Shown piece by piece: positions 1 to 64,000 of a stretch of DNA of 64,000 nt. Both the position numbers and the translations under genes were made by a program. Source of the stretch: Chloroflexota bacterium (GTDB lineage: Bacteria; Chloroflexota; Dehalococcoidia; JACPEP01); contig JACPEP010000006.1 of assembly GCA_016183425.1 (NCBI GenBank), positions 1 to 64,000 of the forward strand. Reading direction: 5' to 3'. Under the pieces are notes generated by a model. The model did not search any database, was not told the DNA's origin, and saw nothing but the letters and a program-made list of their open reading frames with translations. How positions within the stretch are numbered: the stretch's first letter is position 1; each line of letters opens with the position of its first letter.

Positions 1-216
1 CGTAGTAATTGCCTTTGCCCGTCCCCACCCCAGATGCTTCGCTACGCTCAGCATGACACGGGTGTTTCTGTCACCCTGATCCGCCTGTGGCGGAGAAGGG
101 TCTGGTGGAGGGGGCATGTCAACGGTCACTGGTAATCCCCCTATCCAGGTGCCTGATCGATTGGTCATGATGAACACGTAGTAATTGCCTTTGCCCGTCC
201 CCACCCCAGATGCTTC
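1..216. repeat. 40-bp direct repeat (two copies) in intergenic DNA
   Basis: Bases 1-40 are repeated without mismatch at 177-216. The copies diverge after the shared ...cagatgcttc end, but both continue into a short hairpin that finishes with ...gcatgaca. The DNA between them (41-176) holds another small hairpin (80-94, TCCGCC/GGCGGA) and no convincing gene. This is non-coding repeat DNA at the 3' side of the flavoprotein gene; its family is not known to me. Confidence 0.75.
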
Positions 217-242
217 TCCCCGCCATAGGCGGGGAGAAGCAT
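210..242. repeat. Perfect 15-bp stem hairpin downstream of the flavoprotein gene
   Basis: Bases 210-224 and 228-242 are perfect reverse complements around an ATA loop. The hairpin lies 16 bp past the stop codon of the minus-strand flavoprotein gene. No T-run follows it on that strand, so it may protect the mRNA end or belong to the repeat rather than act as an intrinsic terminator. Confidence 0.6.
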
Positions 243-258
243 GACATATAATGTCCTT

Positions 259-1941
259 TTATGTTGCCGTTACTTTCTGGGGACGAAGGGGATACCTCTC
301 CCAAGGGATGGGCGCGGTATCCACCACCATCTCCGCCCCCTCTTTGCGGACGGTGACCCACGTCAGCCAATGGGCATCGTCCTGGTGAGGGTAGTCCTCT
401 CGAAAGTGCTCGCCCCGGCTTTCCCTTCTCAGGAGGGCGGCGCGGGCCATAATCTCGCCGCTGAGGGCTAAGTTCTCCACCTCCAGGCGCTGCGCCACGG
501 AGTCCGTGGCCGACGCAGTCTTTTCCTGCCCCAGGCGCTGGAACTCCATGGCCGCCTTCTCCAGGCTATCCCGGCTTCTTATCAGCCCCAGATGATTCCA
601 GGCTGTCGTTTGTATGTCTCTGAGCAGAACGGAGGGCTTTCGGCCGCCCCTTTCTTTCGTCAGGTCTTGCCACCGGGCCATCTCGGTGGCCACCGCCTCC
701 TGGGGCCAGGCGAGATGAGACGGGGAGAGGGCTCTTCGGGCGGCACATTTTCCTGCCCTCTGGCCGGAGACCAAGGCGGTCACCAAGCCGGAGTAGCCTC
801 GATCCGCCCCCAGCACTCCGCCGTGGCCCGCTGCCTCGCCGCAGGCGTAGAGACCGGGCGGGGTGGTCTCCGCCCGTTCGTTTATCAGGGCACCTCCCAT
901 AAAGGTGTGGATGGCGATGGCCCACTCATGTTTTTGGGTGCGATAGTCGATCCCCGATGCCTTGAGCTTTCCAATGAGGAAGATCTCCCCCTCCACCTTC
1001 TCCCGTTCTTCCCACTGGCGGAGGGATATGGGGGAGGGGTCCAGGTAGATAGGGCCGTTGCCGGCCACCATCTCTCGATACATGGGGATGATGAAGCGGC
1101 CGCGCGCCTGGAGAAATGCCTTCTCCAGAAGCTGGGGTTCGTACTTTTCCATGAACCTTTCTCCGCGGCCGTTCAGGAAGTGGCCCCCTTCGGCTATGGG
1201 CCAGCGGCTGCCGCCGGTGGCGATGGGTCGGCCACCGGGGGCGGGAACGATGGTGAACTCCGGGAACTCCATGTTTATCAGGGTGGCTCCGGCGTGGTAG
1301 GCCATGGCGTAAGCGTCGCCGGTGGTCAGATAGGCGGAGCTGGCGTGGGGGTAGAGGGCGGTGGCGCTGCCCCCACCCAGCACAACGGCGGCAGCGTGGA
1401 AGACTATGGCGTCGTCGTTTTTTACATCCAGGGCCACCGCTCCCACCACGCTATTATCCATGGTGACAAGGCGGGTGACCATGGCCTGCTCGATGACCTG
1501 GACTTCCCTGTGGAAGACCTCTTTTCTCAGGGCCTCCATGAGGCCGAAGCCCTGGCCCACCGCCTCGGGGGTGCCGCGCAAGAAGGTGCCATCGGGATTC
1601 TTGGTGAAAGGGACGCCGAAGTTCTCCAGCTCCACCACCCGGTGGAAGCCCTCTTCCACATAGAGGCGGGCCCAGTCCTGGTTGGCCAGGTAGCTGCCCC
1701 CCACCACGATATCCTTGAACATTCGGTCGGGGGTAGTCTGGGGATTGCCTCCCCGCTCCGGGGGGATGGGGGGCCAGATAGCGCCTCCCGAGGGTGGGGA
1801 GTTGCCGCTTCTCCCCAGCCGGCCCTTGTCCACCAGAACCACCTTGACCCCGAACTTGGCGGCTTCGATAGCCGCCATGGCGGCGGCAGCGCCGCCGCCG
1901 ATAATGAGCACGTCGGTCAGGAGGTGGCTCTCGCTTTTCAT
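259..1941 (-). CDS. FAD-dependent oxidoreductase, fumarate reductase/AprA-type flavoprotein subunit
   Basis: This 560-residue protein begins with an FAD-binding Rossmann segment (VLIIGGGAAAAMAAIEAA, then VVLVDKG). It carries the family motifs HTFMGGALI and PGLYACGEAAG and ends with the REDYPHQDD...W segment seen in succinate dehydrogenase, fumarate reductase and AprA flavoproteins. It should oxidise or reduce a small organic or sulfur substrate with covalent or tight FAD; the substrate cannot be told from sequence. The ATG at 1941 is chosen because it overlaps the TGA of the upstream ferredoxin gene (ATGA), which implies translational coupling and a two-subunit enzyme. A 57-codon upstream extension is open but only reads through the ferredoxin gene in another frame. 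Specific function is uncertain; family assignment is firm. Confidence 0.85.
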   Translation of the reverse strand: MKSESHLLTDVLIIGGGAAAAMAAIEAAKFGVKVVLVDKGRLGRSGNSPPSGGAIWPPIPPERGGNPQTTPDRMFKDIVVGGSYLANQDWARLYVEEGFHRVVELENFGVPFTKNPDGTFLRGTPEAVGQGFGLMEALRKEVFHREVQVIEQAMVTRLVTMDNSVVGAVALDVKNDDAIVFHAAAVVLGGGSATALYPHASSAYLTTGDAYAMAYHAGATLINMEFPEFTIVPAPGGRPIATGGSRWPIAEGGHFLNGRGERFMEKYEPQLLEKAFLQARGRFIIPMYREMVAGNGPIYLDPSPISLRQWEEREKVEGEIFLIGKLKASGIDYRTQKHEWAIAIHTFMGGALINERAETTPPGLYACGEAAGHGGVLGADRGYSGLVTALVSGQRAGKCAARRALSPSHLAWPQEAVATEMARWQDLTKERGGRKPSVLLRDIQTTAWNHLGLIRSRDSLEKAAMEFQRLGQEKTASATDSVAQRLEVENLALSGEIMARAALLRRESRGEHFREDYPHQDDAHWLTWVTVRKEGAEMVVDTAPIPWERYPLRPQKVTAT

Positions 1942-2138
1942 AAAGCCCTGCCCCCCAGTCGAATAGCGATCGCCCTTTGGGGACATTTGGCGACGCAGGC
2001 AAAGCAGTTGACGCAATGGCGGTTGCGGGCGGGAAGGGCGCGGTATTCTTGCGGTGAAAAGTCGAAGACATAGGCCCCACACTGGAAGAGGCAGATGCCA
2101 CAGCCGTTGCACAGAGACTTGTCTACCTGTACCGCCAT
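1938..2138 (-). CDS. 4Fe-4S dicluster ferredoxin-type protein
   Basis: A 66-residue protein with two CxxCxxCxxxC motifs (CNGCGICLFQC near residue 10 and CVNCFACVAKCP near residue 42), each able to ligate a [4Fe-4S] cluster. It is encoded directly upstream of, and overlaps by 4 bp, the flavoprotein gene, so it most likely acts as its electron-transfer subunit, much as AprB pairs with AprA. The upstream region is occupied by a tandem repeat, and any ribosome-binding site is weak (agaag). It is small, cytoplasmic and complete. Confidence 0.85.
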   Translation of the reverse strand: MAVQVDKSLCNGCGICLFQCGAYVFDFSPQEYRALPARNRHCVNCFACVAKCPQRAIAIRLGGRAL

Positions 2139-2147
2139 TGCTTCTAT

Positions 2148-2414
2148 TTTGTACTCGGTTTGGGGGGAAAATGCAATAGCACCGCCGGAGAGGAGCCCTG
2201 AATCAGTAGGGCAGGTTTCCCTGGCGGTACGGTCGGGTTGGGAAACCCGACCTACAAATTAAATCGTTGATTTTGGGCCGATTTGTACTAGGTTTGGGAG
2301 GAAAATGCAATAGAGCCGCCGAAGAGGAGCCCTGAATCAGTAGGGCAGGTTTCCCAGGCGCTACGGTCGGATTGGGAAACCCGACCTACAAATTAAATCG
2401 TTGATTTTGGGCCG
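2148..2414. repeat. Tandem duplication of a ~134-bp intergenic unit
   Basis: Bases 2148-2280 and 2282-2414 are near-identical head-to-tail copies (period 134 bp) differing at a handful of positions. Each copy contains a strong hairpin (GGTCGGGTT, short loop, AACCCGACC). The unit fills the space between the 3' end of purD and the start of the ferredoxin gene, which are transcribed in the same direction. It therefore lies in the 5' leader or promoter of the ferredoxin-flavoprotein pair. No open frame in it looks coding. Confidence 0.85.
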
Positions 2415-2428
2415 AAGGGGGCCGGCAG

Positions 2429-3694
2429 TCAATCTTCTTCCAGGGCCGCGATGTCTCCACGGTAGTGGCAGCGGGGGAAGTGGATGCGGGGCACGTTGGC
2501 ATACACCTTTTTTCTGGCCTGGGAGATAGTTTGTCCCAAAGCGGCTACCGTGAGCACCCGGCCGCCGTCGGTCACCACCTGCCCGCTGGGATCGATCTTC
2601 GTTCCGGCGTGGAAAACCATGGTGTCCTCGTCCACGGTATCCAGGCCAGAGATGGGGTGGCCTGTCTCGTAGCTGGCCGGGTAGCCCCCCGAGGCCATCA
2701 CCACCCCCACGCAGGCCTCCTCATGCCACCCTATCTTTACCCCGTGAAGTTTGCCCTCCACTACGGCGACAAGGATTTCCACCAGGTCGGTTTTCAGACG
2801 GGGGAGGATGACCTGGGTCTCTGGGTCGCCGAAGCGGGCGTTGAACTCCAGCACCTGGGGGCCGTCTTTGGTCACCATCAGGCCAGCGTAGAGGACGCCT
2901 CGATAGGGGCTTCCTTCTCGGGCCAGGGCCCGCACCGCGGGCACCAGGATCCTTTCTTGAACCTCCATGGCCAGGTTTTTATGGAAAAACCGGGGTGGGC
3001 TATAGCCCCCCATGCCGCCGGTGTTAGGGCCCTGGTCGGCGTCCAGGGCCCGTTTGTAGTCGCAGGCGGGAACCATGGGTGCCACCGTCTCACCATCGGC
3101 GAAGGCCAAGAGGCTGACCTCTCGTCCGATGAGACATTCCTCAATGATGACCCGGTCCCCCGCGGTGCCGAAGGCCCGCCTTTCCATGGCCGACGAGAGG
3201 GCTTCCAAAGCCTCTTCTTTGGTGTTGGCCACGGTGACCCCCTTCCCCGCCGCCAGGCCGTCGGCCTTGACCACCACCGGCAGAGGATGCTTCTGTAAAT
3301 AGGCCCGGGCCTCTGGGTAGGAGTCAAAGACCTCGCCACGGGCGCAGGGGATGTTGTACTTCAGCATAAGCTCTTTGGCGAAAACCTTGCTGGACTCGAT
3401 GCGGGTGGCCGCCTGGGTGGGACCGAAGACGGGGATGCCCTGCTCCTGGAAAAGATCGACGATGCCCGCCGCCAGGGGGGCCTCCGGCCCCACCACCGCC
3501 AGGTCTATCTTGTGCTCCTGGGCGGCGGAGGCCAGGGCGGGGAGGTCGGAGGTGGAGAGGGGGAGGTTGGTGGCGATGGCGGCGGTGCCGGCGTTGCCCG
3601 GGGCGACGAAGAGCTGGCTGACCTGGGGGCTCTGGCGCAGCTTCCATGCCAGAGCGTGCTCCCGCGCGCCGGAGCCGATGACCAGGATGTTCAT
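2429..3694 (-). CDS. purD: Phosphoribosylamine--glycine ligase (GAR synthetase)
   Basis: PurD joins phosphoribosylamine and glycine with ATP in the second step of de novo purine synthesis. The 421-residue product has the usual length, the N-terminal MNILVIGSGAREHALAWKL motif, the ATP-grasp core (VVVKADGLAAGKGV), the PNTGGMGGYSPP segment and the metal-binding LEFNARFGDPE. The ATG start is supported by the conserved N-terminus. Two small membrane-protein genes lie upstream on the same strand (51 bp gap). Purine metabolism is also represented nearby by guaA. Confidence 0.96.
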   Translation of the reverse strand: MNILVIGSGAREHALAWKLRQSPQVSQLFVAPGNAGTAAIATNLPLSTSDLPALASAAQEHKIDLAVVGPEAPLAAGIVDLFQEQGIPVFGPTQAATRIESSKVFAKELMLKYNIPCARGEVFDSYPEARAYLQKHPLPVVVKADGLAAGKGVTVANTKEEALEALSSAMERRAFGTAGDRVIIEECLIGREVSLLAFADGETVAPMVPACDYKRALDADQGPNTGGMGGYSPPRFFHKNLAMEVQERILVPAVRALAREGSPYRGVLYAGLMVTKDGPQVLEFNARFGDPETQVILPRLKTDLVEILVAVVEGKLHGVKIGWHEEACVGVVMASGGYPASYETGHPISGLDTVDEDTMVFHAGTKIDPSGQVVTDGGRVLTVAALGQTISQARKKVYANVPRIHFPRCHYRGDIAALEED

Positions 3695-3745
3695 GGAACG
3701 TCCTTTGCCAGAATAGTGACATAGGCAAGGCGCTGGTTCACTGGG

Positions 3746-4048
3746 TCAACCCTCCCACTGACTCCCGGCTATGTTGCCGTGCTCAGACGGGGCGGGACGG
3801 CCCGGCGTCCAGAGGTGGTGGGTTATTTTCCCTCCCAGAAGCTGACCGAAAAAGAATGCTCCCGCAAACAGTGGGAGGGTGATGAATTGCCAATCCAGCC
3901 CAGCCAAGACGCGGATGGCGATGGCCAGTGCCACCGGCACGTGAATAGCGAGGAGCCACGACAGAGAAAACCGGCTTAGGTTTGCTCTCCAACAACCAAA
4001 GGGTATGTTCAAAAGGAAAACCGCTCCGGCCATAATCCATAGATTCAT
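3746..4048 (-). CDS. Small membrane protein of unknown function
   Basis: A 100-residue hydrophobic protein with about three predicted membrane-spanning stretches: residues ~1-20, ~28-48 and ~55-75. A polar, proline-containing C-terminal tail follows. It lies 7 bp after another small membrane-protein gene and 51 bp before purD on the same strand, so the three may be co-transcribed. I do not recognise the family. The start has a poor ribosome-binding site, and translation may depend on coupling with the upstream gene. Confidence 0.6.
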   Translation of the reverse strand: MNLWIMAGAVFLLNIPFGCWRANLSRFSLSWLLAIHVPVALAIAIRVLAGLDWQFITLPLFAGAFFFGQLLGGKITHHLWTPGRPAPSEHGNIAGSQWEG

Positions 4049-4055
4049 CGTGGCG

Positions 4056-4274
4056 CTATTTGGGGCGGCTGCCGGTGGGGGGACGCGACCGCCGGGGCGC
4101 GGGCAGGAGGAATATGCCCACTACGGCCAGGGGCCCCAGAAGCAGCCCCAGGGCGGCTCCCAGCAAGGTTCCCATGGTACGACCGTAGCCTCGCCAGCGG
4201 GTGACGACGATTGCTATCAATATAGAGATGGCGTAGATGACGACCATCCACTGGGCATTATCCAAGGAAAACAT
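4056..4274 (-). CDS. Small two-helix membrane protein of unknown function
   Basis: A 72-residue protein with two hydrophobic segments (about residues 9-26 and 33-58) separated by a basic loop (RWRGYGR) and followed by an arginine/proline-rich tail, consistent with a two-pass inner-membrane protein. It is the first gene of an apparent run with the 100-residue membrane protein and purD. I do not recognise a family. An AAAGGA sequence lies 13 bases upstream of the ATG. The call rests on hydrophobic pattern and gene spacing. Confidence 0.5.
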   Translation of the reverse strand: MFSLDNAQWMVVIYAISILIAIVVTRWRGYGRTMGTLLGAALGLLLGPLAVVGIFLLPAPRRSRPPTGSRPK

Positions 4275-4358
4275 GGTATTTCAGAATCCTTTTATTTCCT
4301 TAGAATCATCATGCCTATTGCCATAGGCACCACGGAGTATGAAAATGCCTCTCAGCCC

Positions 4359-4452
4359 TCATCCCCTTAATCCCCTTCTCCCTCAGGGAGAAGGGGAGAT
4401 GGATGATATTTGGGGGACACCCCCAAACCCCCGTCGGGGGGCTTTGCCCCCT
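4359..4452. repeat. Dispersed G/C-run hairpin repeat (copy A)
   Basis: A stem of 10 bp (4372-4381 with 4387-4396) is followed by alternating G5/C5 runs (4412-4424, GGGGGACACCCCC, then CCCCCGTC...GGGGGCTTTGCCCCC). The same arrangement recurs at 44870-44987, and related G/C runs occur in the element at 7312-7475. It accounts for much of the gene-free stretch 4275-4534. Confidence 0.7.
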
Positions 4453-4534
4453 GGACCCCCAGAGGGGATGTCGCGGCATCTCCCCTGTCACTCGCCAGGG
4501 CCGGTATTTTCGTGAGAATCATAGACGATACGCA

Positions 4535-4621
4535 TCAGAAATCGCTCCTTGGGGAGAGCTCGTCCCAAACGGTTATCACCACAATGTCGCCGTTCTCGAT
4601 GTCGTGAAAGGCAAGGCGCCT
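4535..4621 (-). pseudogene. Possible remnant C-terminus of an unidentified gene
   Basis: Downstream of the HNH gene, overlapping its last codons in another frame, a minus-strand frame encodes ...AFHDIENGDIVVITVWDEL... and then a TGA at 4535-4537. Its codon third positions are C/G-rich like real genes here. There is no ATG. Only a TTG preceded by GAGGAG could start it, and the open frame is about 28 codons. It reads like the tail of a lost gene. Evidence is weak and the family is unknown. Confidence 0.25.
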
Positions 4622-4626
4622 TGGCG

Positions 4627-5088
4627 TCAGCAATCGGCTCTCTTCTTCTCCTCGTTAGTGAGCCACTCTTTATACCGAAGGCATTCTTTTCCATGGCGTT
4701 GGCGGGCACGTTCTTGCTTTTCACGGAAGACTCTGTCTCGCAAGTCAAAGAACTCGGATATATCTCTCGGCAGCGGATCATTGACCTTGTGTCGGTTGAA
4801 AAACTCGTTGCAAGCTCTGCAGCATGTGACCATGTTGGCCTTATCCCATATCCAATCATTGCGCTGGCGGCTCCAATCTGCCGAAACCGAAAGTGGAATA
4901 ACGTGGTCTACCGAGATATCCAACCACGATTCATAGGAGCTCTTCAAGTCCCTGCCACAATAAACACAAGTTGTGCCACTCAGCTCAAATATAGGAGGGC
5001 CATAGCCATGTCGACAGGTGCCGTCACCCGAAGAAGGTTTTCCCAAAAGTTGTCTTCCGTTCCCAGGATATTCGTCAAATGGCAGCAT
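4627..5088 (-). CDS. HNH endonuclease domain protein
   Basis: A 153-residue protein with a zinc-bound HNH fold: first Cys pair CVYC (residues ~41-44), catalytic DHVIPLS (~61-67), and NMVTCCRACN (~86-94) supplying the second Cys pair. Such proteins cut DNA in phage, restriction or mobile contexts. I chose the ATG at 5088 (GGGG 6 bases upstream). The frame stays open to a GTG at 5157, which sits inside the duplicated guaA tail. It is the distal gene of the accessory patch at the 3' end of guaA. Its C-terminal third is charged and helical. Confidence 0.75.
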   Translation of the reverse strand: MLPFDEYPGNGRQLLGKPSSGDGTCRHGYGPPIFELSGTTCVYCGRDLKSSYESWLDISVDHVIPLSVSADWSRQRNDWIWDKANMVTCCRACNEFFNRHKVNDPLPRDISEFFDLRDRVFREKQERARQRHGKECLRYKEWLTNEEKKRADC

Positions 5089-5147
5089 GTTTTTCCCCGC
5101 ACTATGTTCTCGCAAGTAAGAGCAAAGCCGTTTTTCTGTCGTGGCCA

Positions 5148-5207
5148 CTACTCCCACTCTATAGTCCCCGGGGGTTTGGAGGTGATGTCGTTGGCTGCTA
5201 TCTTCAT
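5148..5207 (-). other. Duplicated guaA 3' end forming a coupled micro-ORF
   Basis: Bases 5150-5191 match the guaA 3' end at 5440-5481 in 40 of 42 positions. Read on the minus strand, the copy lies in frame behind an ATG that overlaps the hicB stop codon (ATGA). It encodes a 19-residue peptide, MKIAANDI followed by [11 protein letters not shown], that ends with the GMP-synthase C-terminus. Homology starts exactly at the GACATCACC codons and stops at the stop codon (TAG here, TGA in guaA). This is the footprint expected of an insertion at the guaA tail, with hicB between the two copies. Confidence 0.85.
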
Positions 5208-5428
5208 GCTTTTACCTCAAGACTGGAGACGCTCACCATCTCGGGAGATGGGATTTCTTCTCCGCTGGCTATCCTGTCCTCCACATGAAGCCTGATGGCG
5301 TCTTTGATATTGGTCAGTGCCTCCTCGAAAGTGTCTCCCTGCGTATAGCAGCCTTGAAGCTCAGGGCAGTGGGCGAAATAGCCCTCAGCATCCTTTTCGA
5401 TGATGACGGTGAAACGATAGGTCTTCAT
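5204..5428 (-). CDS. hicB: HicB-family antitoxin-like protein, no HicA partner
   Basis: The 74-residue product matches the HicB fold: MKTYRFTVIIEKDAEGYFA, HCPELQGCYTQGDTFEEA, then NIKDAIRLHVEDR. HicB proteins neutralise the HicA mRNA interferase, and many solitary copies exist. No HicA-like gene is present on either side. It starts 7 bp after guaA and its stop overlaps the ATG of the duplicated guaA-tail micro-ORF. It is therefore the sole cargo between two copies of the guaA 3' end. The short form lacks the C-terminal DNA-binding ribbon-helix-helix extension seen in longer HicBs. Confidence 0.85.
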   Translation of the reverse strand: MKTYRFTVIIEKDAEGYFAHCPELQGCYTQGDTFEEALTNIKDAIRLHVEDRIASGEEIPSPEMVSVSSLEVKA

Positions 5429-5435
5429 CGCCTAG

Positions 5436-7094
5436 TCACTCCCACTCTATCGTCCCCGGGGGCTTGGAGGTGATGTCGTACACCACCCGGTTGACGCCGG
5501 GGACCTCGTTGACGATGCGGTTGCTGATGCGGGCCAGGAGGTCGTAGGGGAGGCGAGCCCAGTCGGCGGTCATGGCATCTTCGCTGGTCACCGCTCTGAT
5601 GGATATGACGTTGCCATAGGTGCGCTCGTCCCCCATGACGCCCACGCTGCGGCTTCCGGTCAGGATGGCGAAGCTCTGCCATAGCTCCCGGTACAGCTTG
5701 GCCTTCTTTATCTCGTTCATCACGACCCAGTCCGCCCCTCGTAGGATTTCCAGGCGTTCGGGCGTCACCTCCCCAATGATGCGGATGGCCAGGCCGGGGC
5801 CGGGGAAGGGCTGGCGATAGACCATCTCTTCGGGCATACCCAGTTCCAGACCCACCTGGCGAACCTCATCTTTGAACAGGTAGCGCAGCGGTTCGATGAG
5901 GGAGAAGGTCATGTCTTTGGGCAGCCCGCCCACGTTGTGGTGCGTCTTTATCTTGGCGGTGGCCTTGTTATCTGGGGTGGTGCTTTCGATGACGTCGGGA
6001 TAGAGGGTGCCTTGGGCCAGGAAATCTATCTTGCCGAACCTCTTGGCTTCCTCCGCGAAGACGTTGATGAACTCATTTCCCACCACACGTCGCTTGGTCT
6101 CGGGGTCCGTCACCCCCTGGAGGCGTCTTAAGAAGCGCTCGCTGGCGTCCACATAGCGGATGTTCATGCGAAGGTGGCGCTGAAAGACGTCTAGGGTTCG
6201 CTCCGGCTCCTCTCGGCGTAGGAGGCCGTTGTTGACGAAGAGGCAGGTGAGCTGGTCTCCCACCCCTCGGTGTACCAAGGTGGCCACCACCGCTGAATCT
6301 ACCCCACCCGAGAGGGCGCACAGCACGCGGCCGTCCTGTACCTGGGAGCGGATACGGGGGATGGTGTCGGCGATAAAGTTGCTGGGTGTCCAGGTGCCCC
6401 GGCAGCCGCAGACGCGGTGGAGAAAGTTCTTCAGAAAGGCTTTGCCCTGAGGGGTATGGGCTACCTCGGGGTGGAACTGGACGCCGATGAGCCCCTGGGA
6501 ACTGCCCATGACGGCGATGGGAGAGTTATCGGTGTAGGCCAGGGCCTTGAAGCCGGGGGGCATCTCCACGATGAGGTCGCCGTGGCTCATCCATACCGGC
6601 ATCGCCGGGGGTAAGTCGTGGAAAAGGGGACTTTCCTCGTGGTTCTGGTGAAGGACGGCGTGGCCGTATTCTCGTTTCATGCCCGCCGCCACCCGGCCCC
6701 CCAGTTGATGGGCCAGGAGCTGCATTCCGTAGCAGATGCCCAGCACGGGTAGTTGACTATCGAAAACGTAGGCGGGAGCCAGGGGTGGGGAAGAGCCGTA
6801 TACGCTGGCCGGGCCCCCGGAGAGGATGAAGCCTTTTGGCCTTAGAGGGGCGATGCGCTCCCAGGGGGTATCATAGGGCATCAGCTCACAGTAGACTTGG
6901 CACTCCCGCACGCGGCGGGCGATGAGCATACTGTACTGAGAGCCGAAGTCCAGGATGACTACCGCCTCTGGGGGCGCCCCCATCTCTGGCGGCACCACTG
7001 GCTGCTCACCGCCCTTTTCCTTGGCTATCTCCAGATATGCGGAAACCTCCAGATCGTCGGTGGTGGCGATACGGCGGTCTCCATTAATCTTCAT
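5436..7094 (-). CDS. guaA: GMP synthase (glutamine-hydrolysing)
   Basis: GuaA converts XMP to GMP using glutamine and ATP. The 552-residue protein has a class I glutamine amidotransferase domain ([10 protein letters not shown], nucleophile Cys in [14 protein letters not shown]), the PP-loop ATP pyrophosphatase motif [14 protein letters not shown], and the dimerisation domain ending in TIEWE. The start at 7094 has an AAAAGGTG ribosome-binding site and gives a ~43-residue N-terminal extension; an internal ATG at codon 38 is the alternative. A ~200-base leader with two hairpins precedes it. Its last 42 bases are duplicated beyond hicB. Confidence 0.96.
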
Positions 7095-7271
7095 GACACC
7101 TTTTGGCCTTCCCCAGGTCCCTGAACCATAGCCGACAGAGCCGTCGGTCTACCTTGTGAGGCAACCCTTCGTCTGCCTCTCCCCATCCAGGTAATCTTCT
7201 GTCCTTGCGTGTCTGGCCTCTCTGGGAGTCTGGGGACGGTGAGCTACCTATGGGGAGGGTTATTTGGTGTT

Positions 7272-7300
7272 AGCTTACCACTATTGTATACTTGGGTCAA
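7272..7300 (-). promoter_or_regulatory. Candidate sigma70-type promoter for guaA
   Basis: On the minus strand TTGACC (7300-7295) and TAAGCT (7277-7272) are separated by 17 bp. The spacing is ideal and the -35 is good, but the -10 is only fair. A start near 7265 would give guaA a ~170-base leader carrying two small hairpins (7132-7147 and 7158-7179). Confidence 0.4.
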
Positions 7301-7311
7301 GGGAGCAGATT

Positions 7312-7475
7312 GAGACTGTTTAATATCACCCCCAAACCCCCTCAAGGGGGTTCAAGGAACCTCTTCGGGGTTAGATTTATTCGGGGGCACATCCCTTCGA
7401 CTGGCTCAGGGCAGGCCCCCGGCCCCCTGTCAATCCTTCCTGGGAAGGACGGACTCCCTTTTGTTAAACAGTCTC
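7312..7475. mobile_element. MITE-like element with 12-bp terminal inverted repeats
   Basis: GAGACTGTTTAA at 7312-7323 is the exact reverse complement of 7464-7475, giving a 164-bp element without a transposase. Inside are G/C-run hairpins and the REP-like string cccttcgactggctcagggc. The same right-end sequence (TTAAACAGTCTC) is present at 44976-44987 in a related repeat. No obvious target-site duplication is visible. The right end stops 19 bp before the tsaC start codon, so the element may influence tsaC expression. It fills most of the 7095-7494 intergenic stretch together with the guaA leader. Confidence 0.65.
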
Positions 7476-7494
7476 CAGATTGGGCTTTGGTCAG

Positions 7495-8115
7495 ATGTGC
7501 CCAGAAGTGTTGAAGGCGGTTCGGGTTTTAGGGTGGGGGGGGCTGGTTATCTTCCCCACCGACACTGTTTATGGCCTGGGCGGCCACGCCTTCATAGACG
7601 AAGCCATAAAGCGGATATACCAGGCCAAGGGGCGCTCCTTTGGTAAACCGTTGCAGCTTATTCTGGCGCAGGTGGAGGATATCGGCCTGGTGGCCTATCC
7701 TGTACCTGAAATAGCCTGGGAGCTGGCACTACGTTTTCTCCCCGGCCCCTTGACATTGGTGCTCCCGGCGGCCCCCACCCTTTCCACCCTGGCCCTGGCC
7801 GGAGGCAACACGGTGGCGGTGCGGGTGCCCAACCACGAGCTAGCTCTGGCCCTGGTGAAGGGCCTGGGGGCGCCCCTGGCTGCCACCAGCGCCAACCGCT
7901 CCGGGCGTCCCAGTCCAATATCAGCTTCTCAGGCGGTGGCAGAGCTGGGACAATGGGCAGATGCGGTGCTGGACGGCGGTCCCTGCCCCGTGGCGGCGGA
8001 CTCCACGGTGGTGGAGGTGAGCCAAGGGCGGCCTCGCATCTTGCGTCGGGGAGCTTTGCCCCCTTCTGCCATTGCTCAGGCGTTGGGCATAAGGGATGAG
8101 GAGATGTTAAAATAG
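7495..8115 (+). CDS. tsaC: L-threonylcarbamoyladenylate synthase (Sua5/YrdC/YwlC family)
   Basis: The 206-residue protein makes threonylcarbamoyl-AMP from threonine, bicarbonate and ATP for the t6A modification of ANN-decoding tRNAs. The family signature is clear: the FPTDTVYGLGG substrate loop near residue 20, KGRSFGKPL, FLPGPLTLVL and TSANRSG. It is the short TsaC form without a full Sua5 domain. I chose the ATG at 7495; an in-frame TTG lies at 7480. The upstream DNA is a MITE-like repeat and the ribosome-binding site is poor. The dinG-type gene follows 47 bp downstream. Confidence 0.92.
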   Translation: MCPEVLKAVRVLGWGGLVIFPTDTVYGLGGHAFIDEAIKRIYQAKGRSFGKPLQLILAQVEDIGLVAYPVPEIAWELALRFLPGPLTLVLPAAPTLSTLALAGGNTVAVRVPNHELALALVKGLGAPLAATSANRSGRPSPISASQAVAELGQWADAVLDGGPCPVAADSTVVEVSQGRPRILRRGALPPSAIAQALGIRDEEMLK

Positions 8116-8162
8116 AGATACTTGAAGACCGGAGTGCTGAGAAGGGAGAGGCCGATATTTCG

Positions 8163-10949
8163 GTGGCGTCGACGCAAAGCCTGGTGGCGCTAGACCTGGA
8201 GACCACAGGGCTGGACTCGCAGCGGGATCAGATTATCGAGATGGCGGCGGTGAAGTTCCAGGGAACGGAGACCGTCGCCGTTTATCATTCCCTGGCCAAT
8301 CCGCAGCGCCCCCTGCCCTACCCTATTCGCCTTCTTACTGGCATCACCCAGGAAGAGGTAGACGCGGCCCCCCTGCCCTCCGAGGCGGCGGCGGGGTTGG
8401 TTTCCTTCGTGGGCGACTGTCCCATTATAGGACAGAATCCTGACTTCGACCTGGGATTCCTGAGGCGCCACGGGGTGGCCTTTGCCAACGCCGTCTGCGA
8501 TACCGGAGAGTTGGCCCGTATTTTTCTTCCCAACCTCTCGGATTACAGTCTATCCACCATTGCCCGCGGCCTGGGGGTGCCCGTCTCCCAACGACATCGG
8601 GCCCTGGCGGACGCCCTATTGGCCAAGGATGTCTTTCTGGCCCTGCAAGAGAGGATAAAGGGTGTCGAGCCAGCCCTGCTCCGGGAGGTGCACCACCTGG
8701 GCCGTTCCCTGGTGCCTTTTTTCCCAGAGTCGGAGGGGGGAGTTCCAGAGAGGGACCAGACCGAGGGAAAAGAGGAGGAATGGGTCACGCCCCTCACCCC
8801 TCGCTTGAGACGGGAGGGGGTGGATATAGCTGCCGTCACCGCCCTTCTGGGGGAGGCCAGCCCCCTGAAAAATATTTTCTCGGGTTTCGAGCACCGACCC
8901 CAGCAGGTGGCCATGGCAGAGAAGGTGGCCGAGGCTTTGAACGAGGGGGGTCGCTGGCTGGTGGAGGCCGGCACCGGCGTGGGCAAGTCCCTGGCCTATC
9001 TTTTGCCCGCCCTATGCTTTGCCTTGAAGAACAACCTCCCCGTGGTCATTTCCACCGAAACCATCAGTTTGCAGGAGCAACTGGTGGGCAAGGACATTCC
9101 GGAGCTACTCCGCGTTCTATCTCGCCTGCAGCGAACGGGGGATTTGGACTGGCTAGGGGTGCCGGTTAAGAACCTGAGGGCGGTGTCCGTCAAGGGGCGG
9201 GGCAACTATATTTGTCTCCTCCGGCTGGCCTCCTGGAGAAAGCGGGGGGCGCTGTCGTGGGAGGAGACTCGCTTTCTGCTCCGCCTCATGGTCTGGCTCT
9301 CTAACGCTCCTTCCGGTGATCGGGCCGACCTTCGTCTCAACGGGGAGGAAAGCCTCCTGTGGAACCAGGTTTCGGCCCAGGGGGATGACTGTCTGGGAGG
9401 CCGCTGCTCCCATCTGAGGCAATGCTTTCTCTATAAAGCGCGACGGGGGGCGGAAGGGGCCCACCTGGTGGTGATCAACCATGCCCTGCTCTTCTCTGAC
9501 CTGAGGGCCAACAACGCCCTTCTTCCCCCCTACTATCATCTCATCATCGACGAGGCGCACCATCTGGAGGAGGAGGCCACCAAGTACCTGGGCGGCCAGG
9601 TGGCCCAACGGGAACTGGCCGCTCTTTTGGATCGTCTGGGGGGAGGACAAAGGGGCCTTCTGCCGGAGATAAAGGGAACAGTAAAGACAGCCGGCGTTCT
9701 GGCCCAGGTGGACAGGATAGCGGGACAACTGGGGCAGGCCAGGGAGAACATGGCCCGACTTTTCCAAAGCCTCTCCCTCTTTTTGAGGGACAACGGGGAC
9801 GGCAATGGCGAATATGAGCTTCGGCTCCGTCTCACCCTTACCCGTCGGGGGCAGCGTCGGTGGCTGGAGGTAGAGAATGGGTGGCAGGACCTGGAGGCCT
9901 CCCTGAGGCAAGTGGCCGAGGGCCTAAGCTATCTCTCGGCTATCATTGAGCCAGAGGTTCCCTCCCCGCCTTTGGCGGGAGACGAAGAGGATTTTATCCA
10001 GAGGATAGCCTCCTGGTTGTACAGCAACGAAGAGCTGCGTCGCCGCCTCAACGCCATGATTCTGAACCCTCCGGGAAAGGGGGAGGTCTGCTGGATGGTG
10101 GCGGACCGGGGAGGGGGAAACATCACCCTGTGCTCCGCTCCCCTCCACGTGGGGAACCTCCTGGAGAAGTCTCTTTTCGCCAGATTGGAGACGGTGGTGC
10201 TCACCAGCGCCACCTTGACGGTAGAAGACTCCTTTGGCTATGTGAAAGAGCGTCTGGGCCTGGAAGAGGCGGCGGAGCTTCAGGTGGGGAGTCCCTTTGA
10301 CTACGGTCGTTCGGCCCTGGTTTATCTTGTTCCCAACCTGCCGGAGCCTGCGGCATCCAGCTACCAGGCCATGGTGGCCGAGGCCCTCATCGGCCTGTGT
10401 CGAGCCACGGGGGGTCGGGCTTTGGTTCTCTTTACCTCCTACTCATCCCTCATGGAGGCCTATGGTGTCATTCGGTCGCCCTTGGAGAGGGAAGGCCTCT
10501 CCGTTCTCGCCCAGGGGGTAGATGGCCCACCGGCCCACCTGCTGCGGAGTCTCAGGGGGAACCCGGGGACGGTTCTTCTGGGCACCAGCAGCTTCTGGGA
10601 AGGGATCGACGTGGCCGGAGAGGCCCTCAGCCTGCTGGTGGTCACCCGTCTCCCCTTTAACGTCCCTACCGACCCCATCTACGCTGCCCGGGCCGAGACC
10701 TTCGACGACTCCTTCCGGGAGTACGCCCTCCCCCAGGCCGTCCTGCGCTTCAAACAGGGCTTCGGGCGCCTTATCCGCACCCAGCACGATCGGGGGGCCA
10801 TGGTGGTTCTGGACGGACGGCTCACCGGCCGCTCTTACGGCGTGGCCTTTCTGGACTCCATACCCCGGTGCACCGTCCAGCGAGGCTCCTTGACCGATAT
10901 GCCTTCCCAGGTGGCGGCGTGGTTAGAGAACTGGAGGCTGAATCTATGA
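8163..10949 (+). CDS. dinG: DinG-family ATP-dependent helicase with N-terminal DEDDh 3'-5' exonuclease
   Basis: The 928-residue protein starts with a DnaQ-like exonuclease (ALDLETTGLD, residues ~8-17, through ~170). An XPD/DinG superfamily 2 helicase follows, with Walker A AGTGVGKSLAYL (~residue 270), DEAH box IIDEAHHLE, iron-sulfur cysteines (NYIC; CLGGRCSHLRQC) and motif VI QGFGRLIRT. This fusion is the form common in Gram-positive-type bacteria and probably removes or remodels branched DNA and R-loops during repair. The start is GTG at 8163. Its stop overlaps the ATG of the M20 peptidase gene (ATGA). Confidence 0.93.
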   Translation: MASTQSLVALDLETTGLDSQRDQIIEMAAVKFQGTETVAVYHSLANPQRPLPYPIRLLTGITQEEVDAAPLPSEAAAGLVSFVGDCPIIGQNPDFDLGFLRRHGVAFANAVCDTGELARIFLPNLSDYSLSTIARGLGVPVSQRHRALADALLAKDVFLALQERIKGVEPALLREVHHLGRSLVPFFPESEGGVPERDQTEGKEEEWVTPLTPRLRREGVDIAAVTALLGEASPLKNIFSGFEHRPQQVAMAEKVAEALNEGGRWLVEAGTGVGKSLAYLLPALCFALKNNLPVVISTETISLQEQLVGKDIPELLRVLSRLQRTGDLDWLGVPVKNLRAVSVKGRGNYICLLRLASWRKRGALSWEETRFLLRLMVWLSNAPSGDRADLRLNGEESLLWNQVSAQGDDCLGGRCSHLRQCFLYKARRGAEGAHLVVINHALLFSDLRANNALLPPYYHLIIDEAHHLEEEATKYLGGQVAQRELAALLDRLGGGQRGLLPEIKGTVKTAGVLAQVDRIAGQLGQARENMARLFQSLSLFLRDNGDGNGEYELRLRLTLTRRGQRRWLEVENGWQDLEASLRQVAEGLSYLSAIIEPEVPSPPLAGDEEDFIQRIASWLYSNEELRRRLNAMILNPPGKGEVCWMVADRGGGNITLCSAPLHVGNLLEKSLFARLETVVLTSATLTVEDSFGYVKERLGLEEAAELQVGSPFDYGRSALVYLVPNLPEPAASSYQAMVAEALIGLCRATGGRALVLFTSYSSLMEAYGVIRSPLEREGLSVLAQGVDGPPAHLLRSLRGNPGTVLLGTSSFWEGIDVAGEALSLLVVTRLPFNVPTDPIYAARAETFDDSFREYALPQAVLRFKQGFGRLIRTQHDRGAMVVLDGRLTGRSYGVAFLDSIPRCTVQRGSLTDMPSQVAAWLENWRLNL

Positions 10950-12319
10950 CCGGGGATCTCTTCGCCTATGTAGATGAGCACCTGCCGGAGTTCGTAGCCG
11001 ACGTGGTTCGCCTGTGCCGACAGCCCAGCATCAGTGCCCGCGGGGAGGGGCTGACGGAAATGGCCCAACTGGTGGTAAATGCCATGACGGCCCTGGGCAT
11101 CCAGGCTCAGGCACTCCCCACCGCCGGGGGGCCGCCGGTGGTCTATGGAGAGATGGCGGGAGACCGTCCCACCACCCTTCTTTTCTACAATCACTACGAC
11201 GTCCAGCCGCCCGAGCCTTTGGAGCTGTGGACGACGCCCCCATTTGAGCCGGTGGTAGATGGGGATAAGCTGCGGGGCCGGGGGGTGGCCGATAACAAAG
11301 GCAACCTGGCGGCTCGCCTGGCGGCCATCAAGACCTACCTGGCGGTACGGGGGCGTCTCCCCTTGAACGTGAAGTTCTGTGTGGAAGGGGAGGAGGAGGT
11401 GGGCAGCCCCCACCTGGCCCCCTTTGTGGAGGCCCACGGGGAGCGGCTGAAGGCCGATGCCTGCCTCTGGGAGGGGAGTGGGGTCAACTGGCAGGGGCAA
11501 CCCACCGTAATTTTGGGCGCCAAGGGCATTCTCTACGTGGAGCTGGAGGCAAGGGGGGCGGTGCGGGATGTTCACTCCTCCTTGGCCACCGTGGTGCCCA
11601 ACCCCGCCTGGCGCTTAGTCTGGGCACTAAGCTCCCTGAAGGATTCCCAGGAGAACATACTGATACCGGGGTTTTACGATGACGTGACTCCCCTCAGCCC
11701 CCAGGAGCTGGAGGCGGTCCAGGCCATACCCCCCGACGATCAGGAGCTGAAGGAGAGCCTGGGTCTGGAAAAGCTGGTGGCCGACGTAGAGGGCTTCCAG
11801 TACATTCGCCGCCACCTCTTCGAACCCACCTGTACCATCTGCGGCCTGGTGTCCGGCTACACCGGCGAGGGAGCCAAGACGGTGCTCCCCAGCATCGCCC
11901 GGGCCAAGATCGACTTTCGTCTCGTTCCGGAGCAGCGGCCCCAGGACATCCACCAGAAGCTGAAGCGGCATTTGGAGAGCCAGGGCTTCGGGGACATCGC
12001 CGTGTCCGCCGTGGAGGGGGTGAACCCCGCCCGTACCCCCCTGAACAGCCCATTGGTCAGGGTGGTGGTGGAGGCGGCCCAGGAGGTGTACCGCCGGCCT
12101 CCGGTGGTCTACCCCACTATGGCCGCCACCGGCCCCATGTACCTTTTCACCTCCGCCTCCGGCGGATTGGGTATCCCCACCGCCTCCTCAGGGATAGAGT
12201 ATCCCGACTGCCGGATGCACGCCCCCGACGAGCATATTCGCCTCCAGGACTTTGCCCTGGGCATAAAGCACCTGGTGGCCATCATGGCGCACATGGCCGA
12301 AGAAGGAAGGAGAGACTGA
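10946..12319 (+). CDS. M20-family metallopeptidase (dipeptidase/deacylase type)
   Basis: A 457-residue di-zinc hydrolase. Metal-site motifs are visible: NHYDVQPPE (His and Asp), GRGVADNKGN, GEEEVGS (catalytic and bridging Glu) and the late PDCRMHAPDEH. The lid/dimerisation domain sits between them. Members cleave dipeptides or N-acyl amino acids; the exact substrate cannot be read from sequence. The ATG at 10946 has a GGAGG nine bases upstream and overlaps the dinG stop, so the two are translationally coupled, though their functional link is unclear. The gene continues closely into the next ORF. Confidence 0.9.
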   Translation: MTGDLFAYVDEHLPEFVADVVRLCRQPSISARGEGLTEMAQLVVNAMTALGIQAQALPTAGGPPVVYGEMAGDRPTTLLFYNHYDVQPPEPLELWTTPPFEPVVDGDKLRGRGVADNKGNLAARLAAIKTYLAVRGRLPLNVKFCVEGEEEVGSPHLAPFVEAHGERLKADACLWEGSGVNWQGQPTVILGAKGILYVELEARGAVRDVHSSLATVVPNPAWRLVWALSSLKDSQENILIPGFYDDVTPLSPQELEAVQAIPPDDQELKESLGLEKLVADVEGFQYIRRHLFEPTCTICGLVSGYTGEGAKTVLPSIARAKIDFRLVPEQRPQDIHQKLKRHLESQGFGDIAVSAVEGVNPARTPLNSPLVRVVVEAAQEVYRRPPVVYPTMAATGPMYLFTSASGGLGIPTASSGIEYPDCRMHAPDEHIRLQDFALGIKHLVAIMAHMAEEGRRD

Positions 12320-12321
12320 CC

Positions 12322-12810
12322 ATGAGCGTGGAGATACCGCCCCACATTCTTGAAGCTATCGGCCCTGTGGCCACCGGTTGCTGGGCCCTGGAGTCTGCGG
12401 AGGAAACGGCCCTGGTAGTCAAGGCCTCCGATGAAGACATGGAACACCTGTGGAAGGCACCCTTGGCCTATAGCTATGAGCTGGCGCGCCAGGGGGGTGT
12501 TTGGGGCGTGTCCCTGGTGCTGGAGGCGTTTCTGCCCCAGAAGAAACACCTGGCTTTGACCACCTTCTGGAATCCATCGCGGCCGGTGGAACGGGAGGAC
12601 GTGGCCAGGCTTACCACCCAGGAGTTTCTCACCATCCACTTTCTGGATCAAAACACTGAGTATCTCTTCAGCCGGCGGTTGATCAACGAACCGGCCAGCC
12701 GGGAGCAGCTCCGCCTTATTCTTGTCCAGGCCCAGGCCATCCAGGACGAAAAGGCGAAGGAGATGAAACGGATACAGGCTCAGTTTTCTGTGGAAGGGGA
12801 AGGGGAGTAG
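12322..12810 (+). CDS. Hypothetical protein, 162 residues
   Basis: A soluble 162-residue protein without a signal peptide or a motif I recognise. The C-terminal ~45 residues (SREQLRLILVQAQAIQDEKAKEMKRI...) are predicted to be a charged helix. It starts 2 bp after the M20 peptidase stop with a GGAAGGAGAG ribosome-binding site. It is probably in one transcript with tsaC-dinG-M20. Function unknown. Confidence 0.75.
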   Translation: MSVEIPPHILEAIGPVATGCWALESAEETALVVKASDEDMEHLWKAPLAYSYELARQGGVWGVSLVLEAFLPQKKHLALTTFWNPSRPVEREDVARLTTQEFLTIHFLDQNTEYLFSRRLINEPASREQLRLILVQAQAIQDEKAKEMKRIQAQFSVEGEGE

Positions 12811-12831
12811 TTGCTCCGGGGGAGACGGTAG

Positions 12832-13083
12832 TTGTCCCTTTTCGGCTGGCTGGGCTTCGCCCTCTTCCAGGTGTTCTGGTTTCCTCAGTTGGCTAAGACC
12901 CTTCGCACTAAGGACGTTTCTGGATTGTCTTTGTCGGCATGGATTATCCTTTGGGTGGGGCTGTTGTTCTACCTTATATACAGTGTCTCCATCGGCGATG
13001 TCATATTCACCCTGGGCAACGGTACCGGGCTCATCCAGGCCTCGGTGCAGTTGGGTTTGATCTGGAAATACAGCAAGAGATAG
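12832..13083 (+). CDS. SemiSWEET/PQ-loop-like three-helix membrane protein
   Basis: An 83-residue integral membrane protein with three hydrophobic helices. A PQ-loop motif lies near the end of the first (WFPQLAKTLRTKDVSGLSL), as in the MtN3/SemiSWEET sugar transporters that work as dimers of three-helix units. The start is a TTG preceded by GGGGGAGACGG. It lies between a hypothetical gene and the PEP carboxylase gene, all on the same strand. A role in sugar or small-solute transport follows from the family; the actual substrate is unknown. Confidence 0.75.
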   Translation: MSLFGWLGFALFQVFWFPQLAKTLRTKDVSGLSLSAWIILWVGLLFYLIYSVSIGDVIFTLGNGTGLIQASVQLGLIWKYSKR

Positions 13084-13112
13084 TTCCATCTATTATTGAA
13101 GTGAGGTAACCT

Positions 13113-14588
13113 ATGATCCCCCGTACTATGAGCACTCAACACCCCGATAATGTGAGAATGCCTTTCTTCGTTTCGGGGGAGGTCTTCAATAGCGAAGACG
13201 AGATCAGGGAAGCGCGCTGCGTCTATGATTGGGGGTGTCAGGAGCAGATGTGGGACTACGAGGGGAAGGAGAGCGATGACCAGGTGGTGGCCAAGCTGTT
13301 GGCCCGTAACGAAGCCTTCTTCCAGAGCCATCCCCTGGGCGAAGACCGCTTCTTGACGCTGCGTATCCCCAATCCCGCCGTGGAGACGGACGAGCCCAAG
13401 CTGCTCATGGAGATTCTGGAGAGCATACCCCGCTTTTACGACACCGCCACCAAGTTCTATGGGAACGAGAGCGCCCCCGTGTTCGAGGTTATCTTGCCCA
13501 TGACCACATCGGTGGAGGCGTTGAGCCGGGTGTACTACTACTACCGAAATTTTGTAGTGGGGAAGGGCAGCCTAACTGCTTTTCCCAGCGACAGCATCAA
13601 CATCGCCCAATGGCTGGGTCCTTTTAAGCCAGAAAGGATCGATGTAATACCTCTCTTTGAAGATTGGCTCTCCCTCCTCAACGCCCATGAGATAGTGGGG
13701 GCTTACCTGTCGGATAAGGACTTGGAGTACCAAAGGGTGTTCCTGGCCCGCTCGGACCCGGCCTTGAACTACGGAACCATGGCATCGGTGCTCTTTCTCA
13801 ACGTGGCCCTTCAGAGGTTGGCCGCCCTGGAGAAAAGGGTGGGCATCCCCCTCTATCCCATCCTGGGGGTAGGTTCATCGCCTTTTCGGGGCAACTTCAA
13901 GCCCACCAACGTGGAGAGCACCCTTAAGGGCTACGCCAGTTGCCAGACCTTTACCCTGCAATCGGCTTTTAAGTACGATTGGGACCAGGAGACGGTGGTG
14001 GCCGCCATCCGGCAGCTAAACTCCGCCCCCCGGGGCGAGCCGTTGCCGGTGGATGAGGAGAAAGCCATCGCCCTGGCCCAGAAAACCATGGCCGCCTACC
14101 AGGCCCAGATCCCGTTGGTGGCCCCATTGGTAAATCGCCTGACGCCTTTCGTCCCCCGGCGTCGTCTTAGAAAGCTTCACATCGGGCTCTTCGGCTACTC
14201 TCGGAACGCCGGCAGCGTGCGACTGCCCCGGGCTATCCCTTTCTGCGCCAGTTTGTACTCCGTTGGATTGCCGCCCGAGATTTTGGGGCTGCAATGCCTG
14301 GACGCCGACGACCTGGAGGTGGTCAAGGGGGTTTACCCCAGCCCCAACTTCGAGGAAGACCTGAGGGATGCTTTGACCTACTTCAATCCTCGGGTTCTAT
14401 CCCTTCTTCCGCCGTCCCTGGCGGAGCAAGTGAAGGCGGCGTTGTCTGCCATAGGCGTGGATTTTGAGGTGGACAAACGACATCAGAGAGTAACCGATGA
14501 GGTTATCGACTGTCTTCGGGAGGGCTGGACGGATCGTCTGCGCGAGCTGATCGTTGCCGGGGGGGCCATCAGGGGATTCCTGGGGTGA
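13113..14588 (+). CDS. ppcA: Phosphoenolpyruvate carboxylase, archaeal type
   Basis: The 491-residue enzyme carboxylates PEP to oxaloacetate and is half the length of the usual ~900-residue bacterial enzyme. It carries the archaeal-type (PpcA/AtPEPC) signatures: MSTQHPDNV at the N-terminus, CQEQMWDYEGKE, VGSSPFRGN, and the long HIGLFGYSRNAGSVRLPRAI block. This family is typical of archaea and known from only a few bacteria. It probably replenishes oxaloacetate. GTGAGGTAA gives a ribosome-binding site for the ATG at 13113. I see no bacterial-type ppc in the window. Confidence 0.93.
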   Translation: MIPRTMSTQHPDNVRMPFFVSGEVFNSEDEIREARCVYDWGCQEQMWDYEGKESDDQVVAKLLARNEAFFQSHPLGEDRFLTLRIPNPAVETDEPKLLMEILESIPRFYDTATKFYGNESAPVFEVILPMTTSVEALSRVYYYYRNFVVGKGSLTAFPSDSINIAQWLGPFKPERIDVIPLFEDWLSLLNAHEIVGAYLSDKDLEYQRVFLARSDPALNYGTMASVLFLNVALQRLAALEKRVGIPLYPILGVGSSPFRGNFKPTNVESTLKGYASCQTFTLQSAFKYDWDQETVVAAIRQLNSAPRGEPLPVDEEKAIALAQKTMAAYQAQIPLVAPLVNRLTPFVPRRRLRKLHIGLFGYSRNAGSVRLPRAIPFCASLYSVGLPPEILGLQCLDADDLEVVKGVYPSPNFEEDLRDALTYFNPRVLSLLPPSLAEQVKAALSAIGVDFEVDKRHQRVTDEVIDCLREGWTDRLRELIVAGGAIRGFLG

Positions 14589-14687
14589 GCATCGAGACAT
14601 CCATTGGCGAGAGGTATGATGCAATATATCTCTGAAGGAAATAGTGCCCTAATTCGGGTAAGCGGAATTATTTCTTAACATACTTTA

Positions 14688-14715
14688 TTGTGTATCGCGA
14701 ACATTTTGATATAAT
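14688..14715 (+). promoter_or_regulatory. Sigma70-type promoter for the NYN-domain gene
   Basis: TTGTGT (14688-14693) and TATAAT (14710-14715) are separated by 16 bp, a perfect -10 with a fair -35. Transcription would start near 14722, about 27 bases before the ATG of the NYN gene. The surrounding DNA is AT-rich compared with neighbouring genes. Confidence 0.7.
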
Positions 14716-14748
14716 ACCCTTGATATGTAAAAGTGAGGTGATACGGTA

Positions 14749-15612
14749 ATGACCTTGGCAAGCGGCAATCAGATGACCAATGAAGTGGCTGTTTTCATTG
14801 ATGTTGAGAACTTGCGCTATGGTCTTTTGAACAGTTACGGGATAGAGCCAGACTTTCAGGCAGTAGTGCAGAAAGCACAAAAGTACGGCAGGCCATCCAT
14901 TATGCGAGCCTATGCGGATTTCAGTGAACATCCGACAACATTGAGTCGGCAACTCCAGATAGCCGGAATTGAAGGAATCAATATTCCAGTCAAACGCACG
15001 GTAGTTCAGCGCGGCGTAACAAAAGTCGAACGTGTGAAGAATGCTGCCGACATGGTGCTCGCATTGGATGCACTGGTAGAAGCCTTGACCGCCGACAACC
15101 AAGGCAAAACGAAGGTATTCCTCATCATTACTGGTGACCGTGACTATGTAAGGCTAGTGACATTGCTCCGAAATCGGTTCGGTCAACGAGTGATTATCGC
15201 TGGAGTGCCCGGTAATATATCACGTGACTTGGTGGATGCCGCCGGGCAGGAGGACCCAATTGAGATTCCCGAGGTGCCCCGAGTTAGCATGCAGTCTCTC
15301 AAGGGAGCTATTGTGGCGATGGTAAAACGTGGCCCTTCTCCTCTTCGGTTTTGGTCTTTAAAGATTATTGATGAATGGTGCCAAGACGGACGGCAAAAAA
15401 TTCCCGGTACCGCAAAAGAGAAGAGAGATGCCATCAACGCTCTCCTAATAAGTGAAGGTGTTTTCATTCAACAAAAAAGAACAGATGAAAAAACTGGGAG
15501 AACGGTTACCGAGACGGTTCTAGATGAGGATAGAGCACAGTCATACGGATACTTAGCAGATGAAAAAATAGCCCCTCATGAAAGAGGGGCTAAGCACAAT
15601 ACCCAAACGTAG
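14749..15612 (+). CDS. NYN/LabA-like PIN-fold nuclease domain protein
   Basis: The 287-residue protein has an N-terminal NYN (LabA/DUF88) domain with the expected acidic active-site residues: FIDVEN (D18), NAADMVLALD (D101) and ITGDRDY (D130, D132). This family is related to PIN RNases. Residues ~180-255 form a basic segment that may be a winged-helix or OST-HTH-like nucleic-acid-binding domain. An RNA-processing role is an inference from the fold. GAGGTG gives a ribosome-binding site for the ATG at 14749; a second ATG lies eight codons later. Codon usage is more AT-rich than its neighbours, suggesting transfer. It has its own promoter. Confidence 0.85.
   Translation: MTLASGNQMTNEVAVFIDVENLRYGLLNSYGIEPDFQAVVQKAQKYGRPSIMRAYADFSEHPTTLSRQLQIAGIEGINIPVKRTVVQRGVTKVERVKNAADMVLALDALVEALTADNQGKTKVFLIITGDRDYVRLVTLLRNRFGQRVIIAGVPGNISRDLVDAAGQEDPIEIPEVPRVSMQSLKGAIVAMVKRGPSPLRFWSLKIIDEWCQDGRQKIPGTAKEKRDAINALLISEGVFIQQKRTDEKTGRTVTETVLDEDRAQSYGYLADEKIAPHERGAKHNTQT
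15563..15592 (-). terminator. Intrinsic terminator hairpin, oriented for minus-strand transcripts, inside the NYN gene 3' end
   Basis: Nine base pairs (15569-15577 with 15584-15592, TAGCCCCTC/GAGGGGCTA) are preceded on the plus strand by AAAAAA (15563-15568), which becomes a U-run for minus-strand RNA. It overlaps the last codons of the plus-strand NYN gene. It would stop antisense transcription entering from the right, or serve both directions weakly. Confidence 0.55.
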
Positions 15613-15747
15613 TGTTCGACTAAAAATCACTCAAGCTATATTAGTTTAGACTACCAAGTGACATTTGTCAAGCCCTTTGGGTTACAATTTTTTGTTGTCT
15701 ACACGTTTTTTCTTCCAAAATTAGGACACTACCCTAGAGGACGAAGG

Positions 15748-15984
15748 ATGAAGGCCTGTATGAAGTGTGGGGGGGAGGCAGTGGGGAAATACCGCCTGGT
15801 GTGGGATGGAAACCACTACCTTAGCCTGTGCGAGACGTGCTCCCGACGTCTGGAGGCCCTGGTGGCGGAGAAGGGGGACATCGGCCTCATATCCACGGCC
15901 AATCCTCGCTTCATGTGCTGGGTGGAGGAGGACCGCTTTATGACCTACGAGGAGTTCTTGGGAATAAAAGGGGAGCCAAACTAG
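15748..15984 (+). CDS. Small zinc-binding-type protein, unknown function
   Basis: A 78-residue soluble protein with two CxxC pairs spaced like a treble-clef or zinc ribbon (CMKCGGEA at residues 4-11, LCETCSRRLE near residue 29-38). The rest is a mixed helix/strand tail with no motif I recognise. I chose the ATG at 15748 (AGAGGACGAAGG upstream) rather than a far-upstream start, because the extra residues are uncharacteristic and AT-rich. It stands alone, convergent with the VOC genes, with a strong palindromic terminator immediately after its stop. Confidence 0.65.
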   Translation: MKACMKCGGEAVGKYRLVWDGNHYLSLCETCSRRLEALVAEKGDIGLISTANPRFMCWVEEDRFMTYEEFLGIKGEPN

Positions 15985-15985
15985 C

Positions 15986-16015
15986 GGGCGGGCCTGGCTG
16001 CAGCCAGGCCCGCCC
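15986..16015. terminator. 30-bp perfect palindrome between convergent genes (bidirectional terminator)
   Basis: Bases 15986-15999 and 16002-16015 are perfect complements (GGGCGGGCCTGGCT/AGCCAGGCCCGCCC). The hairpin fills the gap between the plus-strand zinc protein gene (stop 15984) and the end of the minus-strand VOC gene (16028). A pronounced U-tract is missing on either side, so termination may be partial. Confidence 0.6.
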
Positions 16016-16027
16016 ATCCTATCTCTT

Positions 16028-17005
16028 CTACTGGGGAGGCAGGGTGAACTCCACCACGTTCCCCTCCGGGTCGTAGCACTTGACACAGCCTCCGCCGGGC
16101 CGGTGCTGGGGAACGTTGACGGTCTTCACCCCGGCCTGGCACAGCTTCTCGTACGTCACCTCCAGGTTCTGGACGTTGAAGGCGATGATGTGGCAGCCGA
16201 TATCGTTCTGTCGCTGCCAGTTGGGGAGGGGTCGTGGCCGGGGGGAGTACCACTTCTTCAGCTCGATGGCGAAGTCTGCCTGAGGCCCTTCGGGAGCCCG
16301 CAGACGGGTCATACGAAAGTGGGTCTCCGGGATGCCGTGGATAGCCTTGTAGTACTGTCGGCCCTCACGGCCCCGCATCTCGGTATCGGTATCGGTCATC
16401 ACCTCCAGGCCCAGGAGCCCCTGGTAAAAGTCCAACATGCGGTAGGTGTCCTGAACGGCGATGGAGGTGTGCTTGATGAAGTCCACCATGGGCGGCTCGG
16501 TGCGCGCCGGCTGGGGTGGCAGTGGTGGAGGCGGGGGCGGCGGGCCACTGGGACGGGCGATGAACTCGCACACGTTCCCCTCCGGGTCGTAGCATTTGAA
16601 GCACCCCGTAATTGTTGTCCACTGGGGGGTGGAGATGAGGGACACCCCTGCCTCCTTCAGTTTGTTGTAGGTCGCCTCTAAGTCGTCCACGAAGAAGGCG
16701 ATGATGTGCAGGCCCAGGTCGCACTGGCGCTGCCAGTCGGGGAAGGGATTGGGAGGGGGGGAGTACCACTTCTTCAGCTCCAGGGCGAATACCTCATGGG
16801 GCTTCTGGGGGCCCTTGAGGCGGGTCATGCGGAAATGAGTCTCCGGCATGGCGTGGATGTTCTTGTAGAACTGCTGGCGCTGGGGATCCCATTGGCTGGT
16901 GTCGTGGTCGGTGATGACCTCTAGTCCCAGGAGGTCCCGGTAGAAGCCCAGCATGGTGTCCGTATCCGCAACGGCAACGGAGGTGTGAGTAAAACGACGA
17001 ATCAT
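16028..17005 (-). CDS. Tandem double-VOC (glyoxalase/dioxygenase-fold) protein, paralogue 1
   Basis: A 325-residue protein made of two vicinal-oxygen-chelate domains (residues ~1-135 and ~172-325) joined by a proline-rich linker (~136-171). Each half keeps the metal ligand pattern: His in the first strand (FTHTSVAV; IKHTSIAV), His in HIIAF, Glu in CEF/VEF. One enzyme active site could therefore form by the two halves pairing. Half 1 is closely similar to the same half of the downstream paralogue at 17083-18066. Reaction unknown; the fold is seen in lyases, isomerases and extradiol dioxygenases. The gene follows its paralogue on the minus strand. Confidence 0.85.
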   Translation of the reverse strand: MIRRFTHTSVAVADTDTMLGFYRDLLGLEVITDHDTSQWDPQRQQFYKNIHAMPETHFRMTRLKGPQKPHEVFALELKKWYSPPPNPFPDWQRQCDLGLHIIAFFVDDLEATYNKLKEAGVSLISTPQWTTITGCFKCYDPEGNVCEFIARPSGPPPPPPPLPPQPARTEPPMVDFIKHTSIAVQDTYRMLDFYQGLLGLEVMTDTDTEMRGREGRQYYKAIHGIPETHFRMTRLRAPEGPQADFAIELKKWYSPRPRPLPNWQRQNDIGCHIIAFNVQNLEVTYEKLCQAGVKTVNVPQHRPGGGCVKCYDPEGNVVEFTLPPQ

Positions 17006-17040
17006 GACTGCCTCCTTCTCCTTTGAAAATAACCGTCCTC

Positions 17041-17078
17041 CCCCAGGCTAAAGCCTAGGGCTACGCTGAAGCCTGGGG
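17041..17078. repeat. Inverted repeat between the two double-VOC genes
   Basis: CCCCAGGCT (17041-17049) pairs with AGCCTGGGG (17070-17078), and the loop repeats a variant of the same words (aagcctagggctac). It follows the stop of the 16028 gene's upstream neighbour, just 4 bp past 17083, and could trim or end that transcript. The word is a common style of intergenic repeat rather than a classic terminator, as there is no U-tract. Confidence 0.45.
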
Positions 17079-17082
17079 CTAC

Positions 17083-18066
17083 TTAGCTCTGCATAGGCTC
17101 GATGAACTCAACCAAATTCCCCTCCGGATCGTAGCACTTGAAGCACCCCACCCCACCCGCGGCGCGCTGGGGTGGAGATACGGTCTTGACCCCGGATCGT
17201 TGCAGCTTCTCATAGATGGGGTCCAGGTCCTTAACCTCGAAGCCTACGATGTGCAATCCCAGGTCGCACTGGCGCTGCCAGTTAGGGAGGGGCCGCGGTG
17301 ATGGAGAGTACCACTTCTTAAGCTCCAGGGCGAAGCTCTCCAGAGGAGGCTCGGGCCCCTTCAGCCGGGTCATGCGGAAGTGGCCCTCGGGCATGCCGTG
17401 GATGTTTTTGAAGAACTGCCTCCGGACAGGCTCCTGCATCTCGGTATCGAAGTCTCGCTGGCTCTCCAGGCCCAGGAGGTCCCGATAGAAGGCCAGCATG
17501 CGGTTGGTGTCGCCGATGGCGATGGAGGTGTGGCGGAAGCAATCCACCAGGGGCGGCTCGCGGCGCGCTGGCTGGGGTGGCAGGGGCAGTGGCGGGGGCG
17601 GCGGGGTGGTGGGGCGAGCGATGAACTCCACCACGTTACCCTCCGGGTCGTAGCATTTGAAGCACCCCACTCCGGGCGCCCACTGGGGAGGGGAGATGGT
17701 GGTTACTCCAGCCTCTTTCACCTTGTTGTAGACTGGTTCCAGGTCGTCCACCAGGAAGGCGATGATGTGGAGACCCAGATCGTTCTGGCGCTGCCAGTCG
17801 GGGAAAGGCCGGGGGGTGGGGGAGTACCAATTCTTCAGCTCCAGGGCAAGTTCGGCGATGGGGGGTTGTGGGCCCTTAAGGCGAATCATGCGGAAGTGGG
17901 TATCCGGCATAGCGTGGATGTTCTTGAAGAACCGCTGGCGCTCTGGCGTTTGCTCCTGGGTGTCAAAATCGGCGATGACCTCTAGACCCAGGAGATCCCG
18001 GTAGAAAGCGAGCATGGAATCAGGGTCCGCGATGGCAACGGAGGTGTGGTTGAAGCGACGGATCAT
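17083..18066 (-). CDS. Tandem double-VOC (glyoxalase/dioxygenase-fold) protein, paralogue 2
   Basis: A 327-residue protein with the same plan as its neighbour: two VOC domains (~1-135, ~172-327) linked by a proline-rich stretch, each with His, His and Glu metal ligands (FNHTSVAI, LHIIAF, VVEFIA; FRHTSIAI, LHIVGF, LVEFIE). The ATG at 18066 has GGAGG upstream (gagggaggaaaagat) and is preferred over a longer 47-codon extension that only reads through the gene upstream. It arose by duplication with the 16028-17005 gene. It lies downstream of a single-domain VOC and a molybdenum hydroxylase, which suggests a shared catabolic or detoxification role, but nothing proves it. Confidence 0.87.
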   Translation of the reverse strand: MIRRFNHTSVAIADPDSMLAFYRDLLGLEVIADFDTQEQTPERQRFFKNIHAMPDTHFRMIRLKGPQPPIAELALELKNWYSPTPRPFPDWQRQNDLGLHIIAFLVDDLEPVYNKVKEAGVTTISPPQWAPGVGCFKCYDPEGNVVEFIARPTTPPPPPLPLPPQPARREPPLVDCFRHTSIAIGDTNRMLAFYRDLLGLESQRDFDTEMQEPVRRQFFKNIHGMPEGHFRMTRLKGPEPPLESFALELKKWYSPSPRPLPNWQRQCDLGLHIVGFEVKDLDPIYEKLQRSGVKTVSPPQRAAGGVGCFKCYDPEGNLVEFIEPMQS

Positions 18067-18094
18067 ATCTTTTCCTCCCTCGACATGAATCGAT

Positions 18095-18556
18095 TTAAGG
18101 CGACCGCATTGGCTGGCTGAATCCGATGACGTTGCCATCGGGGTCATATGCCAGAAGGTTGCCGCCGCCGGTGGGACGGGAAGCGGGTGGGGCGACGAAC
18201 CGGACACCCTTTGCCTTCAACTCCTGGTAGGTAGCCTTTACGTCCTTCACTCGGAAGCTCAGCCTTAAATAACCGACATCCGTCCAGAGGTAGTCCTGGG
18301 GCTTGGGCCGCGACGCAGGCACCTCGTACTGGAGAAGCTCAATGGCCACCGGAGTCTCCTCCACCGCCAGACGAGCGCTACGATAGCGTACCTGCGGCAT
18401 GTTGAACAGATGGGCGTGATACTCTTCTACATCGGGGCGGCCACTACTCTCTGCCCGGTGGACTAGTTTCATACCCAGGAGGTCGCAGTAGAAATGGATA
18501 GAGGTTTCCAGATCCCGGACGCAGATGAGGGTGGCCGTATAGCCTTCCACCACCAT
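18095..18556 (-). CDS. Single-domain VOC-fold protein lacking the metal-ligand triad
   Basis: A 153-residue single VOC module (GYTATLICVRD, FYCDLLGM, YDPDGNVIGF). Where metal-binding VOC enzymes have His, His and Glu, this protein has Thr (TATLICV), Leu (LRLSFRV) and Gly (NVIGFS). It may bind a ligand without metal or serve as a partner subunit. It starts 12 bp after the molybdenum hydroxylase gene and 28 bp before the double-VOC gene, all on the minus strand, in what looks like one operon. Confidence 0.8.
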   Translation of the reverse strand: MVVEGYTATLICVRDLETSIHFYCDLLGMKLVHRAESSGRPDVEEYHAHLFNMPQVRYRSARLAVEETPVAIELLQYEVPASRPKPQDYLWTDVGYLRLSFRVKDVKATYQELKAKGVRFVAPPASRPTGGGNLLAYDPDGNVIGFSQPMRSP

Positions 18557-18568
18557 ATAATCTCCTCC

Positions 18569-21358
<2,790 letters not shown>

Positions 21359-21492
21359 CTCTCTCCTCCGAAGGGACGGGTCTCTGCGAGCCCCCCGATG
21401 ATGCCCCCCATTCTACGCCATGTTGCCTTTAAAGACAAGAAAAAGCGACGGACAAGGCTAAAAGTGCCCAGAATCAGGGGGGCTTAGGCAAC

Positions 21493-21527
21493 AAAAAGGC
21501 CCCGCCCTTATGACCATAAGGGCGGGG
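21493..21527 (-). terminator. Intrinsic terminator of the ribosomal superoperon
   Basis: A 12-bp GC-rich stem (21500-21511 with 21516-21527, GACC loop) is followed on the minus strand by UUUUU (21497-21493). It begins 15 bp after the rpsI stop codon. It separates the ribosomal operon from the molybdenum hydroxylase gene, which continues in the same direction. Confidence 0.85.
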
Positions 21528-21542
21528 CGGGGGGATACGAGA

Positions 21543-21944
21543 TTACCGCTTGGTGTACTGTTTAGCCTTTCGAGCCCGTTTCAGGCCGTATTTCTTGCGC
21601 TCCTTGATCCTGGGGTCCCGGGTCAGCAGACCTGCCTGGCGCAGGAGGGGTCGCAGGGCCTCGTTAGACTTCACCAGGGCCCGGGCGATGCCGTGGGCCA
21701 CGGCCTGGGCCTGGCCGGTCACGCCACCCCCCTCCACCTTGACGGTAACGCTGAACCGATCCGTGGCCTCCGCCACTTTTAGTGGCAATATCACCAGGTT
21801 GCGATGGTCCAGGCGGGGGAAGACTTCCTGGAAGGGCTTGTCGTTGACGAGGACGGTGCCTTTCTTATCGTACAGTCGCACCCGCGCCACCGCCGTCTTT
21901 CTCCGCCCCGTGGCATATAGGTATTCCGTCAACTGCACCTCCAC
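21543..21944 (-). CDS. rpsI: 30S ribosomal protein S9
   Basis: S9 sits in the head of the 30S subunit, and its C-terminal Lys/Arg tail reaches the P-site tRNA. The 133-residue product has YLYATGRRKTAVARVRL at the start, the GGGVTGQAQAVAHGIARAL core, and ends KKYGLKRARKAKQYTKR. It is the last gene of the superoperon, 11 bp after rplM (the usual L13-S9 pair), and is followed by an intrinsic terminator. Confidence 0.96.
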   Translation of the reverse strand: MEVQLTEYLYATGRRKTAVARVRLYDKKGTVLVNDKPFQEVFPRLDHRNLVILPLKVAEATDRFSVTVKVEGGGVTGQAQAVAHGIARALVKSNEALRPLLRQAGLLTRDPRIKERKKYGLKRARKAKQYTKR

Positions 21945-21955
21945 TTATCCAATGA

Positions 21956-22393
21956 CTAAGCCTCCCCCACCGGGACGCCAGAGGCAACCTGAGCCTGGTG
22001 AGGATGCTCGGGGCCGGGGTACACCTTCAACCGGCGGCCCATGGCCCTCCCCATGGGGCTGTGGGGCAACATCCCGGCCACGGCATGCTCGATGACCCGC
22101 CCGGGAAACCTCTGCATCATTTCCGAGAGATGGATGTTCTTCAGGCCGCCCGGGTACTGAGTATGGCGATAATAACTTTTCTGTTCCAGCTTATTTCCGG
22201 TCACCTGAACCTGGGCGGCGTTGATGACGATGACGTAGTCCCCCATATCCAAATGGGGGGTATAGGTGGCTTTGTGCTTTCCCTTCAGCAACTGGGCCAC
22301 CTCTGAGGCGAGGCGCCCCAACGCTTTCTCAGAGGCATCCACCACGTGCCATTGGCGCTGGATCTGGCTCTTCTTCAGGCTAAAAGTCTTCAA
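21956..22393 (-). CDS. rplM: 50S ribosomal protein L13
   Basis: The 145-residue protein has the L13 pattern ([52 protein letters not shown]). L13 is an early 50S assembly protein. Its 5' end overlaps the 3' end of truA by 14 bp, suggesting coupling, and rpsI follows. The L13-S9 pair placed directly behind truA and rplQ is a common arrangement in Gram-positive-type genomes. Confidence 0.96.
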
Positions 22394-23171
22394 TGCGCAG
22401 CTCCCCTAAAGGGCGGTCGTAGCTCACCTTCATCAGACAAAGGCCCTGAGCCGGTGCCGTGGGCCCAGCCATACCCGGTCGGCCGCTCTCGGCCATCCTC
22501 TGGAAGTCGCCGACCTCCATCTTGCCCTGTCCCACCTTTACCAGAGCCCCTACCGTTCTTCGTACCTGGAGGGGCAAGAAGGCATTAGCCTCCATGTCGA
22601 AGAGAACCATCTCCCCTTTTCGCAGCACATTAGCCCGTAACACGGTGCGTCGGGTGCTGGCCTCTGTTTTCAGGGGCGAGGCAAAGGGGGCGAAGTCATG
22701 TTCCCCCTCCAGGATGCCCGCCGCCAGGGCCATGGCATCCACGTTCAAAGGCTGGGGGACGTGGTAGCTCTGCCTCTTACCCAGTGGAGACCGGGATTTC
22801 CGGTTCAGGATGGTGTATCGGTAATGGCGACTTCGTGCCTCACGGCGAGGGTCGAAGCCCGCCCTAACGACGAAGGCCTCCACCACGGCCACATCCCCAG
22901 GCAGGTAGAAGTTCAAGGCGCGGGTCATCCCGGAGGAGGAAAGGTGGCTATGGGAGTCAAAGGCCACCACTTGGCCCTTGGCGTGAACGCCAGCGTCGGT
23001 GCGGCCGGAGGCCGCCAGGTGAACCCTTTCTCCCGTCACCCTGGCCACCACCTCTTTCAACACCCCCTGCACCGTGGGCAGGCCGGGCTGCGCCTGAAAG
23101 CCATGATACTCTGTGCCATCGTATTCCACGACCAGAGCCCACCGATGCTCTGACCCATCTCCTGGCTCCAT
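22380..23171 (-). CDS. truA: tRNA pseudouridine(38-40) synthase
   Basis: TruA isomerises uridines 38-40 in the tRNA anticodon arm. The 263-residue protein has the catalytic Asp in GRTDAGVHA (near residue 60), an N-terminal [14 protein letters not shown] and the family's [14 protein letters not shown] helix. It lies between rplQ (12 bp gap) and rplM (14-bp overlap) in the ribosomal operon, as in many Firmicutes. Confidence 0.95.
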
Positions 23172-23183
23172 CTCAAAGTGGGA

Positions 23184-23543
23184 CTAATCCTCCTTCACCA
23201 GCTCCAGTTGCGCCATAGGTGCCCCGTCCCCCTGACGGGGTCCCAGCTTAAAGATGGCGGTGTAGCCGCCCGTACGCTGAGCGTATCGTTGGGCCAGGTC
23301 ATCAAAGACCTTTTTGGCCACCGTTTTATCGGTGACAAAGGAGAGGCAGTGGCGTCTCGCCGCCAGGGTGCCATCCTTCCCCAGGGTGATAACCTTTTCC
23401 GCCAACGGGCGCACCTCTTTGGCCTTGGCCTCTGTGGTCACGATCTTTTCATAACGCAACAGGTCGGTCACCAGGTTGCGATACATGAGCATCCGATGCC
23501 CCGTGGGCCGGTCCAGTTTTCTACCGGCTACCCGGTGTCTCAT
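23184..23543 (-). CDS. rplQ: 50S ribosomal protein L17
   Basis: A 119-residue L17 with the diagnostic [29 protein letters not shown] start written here in part ([22 protein letters not shown]) and [13 protein letters not shown]. It helps organise the area near the exit tunnel. It follows rpoA with a 30-bp gap, the standard alpha-operon order. Confidence 0.96.
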
Positions 23544-23573
23544 GCTTCGTGACCAGACGCAGAGACCGCTCTG

Positions 23574-24665
23574 TTACTCATCATCACCGTCATCCTCTTC
23601 ATCCTCTGCCTCGTATACTTTCTTCCCCAACTCTTCTTCTATCACGGAGTAGACGTCCTCTTCCATGCCCTCTTTCTGTTCTTCTGTGGGCTCTCTCTTG
23701 GGGAAGGGCACCGGTGCCTTTGGCGCCGGCGCTATGTATCCCAGCTGCTCCAGACGCTGGCGTAGCTCGTCCAAGGATTTCTGTCCGAAGTTTTTTACCG
23801 CCAGGAGGTCCTCCTCACTCATCTCCAGGATTTCCCCAATCTTGGTGATGCCCTCTCGCCGGAGACAGTTATAAGCGCGGGCGGAGAGACCCAAGGCCTC
23901 GATGGGAGTGTCATACCGTTCCCGAGATATAGTTCCCATGCGGAGACGGTGCTTTTCCGTAATGCTGGAGATGCCTCGCCCCGTTTGGGCGAAGATAGAG
24001 AAATAGCTTATGAGGACCTCGGCGCTTTGGTTTATGGCCTCCGCCGGCTGTATCGTGCCGTCGGTCCACACTTCCAGTACCAGCCGGTCATAGTTGGTCA
24101 CCTGGCCGACCCGGGTGTGCTCCACCGTATAATTCACCTTCCTCACCGGACTGAAGATGGCATCCACCGGTATCACTCCGATGGGTAAACCATCGCTCTG
24201 GCTGGCGGGAACGTATCCTTTGCCCGTTTCCACGTTGAACTCCACCCTGAGAACGGCTTCTTGGGCGTCCAGGGTGGCCAAATGAAGCTCCGGGTTGATT
24301 ATCTCGTAGTCGACGCTGGGGGTGATATCGGCGGCGGAGACCTTGCCCTCCCCATCCGCCTCTAAATACATTTTGCCCGGTCGGTCGGTGAGGGGGCGGA
24401 GACGCAGTTGTTTCACGTTAAGAAGGAAGGAGGTAACGTCCTCCTTCATGTGGGGAACGGTGGAGAACTCGTGAAGCACGCCATCGATGCGAATCCAGGT
24501 CACGGCGGCACCTGTCAATGAGCTGAGCAGGGTACGCCGCAGGGCGTTGCCCAAGGTGACGCCGAAGCCAGCCTCCAAGGGTTCCACTACGAAGCGGCCG
24601 TAGTTGGCCCTGGTGGCCACACACTCTATTTTAGGGGTGACTGACATCTTGGTAATCAAAGCCAT
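23574..24665 (-). CDS. rpoA: RNA polymerase alpha subunit
   Basis: Alpha scaffolds RNA polymerase assembly and contacts UP elements and activators. The protein has the N-terminal dimerisation domain (PLEAGFGVTLGNALRRTLLSS), a linker, and the C-terminal domain with helix-hairpin-helix motifs (LSARAYNCLRREGI, KSLDELRQRL), then an acidic tail. I chose the ATG at 24665 (363 residues). A GGGAGG lies almost against it, so a GTG at 24689 or the ATG at 24647 could be the true start. It sits between rpsD and rplQ. Confidence 0.94.
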   Translation of the reverse strand: MALITKMSVTPKIECVATRANYGRFVVEPLEAGFGVTLGNALRRTLLSSLTGAAVTWIRIDGVLHEFSTVPHMKEDVTSFLLNVKQLRLRPLTDRPGKMYLEADGEGKVSAADITPSVDYEIINPELHLATLDAQEAVLRVEFNVETGKGYVPASQSDGLPIGVIPVDAIFSPVRKVNYTVEHTRVGQVTNYDRLVLEVWTDGTIQPAEAINQSAEVLISYFSIFAQTGRGISSITEKHRLRMGTISRERYDTPIEALGLSARAYNCLRREGITKIGEILEMSEEDLLAVKNFGQKSLDELRQRLEQLGYIAPAPKAPVPFPKREPTEEQKEGMEEDVYSVIEEELGKKVYEAEDEEDDGDDE

Positions 24666-24694
24666 ACCTCCCGAAGGCGTTTTTTCCACCTTCT

Positions 24695-25321
24695 TTACCG
24701 GGAGTAATACTCGGTGATAAGCTGCTCATTGATACGATAGTCCACATCGCTGCGGCTGGGTAGGGTTATCACCCGCCCCACCATTTCATCGACGTTCAAG
24801 CTAAGCCAAGGGGGTATATTCTTGGCGGTAATCTCCTTGGCGGCCATCTTGAAATATTCCGTCTCCTTGCTTTTCGCTACCCAGGAGATGACATCCCCCT
24901 CTTTCACTATATAAGAGGAGATGTCAGTCTTGCGGCCATTGACCTGGCAGTGGCCATGGTTCACCAGTTGCCGGGCCTGCTTGCGGGAATCGGCGAAGCC
25001 CAGGCGGTAGGTTACGTTGTCCAGGCGACGCTCCAGGATTTGAAGTAGGTTTTCGCCGGTAATGCCGGGGCGGCGCTGAGCTTCAGCGAAGTGGCGCCGA
25101 AATTGGGCCTCCAGGACGCCGTAGATGAAGCGGGATTTCTGCTTTTCTTTGAGTTGGAGACCCCGCTCCGAGAGCTTGCGACGCCGCTGGGGGCGGCCTC
25201 CGGGGGGAACGGCGCGCCGTTCCACGGCGCACTTGGGGCCAAAGCAGCGCTCTCCCTTCAGAAAAAGCTTCTCACTCATACGCCGGCACAGCCGACAGAC
25301 GGAACCAGTATAGCGGGCCAT
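24695..25321 (-). CDS. rpsD: 30S ribosomal protein S4, zinc-binding form
   Basis: S4 nucleates 16S rRNA assembly and represses its own operon in E. coli. The 208-residue protein keeps four N-terminal cysteines (CRLC, CFGPKC) forming the zinc-type S4, and a typical S4 RNA-binding domain ([27 protein letters not shown]). It starts 74 bp after rpsK, a gap that could hold a regulatory structure, though I see only a weak AT-rich hairpin there. Confidence 0.96.
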
Positions 25322-25395
25322 CTTTCTCCTGCCTTAATCCTTCACCACAAACAGTTGCGATACTCCTTAAAAAATAACCTTTTAGGATACCAAGA

Positions 25396-25788
25396 CTACA
25401 CGCGGCGCCTTTTGGGGGGACGGCAGCCATTGTGGGGGAGGGGGGTAACATCCCGAATGCTGAGCACCGATAACCCCGCCGATTGAAGGGCCCTTATGGC
25501 CGCCTCTCGCCCGCTGCCCGGTCCTTTGACCAAAACTTCCACCTGGCGCATCCCGTGCTCCATAGCTCGCTTGGCAGCATCCTCCGCTGTCATTTGGGCA
25601 GCAAAGGGGGTGCTCTTTCGAGAGCCTTTGAAGCCCGCCGCGCCGGCGCTACGCCAGCTAATAACATTGCCCTGAGGGTCGGTTATGGTGACCAGGGTAT
25701 TGTTGAAGGTGGATTGAACATAAGCCCGACCTCGGGGCACCAGCTTTCGCTCGCGCCGTCTGACCCTGGTTCGTTTTTCCTTGGCCAT
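25396..25788 (-). CDS. rpsK: 30S ribosomal protein S11
   Basis: The 130-residue S11 carries [34 protein letters not shown] and the C-terminal [12 protein letters not shown]. It lies on the 30S platform near the decoding of mRNA upstream of the P site. The order rpmJ-rpsM-rpsK-rpsD-rpoA-rplQ is the classical alpha operon. The gene starts 19 bp after rpsM. Confidence 0.96.
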
Positions 25789-25807
25789 AGTCTCCCCCTC
25801 TCACAAA

Positions 25808-26191
25808 CTACTTTTTGGTCACAGAGCGTCGTCGTCCGGCCACCGTCTTGCGGCCACCCCGCTTGGTTCGAGCGTTGGTTCGGGTGCGCTGTCCTCGAGA
25901 CGGTAGGCCGCGGCGGTGCCTCATCCCCCGATAGCTGCCGATCTCTATCAGGCGCTGAACGTTGCCATTGACTTCCCGTCGCAGGTCTCCCTCCACGGTA
26001 TACTCGTGCTCGATGATCCTCTGAAGGCGGCTGATCTCATCCTCTGTCAAGTCCCGAACTCGGGTATCTGGGCTCACCTTGGCCTGGCCCAGTATGTGCT
26101 GGCTGTTGGTGACTCCAATGCCATATATGTAGCGCAGTCCCACCTCCACCCGTTTATCCCGAGGGATGTCCACTCCGGCGATTCGTGCCAT
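25808..26191 (-). CDS. rpsM: 30S ribosomal protein S13
   Basis: A 127-residue S13 ([25 protein letters not shown] at the start, [24 protein letters not shown]-like tail). It bridges the 30S head to the 50S subunit and touches the P-site tRNA. It follows rpmJ by 23 bp and precedes rpsK by 19 bp. Length and termini are normal. Confidence 0.96.
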
Positions 26192-26214
26192 TGTTTACCT
26201 CCTCTTTCCTCAGG

Positions 26215-26328
26215 CTACCCCTGGCGCTGTTTGTGTTTGGGGTTCTCGCAGGTGACCCAAACCACGCCGTGGCGCCGCACAATCCTGCACTTTTCGCAGC
26301 GCACTTTGACCGATGCGCGAACCTTCAT
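26215..26328 (-). CDS. rpmJ: 50S ribosomal protein L36, zinc-ribbon form
   Basis: A short gene easily missed: the minus-strand frame from the ATG at 26328 gives 37 residues, [17 protein letters not shown]... with a C-terminal ...[11 protein letters not shown]. The Cys-x2-Cys and later Cys plus His form the zinc site of the ancestral (C+) L36. It lies between infA and rpsM, its conserved position. Confidence 0.93.
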
Positions 26329-26340
26329 CGCTCCTACTTT

Positions 26341-26559
26341 CTACTTGAACCGGTAGGTAATGCGGCCTCGGGCGAGATCGTAAGGGGAGAGCTCCACCAG
26401 CACCCGATCCCCCGGCAAGATACGAATGAAATGGAGGCGGATCTTGCCCGAGGCATGGGCCAGCACCTTATGTCCATTGGCCAGCTCGACACGGAACATG
26501 GCGTTGGGCAAGGCCTCGGTAACGGCACCCTCCACCTCTATAGCCTCTTTTTTAGCCAT
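26341..26559 (-). CDS. infA: Translation initiation factor IF-1
   Basis: IF-1 occupies the A site during initiation. The 72-residue S1-like OB-fold protein reads [19 protein letters not shown]...[18 protein letters not shown]...[11 protein letters not shown] and ends TYRFK, normal for the family. It sits between map and rpmJ, the standard arrangement. Confidence 0.96.
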
Positions 26560-26593
26560 TCAGTCTTACTTAGCTCTCCTTAAGGAGCATCTT

Positions 26594-27385
26594 TTAGAGA
26601 CGGGTCAATATCTCCGCCTCACCATCGGTTATGGCGATGGTGTGCTCAAAGTGGGCGGAGAGACTGCCGTCGGCGGTGACCACCGTCCACCGGTCTTCCT
26701 TGACTCGGGTGCGCCAGCCGCCGGCGTTTACCATGGGCTCCAAGGCGAGGGCCATGCCCTTACGCAGCCGGGGTCCGGTTCCCCTCTCTCCGAAGTTAGG
26801 CACCTGGGGCTCCTCGTGCATCTGGCGTCCGATGCCATGCCCCACGTACTCTCGCACTATAGAGAAGCCCCGGGATTCCACATATTCCTGAATGGCGGCC
26901 GATATGTCTCCCAGCCAGGCTCCGCCCCGGGCGGCGGCGATGCCGGCGTCCAGGGCCCCCTGGGTTACCTCGATCAGCCTTCGAGCTCTGGGGCCGATCT
27001 TGCCCACTCCCACTGTCGTCGCCCCATCTCCCTGAAAGCCATCCACGATTGTCCCCATGTCCAGAGCCACGATGTCCCCTTCCTTCAGCACCCGGGGGCC
27101 GGGTATGCCGTGGACAATCTCATCGTTGATGGAGACGCACAGCGAGGCGGGGTAGCCCCGATAGCCTTTAAAACTGGAGAGGGCGCCCTGCCTCTTTAGC
27201 TCCTCCTGGGTTATCGTCTCTAGCTCTGCCGTCACCAGGCCTGGCCTTACCTCCTTTACCAGGCGGGCCAGTATGGCGGCCACTATCTGCCCCGCCCGGC
27301 GCATCACCGCCAGCTCTTCCGGCGACTTGATAACTATCGCCCGCTCCGCGGCTACAGAAAGGGGAACACTCTTACTCACATCCAT
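26594..27385 (-). CDS. map: Methionine aminopeptidase, type I
   Basis: The enzyme removes the initiator Met from new proteins. The 263-residue protein has the pita-bread fold metal ligands: ALDMGTIVDG (Asp), GDGATTVG (Asp), HGIGRQMHEEP (His), GMALALEPM (Glu) and FEHTIAIT (Glu). The ATG at 27385 adds a ~16-residue N-terminal extension relative to short relatives; the ribosome-binding site is weak. It begins 6 bp after adk and is translationally close to infA. Confidence 0.95.
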   Translation of the reverse strand: MDVSKSVPLSVAAERAIVIKSPEELAVMRRAGQIVAAILARLVKEVRPGLVTAELETITQEELKRQGALSSFKGYRGYPASLCVSINDEIVHGIPGPRVLKEGDIVALDMGTIVDGFQGDGATTVGVGKIGPRARRLIEVTQGALDAGIAAARGGAWLGDISAAIQEYVESRGFSIVREYVGHGIGRQMHEEPQVPNFGERGTGPRLRKGMALALEPMVNAGGWRTRVKEDRWTVVTADGSLSAHFEHTIAITDGEAEILTRL

Positions 27386-27391
27386 GTCACT

Positions 27392-28033
27392 TTATTTTAG
27401 CGCTGTCTTCAAGGCCTTGGCTACCCCCTCCACGTTCTGTTCTCCCTCTACCTCGGCCAGCTTGCTCTGTGAGCGATAGTAGTCGATAAGGGGCTCCGTT
27501 TGGGAGAGGTAAACCCTCAGGCGCTGGGCCACCGTCTCCGCCCTATCATCGGCTCTCTGGTATAGCTCCCCGCCACAGCGGTCACAGCGGCCGGCCACCT
27601 GAGGGGGGAAGTTTGTCTCGTGATAAAGGGCCTGACAGTTGCGGCATATCCAGCGACCGCTGAGGCGGCGCACCAGCTCCGCCTCTGAAACTCGAATGTA
27701 GAGGGCTTTGTGGATGGTCTTTCTCCGGGAGGCCAGGCCGCTATCCAGGGCCCGAGCCTGCTCTACGGTACGGGGGAAGCCATCCAGGACACAGCCGTTG
27801 GCGCAATCAGAAGCAGCGAGACGCTCCAAAATCATGCTGATGGTGACATCGTCGGGCACCAGTTTCCCTTGCTCCATGTAGCTCTTGGCCAGGAGGCCCA
27901 AGGGGGTTCCCTCCTGCTGAGCTTTACGGAAAAGGTCTCCCGAGGCAACATAGCCAACGCCCAGATGGTGGCTTAGAGGTTCTCCCTGGGTGCCCTTTCC
28001 CGACCCGGGAGCGCCCAATAGAATCAGGTACAA
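27392..28033 (-). CDS. adk: Adenylate kinase, zinc-containing long-LID form
   Basis: Adk balances ATP, ADP and AMP. The 213-residue protein has the P-loop LLGAPGSGKGTQ, the AMP-binding ASGDLFR, DGFPRT, and a LID domain with four cysteines (CRNC, CDRC) that bind zinc, typical of Gram-positive-type enzymes. It lies 13 bp after secY and 6 bp before map, the usual spc-operon end. Confidence 0.96.
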   Translation of the reverse strand: MYLILLGAPGSGKGTQGEPLSHHLGVGYVASGDLFRKAQQEGTPLGLLAKSYMEQGKLVPDDVTISMILERLAASDCANGCVLDGFPRTVEQARALDSGLASRRKTIHKALYIRVSEAELVRRLSGRWICRNCQALYHETNFPPQVAGRCDRCGGELYQRADDRAETVAQRLRVYLSQTEPLIDYYRSQSKLAEVEGEQNVEGVAKALKTALK

Positions 28034-28046
28034 ATCACCCCCTTCA

Positions 28047-29339
28047 CTACTTGATAAATCCCTCGTACTGGCGCATAAGAAGCTGCGCCTCCAGTTGCCT
28101 CATGGTGTCCAAGGCCACCCCCACCACGATGAGGAGGCCGGTGCTACTGATTTGAAGGGCCCGAATCCCCGTTATTGCCTCGCCGAAGAAGGGCATGACT
28201 GCTACCGCCCCCAGGAAGAGGGCTCCGCCCCAGGTGATGCGGGTGAGGACGCGGTTCAGATACTCCGCCGTGGGCCGACCGGGACGAATGCCGGGGATGA
28301 AGCCGCCATTCTTCTGGAGGTTCTCCGGCAGGTTCTGCTGCTGAAAGATGACCATGGTGTAGAAGAAGGTGAAGGCCACCACTAAAATGAAATAGAAGCC
28401 CCAGTACAGGGCTCCCGTGGAGTCGAACCAGCCGCGGAAGACTCTGGCCGCCCCCGCTACCCAGGGGTTGGGCGAGATGGTGAAGTAGCTGGCCAGGGTG
28501 CCCGGGAAGATCATGATGGACATGGCGAAGATGAGAGGGATCATTCCCGCCGAGTTGACCCGCAGGGGGATATGGCTGGCCCCGGCCTGGCGGTACATCC
28601 TCCCCCCGCGAAAGATGCTTCGGGCATACTGGACGGGGATACGCCGCTGCGCCTCCTGGAAAAAGACGATGGCAAAGACAATGAGGGCGCCCATGACCAC
28701 GAAGGCCACCAGCCCACCCAGGGGTTGGTTTCCCAAAAAAGATTGACCCACCATAGTGGGAAGGTTGGCCACGATGCCGCCAAAGATAATGATGGATACC
28801 CCATTGCCGATACCCCGCTCGGTGATGAGCTCCCCCAGCCAGACGAGAAAGATGGTTCCTGCCGTCATGGAGACCACCATGGCCAGTGTGGGCAGCAGGG
28901 TGCCCGCCCCCAAGCCCACGCTGCCGAGGATCCCCTGGCTCTGTAGCAACACCAACTGCGCGTAGGCCTGTAGCGCCGCCAGGGGCAGCGTAAGCCAGTG
29001 GGTATAGAGGTTGATCCGATTGCGTCCCGCCTCTCCTTCCTTGGAAAGGGCCTGGAGTTGGGGCACGATGGGGACGAGAAGCTGCATCACGATGGAGGCG
29101 GTGATGTACGGGTAGACGCCCATGGCGGCCACGCTCATGGTTCTCATGGCGCCGCCACTGAAGAGGTCCAGCATCCCCAGGAGCTGGTTGGTCTGGAAGA
29201 GGCGCTGCAAGGCGGCCAGGTCTACCCCGGGGATGGGGATGTGGGCCACAAAGCGGAACAACACCAGCATAGCGAAGGTGAAGAGAAGCTTAGACCTGAG
29301 GTCGGGTATTCTTAGGGCGTTAGTTACTGCCGCCAGCAT
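28047..29339 (-). CDS. secY: Preprotein translocase subunit SecY
   Basis: The 430-residue channel protein has ten transmembrane helices. Family motifs include LLFTFAMLVLFRFVAHIPIPG, the plug-region LDLFSGGAMRTMSV and GMIPLIFAMSIM. It forms the SecYEG protein-conducting channel in the inner membrane and works with SecA, also in this window at 56.5-59.2 kb. Its ATG overlaps the 3' end of rplO by 20 bp. Confidence 0.96.
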   Translation of the reverse strand: MLAAVTNALRIPDLRSKLLFTFAMLVLFRFVAHIPIPGVDLAALQRLFQTNQLLGMLDLFSGGAMRTMSVAAMGVYPYITASIVMQLLVPIVPQLQALSKEGEAGRNRINLYTHWLTLPLAALQAYAQLVLLQSQGILGSVGLGAGTLLPTLAMVVSMTAGTIFLVWLGELITERGIGNGVSIIIFGGIVANLPTMVGQSFLGNQPLGGLVAFVVMGALIVFAIVFFQEAQRRIPVQYARSIFRGGRMYRQAGASHIPLRVNSAGMIPLIFAMSIMIFPGTLASYFTISPNPWVAGAARVFRGWFDSTGALYWGFYFILVVAFTFFYTMVIFQQQNLPENLQKNGGFIPGIRPGRPTAEYLNRVLTRITWGGALFLGAVAVMPFFGEAITGIRALQISSTGLLIVVGVALDTMRQLEAQLLMRQYEGFIK

Positions 29340-29784
29340 GTCGGATCACCTCTACCTTGCCCCCCGCCGCCTGGATTTTCCGCCGCGCCGCAGCGGAAAA
29401 TCCGTGTCCCACTACCACCAGGGGTTGTGTCAACTCTCCGTCACCCAATATTTTCAACGGCTTGCTCAAAGACTTGATAATGCCTCTGCGGTGCAACTCC
29501 TCTGGAGTCACTTGACTATGGGCCGGAAAGGCAGCCAAACTCTTCAGGTTGACCAGGGAGTACTCCACTTTAAATATGTTCTTAAAGCCGCGCTTCTCAG
29601 GCAGCCTCTTGACGATGGGCAACTGGCCTCCCTCGAAGCCAGGACGGGGCCCCGGTCCGGAGCGAGATTGTTGCCCCTTCATGCCTCGGCAGGCGTACGT
29701 TCCATGGCCGCTGCCGTAGCCTCGGCCCACCCTTTTACGCTCTTTTCGGGCGCCGGAGGGCGGCGCGATGTGTGTCTGGTTCAC
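29320..29784 (-). CDS. rplO: 50S ribosomal protein L15
   Basis: A 154-residue L15 with the glycine/arginine-rich N-terminus (RKRVGRGYGSGHGTYACRG, GQQSRSGPGPRPGFEGGQ) and a C-terminal L18e-like domain. I placed the start at the GTG at 29784 because it overlaps the rpmD stop (GTGA). A longer frame runs through rpmD in another phase and is unlikely. Its 3' end overlaps secY. Confidence 0.93.
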   Translation of the reverse strand: MNQTHIAPPSGARKERKRVGRGYGSGHGTYACRGMKGQQSRSGPGPRPGFEGGQLPIVKRLPEKRGFKNIFKVEYSLVNLKSLAAFPAHSQVTPEELHRRGIIKSLSKPLKILGDGELTQPLVVVGHGFSAAARRKIQAAGGKVEVIRHAGGSN

Positions 29785-29963
29785 CCCGTCTCCTCCACTT
29801 TTAACAGATGTCTCACCTTCTCCACCATGCCCAGAACCGGCGGGGAGTTGGGCTGGGTCACCCACTGGCCCAGCCGCCGTAGGCCCAGGGCGCGCAGGGT
29901 ATCCCGCTGGTCTTGGGCGTAGCCAATAACGCTCTTGATCAGGGTAATTTTGAGCCTAGCCAT
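29781..29963 (-). CDS. rpmD: 50S ribosomal protein L30
   Basis: A 60-residue L30 ([27 protein letters not shown], ending in the [10 protein letters not shown] region). It overlaps rpsE by 8 bp at the start and rplO by 4 bp at the end, so the three are probably translated in a coupled fashion. It is present in Gram-positive-type and Proteobacteria but missing in some phyla. Confidence 0.94.
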
Positions 29964-30459
29964 GGCGAGGCGTTTCCTGACGAAGGCGGGCCAGGCGTTG
30001 TCGGCGCTCCTCCTGAGGCACTCTGAGCCCCTTCAAGGCCACCAGGGTGGCCTTCACCACGTTGATGGGATTGGAGTTGCCCAGGGATTTGGTCACCACA
30101 TCCTTTATTCCCGCCGACTCCACCACCGCCCGCACCGAACCGCCGGCGATGACCCCCCGGCCGGCGCTGGCTGGCTTCAACAACACCTGGGAGGCCTTAA
30201 AAATGCCTAATACGTCGTGGGGGATGGTGTTCTCCACCAGGGGAACGCGTATCATCTCTCTGCGAGCGGCCACGTTTCCCTTCCTAATGGCCTCGGCGAT
30301 CTCGTTGGCCTTGCCCATGGCCGCTCCCACTTGCCCCTGGCCATCTCCCACCACTACCAGGGCGCTGAAGCTGAAGCGGCGCCCGCCCTTGACCACCTTG
30401 GCCACTCTGTTGATGTACACTACCTTTTCGTTAAGCTCTGGGGTATTCGCCAACTCCAT
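29956..30459 (-). CDS. rpsE: 30S ribosomal protein S5
   Basis: The 167-residue S5 has a double-stranded-RNA-binding-like N-terminal domain ([31 protein letters not shown]) and the C-terminal domain with [13 protein letters not shown]. It is involved in decoding accuracy and mRNA unwinding. It follows rplR by 12 bp and overlaps rpmD. Confidence 0.96.
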
Positions 30460-30471
30460 ACCTTATTCTCC

Positions 30472-30834
30472 CTAGAAGACCAAACCGGCCTTCCTGGCTG
30501 CCTCAGCCAGGGCCTTTACTCGGCCGTGATAGTGATGGCCCCCGCGGTCGAAGACGACCTGGGTGATTCCCCGCTCCAATGACCTCTGGCCAATAAGCTC
30601 GCCCACCAGAGTCGCCTGTTGTGTCTTAGACGTGCCATCCACGCGGCTCTTTATCTCGACCTCCAGGGTGGAAGCGCTGGCCAGAGTATGCCCCTGCTGG
30701 TCATCGATGACCTGGGCATAGATGTTGTTCAGGCTGCGAAATACGCTCAGCCGGGGACGAGGCGCGCCTCCGGCGACTTTGAGCCTGACCCTGAGGTGGC
30801 GCCGCCTCCTGGCTTTCCAGGGCGTCTCTTTCAA
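30472..30834 (-). CDS. rplR: 50S ribosomal protein L18
   Basis: A 120-residue L18 that binds 5S rRNA ([63 protein letters not shown]). It precedes rpsE and follows rplF by 24 bp, the spc-operon order. Confidence 0.96.
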
Positions 30835-30858
30835 GGAACACTACCCTCGTAAACTATT

Positions 30859-31410
30859 TTACTTCCCCTTCTTCTTCGCGCCGGCCTTGCCCGCCTTGAG
30901 GCGAATGCGCTCCTCTGCGTAGCGGATGCCTTTGCCTTGATAGGATTCCCATCGTCTCACGCGACGAATCGCAGCCGCCACTTCCCCCACCAGCTCTTTG
31001 TCTATGCCAGAGACCGTTACCCGGTTGGTGCCTTCCACTGAGAAGGACACTCCCGGAGGGGGGGGCATCTCTACAGGGTGAGAGAAACCCAACTGGAACA
31101 CCAGTTTCTCCCCTACCTTTTGGGCTCGATAGCCTACCCCGCTCAGTTCCAACCTTTTCTGGAAGCCTGCCGTCACCCCTTGCACCATGTTGGCCAGCAG
31201 GGTTCTGGTCAGGCCGTGGAGAGAGCGATGCCGGCGGCCGTCGCTGGGGCGAGATACTACCATCTGGCCATCCCGCATATCGATGAGCATGTCCCGCGGG
31301 AAGGCGCGGCTGAGGGTTCCCCCCGGGCCGGTCACCGTCACCCGATGGTCGGCAATATCTACCTGCACCCCTTGCGGTATGGTAATGGGGGTCCGTCCGA
31401 TTCTAGACAC
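30859..31410 (-). CDS. rplF: 50S ribosomal protein L6
   Basis: The 183-residue L6 has its two repeated domains, with SRIGRTPITIPQGVQV at the start and the conserved LVGEVAAAIRRVRRWESYQGKGIRY near the C-terminus. It lies at the base of the L7/L12 stalk near the factor-binding site. It follows rpsH by 26 bp. Confidence 0.96.
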   Translation of the reverse strand: MSRIGRTPITIPQGVQVDIADHRVTVTGPGGTLSRAFPRDMLIDMRDGQMVVSRPSDGRRHRSLHGLTRTLLANMVQGVTAGFQKRLELSGVGYRAQKVGEKLVFQLGFSHPVEMPPPPGVSFSVEGTNRVTVSGIDKELVGEVAAAIRRVRRWESYQGKGIRYAEERIRLKAGKAGAKKKGK

Positions 31411-31436
31411 CCCTTACCTCCCCCAACCGGTTTGAC

Positions 31437-31835
31437 CTACCAGACATAGCACAGCACCTCTCCCCCCAGGTGTCGTTGCCAGGCCTCCCGACCGGTCATC
31501 ACCCCCTGGGGGGTAGACATGATGGCGATGCCCAGCCCCCCGTACACCCTGGGGATCTCCCGACGCTGGACATAGACCCGTAGCCCCGGCTTGCTCACTC
31601 TTTTTAGCCCGTTGATAACCGGCTGACGGTGATCTTGATAGACCAGATGGATCTTGATGGTCTCCTGAGGGTTGTCTCTTAGAATTTCGAAGTCTTTGAT
31701 GAACCCTTCCTCTCGCATGACCTTGGCCACGGCCATCTTCAGCTTGGAAGCGGGCACCAGAACGAAGTCATGCTTGGCGGCCACTGCATTTCGGATGCGT
31801 GTCATCATATCAGCAACGGGATCGCTGACGTTCAT
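31437..31835 (-). CDS. rpsH: 30S ribosomal protein S8
   Basis: S8 binds the central domain of 16S rRNA and, in E. coli, represses the spc operon. The 132-residue protein ([49 protein letters not shown]) starts at the internal ATG at 31835. That gives the normal length; the longer frame begins 10 codons earlier with atypical residues. Confidence 0.94.
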
Positions 31836-31875
31836 AGCACTCCCTCTTGTGAAGGACCAGACCATGAAAAGGACC

Positions 31876-32061
31876 TCACCAACTGGATTTCCTCACCCCT
31901 GGGATCTGTCCCACCAGGGCCAGTTGCCGGAAGCATATGCGGCACAGGGCGAAGAGACGGATGTAACCCCGGGGCCGACCGCAGACGCGGCACCGGTTGC
32001 GGTGCTGCACCCGATACCGGGGCGGACGGAGGGACTTATTTATTTTGGACAGCTTGGCCAA
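31876..32061 (-). CDS. rpsN: 30S ribosomal protein S14, type Z (zinc)
   Basis: A 61-residue S14 with the two-CxxC zinc motif ([20 protein letters not shown]) and a C-terminal GVRKSSW. This short zinc form is typical of Gram-positive, thermophilic and many Chloroflexota lineages, in contrast to the ~100-residue zinc-free S14. It lies between rplE and rpsH. Confidence 0.96.
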
Positions 32062-32070
32062 ATTTACCTC

Positions 32071-32625
32071 CTATGCCGCGGCGCTCCGCGCAAAGGGCAT
32101 GCCACACAGGGTCAGAAGGCTGTGCGCCTCTTCATCCGTTTTAGCGCTGGTGACGATGGTCACCTCCAGCCCCCTGGCTCTGTCTATCTTGCTGTAATCT
32201 ATCTCAGGAAAGATAATCTGCTCCCGGAGACCCAGGCTGTAGCTACCCCGATTGTCAAAGGCCTTGGGGGACACGCCCCGAAAGTCTCTGATGCGGGGCA
32301 GAACGACGTTTAATAGCTTATCCAGAAAATAGTACATACGATCTCCGCGCAGGGTGACCTTGAGGCCGATGGGCATTCCCGCCCGCAGCCGGAAGGCGGC
32401 GATGGATTTCTTGGCTCGGGTGACCACGGGGCGCTGGCCGGTGATGGCCGCCAGGTCCTGGGTGGCGGCTTCGATGGCCTTGCCCTCCCGTACCGCCTCC
32501 CCCAGCCCTATGCTGACCGTTACCTTCACTAGACGGGGCACTGCCATGACGCTGGTGTACCCATGGCGCTCTTTGAGAGCGGGCACAATCTCCTTCAGGT
32601 ACTTTTCTTTTAGCGGTGGTGTCAC
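32071..32625 (-). CDS. rplE: 50S ribosomal protein L5
   Basis: The 184-residue L5 binds 5S rRNA and the P-site tRNA. Visible motifs are [37 protein letters not shown] and [22 protein letters not shown]. It precedes rpsN by 9 bp and follows rplX by 19 bp. Confidence 0.96.
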
Positions 32626-32644
32626 CTTGCGCTGCCTCTCTCTA

Positions 32645-32956
32645 TCAGTCTACTGTCTCCTGGCAGCGGCGGCAGTAGCGCACCTTCTTGCCGTCCTCCA
32701 GGAGGCGAAATCCCACCCGGGTGGGGCGATCGCACTTGGCGCAGACGAACATAACGTTGGAGAGGTGAATTGGCCCCTCTCGCTCCACGATGCCCCCTTG
32801 CCGCGCCGTGCCCCGGGGCTTGGTATGACGTTTTACAATGTTTACCCCCTCCACCACCACCCGGTCCTCCTGGGGATAGACCCGGTGCACTTTGCCCCGT
32901 TTGCCCCGGTCTCGGCCGATGATGACCAGGACGGTGTCGTTTCGCCTTATTTTCAA
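32645..32956 (-). CDS. rplX: 50S ribosomal protein L24 with C-terminal zinc-type cysteines
   Basis: The 103-residue L24 begins with a KOW motif ([21 protein letters not shown]) and keeps RHTKP in its middle. Its C-terminal part has two CxxC pairs (CAKCDRP, CRRC), as in zinc-binding L24 variants. L24 initiates 50S assembly at the tunnel exit. It follows rplN by 37 bp. Confidence 0.94.
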
Positions 32957-32993
32957 TTACTACCCCTTTGTCCGCCCCGGCTGACGGCTCCCA

Positions 32994-33362
32994 TTACAAA
33001 ACCTCCGGAGCCAGGGAAATGATCCGCATGAAGTTTTTGTCCCTTAGTTCCCGAGCCACGGGGCCGAAGATGCGGCTCCCCCGGGGGTTGTTGTCGGTGG
33101 TGAGGATGACGGCGGCGTTATCATCGAACCGGATATAGGAGCCATCGGGCCGACGATATGTCTTGGCAGTGCGTACGATGACTGCCTTCACCACCTCTCC
33201 TTTCTTTATGGAGGCGTTGGGTGTGGTTTGCTTCACTGCGCAGACGATGACATCTCCCACCCGGGCGTAGCGCCGCCGGGTGCCGCCCGGGATGTTGATA
33301 CACATCAACACCCGAACGCCGGTGTTGTCCGCCACCTTAAGACGGGTGTAGGTCTGAATCAT
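32994..33362 (-). CDS. rplN: 50S ribosomal protein L14
   Basis: A 122-residue L14 ([54 protein letters not shown]). It forms an intersubunit bridge near the sarcin-ricin loop. Its 5' end overlaps the 3' end of rpsQ by 26 bp, an unusually long overlap for this pair. Confidence 0.96.
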
Positions 33363-33651
33363 TCTTTGTCACCAGGTCTAACTCTGCTTCCACTCGAGGA
33401 AGCCTCTCCTGCGACAAAATCTCGGCCACTCGCCACCGCTTCTCTTTGGAGAGGGGCCGCGTCTCCTCGATGCGGACCACATCCCCTATGGCGCAGGCGT
33501 TGGCCTCATCGTGGGCTTTGTATTTCTTCACCACCCGCACTATGCGTCGATAGTGGGGGTGGGGGCGTCGGGTTTCTACGGCCACTACTACCGTTTGCAT
33601 CATCTTGTTGCTCACCACTCGGCCAATGCGGAGTTGCCTGCGGCCTGTCAT
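33337..33651 (-). CDS. rpsQ: 30S ribosomal protein S17
   Basis: A 104-residue S17 with the OB-fold signature ([31 protein letters not shown]) and [13 protein letters not shown]17 is usually about 85 residues; the C-terminal extension of roughly 15-20 residues ([14 protein letters not shown] region) overlaps the start of rplN. It overlaps rpmC by 4 bp. Confidence 0.94.
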
Positions 33652-33866
33652 GCTCCCCTTCCTCTGCTGATAGCAGCAGCCAGCTCCCTCTCTCTAAGGA
33701 TGGTTTTCATGCGGGAGACCTTTTTTTTGGCCTTGCCGATGGCCGAGAAGTCGGCCAACTGTCGGGAGGCGGCCCTAAAGCGCAGGTTGAAGAGCTCCCG
33801 GTAGGTGCTCTCCAGATCCTTTACCAGGTCCGCAGTGGACAGCGCCCGCAATTCCTCCAGCCTCAT
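33648..33866 (-). CDS. rpmC: 50S ribosomal protein L29
   Basis: The 72-residue L29 is a helical hairpin near the polypeptide exit, where it helps dock SRP and trigger factor ([29 protein letters not shown], then [14 protein letters not shown]). It is coupled at both ends by 4-bp overlaps with rplP upstream and rpsQ downstream, the conserved L16-L29-S17 order. Confidence 0.95.
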
Positions 33867-34321
33867 GCGACATCCCCCGCCACCGTCGCTTTTTCACCCA
33901 CCTCTTCCCCACCCCCCGGTCGCCCTACGAATTGGGTGGGGATGGGCAGCTTGTGAGAGGCGAGGCGCATGGCCTCCTTAGCGGCATCCTCCCGGATGCC
34001 GGCTACCTCGAAAAGGATGTGGCCGGGCTTGACCACCGCCACCCAGTGGTCGATGTTCCCCTTACCCCCCCCCTGGCGGGTCTCTGCTGGCTTGGCAGTC
34101 ACCGATTTGTGGGGGAAGATGCGTATCCACACCTGCCCTCCTCGCCGCATGAAGTGGGTGATGGTACGTCGGGCGGCTTCGATCTGGCGACTGGTTAGCC
34201 ACACCGCCTCCAGGGCCTGGAGGCCGAAGTCGCCAAAGACGATGGTGTTGCCCGAGGTGGCCTTGCCCTTGCGGCGGCCGCGGTGCATTTTGCGATATTT
34301 GACCCGCTTTGGTTGTAACAT
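33863..34321 (-). CDS. rplP: 50S ribosomal protein L16
   Basis: A 152-residue L16 ([72 protein letters not shown]). It contacts the A-site tRNA at the peptidyl-transferase centre. The C-terminus is about 10 residues longer than typical ([14 protein letters not shown]). It overlaps rpmC by 4 bp. Confidence 0.95.
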
Positions 34322-34333
34322 GGTGTCCCTCAG

Positions 34334-35014
34334 CTATTCGGTGGCGATGCCTTCCGTTGTCCCCGTTCCCCGTTCCAGCCTGAAGGGCTGGGGTTGGATG
34401 TCGCCCTTGTATATCCACACCTTCACGCCGATGCGCCCCAGGGTGGTCAGGGCCTCGGCGAAGCCGTAGTCGATGTCCGCCTTGAGGGTGTGCAGCGGCA
34501 CCTGTCCCTCCATTACCTTTTCCCGTCGGGCCATTTCCGCTCCCCCCAAGCGCCCGGAGCTGATGATCTTTACCCCTTTCACCCCCCGCGCTATGGTACG
34601 GGACGCTGCCTGCCTCATTGCCCGACGGAAGGCCACTCGTTTCTCCAACTGGTCGGCGATATTCCGTGCTACCAGATAGGCCACCGTTTCCGGCAGGCGA
34701 ATCTCCTGGATATTGAGGCGAATCCTTTTGCCAGTGGCCCGTTCTAAGCGGGCGCGCGTCTCATCCACTCGCTGCCCCCCCCGGCCGATGATGATTCCCG
34801 GCCGTGAGGTGTGCACCGTGACGGTAACCTGGGAGTCGCTGCGCTCTATATCCACTTCAGCGATGCCTGCCTCGGGGTAGGCTTGCTTGATGGTTTTCCG
34901 TATCGTCAGATCCTCATGCAGGAGCTGAGTGAACTGTTTCTCGGCGAACCATTTGGCATGCCAGTCTTTGTTGTACCCCAGGCGGAAGCCTATCGGATGA
35001 ACCTTCTGTCCCAA
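34334..35014 (-). CDS. rpsC: 30S ribosomal protein S3
   Basis: The 226-residue S3 has a KH domain (GIIIGRGGQRVDE) and the C-terminal domain with GVKVWIYKGD. It lines the mRNA entry tunnel. It uses a TTG start directly after the rplV stop codon (TAA-TTG), with GGAGG within rplV as ribosome-binding site. The N-terminus GQKVHPIGFRLG is conserved, which fixes this start. Confidence 0.96.
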   Translation of the reverse strand: MGQKVHPIGFRLGYNKDWHAKWFAEKQFTQLLHEDLTIRKTIKQAYPEAGIAEVDIERSDSQVTVTVHTSRPGIIIGRGGQRVDETRARLERATGKRIRLNIQEIRLPETVAYLVARNIADQLEKRVAFRRAMRQAASRTIARGVKGVKIISSGRLGGAEMARREKVMEGQVPLHTLKADIDYGFAEALTTLGRIGVKVWIYKGDIQPQPFRLERGTGTTEGIATE

Positions 35015-35350
35015 TTATTCCTCCTCGTCCACCACCACGGTGATGTGGCTTTGTCGTTTTAAGATGGGGCTTGCCCGTCCCCGGGAGCGGGGGCGAAAGC
35101 GTTTCAAAGACCGCCCCTGGTCTGCCGAGATAGCCACGATACGCAGGTCGTCGGGGGACATTTGCAGGTTGTTCTCGGCGTTGGCCGCCGCCGACTTTAC
35201 CACCTTGGCCACCTCCCGTGCTGCCGGGGTGGTGATGAAGCGAAGAAGGGTTAGCGCTTCCTCAACTTTTTTACCCCGAACGGCGTCGGCCACCGGCTTT
35301 ATCTTGCGGGCCGACATCCCTATGGATTTAGCGACGGCGCGAACTTGCAT
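35015..35350 (-). CDS. rplV: 50S ribosomal protein L22
   Basis: A 111-residue L22 (VRAVAKSIGMSARKIKPVADAVRGK, LRFITTPAAREVAKVVKSAAANAENN, RSRGRASPILKRQSHITVVV). Its extended loop reaches the exit tunnel, where macrolide resistance mutations map. It abuts rpsC with no gap and follows rpsS by 7 bp. Confidence 0.96.
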   Translation of the reverse strand: MQVRAVAKSIGMSARKIKPVADAVRGKKVEEALTLLRFITTPAAREVAKVVKSAAANAENNLQMSPDDLRIVAISADQGRSLKRFRPRSRGRASPILKRQSHITVVVDEEE

Positions 35351-35357
35351 CGGCGTC

Positions 35358-35648
35358 CTACTTCTTCGGCACCCTTACGGGGCGTTCCGTTCGGCCGGTG
35401 TGACCTCGGAAGGTGCGGGTAGTGGCAAACTCCCCCAGGCGGTGCCCCACCATGTTCTCGGTAATGAGTATAGGCACGTGGCGTCGGCCGTCGTGCACGG
35501 CGATGGTGAGGCCTATCATCTGGGGAAGGATGGTGGAAGCGCGAGCCCAGGTCTTAATGACCGCCTTTTGGCCGCTGCTCGCTACGGCAGCCACCTTCTT
35601 AAGCAGCTTGGCGTCTACGTAGGGCCCTTTTTTGGTCGATCGAGACAT
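35358..35648 (-). CDS. rpsS: 30S ribosomal protein S19
   Basis: A 96-residue S19 ([52 protein letters not shown]). It sits in the 30S head with S13 near the A-site finger. It follows rplB by 14 bp. Length and termini are typical. Confidence 0.96.
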
Positions 35649-35662
35649 GGTCCGGCTGCTCC

Positions 35663-36487
35663 TTACTTGCGTCTCTTGACAATAAAACGGTCACCGGGCT
35701 TGCTGCGACGGGTCTTGAACCCCTGAGCCGGCTTCCCCCAGGGTGTCTTGGGCCCGGGCATACCCACCGACGCCCTGCCCTCGCCGCCGCCATGGGGGTG
35801 GTCTCGAGGGTTCATGGCCGCGCCGCGCACCGTGGGCCGTATCCCCAGCCAGCGGCTCCGGCCCGCCTTGCCCAGCTTGACGTTGGCGTGATCCACGTTG
35901 CCCACCTGGCCCACTGTGGCGTAGCACTGGGCATCTATGCGACGCATCTCCCCGGAGGGGAGACGCACCAGGACGTAGGCCCCTTCTCTGGCCATGAGTT
36001 GGGCCGCCGTACCGGCACTGCGCACCAGTTGACCCCCTTTGCCCCTCTGGAGTTCGATATTGTGAATCATAGTCCCCACCGGGATGAGGCGCAAGGGCAG
36101 GGAGTTGCCTGGCTTTATCTCTGCCCCTTCTCCCGACATCACCGTATCCCCCACCGCCATCCCCAGGGGAGCCAGGATATATCGTTTCTCCCCGTCCCTG
36201 TAGTAGATGAGGGCGATGCGAGCGGAGCGGTTGGGGTCGTATTCCAGGGCGGCCACCCGACCGGGGACCCCTATTTTGTCTCTCTTGAAATCGATGAGGC
36301 GAAGGCTCTGCTTGGCACCGCCCCCTTGATGGCGAACAGTGAGCCTACCGCTGGCATTGCGCCCCCCCTTTTTCTTGAGGGGCGTCAAGAGGGATTTCTC
36401 GGGCTTCCCCTTGGTAATCTCTTCGAAGCTATGCCCCACCAAACCCCGCCGCCCGGGAGAGGTGGGCTTGTACACTTTAAGGGCCAA
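35663..36487 (-). CDS. rplB: 50S ribosomal protein L2
   Basis: The 274-residue L2 is required for subunit joining and peptidyl-transferase activity. Features are [29 protein letters not shown] in pieces near the start, the SH3-like middle, and the conserved [21 protein letters not shown] loop written here in part ([14 protein letters not shown]). It follows rplW by 50 bp. Confidence 0.96.
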
Positions 36488-36537
36488 GGAAGATCTCCTT
36501 CAGACAGATTGTTCTGGTCATCAAAATGCTGCCGATC

Positions 36538-36822
36538 CTATACCCCTTCAAAGAGCTCGATCTTGTCACCTTCCCTCAAGGTGACTACCGCTTTCTTCCA
36601 GGAGGGAGTCAAGGTGCGGTGGCGACCGACGCGGCGCAAGTGGCCCTTGACGGTGATCATGTTCACTCCGGTCACCTTCACCGAGAAAGCCCGCTCCACG
36701 GCCTCCTTGACCTGCATCTTGTTACAATCCCGCGCCACTTCAAAGGCGTACTTTCTCTCTTCCTGCAGCCGGGTGGACTTTTCGGTTACCAAAGGGCGAC
36801 GGAGAACCTCAAGAATCTGCAT
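36538..36822 (-). CDS. rplW: 50S ribosomal protein L23
   Basis: A 94-residue L23 ([44 protein letters not shown]). It lies beside the tunnel exit and is a trigger-factor and SRP docking site. Its start overlaps rplD by 14 bp, consistent with translational coupling. Confidence 0.95.
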   Translation of the reverse strand: MQILEVLRRPLVTEKSTRLQEERKYAFEVARDCNKMQVKEAVERAFSVKVTGVNMITVKGHLRRVGRHRTLTPSWKKAVVTLREGDKIELFEGV

Positions 36823-37462
36823 CTTTCTCCCCCCCGCCTCCCGGCCCCCAAAGGGACTCCGCTTGCCGCACCGCTGCCTCTGTAATCACCAGGGAGCGAT
36901 GGGAAAGAAGGTCTACCACGTTGAGGTAACGAGCCTGAAGAACCTTGACCCGGGGGATGTTGTGGGCCGCCTGGAGCACGGTTTCCTCCCGACCATCGGT
37001 GACCAGTAGGGCAGAGCCGGAAACCCCCAGGGCCTGAAGGATGCCTATCATCTCCTTTGTTTTAGGATTGGTCAGCGAGAGACGATCTACTATCACCAGG
37101 TTGCTCTCGGCCACCTTGTCCGAGAGGAGGGACTTGATGGCCAGACGGCGCATCTTGCGGGGCAAACGCTGAGAGAAGTCTCGGGGGTGGGGCCCGAAGG
37201 CCACACCACCCCCCCGCCGATGGGGTGCCCGAACGCTCCCCTGACGCGCCCGGCCGGTGCCTTTCTGGCGAAACAGCTTGTGGGTGCTCCCGGCCACCTC
37301 GCCCCGGGTTTTGGTGTCCACTGTTCCGCGGCGCATGTTGGCCAACTGGCATACCAGGGCCTGATGGATCACCCCCTGGTGCACCGGACGCCCGAAGACG
37401 CTGTTGTCCACTTCTATCTGCCCCAGCTCATCGCCAGCGGCATTACGCAGCGGCAGCTCCAT
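36809..37462 (-). CDS. rplD: 50S ribosomal protein L4
   Basis: The ~217-residue L4 has the loop motif [24 protein letters not shown] in pieces ([21 protein letters not shown]) that lines the exit tunnel, and a C-terminal domain. L4 is known in E. coli to regulate the S10 operon. The ATG at 37462 is preferred (GAGG upstream; starts MELPL), but a GTG three codons earlier overlaps the rplC stop. Confidence 0.93.
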
Positions 37463-37467
37463 GGCCC

Positions 37468-38091
37468 TCACTTCCCCTTTATGGACTTTCTGACCAGCAA
37501 GAGCCCGTTGGTGGCTCCCGGCACCGCCCCCCGTACCAATAACAGGTTGCGCTGAGGCTCCACCTGAACTACCTTCAGCCCTTGCACGGTCACCCGACGG
37601 TGGCCCATGTGGCCCGCCATGCGCAGGCCCTTAAAGACCCGCCCCGGGGTGGTGGTGGAACCGATGGAGCCCGGCGCCCGATGGCGGTCCGACTGACCGT
37701 GGGTTTTGGGGCCACCGGCAAAATGGTGCCGCTTCACAGCCCCCGCAAAACCCCGCCCCTTGGAAACGCCGATGACATCCACCACGTCCCCTTCTTTGAA
37801 AATGCTCACATCTACCACCTGCCCCACCTCCACCGGGGTGGAGTCGGCCACGGGGAACTCTCTCAGGTGGCGGAAAAGACCCAGCTTCTTAAGATGACCT
37901 TTTAGAGGCGAGTTAAGCCTCTTGACGGGGTCAAAGGCCAACTGTACAGCATTGTAACCCTCTTTGGCCTCCCTCTTCACCTGGGCTACGACGCACGGTC
38001 CCGCCTCAATGGCGGTCACCGGCTCCACCAGCCCTTGAGGGGTGAAGACTTGGGTCATTCCTATCTTTCGGCCCATGAGACCGGAAATCAT
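37468..38091 (-). CDS. rplC: 50S ribosomal protein L3
   Basis: A ~207-residue L3 ([59 protein letters not shown]). Its extension reaches the peptidyl-transferase centre. I chose the ATG at 38091 with GGTGG upstream. A GTG four codons earlier would also work. It follows rpsJ by 27 bp. Confidence 0.94.
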
Positions 38092-38118
38092 GACATCCAC
38101 CACGCTACAATCTTCTCT

Positions 38119-38427
38119 CTATGTCTTTATCTCTATGTCCACCCCGGCGGGAAGGTTGAGCCGGGTCAGCATATCCACCGTCTTGGAGGTAGGCTCTACG
38201 ATGTCGATGAGGCGCTTGTGAATACGCATCTCGAACTGCTCTCGGGAGTCCTTATCGATGACGGGGGAGCGATTGACGCAGAACTTTTTTATCTTGGTGG
38301 GCAGAGGTACTGGCCCCACCACCGCCGCTCCGGCGCGCTCCGCCGCCTCCACGATCTGCCACGCCGACTGGTCCAGAATCCGATGGTCGAAGGCTTTCAA
38401 CCTGATGCGAATCTTCTGCTTAGCCAT
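38119..38427 (-). CDS. rpsJ: 30S ribosomal protein S10
   Basis: The 102-residue S10 ([54 protein letters not shown]) also acts with NusB in antitermination in model bacteria. It follows fusA directly (10 bp gap); tuf, often found here, is absent. Confidence 0.96.
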
Positions 38428-38437
38428 CCCCGTCCTC

Positions 38438-40528
38438 CTATCCGGACCGCCTCAGTACGCCACCCCGCACCGCTACCGTCTCTTTCAGGGCCGGAGGCAC
38501 TTCTTGATAGCGATGGAACTCCATGGTGTGAGTGGCTCTACCCTGGCTCAGGGAGCGCAGACGGGTGCTGTAGCTGAACATCTCGGCCAAGGGGACATAG
38601 CCGTGAATGACCCGGTCGTTACCCCTGGTGGCGATGTTCTCAATCTGACCTCGGCGAGCGCTCAGGTCGCCCAGGATGTCCCCCAGAAACTCCTCAGGGG
38701 TCACCACCTCTATACGCATGATGGGTTCCAGGAGCACTCCTCCTGCCTGGAGGGCGGCGTTCTTGAAGGCAATAGAGGCGGCCAGCTTAAAAGCTATCTC
38801 CGAGGAGTCTACCTCATGGTAGCTGCCGTCGTAGAGTGAGACGGCGATGTCCACCATGGGGTATCCCGCCACCACTCCCCCCTCCACAGCCTCCCGAATG
38901 CCGGCCTCCACAGCGGGGATGAACTCTCTGGGCACCACTCCACCTTGAATACGGTTATGGAACTGGAATCCTGCCCCCGGCTCCAGGGGCTCCAATCGGA
39001 GCCATACATGGCCATATTGGCCCCGCCCCCCCGACTGTCGAATGAAGCGTCCCTCAGCCTTGGCGGGACGGGTTATGGTCTCCTTGTAGGCCACCTGGGG
39101 CTTGCCCACCTTGGCCTCCACCTTGAACTCCCGCAGCATACGCTCCACCACCACCTCCAGATGGAGTTCCCCCATGCCGGAGATGATGGTTTGGCCCGTA
39201 TCCGGGTCGTAGCGGGTCTTAAAAGTCGGGTCCTCCTCGGCCATCTTGGCCAAGGTGAGGTTGATGCGATCCTGGTCGTCTTTGGTCCGGGGCTCTATGG
39301 CCACCGAGGCCACGGGCTCCGGGAAGTGGATGGTCTCCAGGATGACGGGGTTATCGGGGTCACACAGGGTGTCGCCGGTAGCTACCTTCTTCAATCCCAC
39401 GGCGGCGGCGATACCGCCGGCATAGACCTGGGAAACATCCTCCCGGTGGTTGGCGTGCATCTGAAGGAGTCGCCCGATGCGCTCCTTATGGCCTTGGGTG
39501 GCGTTGAGTACGCTGACGCCGCTGCCCACCACCCCGGAGTAGACTCGAAAATAGGCCAGCTTCCCTACAAAGGGGTCGGCCACGATCTTGAAGGCCAGAG
39601 CGGCCAGGGGGGTGTCGTCCCTGGCCTCCCGAGCCAGCTCGGCGCCTGTGGTGGGGTGAGTGCCCCGTACCGGTGGGATGTCCAAGGGTGAGGGTAGATA
39701 GTCCACTACGGCATCCAACACGTTGTGGATGCCCTTGTTGCGCAGGGCACTGCCGCAGAGGACGGGCACTAGCTTGCCCTTCAAGGTGGCGGCGCGAAGG
39801 CCGTTCCGTAGCTCCTGGGCCGATATCGCCTCCCCCTCTAGATAGCGGGCGGTGAGGAGGTCATCCCCTTCCACGATCTTCTCCACCAGGATCTCCCGAT
39901 GCTTTTCCACCGTGCTCTGATATTGATCCGGAATCGGTGACGACAGGGGCGCGGCGTCCCGGTCGTCTCCATAAACCAGCGCTTTTTCTTCGATGAGATC
40001 GATGATTCCCCGAAAATCGTTTTCCACGCCCAGGGGAAGCTGTATCGGCACTGCATCTGCCTCCAGGCGCTGCCGAATCATGTCCACGGTGCGCCAGAGA
40101 TCAGCCCCGGTGCGGTCCATCTTGTTGACAAAGCAGATACGAGGCACCCGATAGCGGTTGGCCTGATGCCACACCGTCTCCGATTGAGCCTCCACCCCCG
40201 CCACGGCGTCGAAGACTACCACACCGCCATCCAGCACCCGCAGGCTGCGTTCCACCTCCACCGTGAAGTCCACGTGGCCCGGGGTGTCGATGATGTTTAT
40301 GTGGTGGTCCCGCCAATGGCAGGTGGTGGCGGCGGCGGTAATGGTAATCCCGCGCTCCCGTTCCAGCTCCATCCAGTCCATCACCGTGGTGCCGTAGTGA
40401 ACCTCTCCCATTTTGTAGGTTCGGCCAGTGTAATACAGAATGCGCTCGGTGACGGTAGTCTTCCCAGCGTCGATGTGAGCAATTATTCCGATGTTTCTGA
40501 TCCGCTCTAGCGGACACTCCCGTGCCAT
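38438..40528 (-). CDS. fusA: Elongation factor G
   Basis: EF-G drives translocation on the ribosome using GTP. The 696-residue protein has the G1 motif [40 protein letters not shown] and five domains in the usual order, with the domain IV segment GGRGQYGHV. It is preceded by rpsG (41 bp) and followed directly by rpsJ without tuf. Confidence 0.97.
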
Positions 40529-40569
40529 TGTTGTTCCTTACGTACCTCAGCAGTAACAGTGTGGCCATG

Positions 40570-41040
40570 CTACCATCGGTAGTGAACAAAGGCCTTGTTG
40601 GCCTCGGCCATACGATGGGTATCTTCCCGCTTTTTAACCGTGGCCCCCTGACCGTTGTAGGCGTCCATGAGCTCGGCGGCCAGCTTCTCCGCCATGGACT
40701 TGCCCGCTCGGCCTCGGGCCGACTGCACCAGCCACCTCAAGGCGAGGGCGGTGCGTCTCTCCTCCCGGATTTCCACGGGCACCTGGTAGGTAGCTCCGCC
40801 CACTCGCCTGGGCTTCACCTCCAAGATGGGGGTGGCGTTCCTCACCGCCCTATCGAAGACCTCCAGGGGGTCTTTGGTCAGCTTTTCTTCCACCCATCCC
40901 AGGGCATTGTAGACGATGCTCTGGGCGAGGCTCTTTTTGCCACCGATCATCATCTTATTGATGAAGCGAGCCAGCAAGACACTGTTATATTTGGGGTCGG
41001 GCGGGGTCTCCCGCCGAACTACCTTACCCCGTCGAGGCAT
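40570..41040 (-). CDS. rpsG: 30S ribosomal protein S7
   Basis: A 156-residue S7 that nucleates 30S head assembly ([75 protein letters not shown]). It lies 63 bp after rpsL and 41 bp before fusA. Confidence 0.96.
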
Positions 41041-41103
41041 AATACAATCCCTCTTTTATCATAACTGAGATCGCGAAAGAGAAATCCAGCGAACCCTTAT
41101 TGC

Positions 41104-41523
41104 CTAAGGAGTTTTTCCCCGTTTGGCACCGTATTTGCTTCGGCTCTGATGGCGGTCTTTAACGCCGGTAGTATCCATGGTTCCTCGGATAATGTGGTAG
41201 CGGACGCCGGGCAGGTCTTTGACCCTCCCCCCCCGGATAAGAACTACTGAGTGTTCCTGGAGGGTATGTCCCTCACCTGGTATGTAGGCTGTTACCTCCA
41301 TCCCGTTGGTAAGACGCACCCGGGCTATCTTGCGCAGGGCGGAGTTGGGCTTTTTGGGGGTCATCGTCCTTACTTGGGTGCATACTCCCCGTTTTTGGGG
41401 CGAAGGCGTCCCTCGCGTCAGCCTATTTTTCAGCGAGTTATAAGAAAAGCGCAGTGCGGGCGCCTTTACCTTCTTTTGGACCCCTACCCTTCCCTTGCGA
41501 ATGAGCTGATTTACTGTTGGCAT
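41104..41523 (-). CDS. rpsL: 30S ribosomal protein S12
   Basis: S12 monitors codon-anticodon pairing. The 139-residue protein is ~15 residues longer than the usual 124. The extra residues lie in the N-terminal segment between [10 protein letters not shown] and SPQKRGVC. The functional loops are intact ([17 protein letters not shown] and [14 protein letters not shown]), including the lysines where streptomycin-resistance mutations arise. It is the first gene of the superoperon, behind a ~175-base leader. Confidence 0.96.
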
Positions 41524-41705
41524 GACTCTAACCTGGTTTGCCCCCTTACGATTTTATTTTCTTTTCCTCAGAACACAATGAAAGGTCGAAAGCCCTTTTC
41601 CTGAACCTTTGCGACGATACTCTAACGAGGAAACCATCGCCGCCGGTGATCACGTCGCGGTCTTCCGACCCACGAGGCTGTTCTTTCTCGCCTGGTTGGT
41701 GATTC

Positions 41706-41734
41706 AGTCTAGCATCTTTAGTGCCCTCTGTCAA
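41706..41734 (-). promoter_or_regulatory. Sigma70-type promoter of the rpsL superoperon
   Basis: On the minus strand TTGACA (41734-41729, perfect -35) and TAGACT (41711-41706) have the ideal 17-bp spacer. Transcription would start near 41699, giving a leader of about 175 bases to rpsL. It points away from the riboswitch promoter 28 bp further right. Confidence 0.8.
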
Positions 41735-41761
41735 TACTTTTGTGGTTGAGCCCAAAAGGCC

Positions 41762-41790
41762 TTGACATGGCAGTCCATCGATGGTAGCGT
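41762..41790 (+). promoter_or_regulatory. Candidate promoter of the c-di-AMP riboswitch operon
   Basis: TTGACA (41762-41767) and TAGCGT (41785-41790) are 17 bp apart; the -35 is perfect, the -10 moderate. Transcription would start near 41797 and run into the riboswitch. Its -35 element is the left arm of an interrupted dyad (right arm TGTCAA at 41792-41797, core CCATCGATGG at 41775-41784), all centred at the same point. The dyad may be an operator. Confidence 0.55.
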
Positions 41791-41855
41791 GTGTCAACAG
41801 AAGGCAGTTGGGACAGGAGGTGAATCAAATAAGGCTCTTCGGCCGAAGATAATTT

Positions 41856-41989
41856 AAGACAGCCGAATTCCCAAAAGGAAACGGGGGATCCGTATGGGGG
41901 GTGAATTCTCCGCCGTAGGCGGAGGTAGGGTATCTCTTTCAGCCCGAACCCGTCAGCTAACCTCGTAGGCATTTGAAGGAGGGCGTGGC
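41856..41989 (+). promoter_or_regulatory. ydaO/yuaA-type cyclic-di-AMP riboswitch
   Basis: The plus strand contains the conserved blocks of this aptamer in order: GCCGAATTC (41862), GGGGGATCCG, GGGGTGAAT, a variable hairpin (TCTCCGCC-GTA-GGCGGAGG), then GTAGGGTATC...AGCCCGAACCCG, TCAGCTAACCTCG and TAGGC with a trailing GAAGGAGG. This matches the Thermoanaerobacter tengcongensis ydaO aptamer block for block as I remember it. Such RNAs bind c-di-AMP and usually switch expression off by forming a terminator. An intrinsic terminator starts 7 bp downstream. The regulated genes are two small ORFs of unknown function. A preceding palindrome (cttcggccgaag) may take part in switching. Confidence 0.93.
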
Positions 41990-41995
41990 ATTTTC

Positions 41996-42031
41996 AGGAG
42001 CCAGAGGCTACCCTCTGGCTCCTTTCTGTCT
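41996..42031 (+). terminator. Riboswitch-linked intrinsic terminator
   Basis: A 12-bp stem (41996-42007 with 42012-42023, AGGAGCCAGAGG/CCTCTGGCTCCT, loop CTAC) is followed by TTCTGTCT. It starts just after the riboswitch and before the first regulated gene (42089), so it is the likely expression platform. Confidence 0.85.
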
Positions 42032-42088
42032 CGACACAGGAATGCTGAGATAGGATGCCCGCTGGCCAATCTGGTCAAGGAGGACAAT

Positions 42089-42271
42089 ATGTGGTGGCCG
42101 AAGTTATGTCCTTACTGCGGTGGCGATCTTTACTCGCAGTGGGGAGGGGAGAGACGGATCGTTAGTTGTATTCAGTGCAGCCGCGGATTGTCTTGGCAGC
42201 AGATGAGGGAACTCGTCGAGGCGCTGAAAGAGGCGTCCCTTTCTAGCGACGAAAGAGGGAGGCGAAGGTGA
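42089..42271 (+). CDS. Small zinc-ribbon protein under c-di-AMP riboswitch control
   Basis: A 60-residue protein with two Cys pairs (CPYCGG at residues 7-12; SCIQCSRG near residues 26-33), the pattern of a zinc ribbon, then a helical segment (QQMRELVEALKEA). It has a strong ribosome-binding site (GGAGG). It ends in a GTGA overlap with the next gene, so both are made together. Nothing in the sequence shows its target. Likely a nucleic-acid- or protein-binding adaptor; this is an inference from the ribbon alone. Confidence 0.75.
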   Translation: MWWPKLCPYCGGDLYSQWGGERRIVSCIQCSRGLSWQQMRELVEALKEASLSSDERGRRR

Positions 42272-42531
42272 AGACTTCCATCCAAGTCCACTCTCTGCCA
42301 TCACAGAATGGAAAAGGCCCGATTCTCCTTCTGCGTAACGGCCGGCCGGTGGCCATTCTTTCTGAAGGGGACCCCTTACGCCGGACCCTTACACTCTCCC
42401 TGAGAGAGCTCAGGGCTGTTGTGGCGGCCTTCCCTCACATCATGAAAGAGCAACCCCGGGTGAAAAGAATCATGGAGGCTCTTATACAGCTTCGGGAAGA
42501 GGAGGCGCGAGCCGTTAACGCCCCGGGCTAG
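42268..42531 (+). CDS. Hypothetical 87-residue protein, coupled to the zinc-ribbon gene
   Basis: An 87-residue soluble protein that starts with GTG overlapping the previous stop (GTGA). The first half looks like a beta-rich module (PILLLRNGRPVAILSEGD), the second half is helical and ends acidic (VKRIMEALIQLREEEARAV). I do not recognise the family. It is the second and last gene after the c-di-AMP riboswitch and is convergent with the rmlC-like gene, the two stops being one base apart. A role in c-di-AMP-regulated osmotic or cell-wall physiology would fit other ydaO genes but is unsupported by the protein itself. Confidence 0.65.
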   Translation: MKTSIQVHSLPSQNGKGPILLLRNGRPVAILSEGDPLRRTLTLSLRELRAVVAAFPHIMKEQPRVKRIMEALIQLREEEARAVNAPG

Positions 42532-42532
42532 G

Positions 42533-42988
42533 CTATCGGTTTTTCAGTGCCCAGTCGTAAGGGATGTCCGGCGAGTCCCAGGGGAGGCGATACTCGTCGG
42601 GCTGGGCCGGGTTGTAGGGGCGGGTGGGGAAGTTCAGAAGCAGCGACGGTTCTAACCCGATGGTCTTGTAACCGTGGATGACGAGGACGGGTATTTTTAG
42701 CAGAATAGGATTGTTCTCCCCCAGGAAGTACTCTTCCACCTGGCCCCGGGTGGGGGAATCTTCTCGAGGGTCGTAGAGGACCACCTTCACCATACCCTTG
42801 ACGGCGGCGAAGATGTCGTCCTGGAGCTTGTGGTAGTGCCAGGCCCGCACCACGCCGGGGTAGTTCATAGCTATGTAGCACTGCCCGAAGGTCTCGAAGA
42901 TGGCATCGTCCCTTCGCACTAGCTCCATGAGGTAGCCCCGCTCGTCGGCGTGGCGGGTAAGGTGTTTAATCTGGACGCCCTGGATCAT
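42533..42988 (-). CDS. RmlC-like cupin (dTDP-4-dehydrorhamnose 3,5-epimerase-related)
   Basis: A 151-residue RmlC-type cupin: DERGYLMELVR near the N-terminus, then AWHYHKLQDDIFAAVKGMVKVVLYD and VIHGYKTIG. The classical enzyme epimerises the C3 and C5 positions of dTDP-4-keto-6-deoxyglucose for rhamnose synthesis, and is ~180 residues; this one is shorter, so related sugar-nucleotide isomerases are possible. The ATG at 42988 has AGGAG at a proper distance; an upstream GTG only overlaps it. No other sugar-nucleotide genes are near. Confidence 0.8.
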   Translation of the reverse strand: MIQGVQIKHLTRHADERGYLMELVRRDDAIFETFGQCYIAMNYPGVVRAWHYHKLQDDIFAAVKGMVKVVLYDPREDSPTRGQVEEYFLGENNPILLKIPVLVIHGYKTIGLEPSLLLNFPTRPYNPAQPDEYRLPWDSPDIPYDWALKNR

Positions 42989-43001
42989 GAGCACTCCTAT
43001 T

Positions 43002-43562
43002 CTACAAAAGCAGCTTTTCTCTCAGTTCATTGAGAGCCTCGGACACTTCCGCCTCACTGAAATGTGGTTTGAGTTTACGAACTCGGTCTATCACTGTCTC
43101 ACTGTTGTCCGCCTGCCCTTGAGCTTTTAGTAATTTGTGCATAAAATGCACCGTGCCAATAAGCTCAATACCTCTAGCATCCCGGCTGCCCACAAGCTCC
43201 AAGAGCTCGGTTACGCGGTCTTCGTAAGTCCTCCACGTTTGATTGTTTTTATTTTTTTCGATCAAGTCTAAAAATTCACTCACTTTATCGCCTGGATTTA
43301 TGAGATGGCCGTAGGACCCATGGCTCTGAACCATTTCGACCTTGACGGTGTCCCAAGACTTGAGGATATTCAGAGTGCCCCAAAGCTCCTCCGAATAGGG
43401 GCCAAAATAGTGCATCTTAAAGTTGTATCCTAAGGGCACCCTTTTGGCCTCCTGGAGTAGGTAGACCAGCTTTTGCACGTGGGCATGGAACAATTTAAAC
43501 TGTCTCTCTTGGGCGGCTTTCAAAAGAAGAATAATCACACCCAATCTTTCAAGCGTCTCCAT
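43002..43562 (-). CDS. YwgA-like/Panacea-like helical protein paired with an HD hydrolase
   Basis: A 186-residue protein with the pattern VQKLVYLLQEAKRVPLGYNFKMHYFGPYSEELW, resembling YwgA and more distantly the DUF4065/Panacea fold. The ATG at 43562 is used (GGGAG 9 bases upstream); it begins four bases after the HD gene stop. In Bacillus subtilis, from memory, ywgA is next to ywfO, an HD phosphohydrolase, and the same pairing appears here. Function unknown, possibly an accessory or inhibitor of the HD enzyme. Confidence 0.7.
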   Translation of the reverse strand: METLERLGVIILLLKAAQERQFKLFHAHVQKLVYLLQEAKRVPLGYNFKMHYFGPYSEELWGTLNILKSWDTVKVEMVQSHGSYGHLINPGDKVSEFLDLIEKNKNNQTWRTYEDRVTELLELVGSRDARGIELIGTVHFMHKLLKAQGQADNSETVIDRVRKLKPHFSEAEVSEALNELREKLLL

Positions 43563-43566
43563 GCTC

Positions 43567-44793
43567 CTATCTCCCTTGTCCTCTTTTTTCCCAGAATTCT
43601 TTGCACTCCGTCTCGACATTGTCTCGTATGCTTAGGTCTGCGTAGACACGACGTGTGTCCACCTTATCAAGATTTTGCAAAATTGATGACCTCTTTATAA
43701 AAATGCTAGGGGCGCTGTAGTTATAGGGATCCATAGAGGCTTTATCATCAATGTATATGTTATCGTTGTAGGCGTTATTATTTTCTAACTTTTCCATTAG
43801 CCAAGCAAACCTCTCCAATTCAAAATCTTTGGGATGGTCTGATGTGAGAAAGGCTTCTCGGAAGTGCTTCCGTTTGAGAAGACGATCATGATGCACTGTG
43901 TCTGATTGGTCGGTGAGTAGCCCCAAGACCTTAAAATCATCCCATTGGAGAAAGTCGTCCATCGACGATGGGTAGGTTCCGTCTTGCAGGTGATCTCTGA
44001 GAAATTCGGTTAAATGTCTGTCCAGAATCCGGCGAGTTTTGTGGAAATATACCTGAAGAAACATCCAGTAGCGAGCAATATAGAGCGCTTCGGCTGCGTG
44101 AACTCCTCCCTCTTCTATAGCTATCTGTGGAACTTCTTGTTCGCCTTCCTCCGTCGGCATCTTCCGAACCACTAGAGTTTGTAGAAGCCTGGGGTAGTCG
44201 AATTTTCCATAGATAACTCCGAGATGATATGAATCTCGCAACAGGTAGTCTATTCGGTCTGCCCCCAGTTCGCCGGTTAACAAATCACTCAGGAAATCGT
44301 GCTCGGGTTCGGTTGTTTTACCAGTCGCTATAGCAGCCACGTCTCTTGGGTCCAACCCGACATCTTGGATTTTCTGAGCTATTTCATCCAGATTTGTTAT
44401 TACCTCACGAGTATAGTCCTCGTGCTTATATCTATCTCCGCTTTCGATAGGCATCAGACTCTCGGAGGAATGGGAAAAGGGCGCATGACCTATATCATGC
44501 AGGAGGGCTGCCAACCGGACGAGCCGGCGGTAGCTCTTAATTTTTTCATCCTTATTCCATCCGAGTTCCTCAGAGTACGACTTCACCAGATGATCAAATA
44601 TCTCGCTCACCACTTGTAGCGTACCCAATGAATGCTCAAAACGGGTGTGATTAGCTGAAGGATAAACCAAGTATGTAGTTCCTAACTGCCTAATATTTCT
44701 TAGGCGCTGGAACGGCCTAGAGTCCACAATGCTCATCTCGTGATCTTCTAACGTTATGAAGCCGTGAATGGGCTCTCTAAATTCGTAGTACAT
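43567..44793 (-). CDS. HD-domain phosphohydrolase (YwfO/dNTPase-like)
   Basis: The 408-residue protein has an HD active site: NHTRFEHSLG (His near residue 55), ALLHDIGHAPFSHSSE (His-Asp near residue 100), then GADRIDYLLRD. The N-terminal DPIHGFITLEDHEMSIVD-like motif (EPIHGFITL) is typical of the SAMHD1/dGTPase-like YwfO group, which hydrolyses deoxynucleoside triphosphates. The gene is AT-richer than gyrB next to it. It begins the two-gene operon with the YwgA-like gene and has its own candidate promoter. Confidence 0.88.
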   Translation of the reverse strand: MYYEFREPIHGFITLEDHEMSIVDSRPFQRLRNIRQLGTTYLVYPSANHTRFEHSLGTLQVVSEIFDHLVKSYSEELGWNKDEKIKSYRRLVRLAALLHDIGHAPFSHSSESLMPIESGDRYKHEDYTREVITNLDEIAQKIQDVGLDPRDVAAIATGKTTEPEHDFLSDLLTGELGADRIDYLLRDSYHLGVIYGKFDYPRLLQTLVVRKMPTEEGEQEVPQIAIEEGGVHAAEALYIARYWMFLQVYFHKTRRILDRHLTEFLRDHLQDGTYPSSMDDFLQWDDFKVLGLLTDQSDTVHHDRLLKRKHFREAFLTSDHPKDFELERFAWLMEKLENNNAYNDNIYIDDKASMDPYNYSAPSIFIKRSSILQNLDKVDTRRVYADLSIRDNVETECKEFWEKRGQGR

Positions 44794-44806
44794 CTGTTCT
44801 TTAGAC

Positions 44807-44834
44807 AGAATAACACTTGGCCGTCAAATGTCAA
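44807..44834 (-). promoter_or_regulatory. Candidate promoter of the HD/YwgA pair
   Basis: On the minus strand TTGACA (44834-44829) and TATTCT (44812-44807) are 16 bp apart: perfect -35, reasonable -10. Transcription would begin near the ATG at 44793 with a very short leader (about 10 bases). Confidence 0.6.
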
Positions 44835-44869
44835 GACCTTTTTGGATAGCGCTGAATAACAAGCGACCT

Positions 44870-44987
44870 CACCCCCTATTCCCCTCTCCTGAAAGGAGAG
44901 GGGAATGAAATTAGAGCTGGGGGACACCCCCAGACCCCCGTCAAAGGGGGCTTTGCCCCCTTGTAATCCCCGCTATTAAACAGTCTC
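44870..44987. repeat. Dispersed G/C-run hairpin repeat (copy B), with TTAAACAGTCTC end
   Basis: It repeats the arrangement of 4359-4452: a 10-bp stem (44881-44890 with 44894-44903), GGGGGACACCCCC (44919-44931), then GACCCCCGTC...GGGGGCTTTGCCCCC. Its right end, TTAAACAGTCTC (44976-44987), equals the terminal repeat of the MITE-like element at 7312-7475. It lies between gyrB and the HD gene promoter. Confidence 0.7.
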
Positions 44988-45010
44988 TCGGGGGACGTTT
45001 TTATGGATTT

Positions 45011-47841
<2,831 letters not shown>

Positions 47842-47865
47842 AAAGCCACGGCCTCCTACGGCCCT

Positions 47866-47894
47866 ATTGTAGCATCTTTTAGGGGTGTTGGGAA
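47866..47894 (-). promoter_or_regulatory. Candidate promoter of the membrane protein-gyrB operon
   Basis: On the minus strand TTCCCA (47894-47889) and TACAAT (47871-47866) are 17 bp apart. The -10 is strong, the -35 matches 4 of 6. It lies 25 bp upstream of the TTG start of the membrane protein gene. Confidence 0.5.
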
Positions 47895-47939
47895 TATATC
47901 CCCGGAGTTTTGGGGTTATTTGCGGGCGTCTGGGCTGCG

Positions 47940-48052
47940 GTCAGGGCATCAAACGTTGGTAGATGGCAATCCAACTCATGGTGGATTCCGGCTTCCGCTG
48001 GAATGACGCTTTTAAGTCAGGGCATCAAACGTTGGTAGATGGCATCCAACTC
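47940..48052. repeat. Duplicated parB 3' end around a short hairpin insert
   Basis: Bases 48016-48052 are the end of parB (stop codon at 48017-48019). The same sequence recurs at 47940-47977 with a single inserted A. Between them (47978-48015) is a 38-bp insert including ggattccggcttccgctggaatgacg, a short inverted-repeat style seen in many intergenic regions. The outer copy is no longer in a usable reading frame. Like the guaA case, a gene tail has been copied downstream. Confidence 0.85.
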
Positions 48053-48862
48053 CTCGTCGCTGTAGAAGTGGATGATGAGCTTGCCCCCCTTACGGCCGGG
48101 AACCAGCATCACTTTGGTGCCCAGGGCATCTCGCAGGCGGTCTTCCATCTCCTGGATGTGAGGGTCGATCTCCTTGGGGGTGGGTGTGAGTGGCTGGCTC
48201 TCCCATTGCCGCGCTGCTTCCTCCGCCTGCCGCACGTTCAGTCCAAACTTTAGGATGCGCTCCCAGAGGGTGTGTCTGCTTTCGGCATCGGGTAGGGCGA
48301 GGATAGCTCGGGCGTGGCCGGGGGTGATCTCGCCGCGGGCCAGGCTATCCTTTATCTGGGCGCTCAGGCGCAGCAGTCGCAGGGAGTTGGCCACCGTGGC
48401 CCGATCCTTGCCTACCCGTCGGGCCACCTGCTCTTGGGTCAGGCCGAACTCATCCACCAGCTGGCGGTAGGCGTGGGCCTCCTCCAAGGGCCCCAGGTCC
48501 ATGCGCTGCAAGTTCTCCACCAAGGCCAGCTCCAGGGTCTCCTGGGGGGTCACCTCTTTGACGATGACGGGAACTTTGCTCAGGCCGGCCAGGCGCGCTG
48601 CCTGCCAGCGCCGCTCCCCGGCGATGACCTGGTAGCAGGGGCTCTCCAGGGGGCCGGGCTGGCGGGTAACCAGCAGCGGCTGCAGGAGCCCGTGCTCACG
48701 AATGCTCTCTGCCAGCTCTTGAAGGGCCGCCGGATTGAGGGTGGTGCGGGGCTGGCGGGGGTTGGCCACGATAAGGTCCACATCTACCGCCTCTACGTTG
48801 GGGGCTGTGGTGGGAATGAGGGCCGCCAGCCCTCGACCTAGCCCTGTTTTTCCCTTAGCCAT
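48017..48862 (-). CDS. parB: Chromosome-partitioning protein ParB
   Basis: ParB binds parS and slides as a CTP-dependent clamp for origin segregation. The 281-residue protein has KTGLGRGLAALIP (N-terminal ParA-stimulating region), the CTP-binding GERRWQAARLAG and ENLQRMDLGPLEEA, a helix-turn-helix (LTQEQVARRVGKDRATVANSLRLL) and the C-terminal dimerisation domain. It is 6 bp after parA. A near-consensus parS site lies at 52310-52325. Confidence 0.95.
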   Translation of the reverse strand: MAKGKTGLGRGLAALIPTTAPNVEAVDVDLIVANPRQPRTTLNPAALQELAESIREHGLLQPLLVTRQPGPLESPCYQVIAGERRWQAARLAGLSKVPVIVKEVTPQETLELALVENLQRMDLGPLEEAHAYRQLVDEFGLTQEQVARRVGKDRATVANSLRLLRLSAQIKDSLARGEITPGHARAILALPDAESRHTLWERILKFGLNVRQAEEAARQWESQPLTPTPKEIDPHIQEMEDRLRDALGTKVMLVPGRKGGKLIIHFYSDEELDAIYQRLMP

Positions 48863-48868
48863 AATGTA

Positions 48869-49642
48869 TCACTCCCCCTCTTTCGCTGGCCCTTTCAGGG
48901 CCAGCACTTCCTCAGCCAGAGCCCGGTAGGCCAGAGCGCCGGCAGAGTTAGGTGCGTATTCCATGATGGACAGACCGTGGCTAGGAGCTTCGCTCAGGCG
49001 CACGCTGCGAGGAATGACGGTGTGAAAGGTGTTGGAGAAGTGGGAACGTACTTCTTCCATTACCTGCTGGCTCAGGTTGGTGCGGCTATCGAACATGGTC
49101 AGGGCTAAACCTATCAGCCGCAGTTGGCTGTTCAGGTTGCGTCGCACCAGGTCGATGGTACGTATGAGGCGGCTCAAACCCTCCATGGCCAGGTATTCAC
49201 ACTGGACGGGCACGAGCACGCCCTGGGCGGCGGTGAGGGAATTGATGGTCAGTAGCCCCAGAGAGGGAGGGCAATCGATGAAGATGTAGCTGTAGTTCTG
49301 GTACACCGGCACCAAAGCCCGTTGCAAGCGATATTCTCGGGCCATGGCCGCCACCAGCTCCACCTCTGCTCCGGCCAGGGCAGGGGCAGAGGGAAGGATG
49401 TCCAGCTCCGGGCGTCCGCTGGGGACAATGGCCCGCTCCACAGCTACCTCGTCGATGAGAACGTGATATACGGAGGCTTCTGCCGGGGAGCACCCCAGAC
49501 CGCCGGTGGCATTGGCCTGGGGGTCCATATCCACCAGAAGCACCCGGCTTCTCTGGGCAGCCAGGAAGGCGCTGAGGTTAATGGCAGTGGTGGTTTTGCC
49601 CACGCCACCCTTTTGGTTAGCCAGGGCGATGACGGTGGTCAT
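48869..49642 (-). CDS. parA: Chromosome-partitioning ATPase ParA (Soj)
   Basis: A 257-residue ParA/Soj with the deviant Walker A motif ([20 protein letters not shown]), [16 protein letters not shown], and [11 protein letters not shown]. It works with ParB and parS to move replicated origins apart. It directly precedes parB. It lies downstream of jag in the conserved order rpmH-rnpA-yidD-yidC-jag-parA-parB. Confidence 0.96.
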
Positions 49643-49686
49643 ACTGACTGCCTATCCACAAACGCTCTCTTATGGAGATAGAGAAC

Positions 49687-50343
49687 TTACCGCTTTCGGG
49701 GTGAGATGACCACCTTGCGCCCCTTTCCCTCTCCGATGCTGAAGGTAGCTACCAAGGGGTCATCCCGAAGAGTCAGGTGCACCTGGCGTCGTTCTACCGC
49801 CGACATGGGCTCCAGGGTTATACTGTGGCCGGTTTCCTTCACTCGCTCGGCTACCCGCAACGCCAAGGACCGAAGTGCCTGCTGGCGACGGCGGCGATAG
49901 CCTGCCACATCTACGCTCACCGTGGTCTTGGCTTTGTAGCGGCGGCTTACTATAAGGTTGACCAGGTATTGCAGGGAGGCCAGGGTCTGCCCGCGGCGCC
50001 CGATGAGGCTGCCCAGACTGGGGCCCCATACCTCTAGGACGATCTCCTCAGGGGTCGTCCCTTCCCCGCCATAGGCGGGGCGCACCTGCCCCGGTATACC
50101 CATTAAACTTAACAATTGGCTCAGGGCCTGGGTAGCCGTAGACACCAGCTCCTCCTGAGGCGGCAAGGCCTTTTCTAGCAACGTCACCCGCACCCGGGCA
50201 TCCTCGGCCCCGATGCCCAGGATGCCTGCCTTGCCCTCGCTGATTATCTCGATCTCAACTTCACCCGCGCTAACCCCCAGTCGCTCCAGAGCCAGGTCGA
50301 CGGCTTCTCTTACTGTTTTGGCGCTTACCTCTAGACTTTCCAT
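49687..50343 (-). CDS. jag: Jag/SpoIIIJ-associated RNA-binding protein (KH and R3H domains)
   Basis: The 218-residue protein (also called KhpB/EloR) has a Jag N-terminal domain (AKTVREAVDLALERLGVSAGEVEIEII), a KH domain (GSLIGRRGQTLASLQYLVNLIVSR) and a C-terminal R3H-type segment (SITLEPMSAVERRQVHLTL). Its known roles include RNA binding and cell-division or cell-wall control. Its first 74 bases overlap the 3' end of yidC in another frame. Confidence 0.93.
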   Translation of the reverse strand: MESLEVSAKTVREAVDLALERLGVSAGEVEIEIISEGKAGILGIGAEDARVRVTLLEKALPPQEELVSTATQALSQLLSLMGIPGQVRPAYGGEGTTPEEIVLEVWGPSLGSLIGRRGQTLASLQYLVNLIVSRRYKAKTTVSVDVAGYRRRRQQALRSLALRVAERVKETGHSITLEPMSAVERRQVHLTLRDDPLVATFSIGEGKGRKVVISPRKR

Positions 50344-51235
50344 ATGCTATCCTCTTCGTAGACTTAGATGATAGATTGCTTACCCCCACTGGTTTCAAGA
50401 CTCCCTGCTCCTTGTCTGGCGGTGACGTGGCAGCGGGCTCTTGGACGGGCTGGGAGCTCACCGTAGCCCCTGGTTTTCCTAGCCCCAGCGCCGAGGCCAG
50501 GGACTTCAACTGGGGAAGGCTACCCCAGCCGGTGACGAAATACTGCATGACGATACTGACCACGTTGGAGGTGACCCAGTAGATGGCCAGGCCGCTGGGG
50601 AATTGGATGGTCAGGACGCCGAACATGAGGGGCATCATGGTGAGCATCATCCGATTCATGGACTCCTGTTTGGGGTCGCCCGTGGTTACCGTCATCATCT
50701 TCTGTTGTATCCACATGGTGCCTCCCACCAGCACGGGCAGAAGGAAGGGACTGGGGTCGGGTAGGGCCAGGTCTAGCCACAGGAACTGACTGTTCAGGGG
50801 CAAAGCCTCATGAACCAGAGGCAACCAGGTATAGAGAAGAGTGGAGAGACCCCGGAGAGCTTCCGGGGTGCTCCCGATGGCTTGGATGAGGGAATAGTAC
50901 AGGCCGATCCAGATGGGGAACTGGATGACAGTGGGGAGGAGACAGCCGGCGGGGTTGACGCCCTGCTCACGATATAGCCGCATGGTCTCTTCGGAGAGAC
51001 GTTGTTTGTCCTTGGCGTATTTTTTCTGAAGCTCCTGAAGGCGGGGGGAGAGGGCAGACATGGACTTGGAGGCGTGGAGCTGTTTCAAGGTCAGAGGCAG
51101 CATCAGGGTCCGCACCAGAAAGGTGAAAGCGATGATGGTGATGCCCAGGTTGTGAAAGAGAAAGTAATAGAGCACGATGAGGCTGTTGAGCATGGGTTTC
51201 ATGAGAAGCTCATTCCACAGCAGGTTAATGTCCAC
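50270..51235 (-). CDS. yidC: Membrane protein insertase YidC/Oxa1
   Basis: The 321-residue short-form YidC has five membrane segments, with GITIIAFTFLVRTLMLPLTLKQ, NPAGCLLPTVIQFPIWIGLYYSL, and the C-terminal LTIQFPSGLAIYWVTSN. It inserts membrane proteins alone or with SecYEG. Its C-terminal ~70 residues are polar and basic (SRGKRQNSKRSRRPGSG), which may bind the ribosome. Their coding DNA overlaps the jag start by 74 bp. Confidence 0.95.
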   Translation of the reverse strand: MDINLLWNELLMKPMLNSLIVLYYFLFHNLGITIIAFTFLVRTLMLPLTLKQLHASKSMSALSPRLQELQKKYAKDKQRLSEETMRLYREQGVNPAGCLLPTVIQFPIWIGLYYSLIQAIGSTPEALRGLSTLLYTWLPLVHEALPLNSQFLWLDLALPDPSPFLLPVLVGGTMWIQQKMMTVTTGDPKQESMNRMMLTMMPLMFGVLTIQFPSGLAIYWVTSNVVSIVMQYFVTGWGSLPQLKSLASALGLGKPGATVSSQPVQEPAATSPPDKEQGVLKPVGVSNLSSKSTKRIAYGKSRGKRQNSKRSRRPGSGATGG

Positions 51236-51249
51236 CGGCTTCTACCTCC

Positions 51250-52347
51250 TCACCGGAAAGTCCATCGCTGAGTGCCCCCCGATGCCTCCAAGGCGTGTAA
51301 GGAGCCGTCCTGGGAGGCGACGTATAGAAGGCCCGGAGCCATCGCCGGTGTGGTGGGCGCCAGCTTGCCCAAATCGGTGGCCCACCGCCGCGTCCCCTGG
51401 GCGGCGTCCAGGGCGTATACCTGCCCCCCGGGCTCCGTAGCCAGTGTTACCATCACTACTACGGTTTCACCCAGGGCCACCGGCGCTCCCTGGATGGCTG
51501 TTCCCAGATTCTGCTGCCACTTCACCTGACCGTTTTGGCTGTCCAGGGCAAAAAGGCTGCCGTCCAGGGTTCCGGCGTATATAGTCCCTTGACGGTAGAG
51601 GGCCTGGTCCCAGAACCAGCCTTGGGCCTCCAATTGCCAGCGCAGTTTCCCGCCCATATCTAAGGCGTAGAAGCGGCGATCCAGGGCCCCGAAGTAGATG
51701 CCATCGGCGGTCACCAGAGGGGACGCGACGATAGCTCCTCCGGCTGAGTAACTCCATTTCTTCTGCCCACTGACGGCATCTAGGGCGTAGAGATGATGGT
51801 CAAGGGAGGTTAAGAAGACCGTTCCCCCCTGGCTCACGGGCGACGACCAGATGCCCTTTTGGGTATCGAACTGCCACTTGGTCTGCCCGTTTTGGGGGTC
51901 CAGGGCCAGAAGGCGACCCCGCACGGTAGGCACCAGAAGCAGCCCTTCTCCCAGGCTTACCCCTCCCACCACCGCGCTGTCCACTTTCTGGTGCCACCGC
52001 TCCTGCCCACTGGTGGCATCCAGAGCGTAGACCAGGCCCTGATAGGTGCCCAGGTAAAGGGTATCCTCCCTCGCCGCCACCGGGCCATACATGGCCGTCA
52101 GCTTCTCATCCCCTGGAGGGAAGGACCACCTCTTCTGCCCGCTAGCCGCGTCCAGGGCCACTAGCTTGTCTTTGGCGAAGTAGTAGAGGCCATTCCCCGC
52201 TAGGGTCGGCGCGGGCCACCCCTGGGGTGAAGAGCCCTGGCTACACCCCACCCCCAGAAGGAGGATCACAAAGGCCAGCAATGCCAGCCCGACCCCCTTT
52301 CTTAGGGGAAGTTTCACGTGAAACAAGGGGCTAAGGGGGCGGGTCAT
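51250..52347 (-). CDS. PQQ-like beta-propeller lipoprotein (BamB-like)
   Basis: The ~365-residue protein has a lipoprotein signal (hydrophobic stretch ending LLLGVGC, Cys near residue 35), followed by eight propeller-like repeats. Each repeat has the tryptophan-docking word pattern ([39 protein letters not shown]). It is probably anchored outside the membrane as a scaffold. The ATG at 52347 is preferred over a GTG at 52353. It interrupts the usual yidD-yidC neighbourhood, and its start overlaps the yidD stop. Its 5' coding DNA contains the parS site. Function beyond the fold is unknown. Confidence 0.85.
52310..52325. other. parS centromere site
   Basis: AGTTTCACGTGAAACA matches the bacterial parS consensus TGTTTCACGTGAAACA at 15 of 16 positions, with a perfect 14-bp palindromic core (52311-52324). 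It lies within the first codons of the lipoprotein gene (encoding LFHVKL) and 3.4 kb from parB. It should load ParB. Confidence 0.9.
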
Positions 52348-52540
52348 AACCACCTGGGGAAAGGGGATGACAACGTGCCAGCCGCCTCAAGGTCAGCCAC
52401 CCCCCTCGCCACAATCCGTGGCGGGAGATGGCCTCGTAGCTGTACTGAGAACAGGTGGGCACGAAGCGACAACTGGGAAGGGTGTAGGGGGACAAGGCCC
52501 TCTGATAGAGGCGAATGGCGGCCAGGGCGGCCCGCCTCAT
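52331..52540 (-). CDS. yidD: Membrane-protein insertion efficiency factor YidD
   Basis: A 69-residue YidD ([35 protein letters not shown], ending GGYDPPP). It is thought to help membrane-protein insertion with YidC. It overlaps rnpA by 4 bp and runs into the lipoprotein gene. The cysteines CRFVPTCSQ are characteristic. Confidence 0.93.
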
Positions 52541-52875
52541 TGGTCCTCCCTAATGAAATGTCCCCGCCGTAACAGATCTGCCATAGCCTCCCTAACAATA
52601 TGAAAATCGCCCCCGGCCGCCGGAGGCCGAACTATAAACAGCATATCCCATCCCCCTTCCAGAGGGAAATTCCGCACTCCTTCCCGCAACCAGCGTTTTA
52701 CCCGGTTGCGCGTAACCGCCTTGCCCACGCGCCGCGACACGGCGAAGCCATAGCGGTTTCCCCCGTCGCCTCGGGGCAAGGCCAGCAACACCAGCAGGTG
52801 GTTGCTCCATCGTCTCCCCCGACGCCGCAGGGACTGAAAGGCCCCCTGGCCCCTTAATCTGTTCTCTCGCCCCAC
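52537..52875 (-). CDS. rnpA: Ribonuclease P protein component
   Basis: The 112-residue protein assists the RNase P RNA in removing tRNA 5' leaders. It has the diagnostic [25 protein letters not shown] in pieces ([22 protein letters not shown]). It lies between rpmH (13 bp) and yidD (4-bp overlap), as is nearly universal. Confidence 0.94.
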
Positions 52876-52888
52876 CAGACACCGCTAC

Positions 52889-53029
52889 TCACACCACCGT
52901 CAAGCGTCTTCGCCCCCGGAGACGGCGCGCTTTGAGGACCAATCTTCCTCCGCGGCTACTCATCCGCTTCAGGAAGCCATGCTCCCGCCGTCGGGGAATC
53001 CTTTTGGGCTGATAAGTCCGTTTGGGCAT
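52889..53029 (-). CDS. rpmH: 50S ribosomal protein L34
   Basis: A 46-residue L34 ([41 protein letters not shown]). The start is the ATG at 53029 behind GAGGTGG, not the longer frame open to 53080. It begins the rpmH-rnpA-yidD cluster. The 251 bp upstream (53030-53280) hold no gene and no cluster of DnaA boxes that I can see. Confidence 0.95.
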
Positions 53030-53280
53030 AACCACCTCCTCGGTGATGGCATTATAACTTTTGTCTGCCTCCCCTGTCAACGAGACCTAAAGAGGTTGTT
53101 TAACGCCGACATTCTGGGGACTCCCCGCCAGAGGCGGGCGAGGAGCAACAAAGAATCCGTACTGAATGCCATGAGGGGCAATAGGGCATTTTTTTTAGCC
53201 TATCGGGGCCCAGTGCCAAATTGCATGGGTGAAGCGGATTGCGAAATAAAGCACTAGAGATCCCCCACTCTCCAGGCAAT

Positions 53281-54687
53281 TTATATTTTGTTGCCCAGCG
53301 CTATCATTTCCATCAAGGGGGTTATTCCCTTCAGATCCTCCAGGGCGTTGGCTATCTGGACGACCCGGCTGGCCTTATGGTCATCGATGACCTTCCCCGC
53401 CAGAGAGCGGAACTTGGCCTCTATCTCTGTCTCGGTCATTGGGTTCTCCGTGGAGCCCATGGGGTAATCCACCCTCATAAGGTGGCTTCGGCCATTGCGG
53501 AGAAGGATCTCCACTTTGTTGGCGAAGAGGCCAGGATAGACTCGATCTATCTCGGGGTCGACGGTAATCTCTACTCGATGAGCCAGGTCCAGTATTTGCG
53601 GGTCGCCTATTTTGTCTGGAGAGTATTGGTCGGGCAGGGCGTTGCCCTCTTGGATGGCCACCGCCAGGGTGTACTGGGCACTCATCTGGGCCTGGAGGAT
53701 GCTCAGGGGTTGGTAGGGGAAGCCGCACTGGGTTACGATGACGTGGGAGGTTCTGAGGATGACCTTCTGAATATCATGGGGCGCGATGTTGTGTTTTGTC
53801 ATCAAGGCCCGAGCGGCGTCGATAGCGGAGTGGAGGCTGCCGCAGGCAGAGTAGGGTTTGATGGTCACCCCGGCAGTTTCAAATGTCTCACCGAGGCCGT
53901 TGGTGATTTGCTCCAGATCGTAGTCGTCAGAGGTAGCGGAGCAAAAGCCGCCGTCCTCTGCCTCCAGGATTTTGGTAGGGCCGGGGTAGCCCTTTTGCGC
54001 CAGCATGGCGGCCATGATACCACTCTGGGCGGCGCGGCCGGGGTGGAGGCGTTTGCTCTGGGAACCATCGGCGATAAAGGCCCACAGTCCAGCGGACTGA
54101 GTGCCTGCCAAGCCCAGGGCACTGGCGGTGTGAGCGGCATCCAAACCGAGCAGCTTTGCGGCCGCGGCCGCGGCGCCAAAGGTGCCGCAGGTACCGGTCA
54201 GGTGCCAGCCCTTCATCCGGGACGGGCCGGGACCGGTGCCCAGGCTGACCCGAATCATCGTTTCGTAGCCGGCTACCAGGGCCGTCAGCAACTCTTGGCC
54301 CTGGCTGCCCTGCCGCTCCCCCATAGCCAGGATGGCTGGAACTACGGCTGCCCCGGGGTGGAGCTTGGAGTGGTGATAGTCGTCGAAATCGAAGCTGTGA
54401 ATCATGGTCCCCATGGCCAGGGCCGCGTTGGCGGCCGGTCCCTTGAAGCCGGTGAGCCAGAGGGTGGCCTCCGGACGCCCTCCCTGCTCCACCACCCAGT
54501 CCGTCACCATCCGGCCCCAGGGTAGGGTGTAGCCGTATAGTCCGCAGCCTATAGAGTCCAAAAAGACGGCCTTAGCCAGTTTGAGGCACGGGATAGGGAT
54601 GTCCTCATATTGCAGCCCCGAGATGAACTGGGCCAGGGCCATGGTCGGCTGGGATTCTCTTTTGACCATAGTAACGGACTTTTCCAT
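53281..54687 (-). CDS. MmgE/PrpD family protein (2-methylcitrate dehydratase-like)
   Basis: A 468-residue member of the MmgE/PrpD family (AVFLDSIGCGLYGY, SFDFDDYHHSKLHPGAAVVPA, KRLHPGRAAQSG, the HxxHPGxA-type words). Relatives include 2-methylcitrate dehydratase and aconitate decarboxylase. The actual substrate cannot be known from sequence, and no prpB or prpC is adjacent. The ATG at 54687 has GGGGG upstream; a longer frame extends 86 codons across the divergent prs start and is rejected. It runs divergently from prs. Confidence 0.85.
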   Translation of the reverse strand: MEKSVTMVKRESQPTMALAQFISGLQYEDIPIPCLKLAKAVFLDSIGCGLYGYTLPWGRMVTDWVVEQGGRPEATLWLTGFKGPAANAALAMGTMIHSFDFDDYHHSKLHPGAAVVPAILAMGERQGSQGQELLTALVAGYETMIRVSLGTGPGPSRMKGWHLTGTCGTFGAAAAAAKLLGLDAAHTASALGLAGTQSAGLWAFIADGSQSKRLHPGRAAQSGIMAAMLAQKGYPGPTKILEAEDGGFCSATSDDYDLEQITNGLGETFETAGVTIKPYSACGSLHSAIDAARALMTKHNIAPHDIQKVILRTSHVIVTQCGFPYQPLSILQAQMSAQYTLAVAIQEGNALPDQYSPDKIGDPQILDLAHRVEITVDPEIDRVYPGLFANKVEILLRNGRSHLMRVDYPMGSTENPMTETEIEAKFRSLAGKVIDDHKASRVVQIANALEDLKGITPLMEMIALGNKI

Positions 54688-54811
54688 CTTCTTGTCCCCC
54701 TTTTTGCCACTGACGTTGCACCAGTAGATGACCTTCAGTGTACCACGCCCGAGGAGGATTTTCCATGTCAATGGGATGACGGATGGAGGGTCTTTTGACC
54801 CAAAGTGGCCG

Positions 54812-54840
54812 TTGCCCCGCCTGGGTGTCTGTGATATATT
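54812..54840 (+). promoter_or_regulatory. Candidate promoter of prs
   Basis: TTGCCC (54812-54817) and TATATT (54835-54840) are 17 bp apart, in the divergent region between the MmgE/PrpD gene and prs. Transcription would begin about 55 bases before the prs start. Confidence 0.5.
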
Positions 54841-54900
54841 TTTGTTGCTACCAGACAAACGCTTGTTTCGGAAGATGGGGCTAGCGGCAAGGAGAGAGAT

Positions 54901-55848
54901 TTGCAGTGGTTTGATGACCTGAAGGTTTTCACCGGTAATGCCCATCCTTCGCTGGCGGAGGATGTCTGTGGGTATCTGGGCTTGCCCTTGGGAAAGGCGG
55001 AGGTATTTAAATTCAGCAATGAGAACATCTTCGTTCGCATCCTAGAGAACGTACGGCAGCGGGATGTCTTTGTCATTCAGCCCACTTGTTCTCCCGTGAA
55101 TGAGAGCCTCATGGAGCTTCTCATAATGTTGGATGCTATCAAGCGTGCCTCGGCAGGGCGCATTACCGCCGTCATGCCCTACTATGCCTATTCCCGCACC
55201 GATAAGAAGGATCAGCCCAGGGTGCCCATTACCGCACGCCTGGTGGCTGACCTGATCACTGTGGCCGGAGCCAACCGTGTCCTCACCGTAGACCTCCATG
55301 CCGGGCAAATCCAAGGCTTCTTTAATATCCCCATGGACGAGCTCACCGCCTTCTATATCTTGAGCCGCTATTTTGAGGAGAAGGCTCTTGGGGATCTGGT
55401 GGTGGTGGCTACTGATGTGGGCATCGCCAAGCGCGCCCGAGACTTTGCCGCTCGCCTCAAGGCCCCGTTAGCTATCATAGAGAAACGGCGCCAGGGCAAC
55501 GACGATGTGGCGGAGCACCACACTATAATAGGCGACGTTCGGGGTAAACGCGCCCTCACCGTAGATGACGAGATCGACACCGCAGGCTCTCTGGTATCAG
55601 CCACCCAAGTTCTTCTTGAGCACGGTGCCCGGGAGGTATACGCTTGCTGCACCCACGCCATTCTCTCCGGCCCCGCCGTGGAGCGCATTGCCTCCTGTCC
55701 GGTTAAGGAAGTGGTGGTTACGGATACCGTTCGTGTGCCGCCGGAAAGGCGCTTGCCCCAATTGACCGTTCTCTCCATGGCTTCGACCCTGGGGGAGGCG
55801 ATTCGGCGCATCCATACCGGCTCCTCCATCGGCGCTATGTTCCAGTGA
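54901..55848 (+). CDS. prs: Ribose-phosphate pyrophosphokinase (PRPP synthetase)
   Basis: Prs makes PRPP from ribose 5-phosphate and ATP for nucleotide, histidine and tryptophan synthesis. The 315-residue protein has SNENIFVRI, YYAYSRTDKKDQPR, DLHAGQIQGFF, VVVATDVGIAKRARDFA, EKRRQGND and the PRPP loop VDDEIDTAGSL. The start is TTG at 54901 with a strong AAGGAGAG ribosome-binding site. It ends in a 4-bp overlap with a GTG of the next gene. Confidence 0.95.
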   Translation: MQWFDDLKVFTGNAHPSLAEDVCGYLGLPLGKAEVFKFSNENIFVRILENVRQRDVFVIQPTCSPVNESLMELLIMLDAIKRASAGRITAVMPYYAYSRTDKKDQPRVPITARLVADLITVAGANRVLTVDLHAGQIQGFFNIPMDELTAFYILSRYFEEKALGDLVVVATDVGIAKRARDFAARLKAPLAIIEKRRQGNDDVAEHHTIIGDVRGKRALTVDDEIDTAGSLVSATQVLLEHGAREVYACCTHAILSGPAVERIASCPVKEVVVTDTVRVPPERRLPQLTVLSMASTLGEAIRRIHTGSSIGAMFQ

Positions 55849-55859
55849 AGGGAGGGAGA

Positions 55860-56258
55860 GTGGAAAAAGCAGTTTTAAATCAGCTTAGAAGAGAAGCCGT
55901 GGATGCTCTGGAAGGGCTGCCCCGGGAGCAAGCGAAGCTTTTGTTCCAAAAGGTGGAGGAAGGACTGCGGCACTTCCTTGGGCAGGAATCAGAGGATCTG
56001 CGAAAACTAATGGTAATAGAGGGGGACACAAATGGCGCTCAGCTTAAGAGCATTGTTGACTATGTGGAATTTTTGGCCTCTAGGGGGATAGCCTGGCCTT
56101 TTCTCACCCTTCTCTTAAGGCTTCGCAAGTTGCACGAGGAGTGGGAGGCAACCCTGGATGTCCAGCGGGATGAAGAATTGATGCAGCAACTGCGCCAGGC
56201 AGAGAAGGACTTGAAACTGGGGAGGCGAGATAACTTTATTCCCTGGGAAAAGAAGTGA
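55860..56258 (+). CDS. Hypothetical protein, probable antitoxin of the RelE-like pair
   Basis: A ~132-residue, mostly helical, charged protein. The GTG at 55860 follows GGAGGG; an earlier GTG at 55845 overlaps the prs stop. Its last ~25 residues (EELMQQLRQAEKDLKLGRRDNFIPW) resemble the toxin-binding tail of RelB-type antitoxins. It overlaps the RelE-like gene by 4 bp (GTGA), the layout of toxin-antitoxin operons. It is longer than most such antitoxins, and no DNA-binding motif is obvious. The antitoxin assignment is inferred. Confidence 0.6.
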   Translation: MEKAVLNQLRREAVDALEGLPREQAKLLFQKVEEGLRHFLGQESEDLRKLMVIEGDTNGAQLKSIVDYVEFLASRGIAWPFLTLLLRLRKLHEEWEATLDVQRDEELMQQLRQAEKDLKLGRRDNFIPWEKK

Positions 56259-56514
56259 TAGGGCGTACAGTCCTTCTCCACAGGGAAGCACGGCGTGCCT
56301 ATGACAGGCTTGAGGCGAAAACAAAGAGTAAAGTGGATAAAGCACTGGCGCAGATTCGAGGCAACCCTTACGCAGGGAGAAATATTAAAAAGCTGCGCCC
56401 TGGCATGAAAGCAAATACCGATACAGGGTTGGACAGTTGCGAATTGTCTACCAGATAGATGAGCCGACAATATATGTTCTGGGCATCGGGCACAGGCGAG
56501 AAATCTATGAATAA
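56255..56514 (+). pseudogene. RelE/ParE-like toxin gene broken by a frameshift
   Basis: The first frame (GTG at 56255) reads 52 RelE-like residues (REARRAYDRLEAK, ALAQIRGNPYAGRNIKKLRPG) and then shifts near 56409. In the next frame the conserved second half is intact: KYRYRVGQLRIVYQID, TIYVLGIGHRREIYE, stop at 56512-56514. Restoring one base between AAAG and CAAA joins them. A toxin-dead mutation, a sequencing error or, less likely, programmed frameshifting would explain it. It lies 21 bp before secA. Confidence 0.75.
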
Positions 56515-56535
56515 GATCGTTCGAGAGAAACTGTC

Positions 56536-59211
56536 ATGTTTAAATGGCTGACCAGTATCGTGGGCGATTCTAATGAGAGGGAGCTCAAGCGCCTCCAGCC
56601 TTTGGTGGAACAAACCAACGCCCTGGAACCGGACTTCCAAGCTCTCTCCGATGCCCAACTGCGGGCAAAGACGGAGGAGTTCAGGGGACGCCTGGATGAA
56701 GGCGAGGCACTGGAGTCTCTCCTCCCGGAAGCCTTTGCCGCGGTACGGGAAGCCGCCAAGCGCACCATAGGACAGCGTCACTTCGACGTCCAGCTCATGG
56801 GGGGCGTTGTTCTTCATCAGGGAAAGATAGCCGAGATGAAAACGGGAGAGGGCAAGACCCTGGTGGCTACTCTCCCTGCCTATCTCAACGCTCTCACCGG
56901 CCAGGGGGTTCATATCATCACCGTCAACGACTACCTGGCTAAGCGGGACCCCCAATGGATGGGTCCCATTTATGATGCCCTGGGCCTCTCTGTAGCCAGC
57001 ATACAGCATGAGTCATCTTACATCTTCGACTCCCACTTCCCTTCCCCCGAGCCGAGACTACGCCATCTCCGGCCCGTTTCTCGTCCCGAGGCATACCTGG
57101 CGGATGTGACCTACGGCACCAACAATGAGTTCGGTTTCGACTACCTCAGAGACAACATGGTCAACGACCTTTCTCAGTGTGTTCAACGGCCCCTCTATTA
57201 CGCCATCGTGGACGAGGTGGACAACATCCTCATCGACGAGGCCAGAACGCCGCTCATCATCAGCGGGGCGGCCCAGGAGTCCACCCAGTGGTACAACACC
57301 TTTGCCAATCTGGTGCCTCGCCTTCGCCCCAGCGAAGACTACACCGTGGACGAAAAGACCCGCGTCGTATCCCTCACCGAGGCGGGTATATCCCGCATGG
57401 AACAGTTGCTCAATCTTCCCAATCTCTACGATCCTAGTAACTATGCCCTGACGCAATACCTGGACAATGCCCTTCGGGCCCATGTCGTTTACCGACGAGA
57501 CCGGGATTATGTGGTCAAGGATGGGCAGGTCATCATTGTGGACGAGTTCACCGGTCGTTTGATGTGGGGTCGCCGCTACGCTGAGGGACTGCACCAGGCC
57601 ATCGAGGCCAAGGAGCGGGTGAAAATCCAGCGGGAGAGCATCACCCTGGCCACTATCACCTTTCAGAACTACTTCCGCATGTATGAAAAGCTGGCCGGCA
57701 TGACCGGTACGGCCGCCACTGAGGCCGAGGAGTTTTTTAAGATCTACAAGCTGGAGGTGGTGGTCATCCCCACCTACAAAACCATGATTCGCCGCGACTC
57801 CCCGGACCTGGTGTATAAGGCGGAGCAAGACAAGTTTAGGGCGGTGGTCAAAGAAATCGAAGACCTTTACCGCCAGGGGCGGCCGGTGCTGGTGGGCACT
57901 GTGTCCATCGAGAAGTCGGAGCTTCTGAGCGAGATGCTTCAGCGCCGCGGCGTTCCTCACCAAGTGCTCAACGCCAAGTACCACGAGAAAGAGGCGGCCA
58001 TCGTCACTCAGGCGGGGCGGCCAGGAATGGTGACCATCGCCACCAATATGGCGGGGCGGGGCACCGATATCATCCTGGGGGGCAATCCCCAGGGCCTCAT
58101 GGAAGAGCTGCTGCACCACAGGGGTTTCACCCTGGACGATGCCCCTCCCGAGGAGTTGGAGAGGGCCGAGAAGGAAGCTCTGGAAGGCTGGCAAGGGGAA
58201 CACGATAGGGTAGTGGGGGTGGGAGGACTGCACATCATAGGCACCGAGCGCCATGAGGCGCGCCGCATCGACAACCAGCTTCGGGGCCGCTCCGGCCGCC
58301 AGGGGGACCCGGGGAGCTCCCGCTTCTACGTCTCCCTGGATGACGACATCATGCGTCGCTTCGGCGGTGACCGTATTAAGGGTTTCATGGAATGGGCCGG
58401 ACTGGAGGACGATGTCCCCATCGAGCACTCCATGGTCACCAAGGCCATCGAAAACGCCCAGGTCAAGGTGGAGGGATATCACTTCGATATCCGCAAACAT
58501 CTGGTGGAATACGACGATGTCATGAACAAGCAGCGGGAGGTCATCTACGCAGAACGGCGCAAGATTCTTGAGGGGGCCGACCTAAAGGCCAACATTCTGG
58601 ACATGGTTCAGAATGAGATCAAGGGCTTGGTGACCCGAAATCTAGCGGGGCGGGATAGCGAGGAGTGGAACCTGGACAATCTGGTGGCCGAAGTCAAGGC
58701 TATCTTCCCCATCCCCAGTGGCCTGGACTCTCAGGCTCTTTCCCTGATGGGCCGGGAGGAGATCCAGGGAAGGCTCCTTGCGGAGGCTCAAGGCCAATAC
58801 GAAGAAAAAGAGACTGAGGTGGGGGCGGAAAATATGAGGGTCTTGGAGCGCCTCCTCATGCTCCAGGTCATCGATGGTCGCTGGGTGGAGCACCTGACCA
58901 TGATGGACAATATGCGGGAGGGCATCGGCCTCCAGGCCTATGGGCAGACGGACCCCCTGGTGGCCTACAAGAGGCAGGGCCACCTCATGTTCCAGGAGCT
59001 TCAAGAGACCATCCAGCGAGATATCGTCCATACTATCTTCCATGTCACCATCGCCCGAGAAGCAGCGCCCCGGCCCAAGACGGCGGTGAGCTATAACAGA
59101 AGTCAAGGTAACGGTGCCCGGGAGCTGGCGCGGGCGGGCAAAAAGGTGGGGCGCAACGACCCCTGTCCCTGCGGCTCCGGCAAGAAGTACAAGCGGTGCC
59201 ATGGGCGGTAA
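56536..59211 (+). CDS. secA: Preprotein translocase ATPase SecA
   Basis: SecA drives protein export through SecYEG. The 891-residue protein has [23 protein letters not shown] (Walker A), [34 protein letters not shown] (DEAD-like), [11 protein letters not shown] and [10 protein letters not shown], and ends with the zinc SEC-C motif [17 protein letters not shown]. Length and domains are standard. The last ~60 bases are repeated 444 bp downstream with divergence, beyond the retropepsin-like gene. Confidence 0.97.
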
Positions 59212-59231
59212 AAAACAAAGGAGGCGACTTC

Positions 59232-59591
59232 ATGGGCTATGTGCGGGTGAAGGGCGTGATTAGCAACATAATGGATAGGTCTAAATGTGCGGAAGTCGAG
59301 TTTGTTGTTGATACTGACGCAATGGGGACGGTTGTACCCGGGGGGATACTCCAGAAATTAGATATGAAGCCAACAGGGGAAGCAAGGTTTAAGTTGGCAA
59401 ACGGGCAAGTTAGTAACTTTCCCATAGGTGACGCCTACATTGAAGTTGAAGAGATAACTCGTGCCACAACGGTGATTTTTGGCAGTGAAGATGCTCCTGC
59501 CCTCTTGGGGGTAACAACCTTAGAACAGCTCGGCCTGGAGGTGGACCGGGTAACGGGGAAACTAAAGCCCATGGAGCTGATGCTTCTGTAA
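59232..59591 (+). CDS. Retropepsin-like (clan AA) aspartic protease domain protein
   Basis: A 119-residue single-domain protein of the bacterial clan AA aspartic-protease-like family. It has an N-terminal VEFVVDTDAMGTVVPGGILQKL and a C-terminal APALLGVTTLEQLGLEVDRVTGKLKPMEL. The usual active-site triad is D-T/S-G; here it reads DTD, so activity may be reduced or lost. The start is the ATG at 59232 with AAAGGAGG upstream. It is the only gene between the two copies of the secA tail. Substrate unknown. Confidence 0.75.
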   Translation: MGYVRVKGVISNIMDRSKCAEVEFVVDTDAMGTVVPGGILQKLDMKPTGEARFKLANGQVSNFPIGDAYIEVEEITRATTVIFGSEDAPALLGVTTLEQLGLEVDRVTGKLKPMELMLL

Positions 59592-59592
59592 A

Positions 59593-59661
59593 GGCCGCAA
59601 CGACCCCTGCCCCTGCGGCTCAGGCAAAAAGTACAAGAAGTGCTACGGAGCCAATGCGTAA
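59593..59661 (+). other. Duplicated secA 3' end (stray SEC-C zinc motif)
   Basis: Immediately after the retropepsin-like gene stop, a 22-codon frame reads [19 protein letters not shown] and ends ANA-stop. It has no start codon and is out of frame with the upstream gene. It matches the secA tail (59149-59211) at 46 of 54 bases over the best block (59152-59205 against 59596-59649), with changes mostly synonymous. It may have come from a related secA or another SEC-C gene rather than being a fresh local copy. Confidence 0.85.
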
Positions 59662-59686
59662 AGAAGTACCAAAATGAGGTGTCTTC

Positions 59687-60757
59687 ATGGACAGAACCGA
59701 CTCAAGAACTTATTCAGTTAACGATTTTAGAGAATGGAATAACAACACCACGCTGGTGCTGGCGCCGAAATTTCAAAGAAGGTCGGTTTGGACCGAAAAG
59801 GCGCGCTCATATTTGATTGATACTGTTCTACGTGATTTGCCTATGCCGAAGGTTTTTATGCGACAATACATAAATGACGCTGGGCAGACCATTAGAGAGT
59901 TAGTAGATGGTCAACAACGGATTCGGACTATTCTATCTTATCTACAGAACGGCTTTCCTGTAATGCCTGTGCATGGAGGTGATGAATTTGGCGGTAAATA
60001 CTATAATGACTTACCACAAAGAGCCAAAAACGATTTCCTGAACTACAATATTTCGGTAGACGTGCTAATTGGAGCAACCGACGTGGAGGTCCTCGGTATC
60101 TTCGCTAGGCTGAATACGTATGGAGTTAGACTTAACACACAAGAACTAATCAACGCAAAATACTTTGGATATTTCAAGGAAACCGTCTACAGTCTAGGCT
60201 TTGAATTCTATCGTTTTTGGGTTGAGAACGACATACTTTCAGAAACTGACATTGCTAGGATGCTGGAGGCTCAGCTAACTAGCGAGTTGGTAATAGCAAT
60301 GCTAGTAGGAATACAGTCACGAAAAGTTGTGGAAAACTACTACAGAAAGTATGACGACGACTTTGCAGATAAGCCGGTAGTTGTTGAAAGGTTCAAATTG
60401 TGTATGGATATTATCGGAGAAATCACGGAGAATAGACTCCGAGCGTCCCATTTTAGTAGCAGTCATTTATTCTACTCACTTTACTGCGCAATTTACGACC
60501 TATTGTATGGGCTGCCACAATCCTCAACGGAGCAAGTAGCATTCGACCCTGAAACCGTTGCAAGGGTAAGAGCCACGTTATGGGACATTGATGCCCTATT
60601 TGAACAGGAATACGAGTCTGTAAGTAAAGACGATCTGAAGTTTGTGGAAGCTTCAACTAGGCGCACAACCGACCTAACAGCCCGACGAATTCGGCATCAA
60701 TACTTGGTAAGTCGCATCACGACAAACATAAAGCCAAGACATGCTGAAAGCGGATAA
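59687..60757 (+). CDS. DUF262 (GmrSD/ParB-like nuclease-fold) domain protein
   Basis: A 356-residue protein with DUF262 hallmarks: FQRRSVWTEKARSYLIDTVL (residues ~29-48), LVDGQQRIRTIL (~72-83) and FARLNTYGVRLNTQELINA (~137-155). DUF262 modules have a ParB/Srx-like fold and occur in defence nucleases such as GmrS/BrxU-type proteins. No DUF1524 HNH domain is fused at its C-terminus. It is AT-rich versus secA and PolX, a sign of transfer, and is 3 bp from the HEPN gene. Confidence 0.85.
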   Translation: MDRTDSRTYSVNDFREWNNNTTLVLAPKFQRRSVWTEKARSYLIDTVLRDLPMPKVFMRQYINDAGQTIRELVDGQQRIRTILSYLQNGFPVMPVHGGDEFGGKYYNDLPQRAKNDFLNYNISVDVLIGATDVEVLGIFARLNTYGVRLNTQELINAKYFGYFKETVYSLGFEFYRFWVENDILSETDIARMLEAQLTSELVIAMLVGIQSRKVVENYYRKYDDDFADKPVVVERFKLCMDIIGEITENRLRASHFSSSHLFYSLYCAIYDLLYGLPQSSTEQVAFDPETVARVRATLWDIDALFEQEYESVSKDDLKFVEASTRRTTDLTARRIRHQYLVSRITTNIKPRHAESG

Positions 60758-60760
60758 AAC

Positions 60761-61390
60761 GTGGATAGCCTGGAAAACCTCCGAGATAACCTACTACGAG
60801 ACGTAGAAGAAAGTCTTAACTTGATACGAACTGTGAATGCCATAGTGTCGCAGCCAGGTTCACAGGCAAACTTGAGTACAAAACAGAGAGATCTTATTGT
60901 TGAATGGGCATTCGTGAGGATTCATGCAGCATGGGAGGCTTTCTTGGAAAGCTGCTTTATCGCTTACATGTTGGGTGTACAGACCACGTCAGGTTTTGCA
61001 CCGGTAAGGTACGTTTTTCCGAACAATGAGCAGCACGCATCGGATATTGTATTAGGGGGCCGAGAGTATTTCCCGTGGACAACACCCAGCGCAGTAAGCA
61101 AGCAATCGAAATTTTACTTTAAAGACGGGCAGCCATTTGCGCAGATAATCGAAGGGGCCGCTACTGACCTACAAGAGATGAATACTCTGAGAAATGCTGT
61201 TGTACACAGGTCTCGTGTGGCAGAAGAAAAGTTCAAGTCGCTCGTGAGAGACAAATTGCGAACTGCTCCACCAGATGTCAATCCCGCTAGTTTTCTTCTT
61301 ACAGCTAGGCCAGGAATACCACAAAGGACTTATTTCTTGCATTACTGCAACAACTTAGGGGTCATTGCCAAGAAGATAGTACCTGCTTAA
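60761..61390 (+). CDS. HEPN-superfamily protein paired with DUF262
   Basis: A 209-residue helical protein with the RNase-type HEPN motif Rx4H (RNAVVH, R144 to H149) in TLRNAVVHRS, and a conserved helix (RIHAAWEAFLESCF) typical of MAE_28990/RiboL-PSP-like HEPN proteins. Such proteins are often RNases in toxin or defence systems. The GTG start lies 3 bp after the DUF262 stop, so the two are co-translated. No antitoxin such as an MNT nucleotidyltransferase is adjacent. Confidence 0.7.
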   Translation: MDSLENLRDNLLRDVEESLNLIRTVNAIVSQPGSQANLSTKQRDLIVEWAFVRIHAAWEAFLESCFIAYMLGVQTTSGFAPVRYVFPNNEQHASDIVLGGREYFPWTTPSAVSKQSKFYFKDGQPFAQIIEGAATDLQEMNTLRNAVVHRSRVAEEKFKSLVRDKLRTAPPDVNPASFLLTARPGIPQRTYFLHYCNNLGVIAKKIVPA

Positions 61391-61440
61391 GGGAGACGAG
61401 GGGGAAGGTTTATGACCAAGCTGGAGGTGGGGTGGTGGTC

Positions 61441-63195
61441 ATGAACAACAAAGAAATCTCCAAGATCTTCGAGGATATCGCCGAGCTGTTGGAGCTCAAA
61501 GGGGAAAGCTCCTTCAAGGTCCGGGCGTATCAGCGGGCAGCCCACACCATTGATAGCCTGACGGTAGAAGCGGCCAGTCTCTGGAGCCAGGGTAGGCTGA
61601 AGGACATTCCCGGTGTGGGAGAGAGCTTGGCCCAGAAAATCGAGGAGCTTCTGAGCACCGGTCGCTCAGGGTACTATGAGACTCTCAAGGCGGAGTTTCC
61701 GGAGGGCATTGTCTCCCTCATGGACATCCCGGGCGTCGGCCCCAAGACGGCGGCCCGCTTGGTCAAGGAGTTGGGAGTCACATCGGTGGAAGAGCTGGAG
61801 CAGGCCGTCCTGGCGGGGAGGGTGGCCGCCCTGTACCGCATGGGAGAAAAGACGGCGGAGAGGATCCTGCGCCAGATACAGGTGGTACGCCGCAAGAATA
61901 CCCGCATCCCATTGGGAGAGGCGTTGCCTGTGGTAGAGGAGATTATCTCTGCCTTGAGACATCTGCCTGGTCTGCGCAACCTTACCGCAGCGGGCAGCCT
62001 AAGACGCTTCGCTGAGACGGTGGGCGACATCGATCTCATGGGCACCGCTGCCGACGCAGAGGCGGTCATCCAGGCCTTTGTTCATCTGCCCCAGGTGAGA
62101 GAGATGTTGGTGGCTGGTGACACCAAGGGCAGCGTAGTCATCCATAGTGGCCTTCAGGTGGATCTGCGCATCGTGGAACACGAGGCCTTCGGCTCCCTCC
62201 TTCAGTACTTCACGGGGGGCAAAGACCATAACATCGCCCTGCGCGACCGGGCCCATCGACAGGGTCTTAAGCTCAGCGAGTATGGCATCACCGATATAAA
62301 GACGGGTATTCTAGAGAAGTTTGATACTGAGGAGGCCTTTTACCGCCGCCTGGGGCTGCCCTGGATCCCCCCTGAGCTGAGAGAGAATCGGGGGGAGATA
62401 GAGTCGGCGGAAAAGGGCGAGCTGCCCGATTTGCTTGAGTTGAGGGACATCAAGGGGGACCTTCATGACCACACTAATTGGAGTGATGGGCACACACCAC
62501 CGGAAGGGATGGTAGAAGCGGCGGTGGCCCGGGGTTACCAGTACCTAATCATCTCTGACCATTCGGCGGGTCGTGGGGTGGCCCGGGGTCTCACTGTGGA
62601 GAGACTTCATCACCAGGCAGAGCTGATTCGGGAGATGAATCGTCGTTACCCCATCACCGTTCTGGCGGGCTCGGAGGTGGATATTCGGGCCGATGGCTCC
62701 CTGGACTTTCCCGATGAGATTCTGGCGGAGCTGGATGTGGTGGTGGCCTCGGTGCACTCGGCTATGGGGCAGGAGGCGCCTCGGATGACGGAGCGCATTC
62801 TAAAGGCAATTCGGAACCCCCACGTGGATATTATCGCCCATCTCACCTGCCGTCTCCTGGGGGAACGGGAGCCTATTGAGGTGGATTTGGAGGCGATCTT
62901 CCGCGCCGCCGCTGAAACAGGAACCGCTCTGGAGATAAACGCTATGCCCAGCCGCCTGGATTTGAAGGACGTCCATATCATGAGGGCCAGAGAGCTGGGG
63001 GTGCCCTTGGTCATTTCTACCGACGCCCACGGTCCGGAGCAACTGGACGTGATGCGCTTTGGCGTCGGCACGGCGCGTCGCGGATGGTGTCGCCCTGAAG
63101 ACATTCTCAATACTCGTCCCTGGCCAGAGGTGGCCGCCTTTTTGCGGAAAAGGGTCAAGGTGGCCAAGGCTGGTACGGTGTCGCCCACCTTTTAG
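61441..63195 (+). CDS. polX: DNA polymerase/3'-5' exonuclease PolX (family X with PHP domain)
   Basis: A ~584-residue PolX. Helix-hairpin-helix motifs (IPGVGESLAQKIEEL; IPGVGPKTAARLVKEL) come first. The X-family nucleotidyltransferase core follows (AAGSLRRFAETVGDIDLMG, then VDLRIV), and a C-terminal PHP exonuclease domain ends it (DLHDHTNWSDGH, ISDHSAG, EVDIRADG, ISTDAHG). It fills gaps in base-excision repair. I chose the ATG at 61441; two GTGs just upstream also follow the GGAGG. Confidence 0.93.
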   Translation: MNNKEISKIFEDIAELLELKGESSFKVRAYQRAAHTIDSLTVEAASLWSQGRLKDIPGVGESLAQKIEELLSTGRSGYYETLKAEFPEGIVSLMDIPGVGPKTAARLVKELGVTSVEELEQAVLAGRVAALYRMGEKTAERILRQIQVVRRKNTRIPLGEALPVVEEIISALRHLPGLRNLTAAGSLRRFAETVGDIDLMGTAADAEAVIQAFVHLPQVREMLVAGDTKGSVVIHSGLQVDLRIVEHEAFGSLLQYFTGGKDHNIALRDRAHRQGLKLSEYGITDIKTGILEKFDTEEAFYRRLGLPWIPPELRENRGEIESAEKGELPDLLELRDIKGDLHDHTNWSDGHTPPEGMVEAAVARGYQYLIISDHSAGRGVARGLTVERLHHQAELIREMNRRYPITVLAGSEVDIRADGSLDFPDEILAELDVVVASVHSAMGQEAPRMTERILKAIRNPHVDIIAHLTCRLLGEREPIEVDLEAIFRAAAETGTALEINAMPSRLDLKDVHIMRARELGVPLVISTDAHGPEQLDVMRFGVGTARRGWCRPEDILNTRPWPEVAAFLRKRVKVAKAGTVSPTF

Positions 63196-63216
63196 TGGGC
63201 TCTGTAGCCAAAGTAT

Positions 63217-63245
63217 TTGACGAAAGGATTTTCTCGAAGTATCAT
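63217..63245 (+). promoter_or_regulatory. Candidate promoter of the last gene
   Basis: TTGACG (63217-63222) and TATCAT (63240-63245) are 17 bp apart, located after polX and about 38 bp before the next ATG. Both boxes are one mismatch from consensus. Confidence 0.6.
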
Positions 63246-63282
63246 GCTATATTATTCTCATTAGTCTGTTGGCGAGGGTAAG

Positions 63283-64000
63283 ATGGCTCAAGAGACAGGA
63301 GATAGAGCCAACGAAGATATAGAATCCCGGGACGGGTTCTATGTTCCAGGAGATGAGGAGGCGGTGGCCCAGTTCAAAAGGGACATCGCCGGTGGGAAAC
63401 ACTGGTTTGTTGCGCTTCTTGCGGCTATGAACCAGTGGCGTTCTCCTCAGGAAAACTGGTGCGGCCGAGATTACTGCTACCTGGTGGGGGGCGAAGCCTT
63501 TGACTGGCTTCTACTTGCGGAGCGACTGTGCGAGACGGTGGACGGCGCCGTGCCCGAAGATGAAAAGATGTCCCTCCTCTTCCAAGGACGCCTTCCCATT
63601 GAGATGGAGACCCAAGAGTTGTGTCGTCTCATGGGGGAGACGAAGTATCGGGCTTATTTAAACTATTTCTATGGTATAGAGGTGGAGGAGGCCCTGGCCG
63701 TGGCCGTGGAAGAGGAGGTACGTAAAGAGCGCGGCCTGGGGGGGTTGAACAGAGAGGCATCTGTCGCTGAGGAGGTATTCGGCCGCATTTACGGTGCTAC
63801 TGAGCATCAGTTGTGGCAGGGCTTCCGGAGGGAAATGGGCCATTCCCGAAGTGATGGTGTCACGTTGAGCCAACTAAAAGAGTTTACCTACTGGCTCTTC
63901 AAATATCGTCTGAAGCGAGGGCCGAAGGCTCGGGTGGCCAGCGACACCAAGAAGGGGCTGGAATTCTTGCAGCGTCTTCGCCAACGAACGCGGCGCTGGG
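63283..64000 (+). CDS. Unidentified protein, truncated by the window end
   Basis: At least 239 residues from the ATG at 63283 and still open at 64000. The protein is soluble, rich in charged residues and has words such as NWCGRDYCYLVGGEAFDWLLLAERL and KYRAYLNYFYGIEVEEALAV. I recognise no domain. It has its own candidate promoter and no co-directional gene closely behind it. Function unknown. Confidence 0.75.
   Translation, partial: MAQETGDRANEDIESRDGFYVPGDEEAVAQFKRDIAGGKHWFVALLAAMNQWRSPQENWCGRDYCYLVGGEAFDWLLLAERLCETVDGAVPEDEKMSLLFQGRLPIEMETQELCRLMGETKYRAYLNYFYGIEVEEALAVAVEEEVRKERGLGGLNREASVAEEVFGRIYGATEHQLWQGFRREMGHSRSDGVTLSQLKEFTYWLFKYRLKRGPKARVASDTKKGLEFLQRLRQRTRRW

Follow-up and report, generated by a model that had tools for sequence, protein, structure and literature searches.

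A c-di-AMP riboswitch ahead of a small gene pair that includes a zinc ribbon in a Dehalococcoidia genome, and the recurrence of this pairing across the class

Introduction

Most of what is known of c-di-AMP biology comes from Firmicutes and Actinobacteria, in which it is associated with potassium and osmolyte transport and with cell-wall enzymes. The window analysed here, a stretch of 64,000 nucleotides from a bacterium of the class Dehalococcoidia (Chloroflexota), carries a leader of the c-di-AMP riboswitch type followed by two small uncharacterised genes, which raises the question of what such a switch controls in this lineage and whether the arrangement recurs. In the open-access papers searched, none was found that pairs the term 'ydaO riboswitch' with 'zinc ribbon', nor any relevant one on a c-di-AMP riboswitch in Chloroflexi.

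The riboswitch and its two-gene operon

The Rfam model RF00379 matches over its full length (positions 1-134) at 41851-41986 of the forward strand, with 100 bits against a gathering score of 38 and an E value of 1.5e-22, and this is the sole Rfam match above threshold across the whole window. The initial annotation had proposed a ydaO/yuaA aptamer upstream of two small genes, a proposal that this score bears out; the bounds it gave, 41856-41989, identify the right site, with ends displaced by 3-5 nt. The riboswitch is single-copy in the source genome (2.70 Mb, 52 contigs), which also encodes a diadenylate cyclase (DAC) domain (E 3.9e-41). The locus comprises the following features.

41762-41790, forward strand: putative promoter, TTGACA at 41762-41767, a 17-nt spacer and TAGCGT at 41785-41790, read from the sequence
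41851-41986, forward strand: c-di-AMP (ydaO/yuaA) riboswitch aptamer, from the RF00379 covariance model
41862-41864 with 41968-41970, forward strand: helix P1, from the covariance-model alignment
41881-41886 with 41961-41966, forward strand: helix P2, from the covariance-model alignment
41934-41940 with 41975-41981, forward strand: pseudoknot between the loop CUCUUUC and the 3' tail GAAGGAG, with equivalent pairing in leaders of the class
41968-42002, forward strand: candidate antiterminator hairpin, GGC/GCC plus UUUGAAGG/UUUUCAGG, from the minimum-energy fold of transcripts truncated at 42005-42012
41996-42030, forward strand: intrinsic terminator, a 12-bp stem at 41996-42023 and then TTCTGTCT, from fold energy
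42078-42083, forward strand: Shine-Dalgarno sequence AGGAGG, five bases upstream of ORF1, read from the sequence
42089-42271, forward strand: ORF1, a 60-aa zinc-ribbon protein with an ATG start and the pattern CxxC-x16-CxxC, matched by the class-wide family profile A3
42268-42531, forward strand: ORF2, an 87-aa protein with the motif EGDPLR, with homologues behind riboswitches in genomes G251 and G184

The pseudoknot is part of the ligand-bound fold in the c-di-AMP riboswitch class. At least six contiguous loop-tail pairs occur in 109 of 112 Dehalococcoidia leaders, with many sequence changes among them, and the mean pseudoknot helix in these leaders is 7.53, compared with 6.49 when the partners are shuffled (maximum across 200 shuffles, 6.79). 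The assignment of the leader to the c-di-AMP class RF00379 is firm, and the RNA would be expected to bind that ligand.

The GTG start of ORF2 sits within the stop of ORF1, in a GTGA overlap at 42268-42271, just as had been described for the 60-residue zinc-ribbon gene and the 87-residue gene. The next gene, at 42533-42994 on the reverse strand, is dTDP-sugar epimerase-like and convergent, while the rpsL-like gene upstream of the leader is divergent; the transcript, and with it the switch, therefore serves only ORF1 and ORF2.

Terminator, candidate antiterminator and predicted direction of the switch

The putative promoter at 41762-41790 is rated weak, since its -10 element TAGCGT matches TATAAT at only three of six positions and the site is absent from the list returned by the promoter scan. 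Downstream, the intrinsic terminator that had been placed after the aptamer holds up well: its stem at 41996-42023 is a perfect 12 bp with a 4-nt loop, dG is -23.8 kcal/mol and z is -5.7, and none of 200 shuffles is equally stable, although the T tract (TTCTGTCT) is modest or weak. This terminator forms a hairpin of its own, some 13 nt past the pseudoknot tail. The candidate antiterminator at 41968-42002 draws on three elements, namely the 3' strand of P1 (41968-41970), bases 41975-41979 of the pseudoknot strand and the initial seven bases of the terminator (41996-42002), and taken alone it is of modest stability (-9.3 kcal/mol, z -1.8).

The aptamer and the antiterminator hairpin are mutually exclusive, as are the antiterminator and the terminator, so that ligand binding should favour termination, and the anatomy of the leader predicts an OFF switch. 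At high c-di-AMP, P1 and the pseudoknot would form, the antiterminator would be blocked and transcription would end at the 41996-42023 terminator; at low c-di-AMP, the antiterminator would form, and ORF1 and ORF2 would be transcribed and then translated as a coupled pair. This direction agrees with the ydaO switches described so far, including ydaO/kimA, which are OFF switches (PMC9960051).

The zinc-ribbon protein ORF1

The four cysteines are invariant across the 23 sequences of the zinc-ribbon alignment A3, which represents the family found in the window. ORF1 stays below cut-off for every Pfam and NCBIfam family, and a single-protein scan of 84,980 genomes with it returned no matches. When single-sequence models of the two ORFs were used in structure searches, neither matched a known fold significantly; the best Foldseek match of the ORF1 model, to the N-terminal zinc domain of MqsA, is weak (probability 0.75, E 0.18). 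The subfamily of ORF1 carries the signature WxK-C-P-x-C-GGDL, and its other members were found in class genomes without a riboswitch link. The source genome itself has another gene of the zinc-ribbon family, also without a riboswitch, downstream of a GroEL-like ORF (C31:16320-16445, locus L011).

The partner ORF2

A single-sequence AlphaFold (AF2) model of ORF2 shows three strands followed by helices (pLDDT 77.8), and no significant match was found in Pfam, NCBIfam, PADLOC, PHROGs or PDB. The expectation that neither product would resemble known ydaO targets agrees with the lack of Pfam and NCBIfam matches above cut-off for both proteins. The VAILSEGDPLR segment of ORF2 (window 42300-42400) is similar to the GDP loop found in precorrin methyltransferases, to which there are weak Pfam and NCBIfam matches; ORF2 is far too short to be such an enzyme. 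The sole match in the ORF2 scan, from Methylobacterium, was rejected as a homologue, since it lies in an ORF that looks like a precorrin methyltransferase and has a comparable GDP loop, and weak matches in G152 and in G251 C5 were rejected as xseB-like genes adjoining xseA.

Two homologues of ORF2 were detected, in G251 and G184, both behind c-di-AMP riboswitches, and in 301 genomes sampled across the phylum a search with ORF2 returned only the window copy. The window protein shares 43% identity with that of G251 across 67 residues (E 5e-17 for the pair), and the two come from different families of the class. Between the G251 and G184 genes, the differences at codon positions 1, 2 and 3 number 17, 20 and 43, a coding-like, third-position bias. 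That the two ORFs are spurious and the leader is a relic is therefore hardly credible: both ORFs are short and lack a curated family, as a relic might, but good Shine-Dalgarno sequences, conserved cysteines, the identity of ORF2 across families and its third-position-biased change all speak against it.

The G251 locus (L015) has the order ydaO riboswitch, terminator, 89-aa ORF, zinc ribbon and ORF2 homologue. At G184 C6 (L019), the riboswitch and terminator are followed by the ORF2 homologue, and the short sequence in between resembles the zinc-ribbon gene of G251 in its 3' part but is broken by a stop; the zinc ribbon has apparently been lost there while ORF2 remains. These loci bear on the idea that the products of ORF1 and ORF2 are a toxin-antitoxin-like or autoregulatory pair under c-di-AMP, with an MqsA-type zinc domain and a partner. 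The Foldseek likeness to MqsA and the coupling of two small ORFs would suit such a pair, but it is very improbable, given that no fold match of ORF1 reaches E < 0.001, that ORF2 has no significant match to a known toxin in Pfam, PADLOC or PDB, that ORF2 persists in G184 beside an apparently decayed zinc ribbon, and that in G251 another gene separates the switch from the zinc ribbon. In the preferred reading of a dedicated two-gene operon, ORF2 would be an accessory partner of ORF1.

Recurrence of the riboswitch/zinc-ribbon pairing in Dehalococcoidia

Two single-contig genomes of the class, 1.4-1.5 Mb in size, contain 27-28 reductive dehalogenase matches, and two others of 1.7-1.9 Mb contain 21-30; this agrees with Dehalococcoides and Dehalogenimonas and places the class as Dehalococcoidia. 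Among 294 genomes of the class, RF00379 is present in 127 and the zinc-ribbon family in 220; among the 40 nearest genomes listed, none belongs to the taxonomic family of the source genome. In a motif-only count, a small CxxC-N8-30-CxxC ORF lies at most 700 nt sense-downstream of the riboswitch at 31 of 92 loci, and the control counts for a small CxxC..CxxC ORF were 0/91 in antisense, 0/57 further downstream and 1/62 upstream. The zinc-ribbon profile A3 (39 positions, 23 cores) was then searched alongside the riboswitch in 44 class genomes, picked for carrying riboswitches and nearly all of different genera. Thirty-seven of the 105 zinc-ribbon copies sit 35-450 nt downstream of, and on the same strand as, one of 133 riboswitches; all but one of these 37 lie within 135 nt, and they are spread over 29 genomes and 15 families. 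Uniform placement would expect about 0.04 linked pairs; with so simple a null, and with genomes picked for their riboswitches, the ratio is not a precise probability. The riboswitch-linked seeds of the profile come from six families, and nine further families hold 19 of the 37 linked copies.

About two thirds of the zinc-ribbon copies in the 44 genomes have no riboswitch link, and no riboswitch was found at the zinc-ribbon loci L003-L013. A standard ydaO riboswitch might accordingly stand before a generic zinc-ribbon gene by chance, the pairing having no special meaning, and a family so widespread in the class with most copies unlinked would fit that account. It is nevertheless quite unlikely in view of the 37 linked copies in 15 families where about 0.04 were expected, and of the sense-downstream excess over the antisense and further-downstream controls. 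The initial annotation had proposed a look for repeated pairs among the gene neighbours of relatives and had suggested a possible new c-di-AMP output; the former were found, and the latter gains support from this recurrence together with the position of both ORF2 homologues behind riboswitches.

Zinc-ribbon subfamilies and variant leaders

The largest riboswitch-linked zinc-ribbon group (alignment A4) consists of proteins of about 70 aa whose tail, RRRQPSHGK, is invariant; in a sample of 400 genomes from across the phylum, its matches at E < 1e-30 were confined to the class. In two further linked groups, the zinc ribbon stands before a YtxH-like or BrkB-like membrane protein. ORF1 is mostly 36-41% identical to unlinked zinc ribbons and 15-26% identical to riboswitch-linked ones; because it is nearer to the unlinked copies, repeated recruitment of zinc-ribbon subfamilies to riboswitches is suggested, with the qualification that sequences of 40 residues give no firm tree.

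In some zinc-ribbon leaders, the terminator stem nearest the U-run is built from the pseudoknot strand itself (e.g. GGAAGGCC...AGGUCUUUUUU). This set comprises L017, L037, L061, L079, L095, L101, L148, L151-L153, L161-L163, L166, L167 and L182, the last assigned by eye. Since ligand binding would block a terminator of this kind, these leaders are predicted, from their sequences, to be ON switches. Extended to the window, the same logic would have c-di-AMP binding relieve termination and induce the operon, and leaders such as L061, L151, L153, L161-L163 and L166, in which the pseudoknot strand itself serves as 5' arm of the terminator, lend it some plausibility. For the window, however, it is unlikely: its terminator is separate from the pseudoknot tail, the aptamer and the terminator each face competition from an alternative helix, and an ON switch would depart from every ydaO switch described. 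OFF control remains the preferred reading of the window leader.

Several further arrangements were observed in the class. Behind ydaO riboswitches, a small protein whose helical N-terminus is followed by a C-terminal CxxC..CxxC is found at L024, L030, L039, L077 and L103, and a small CxxC/CxxC protein ending in PEWR(F/Y)G at L034, L036, L040 and L084. Zinc ribbons with the RRRQPSHGK tail but without a detectable riboswitch occur at L183-L185 (family f20) and at L181 (G069); TTTCACAA-type motifs repeat upstream of the f20 copies, suggesting another regulator for them. Upstream of the zinc ribbon at L175 (G016 C57), ydaO-aptamer-like pieces (GGGTGAAT, CCCGAACCCG and CGCAGGC) are present with no cmscan match, resembling a decayed or divergent riboswitch. 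At G026 C101:11996-15224 (L046), two ydaO riboswitches lie 3 kb apart on one strand with a zinc-ribbon ORF in between, and the first of them precedes a substrate-binding-protein-like ORF.

Probable role and significance

Other genes behind riboswitches in the class, chosen by ORF scan and with family matches tested on representatives, encode a GT20 trehalose-phosphate synthase, a KamA-family radical SAM protein, a VTT-domain membrane protein, and YtxH-like and BrkB-like proteins. These other targets suggest osmotic or envelope stress, in keeping with the osmotic and cell-wall/envelope roles reported for the ydaO riboswitch class (PMC7266159, PMC9960051). Within such a programme, ORF1 would bind nucleic acid, the ribosome or RNA polymerase, or a partner protein, and a small stress-responsive zinc-ribbon protein acting on one of these is the most likely role. 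Grounded in the identity of the riboswitch, the anatomy of the operon and the recurrent riboswitch/zinc-ribbon pairing, the best explanation is that the locus is probably a ydaO-class transcriptional c-di-AMP riboswitch of the OFF type running a dedicated two-gene operon, in which the zinc ribbon ORF1 would take part in an osmotic or envelope stress programme with ORF2 as its accessory partner.

The riboswitch class is known, while its recurrent zinc-ribbon output appears to be new. A wider proposal, somewhat short of an even chance, is that the small zinc-ribbon family is a major unrecorded c-di-AMP output in Dehalococcoidia, a frequent and perhaps the most frequent riboswitch target, with subfamilies recruited repeatedly and with some switches that use a pseudoknot-strand terminator being genetically ON, unlike the OFF switches described. 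The pairing across at least 15 families points to an unstudied protein effector arm of c-di-AMP and offers a specific, small and testable gene set, and the leaders of the class are natural material for asking whether one aptamer class serves both OFF and ON wiring.

Comparison with known systems

One counterpart is the G251 operon, which shares with the window a riboswitch, zinc ribbon and ORF2 homologue in matching order and differs in having an additional small gene first and in belonging to another family of the class. The A4 zinc ribbons resemble ORF1 in their CxxC-x16-CxxC pattern and in being the first gene after a ydaO riboswitch, but they carry the invariant basic tail that ORF1 lacks, and their terminator is often built on the pseudoknot strand. 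With small zinc-ribbon proteins of the Rpb9/TFIIB/LysW/Lar type, ORF1 has in common a pair of CxxC knuckles and a fold that is predicted to be ribbon-like, whereas it is a single short ribbon with a C-terminal helix and no partner domain, under all Pfam and NCBIfam cut-offs. Finally, the window leader is like the ydaO/yuaA leader, as found upstream of B. subtilis ydaO/kimA, in its full aptamer consensus, its loop-tail pseudoknot and the intrinsic terminator downstream; the targets of that leader are a transporter, an osmolyte gene or a cell-wall hydrolase, whereas the riboswitch of the window precedes two uncharacterised small proteins.
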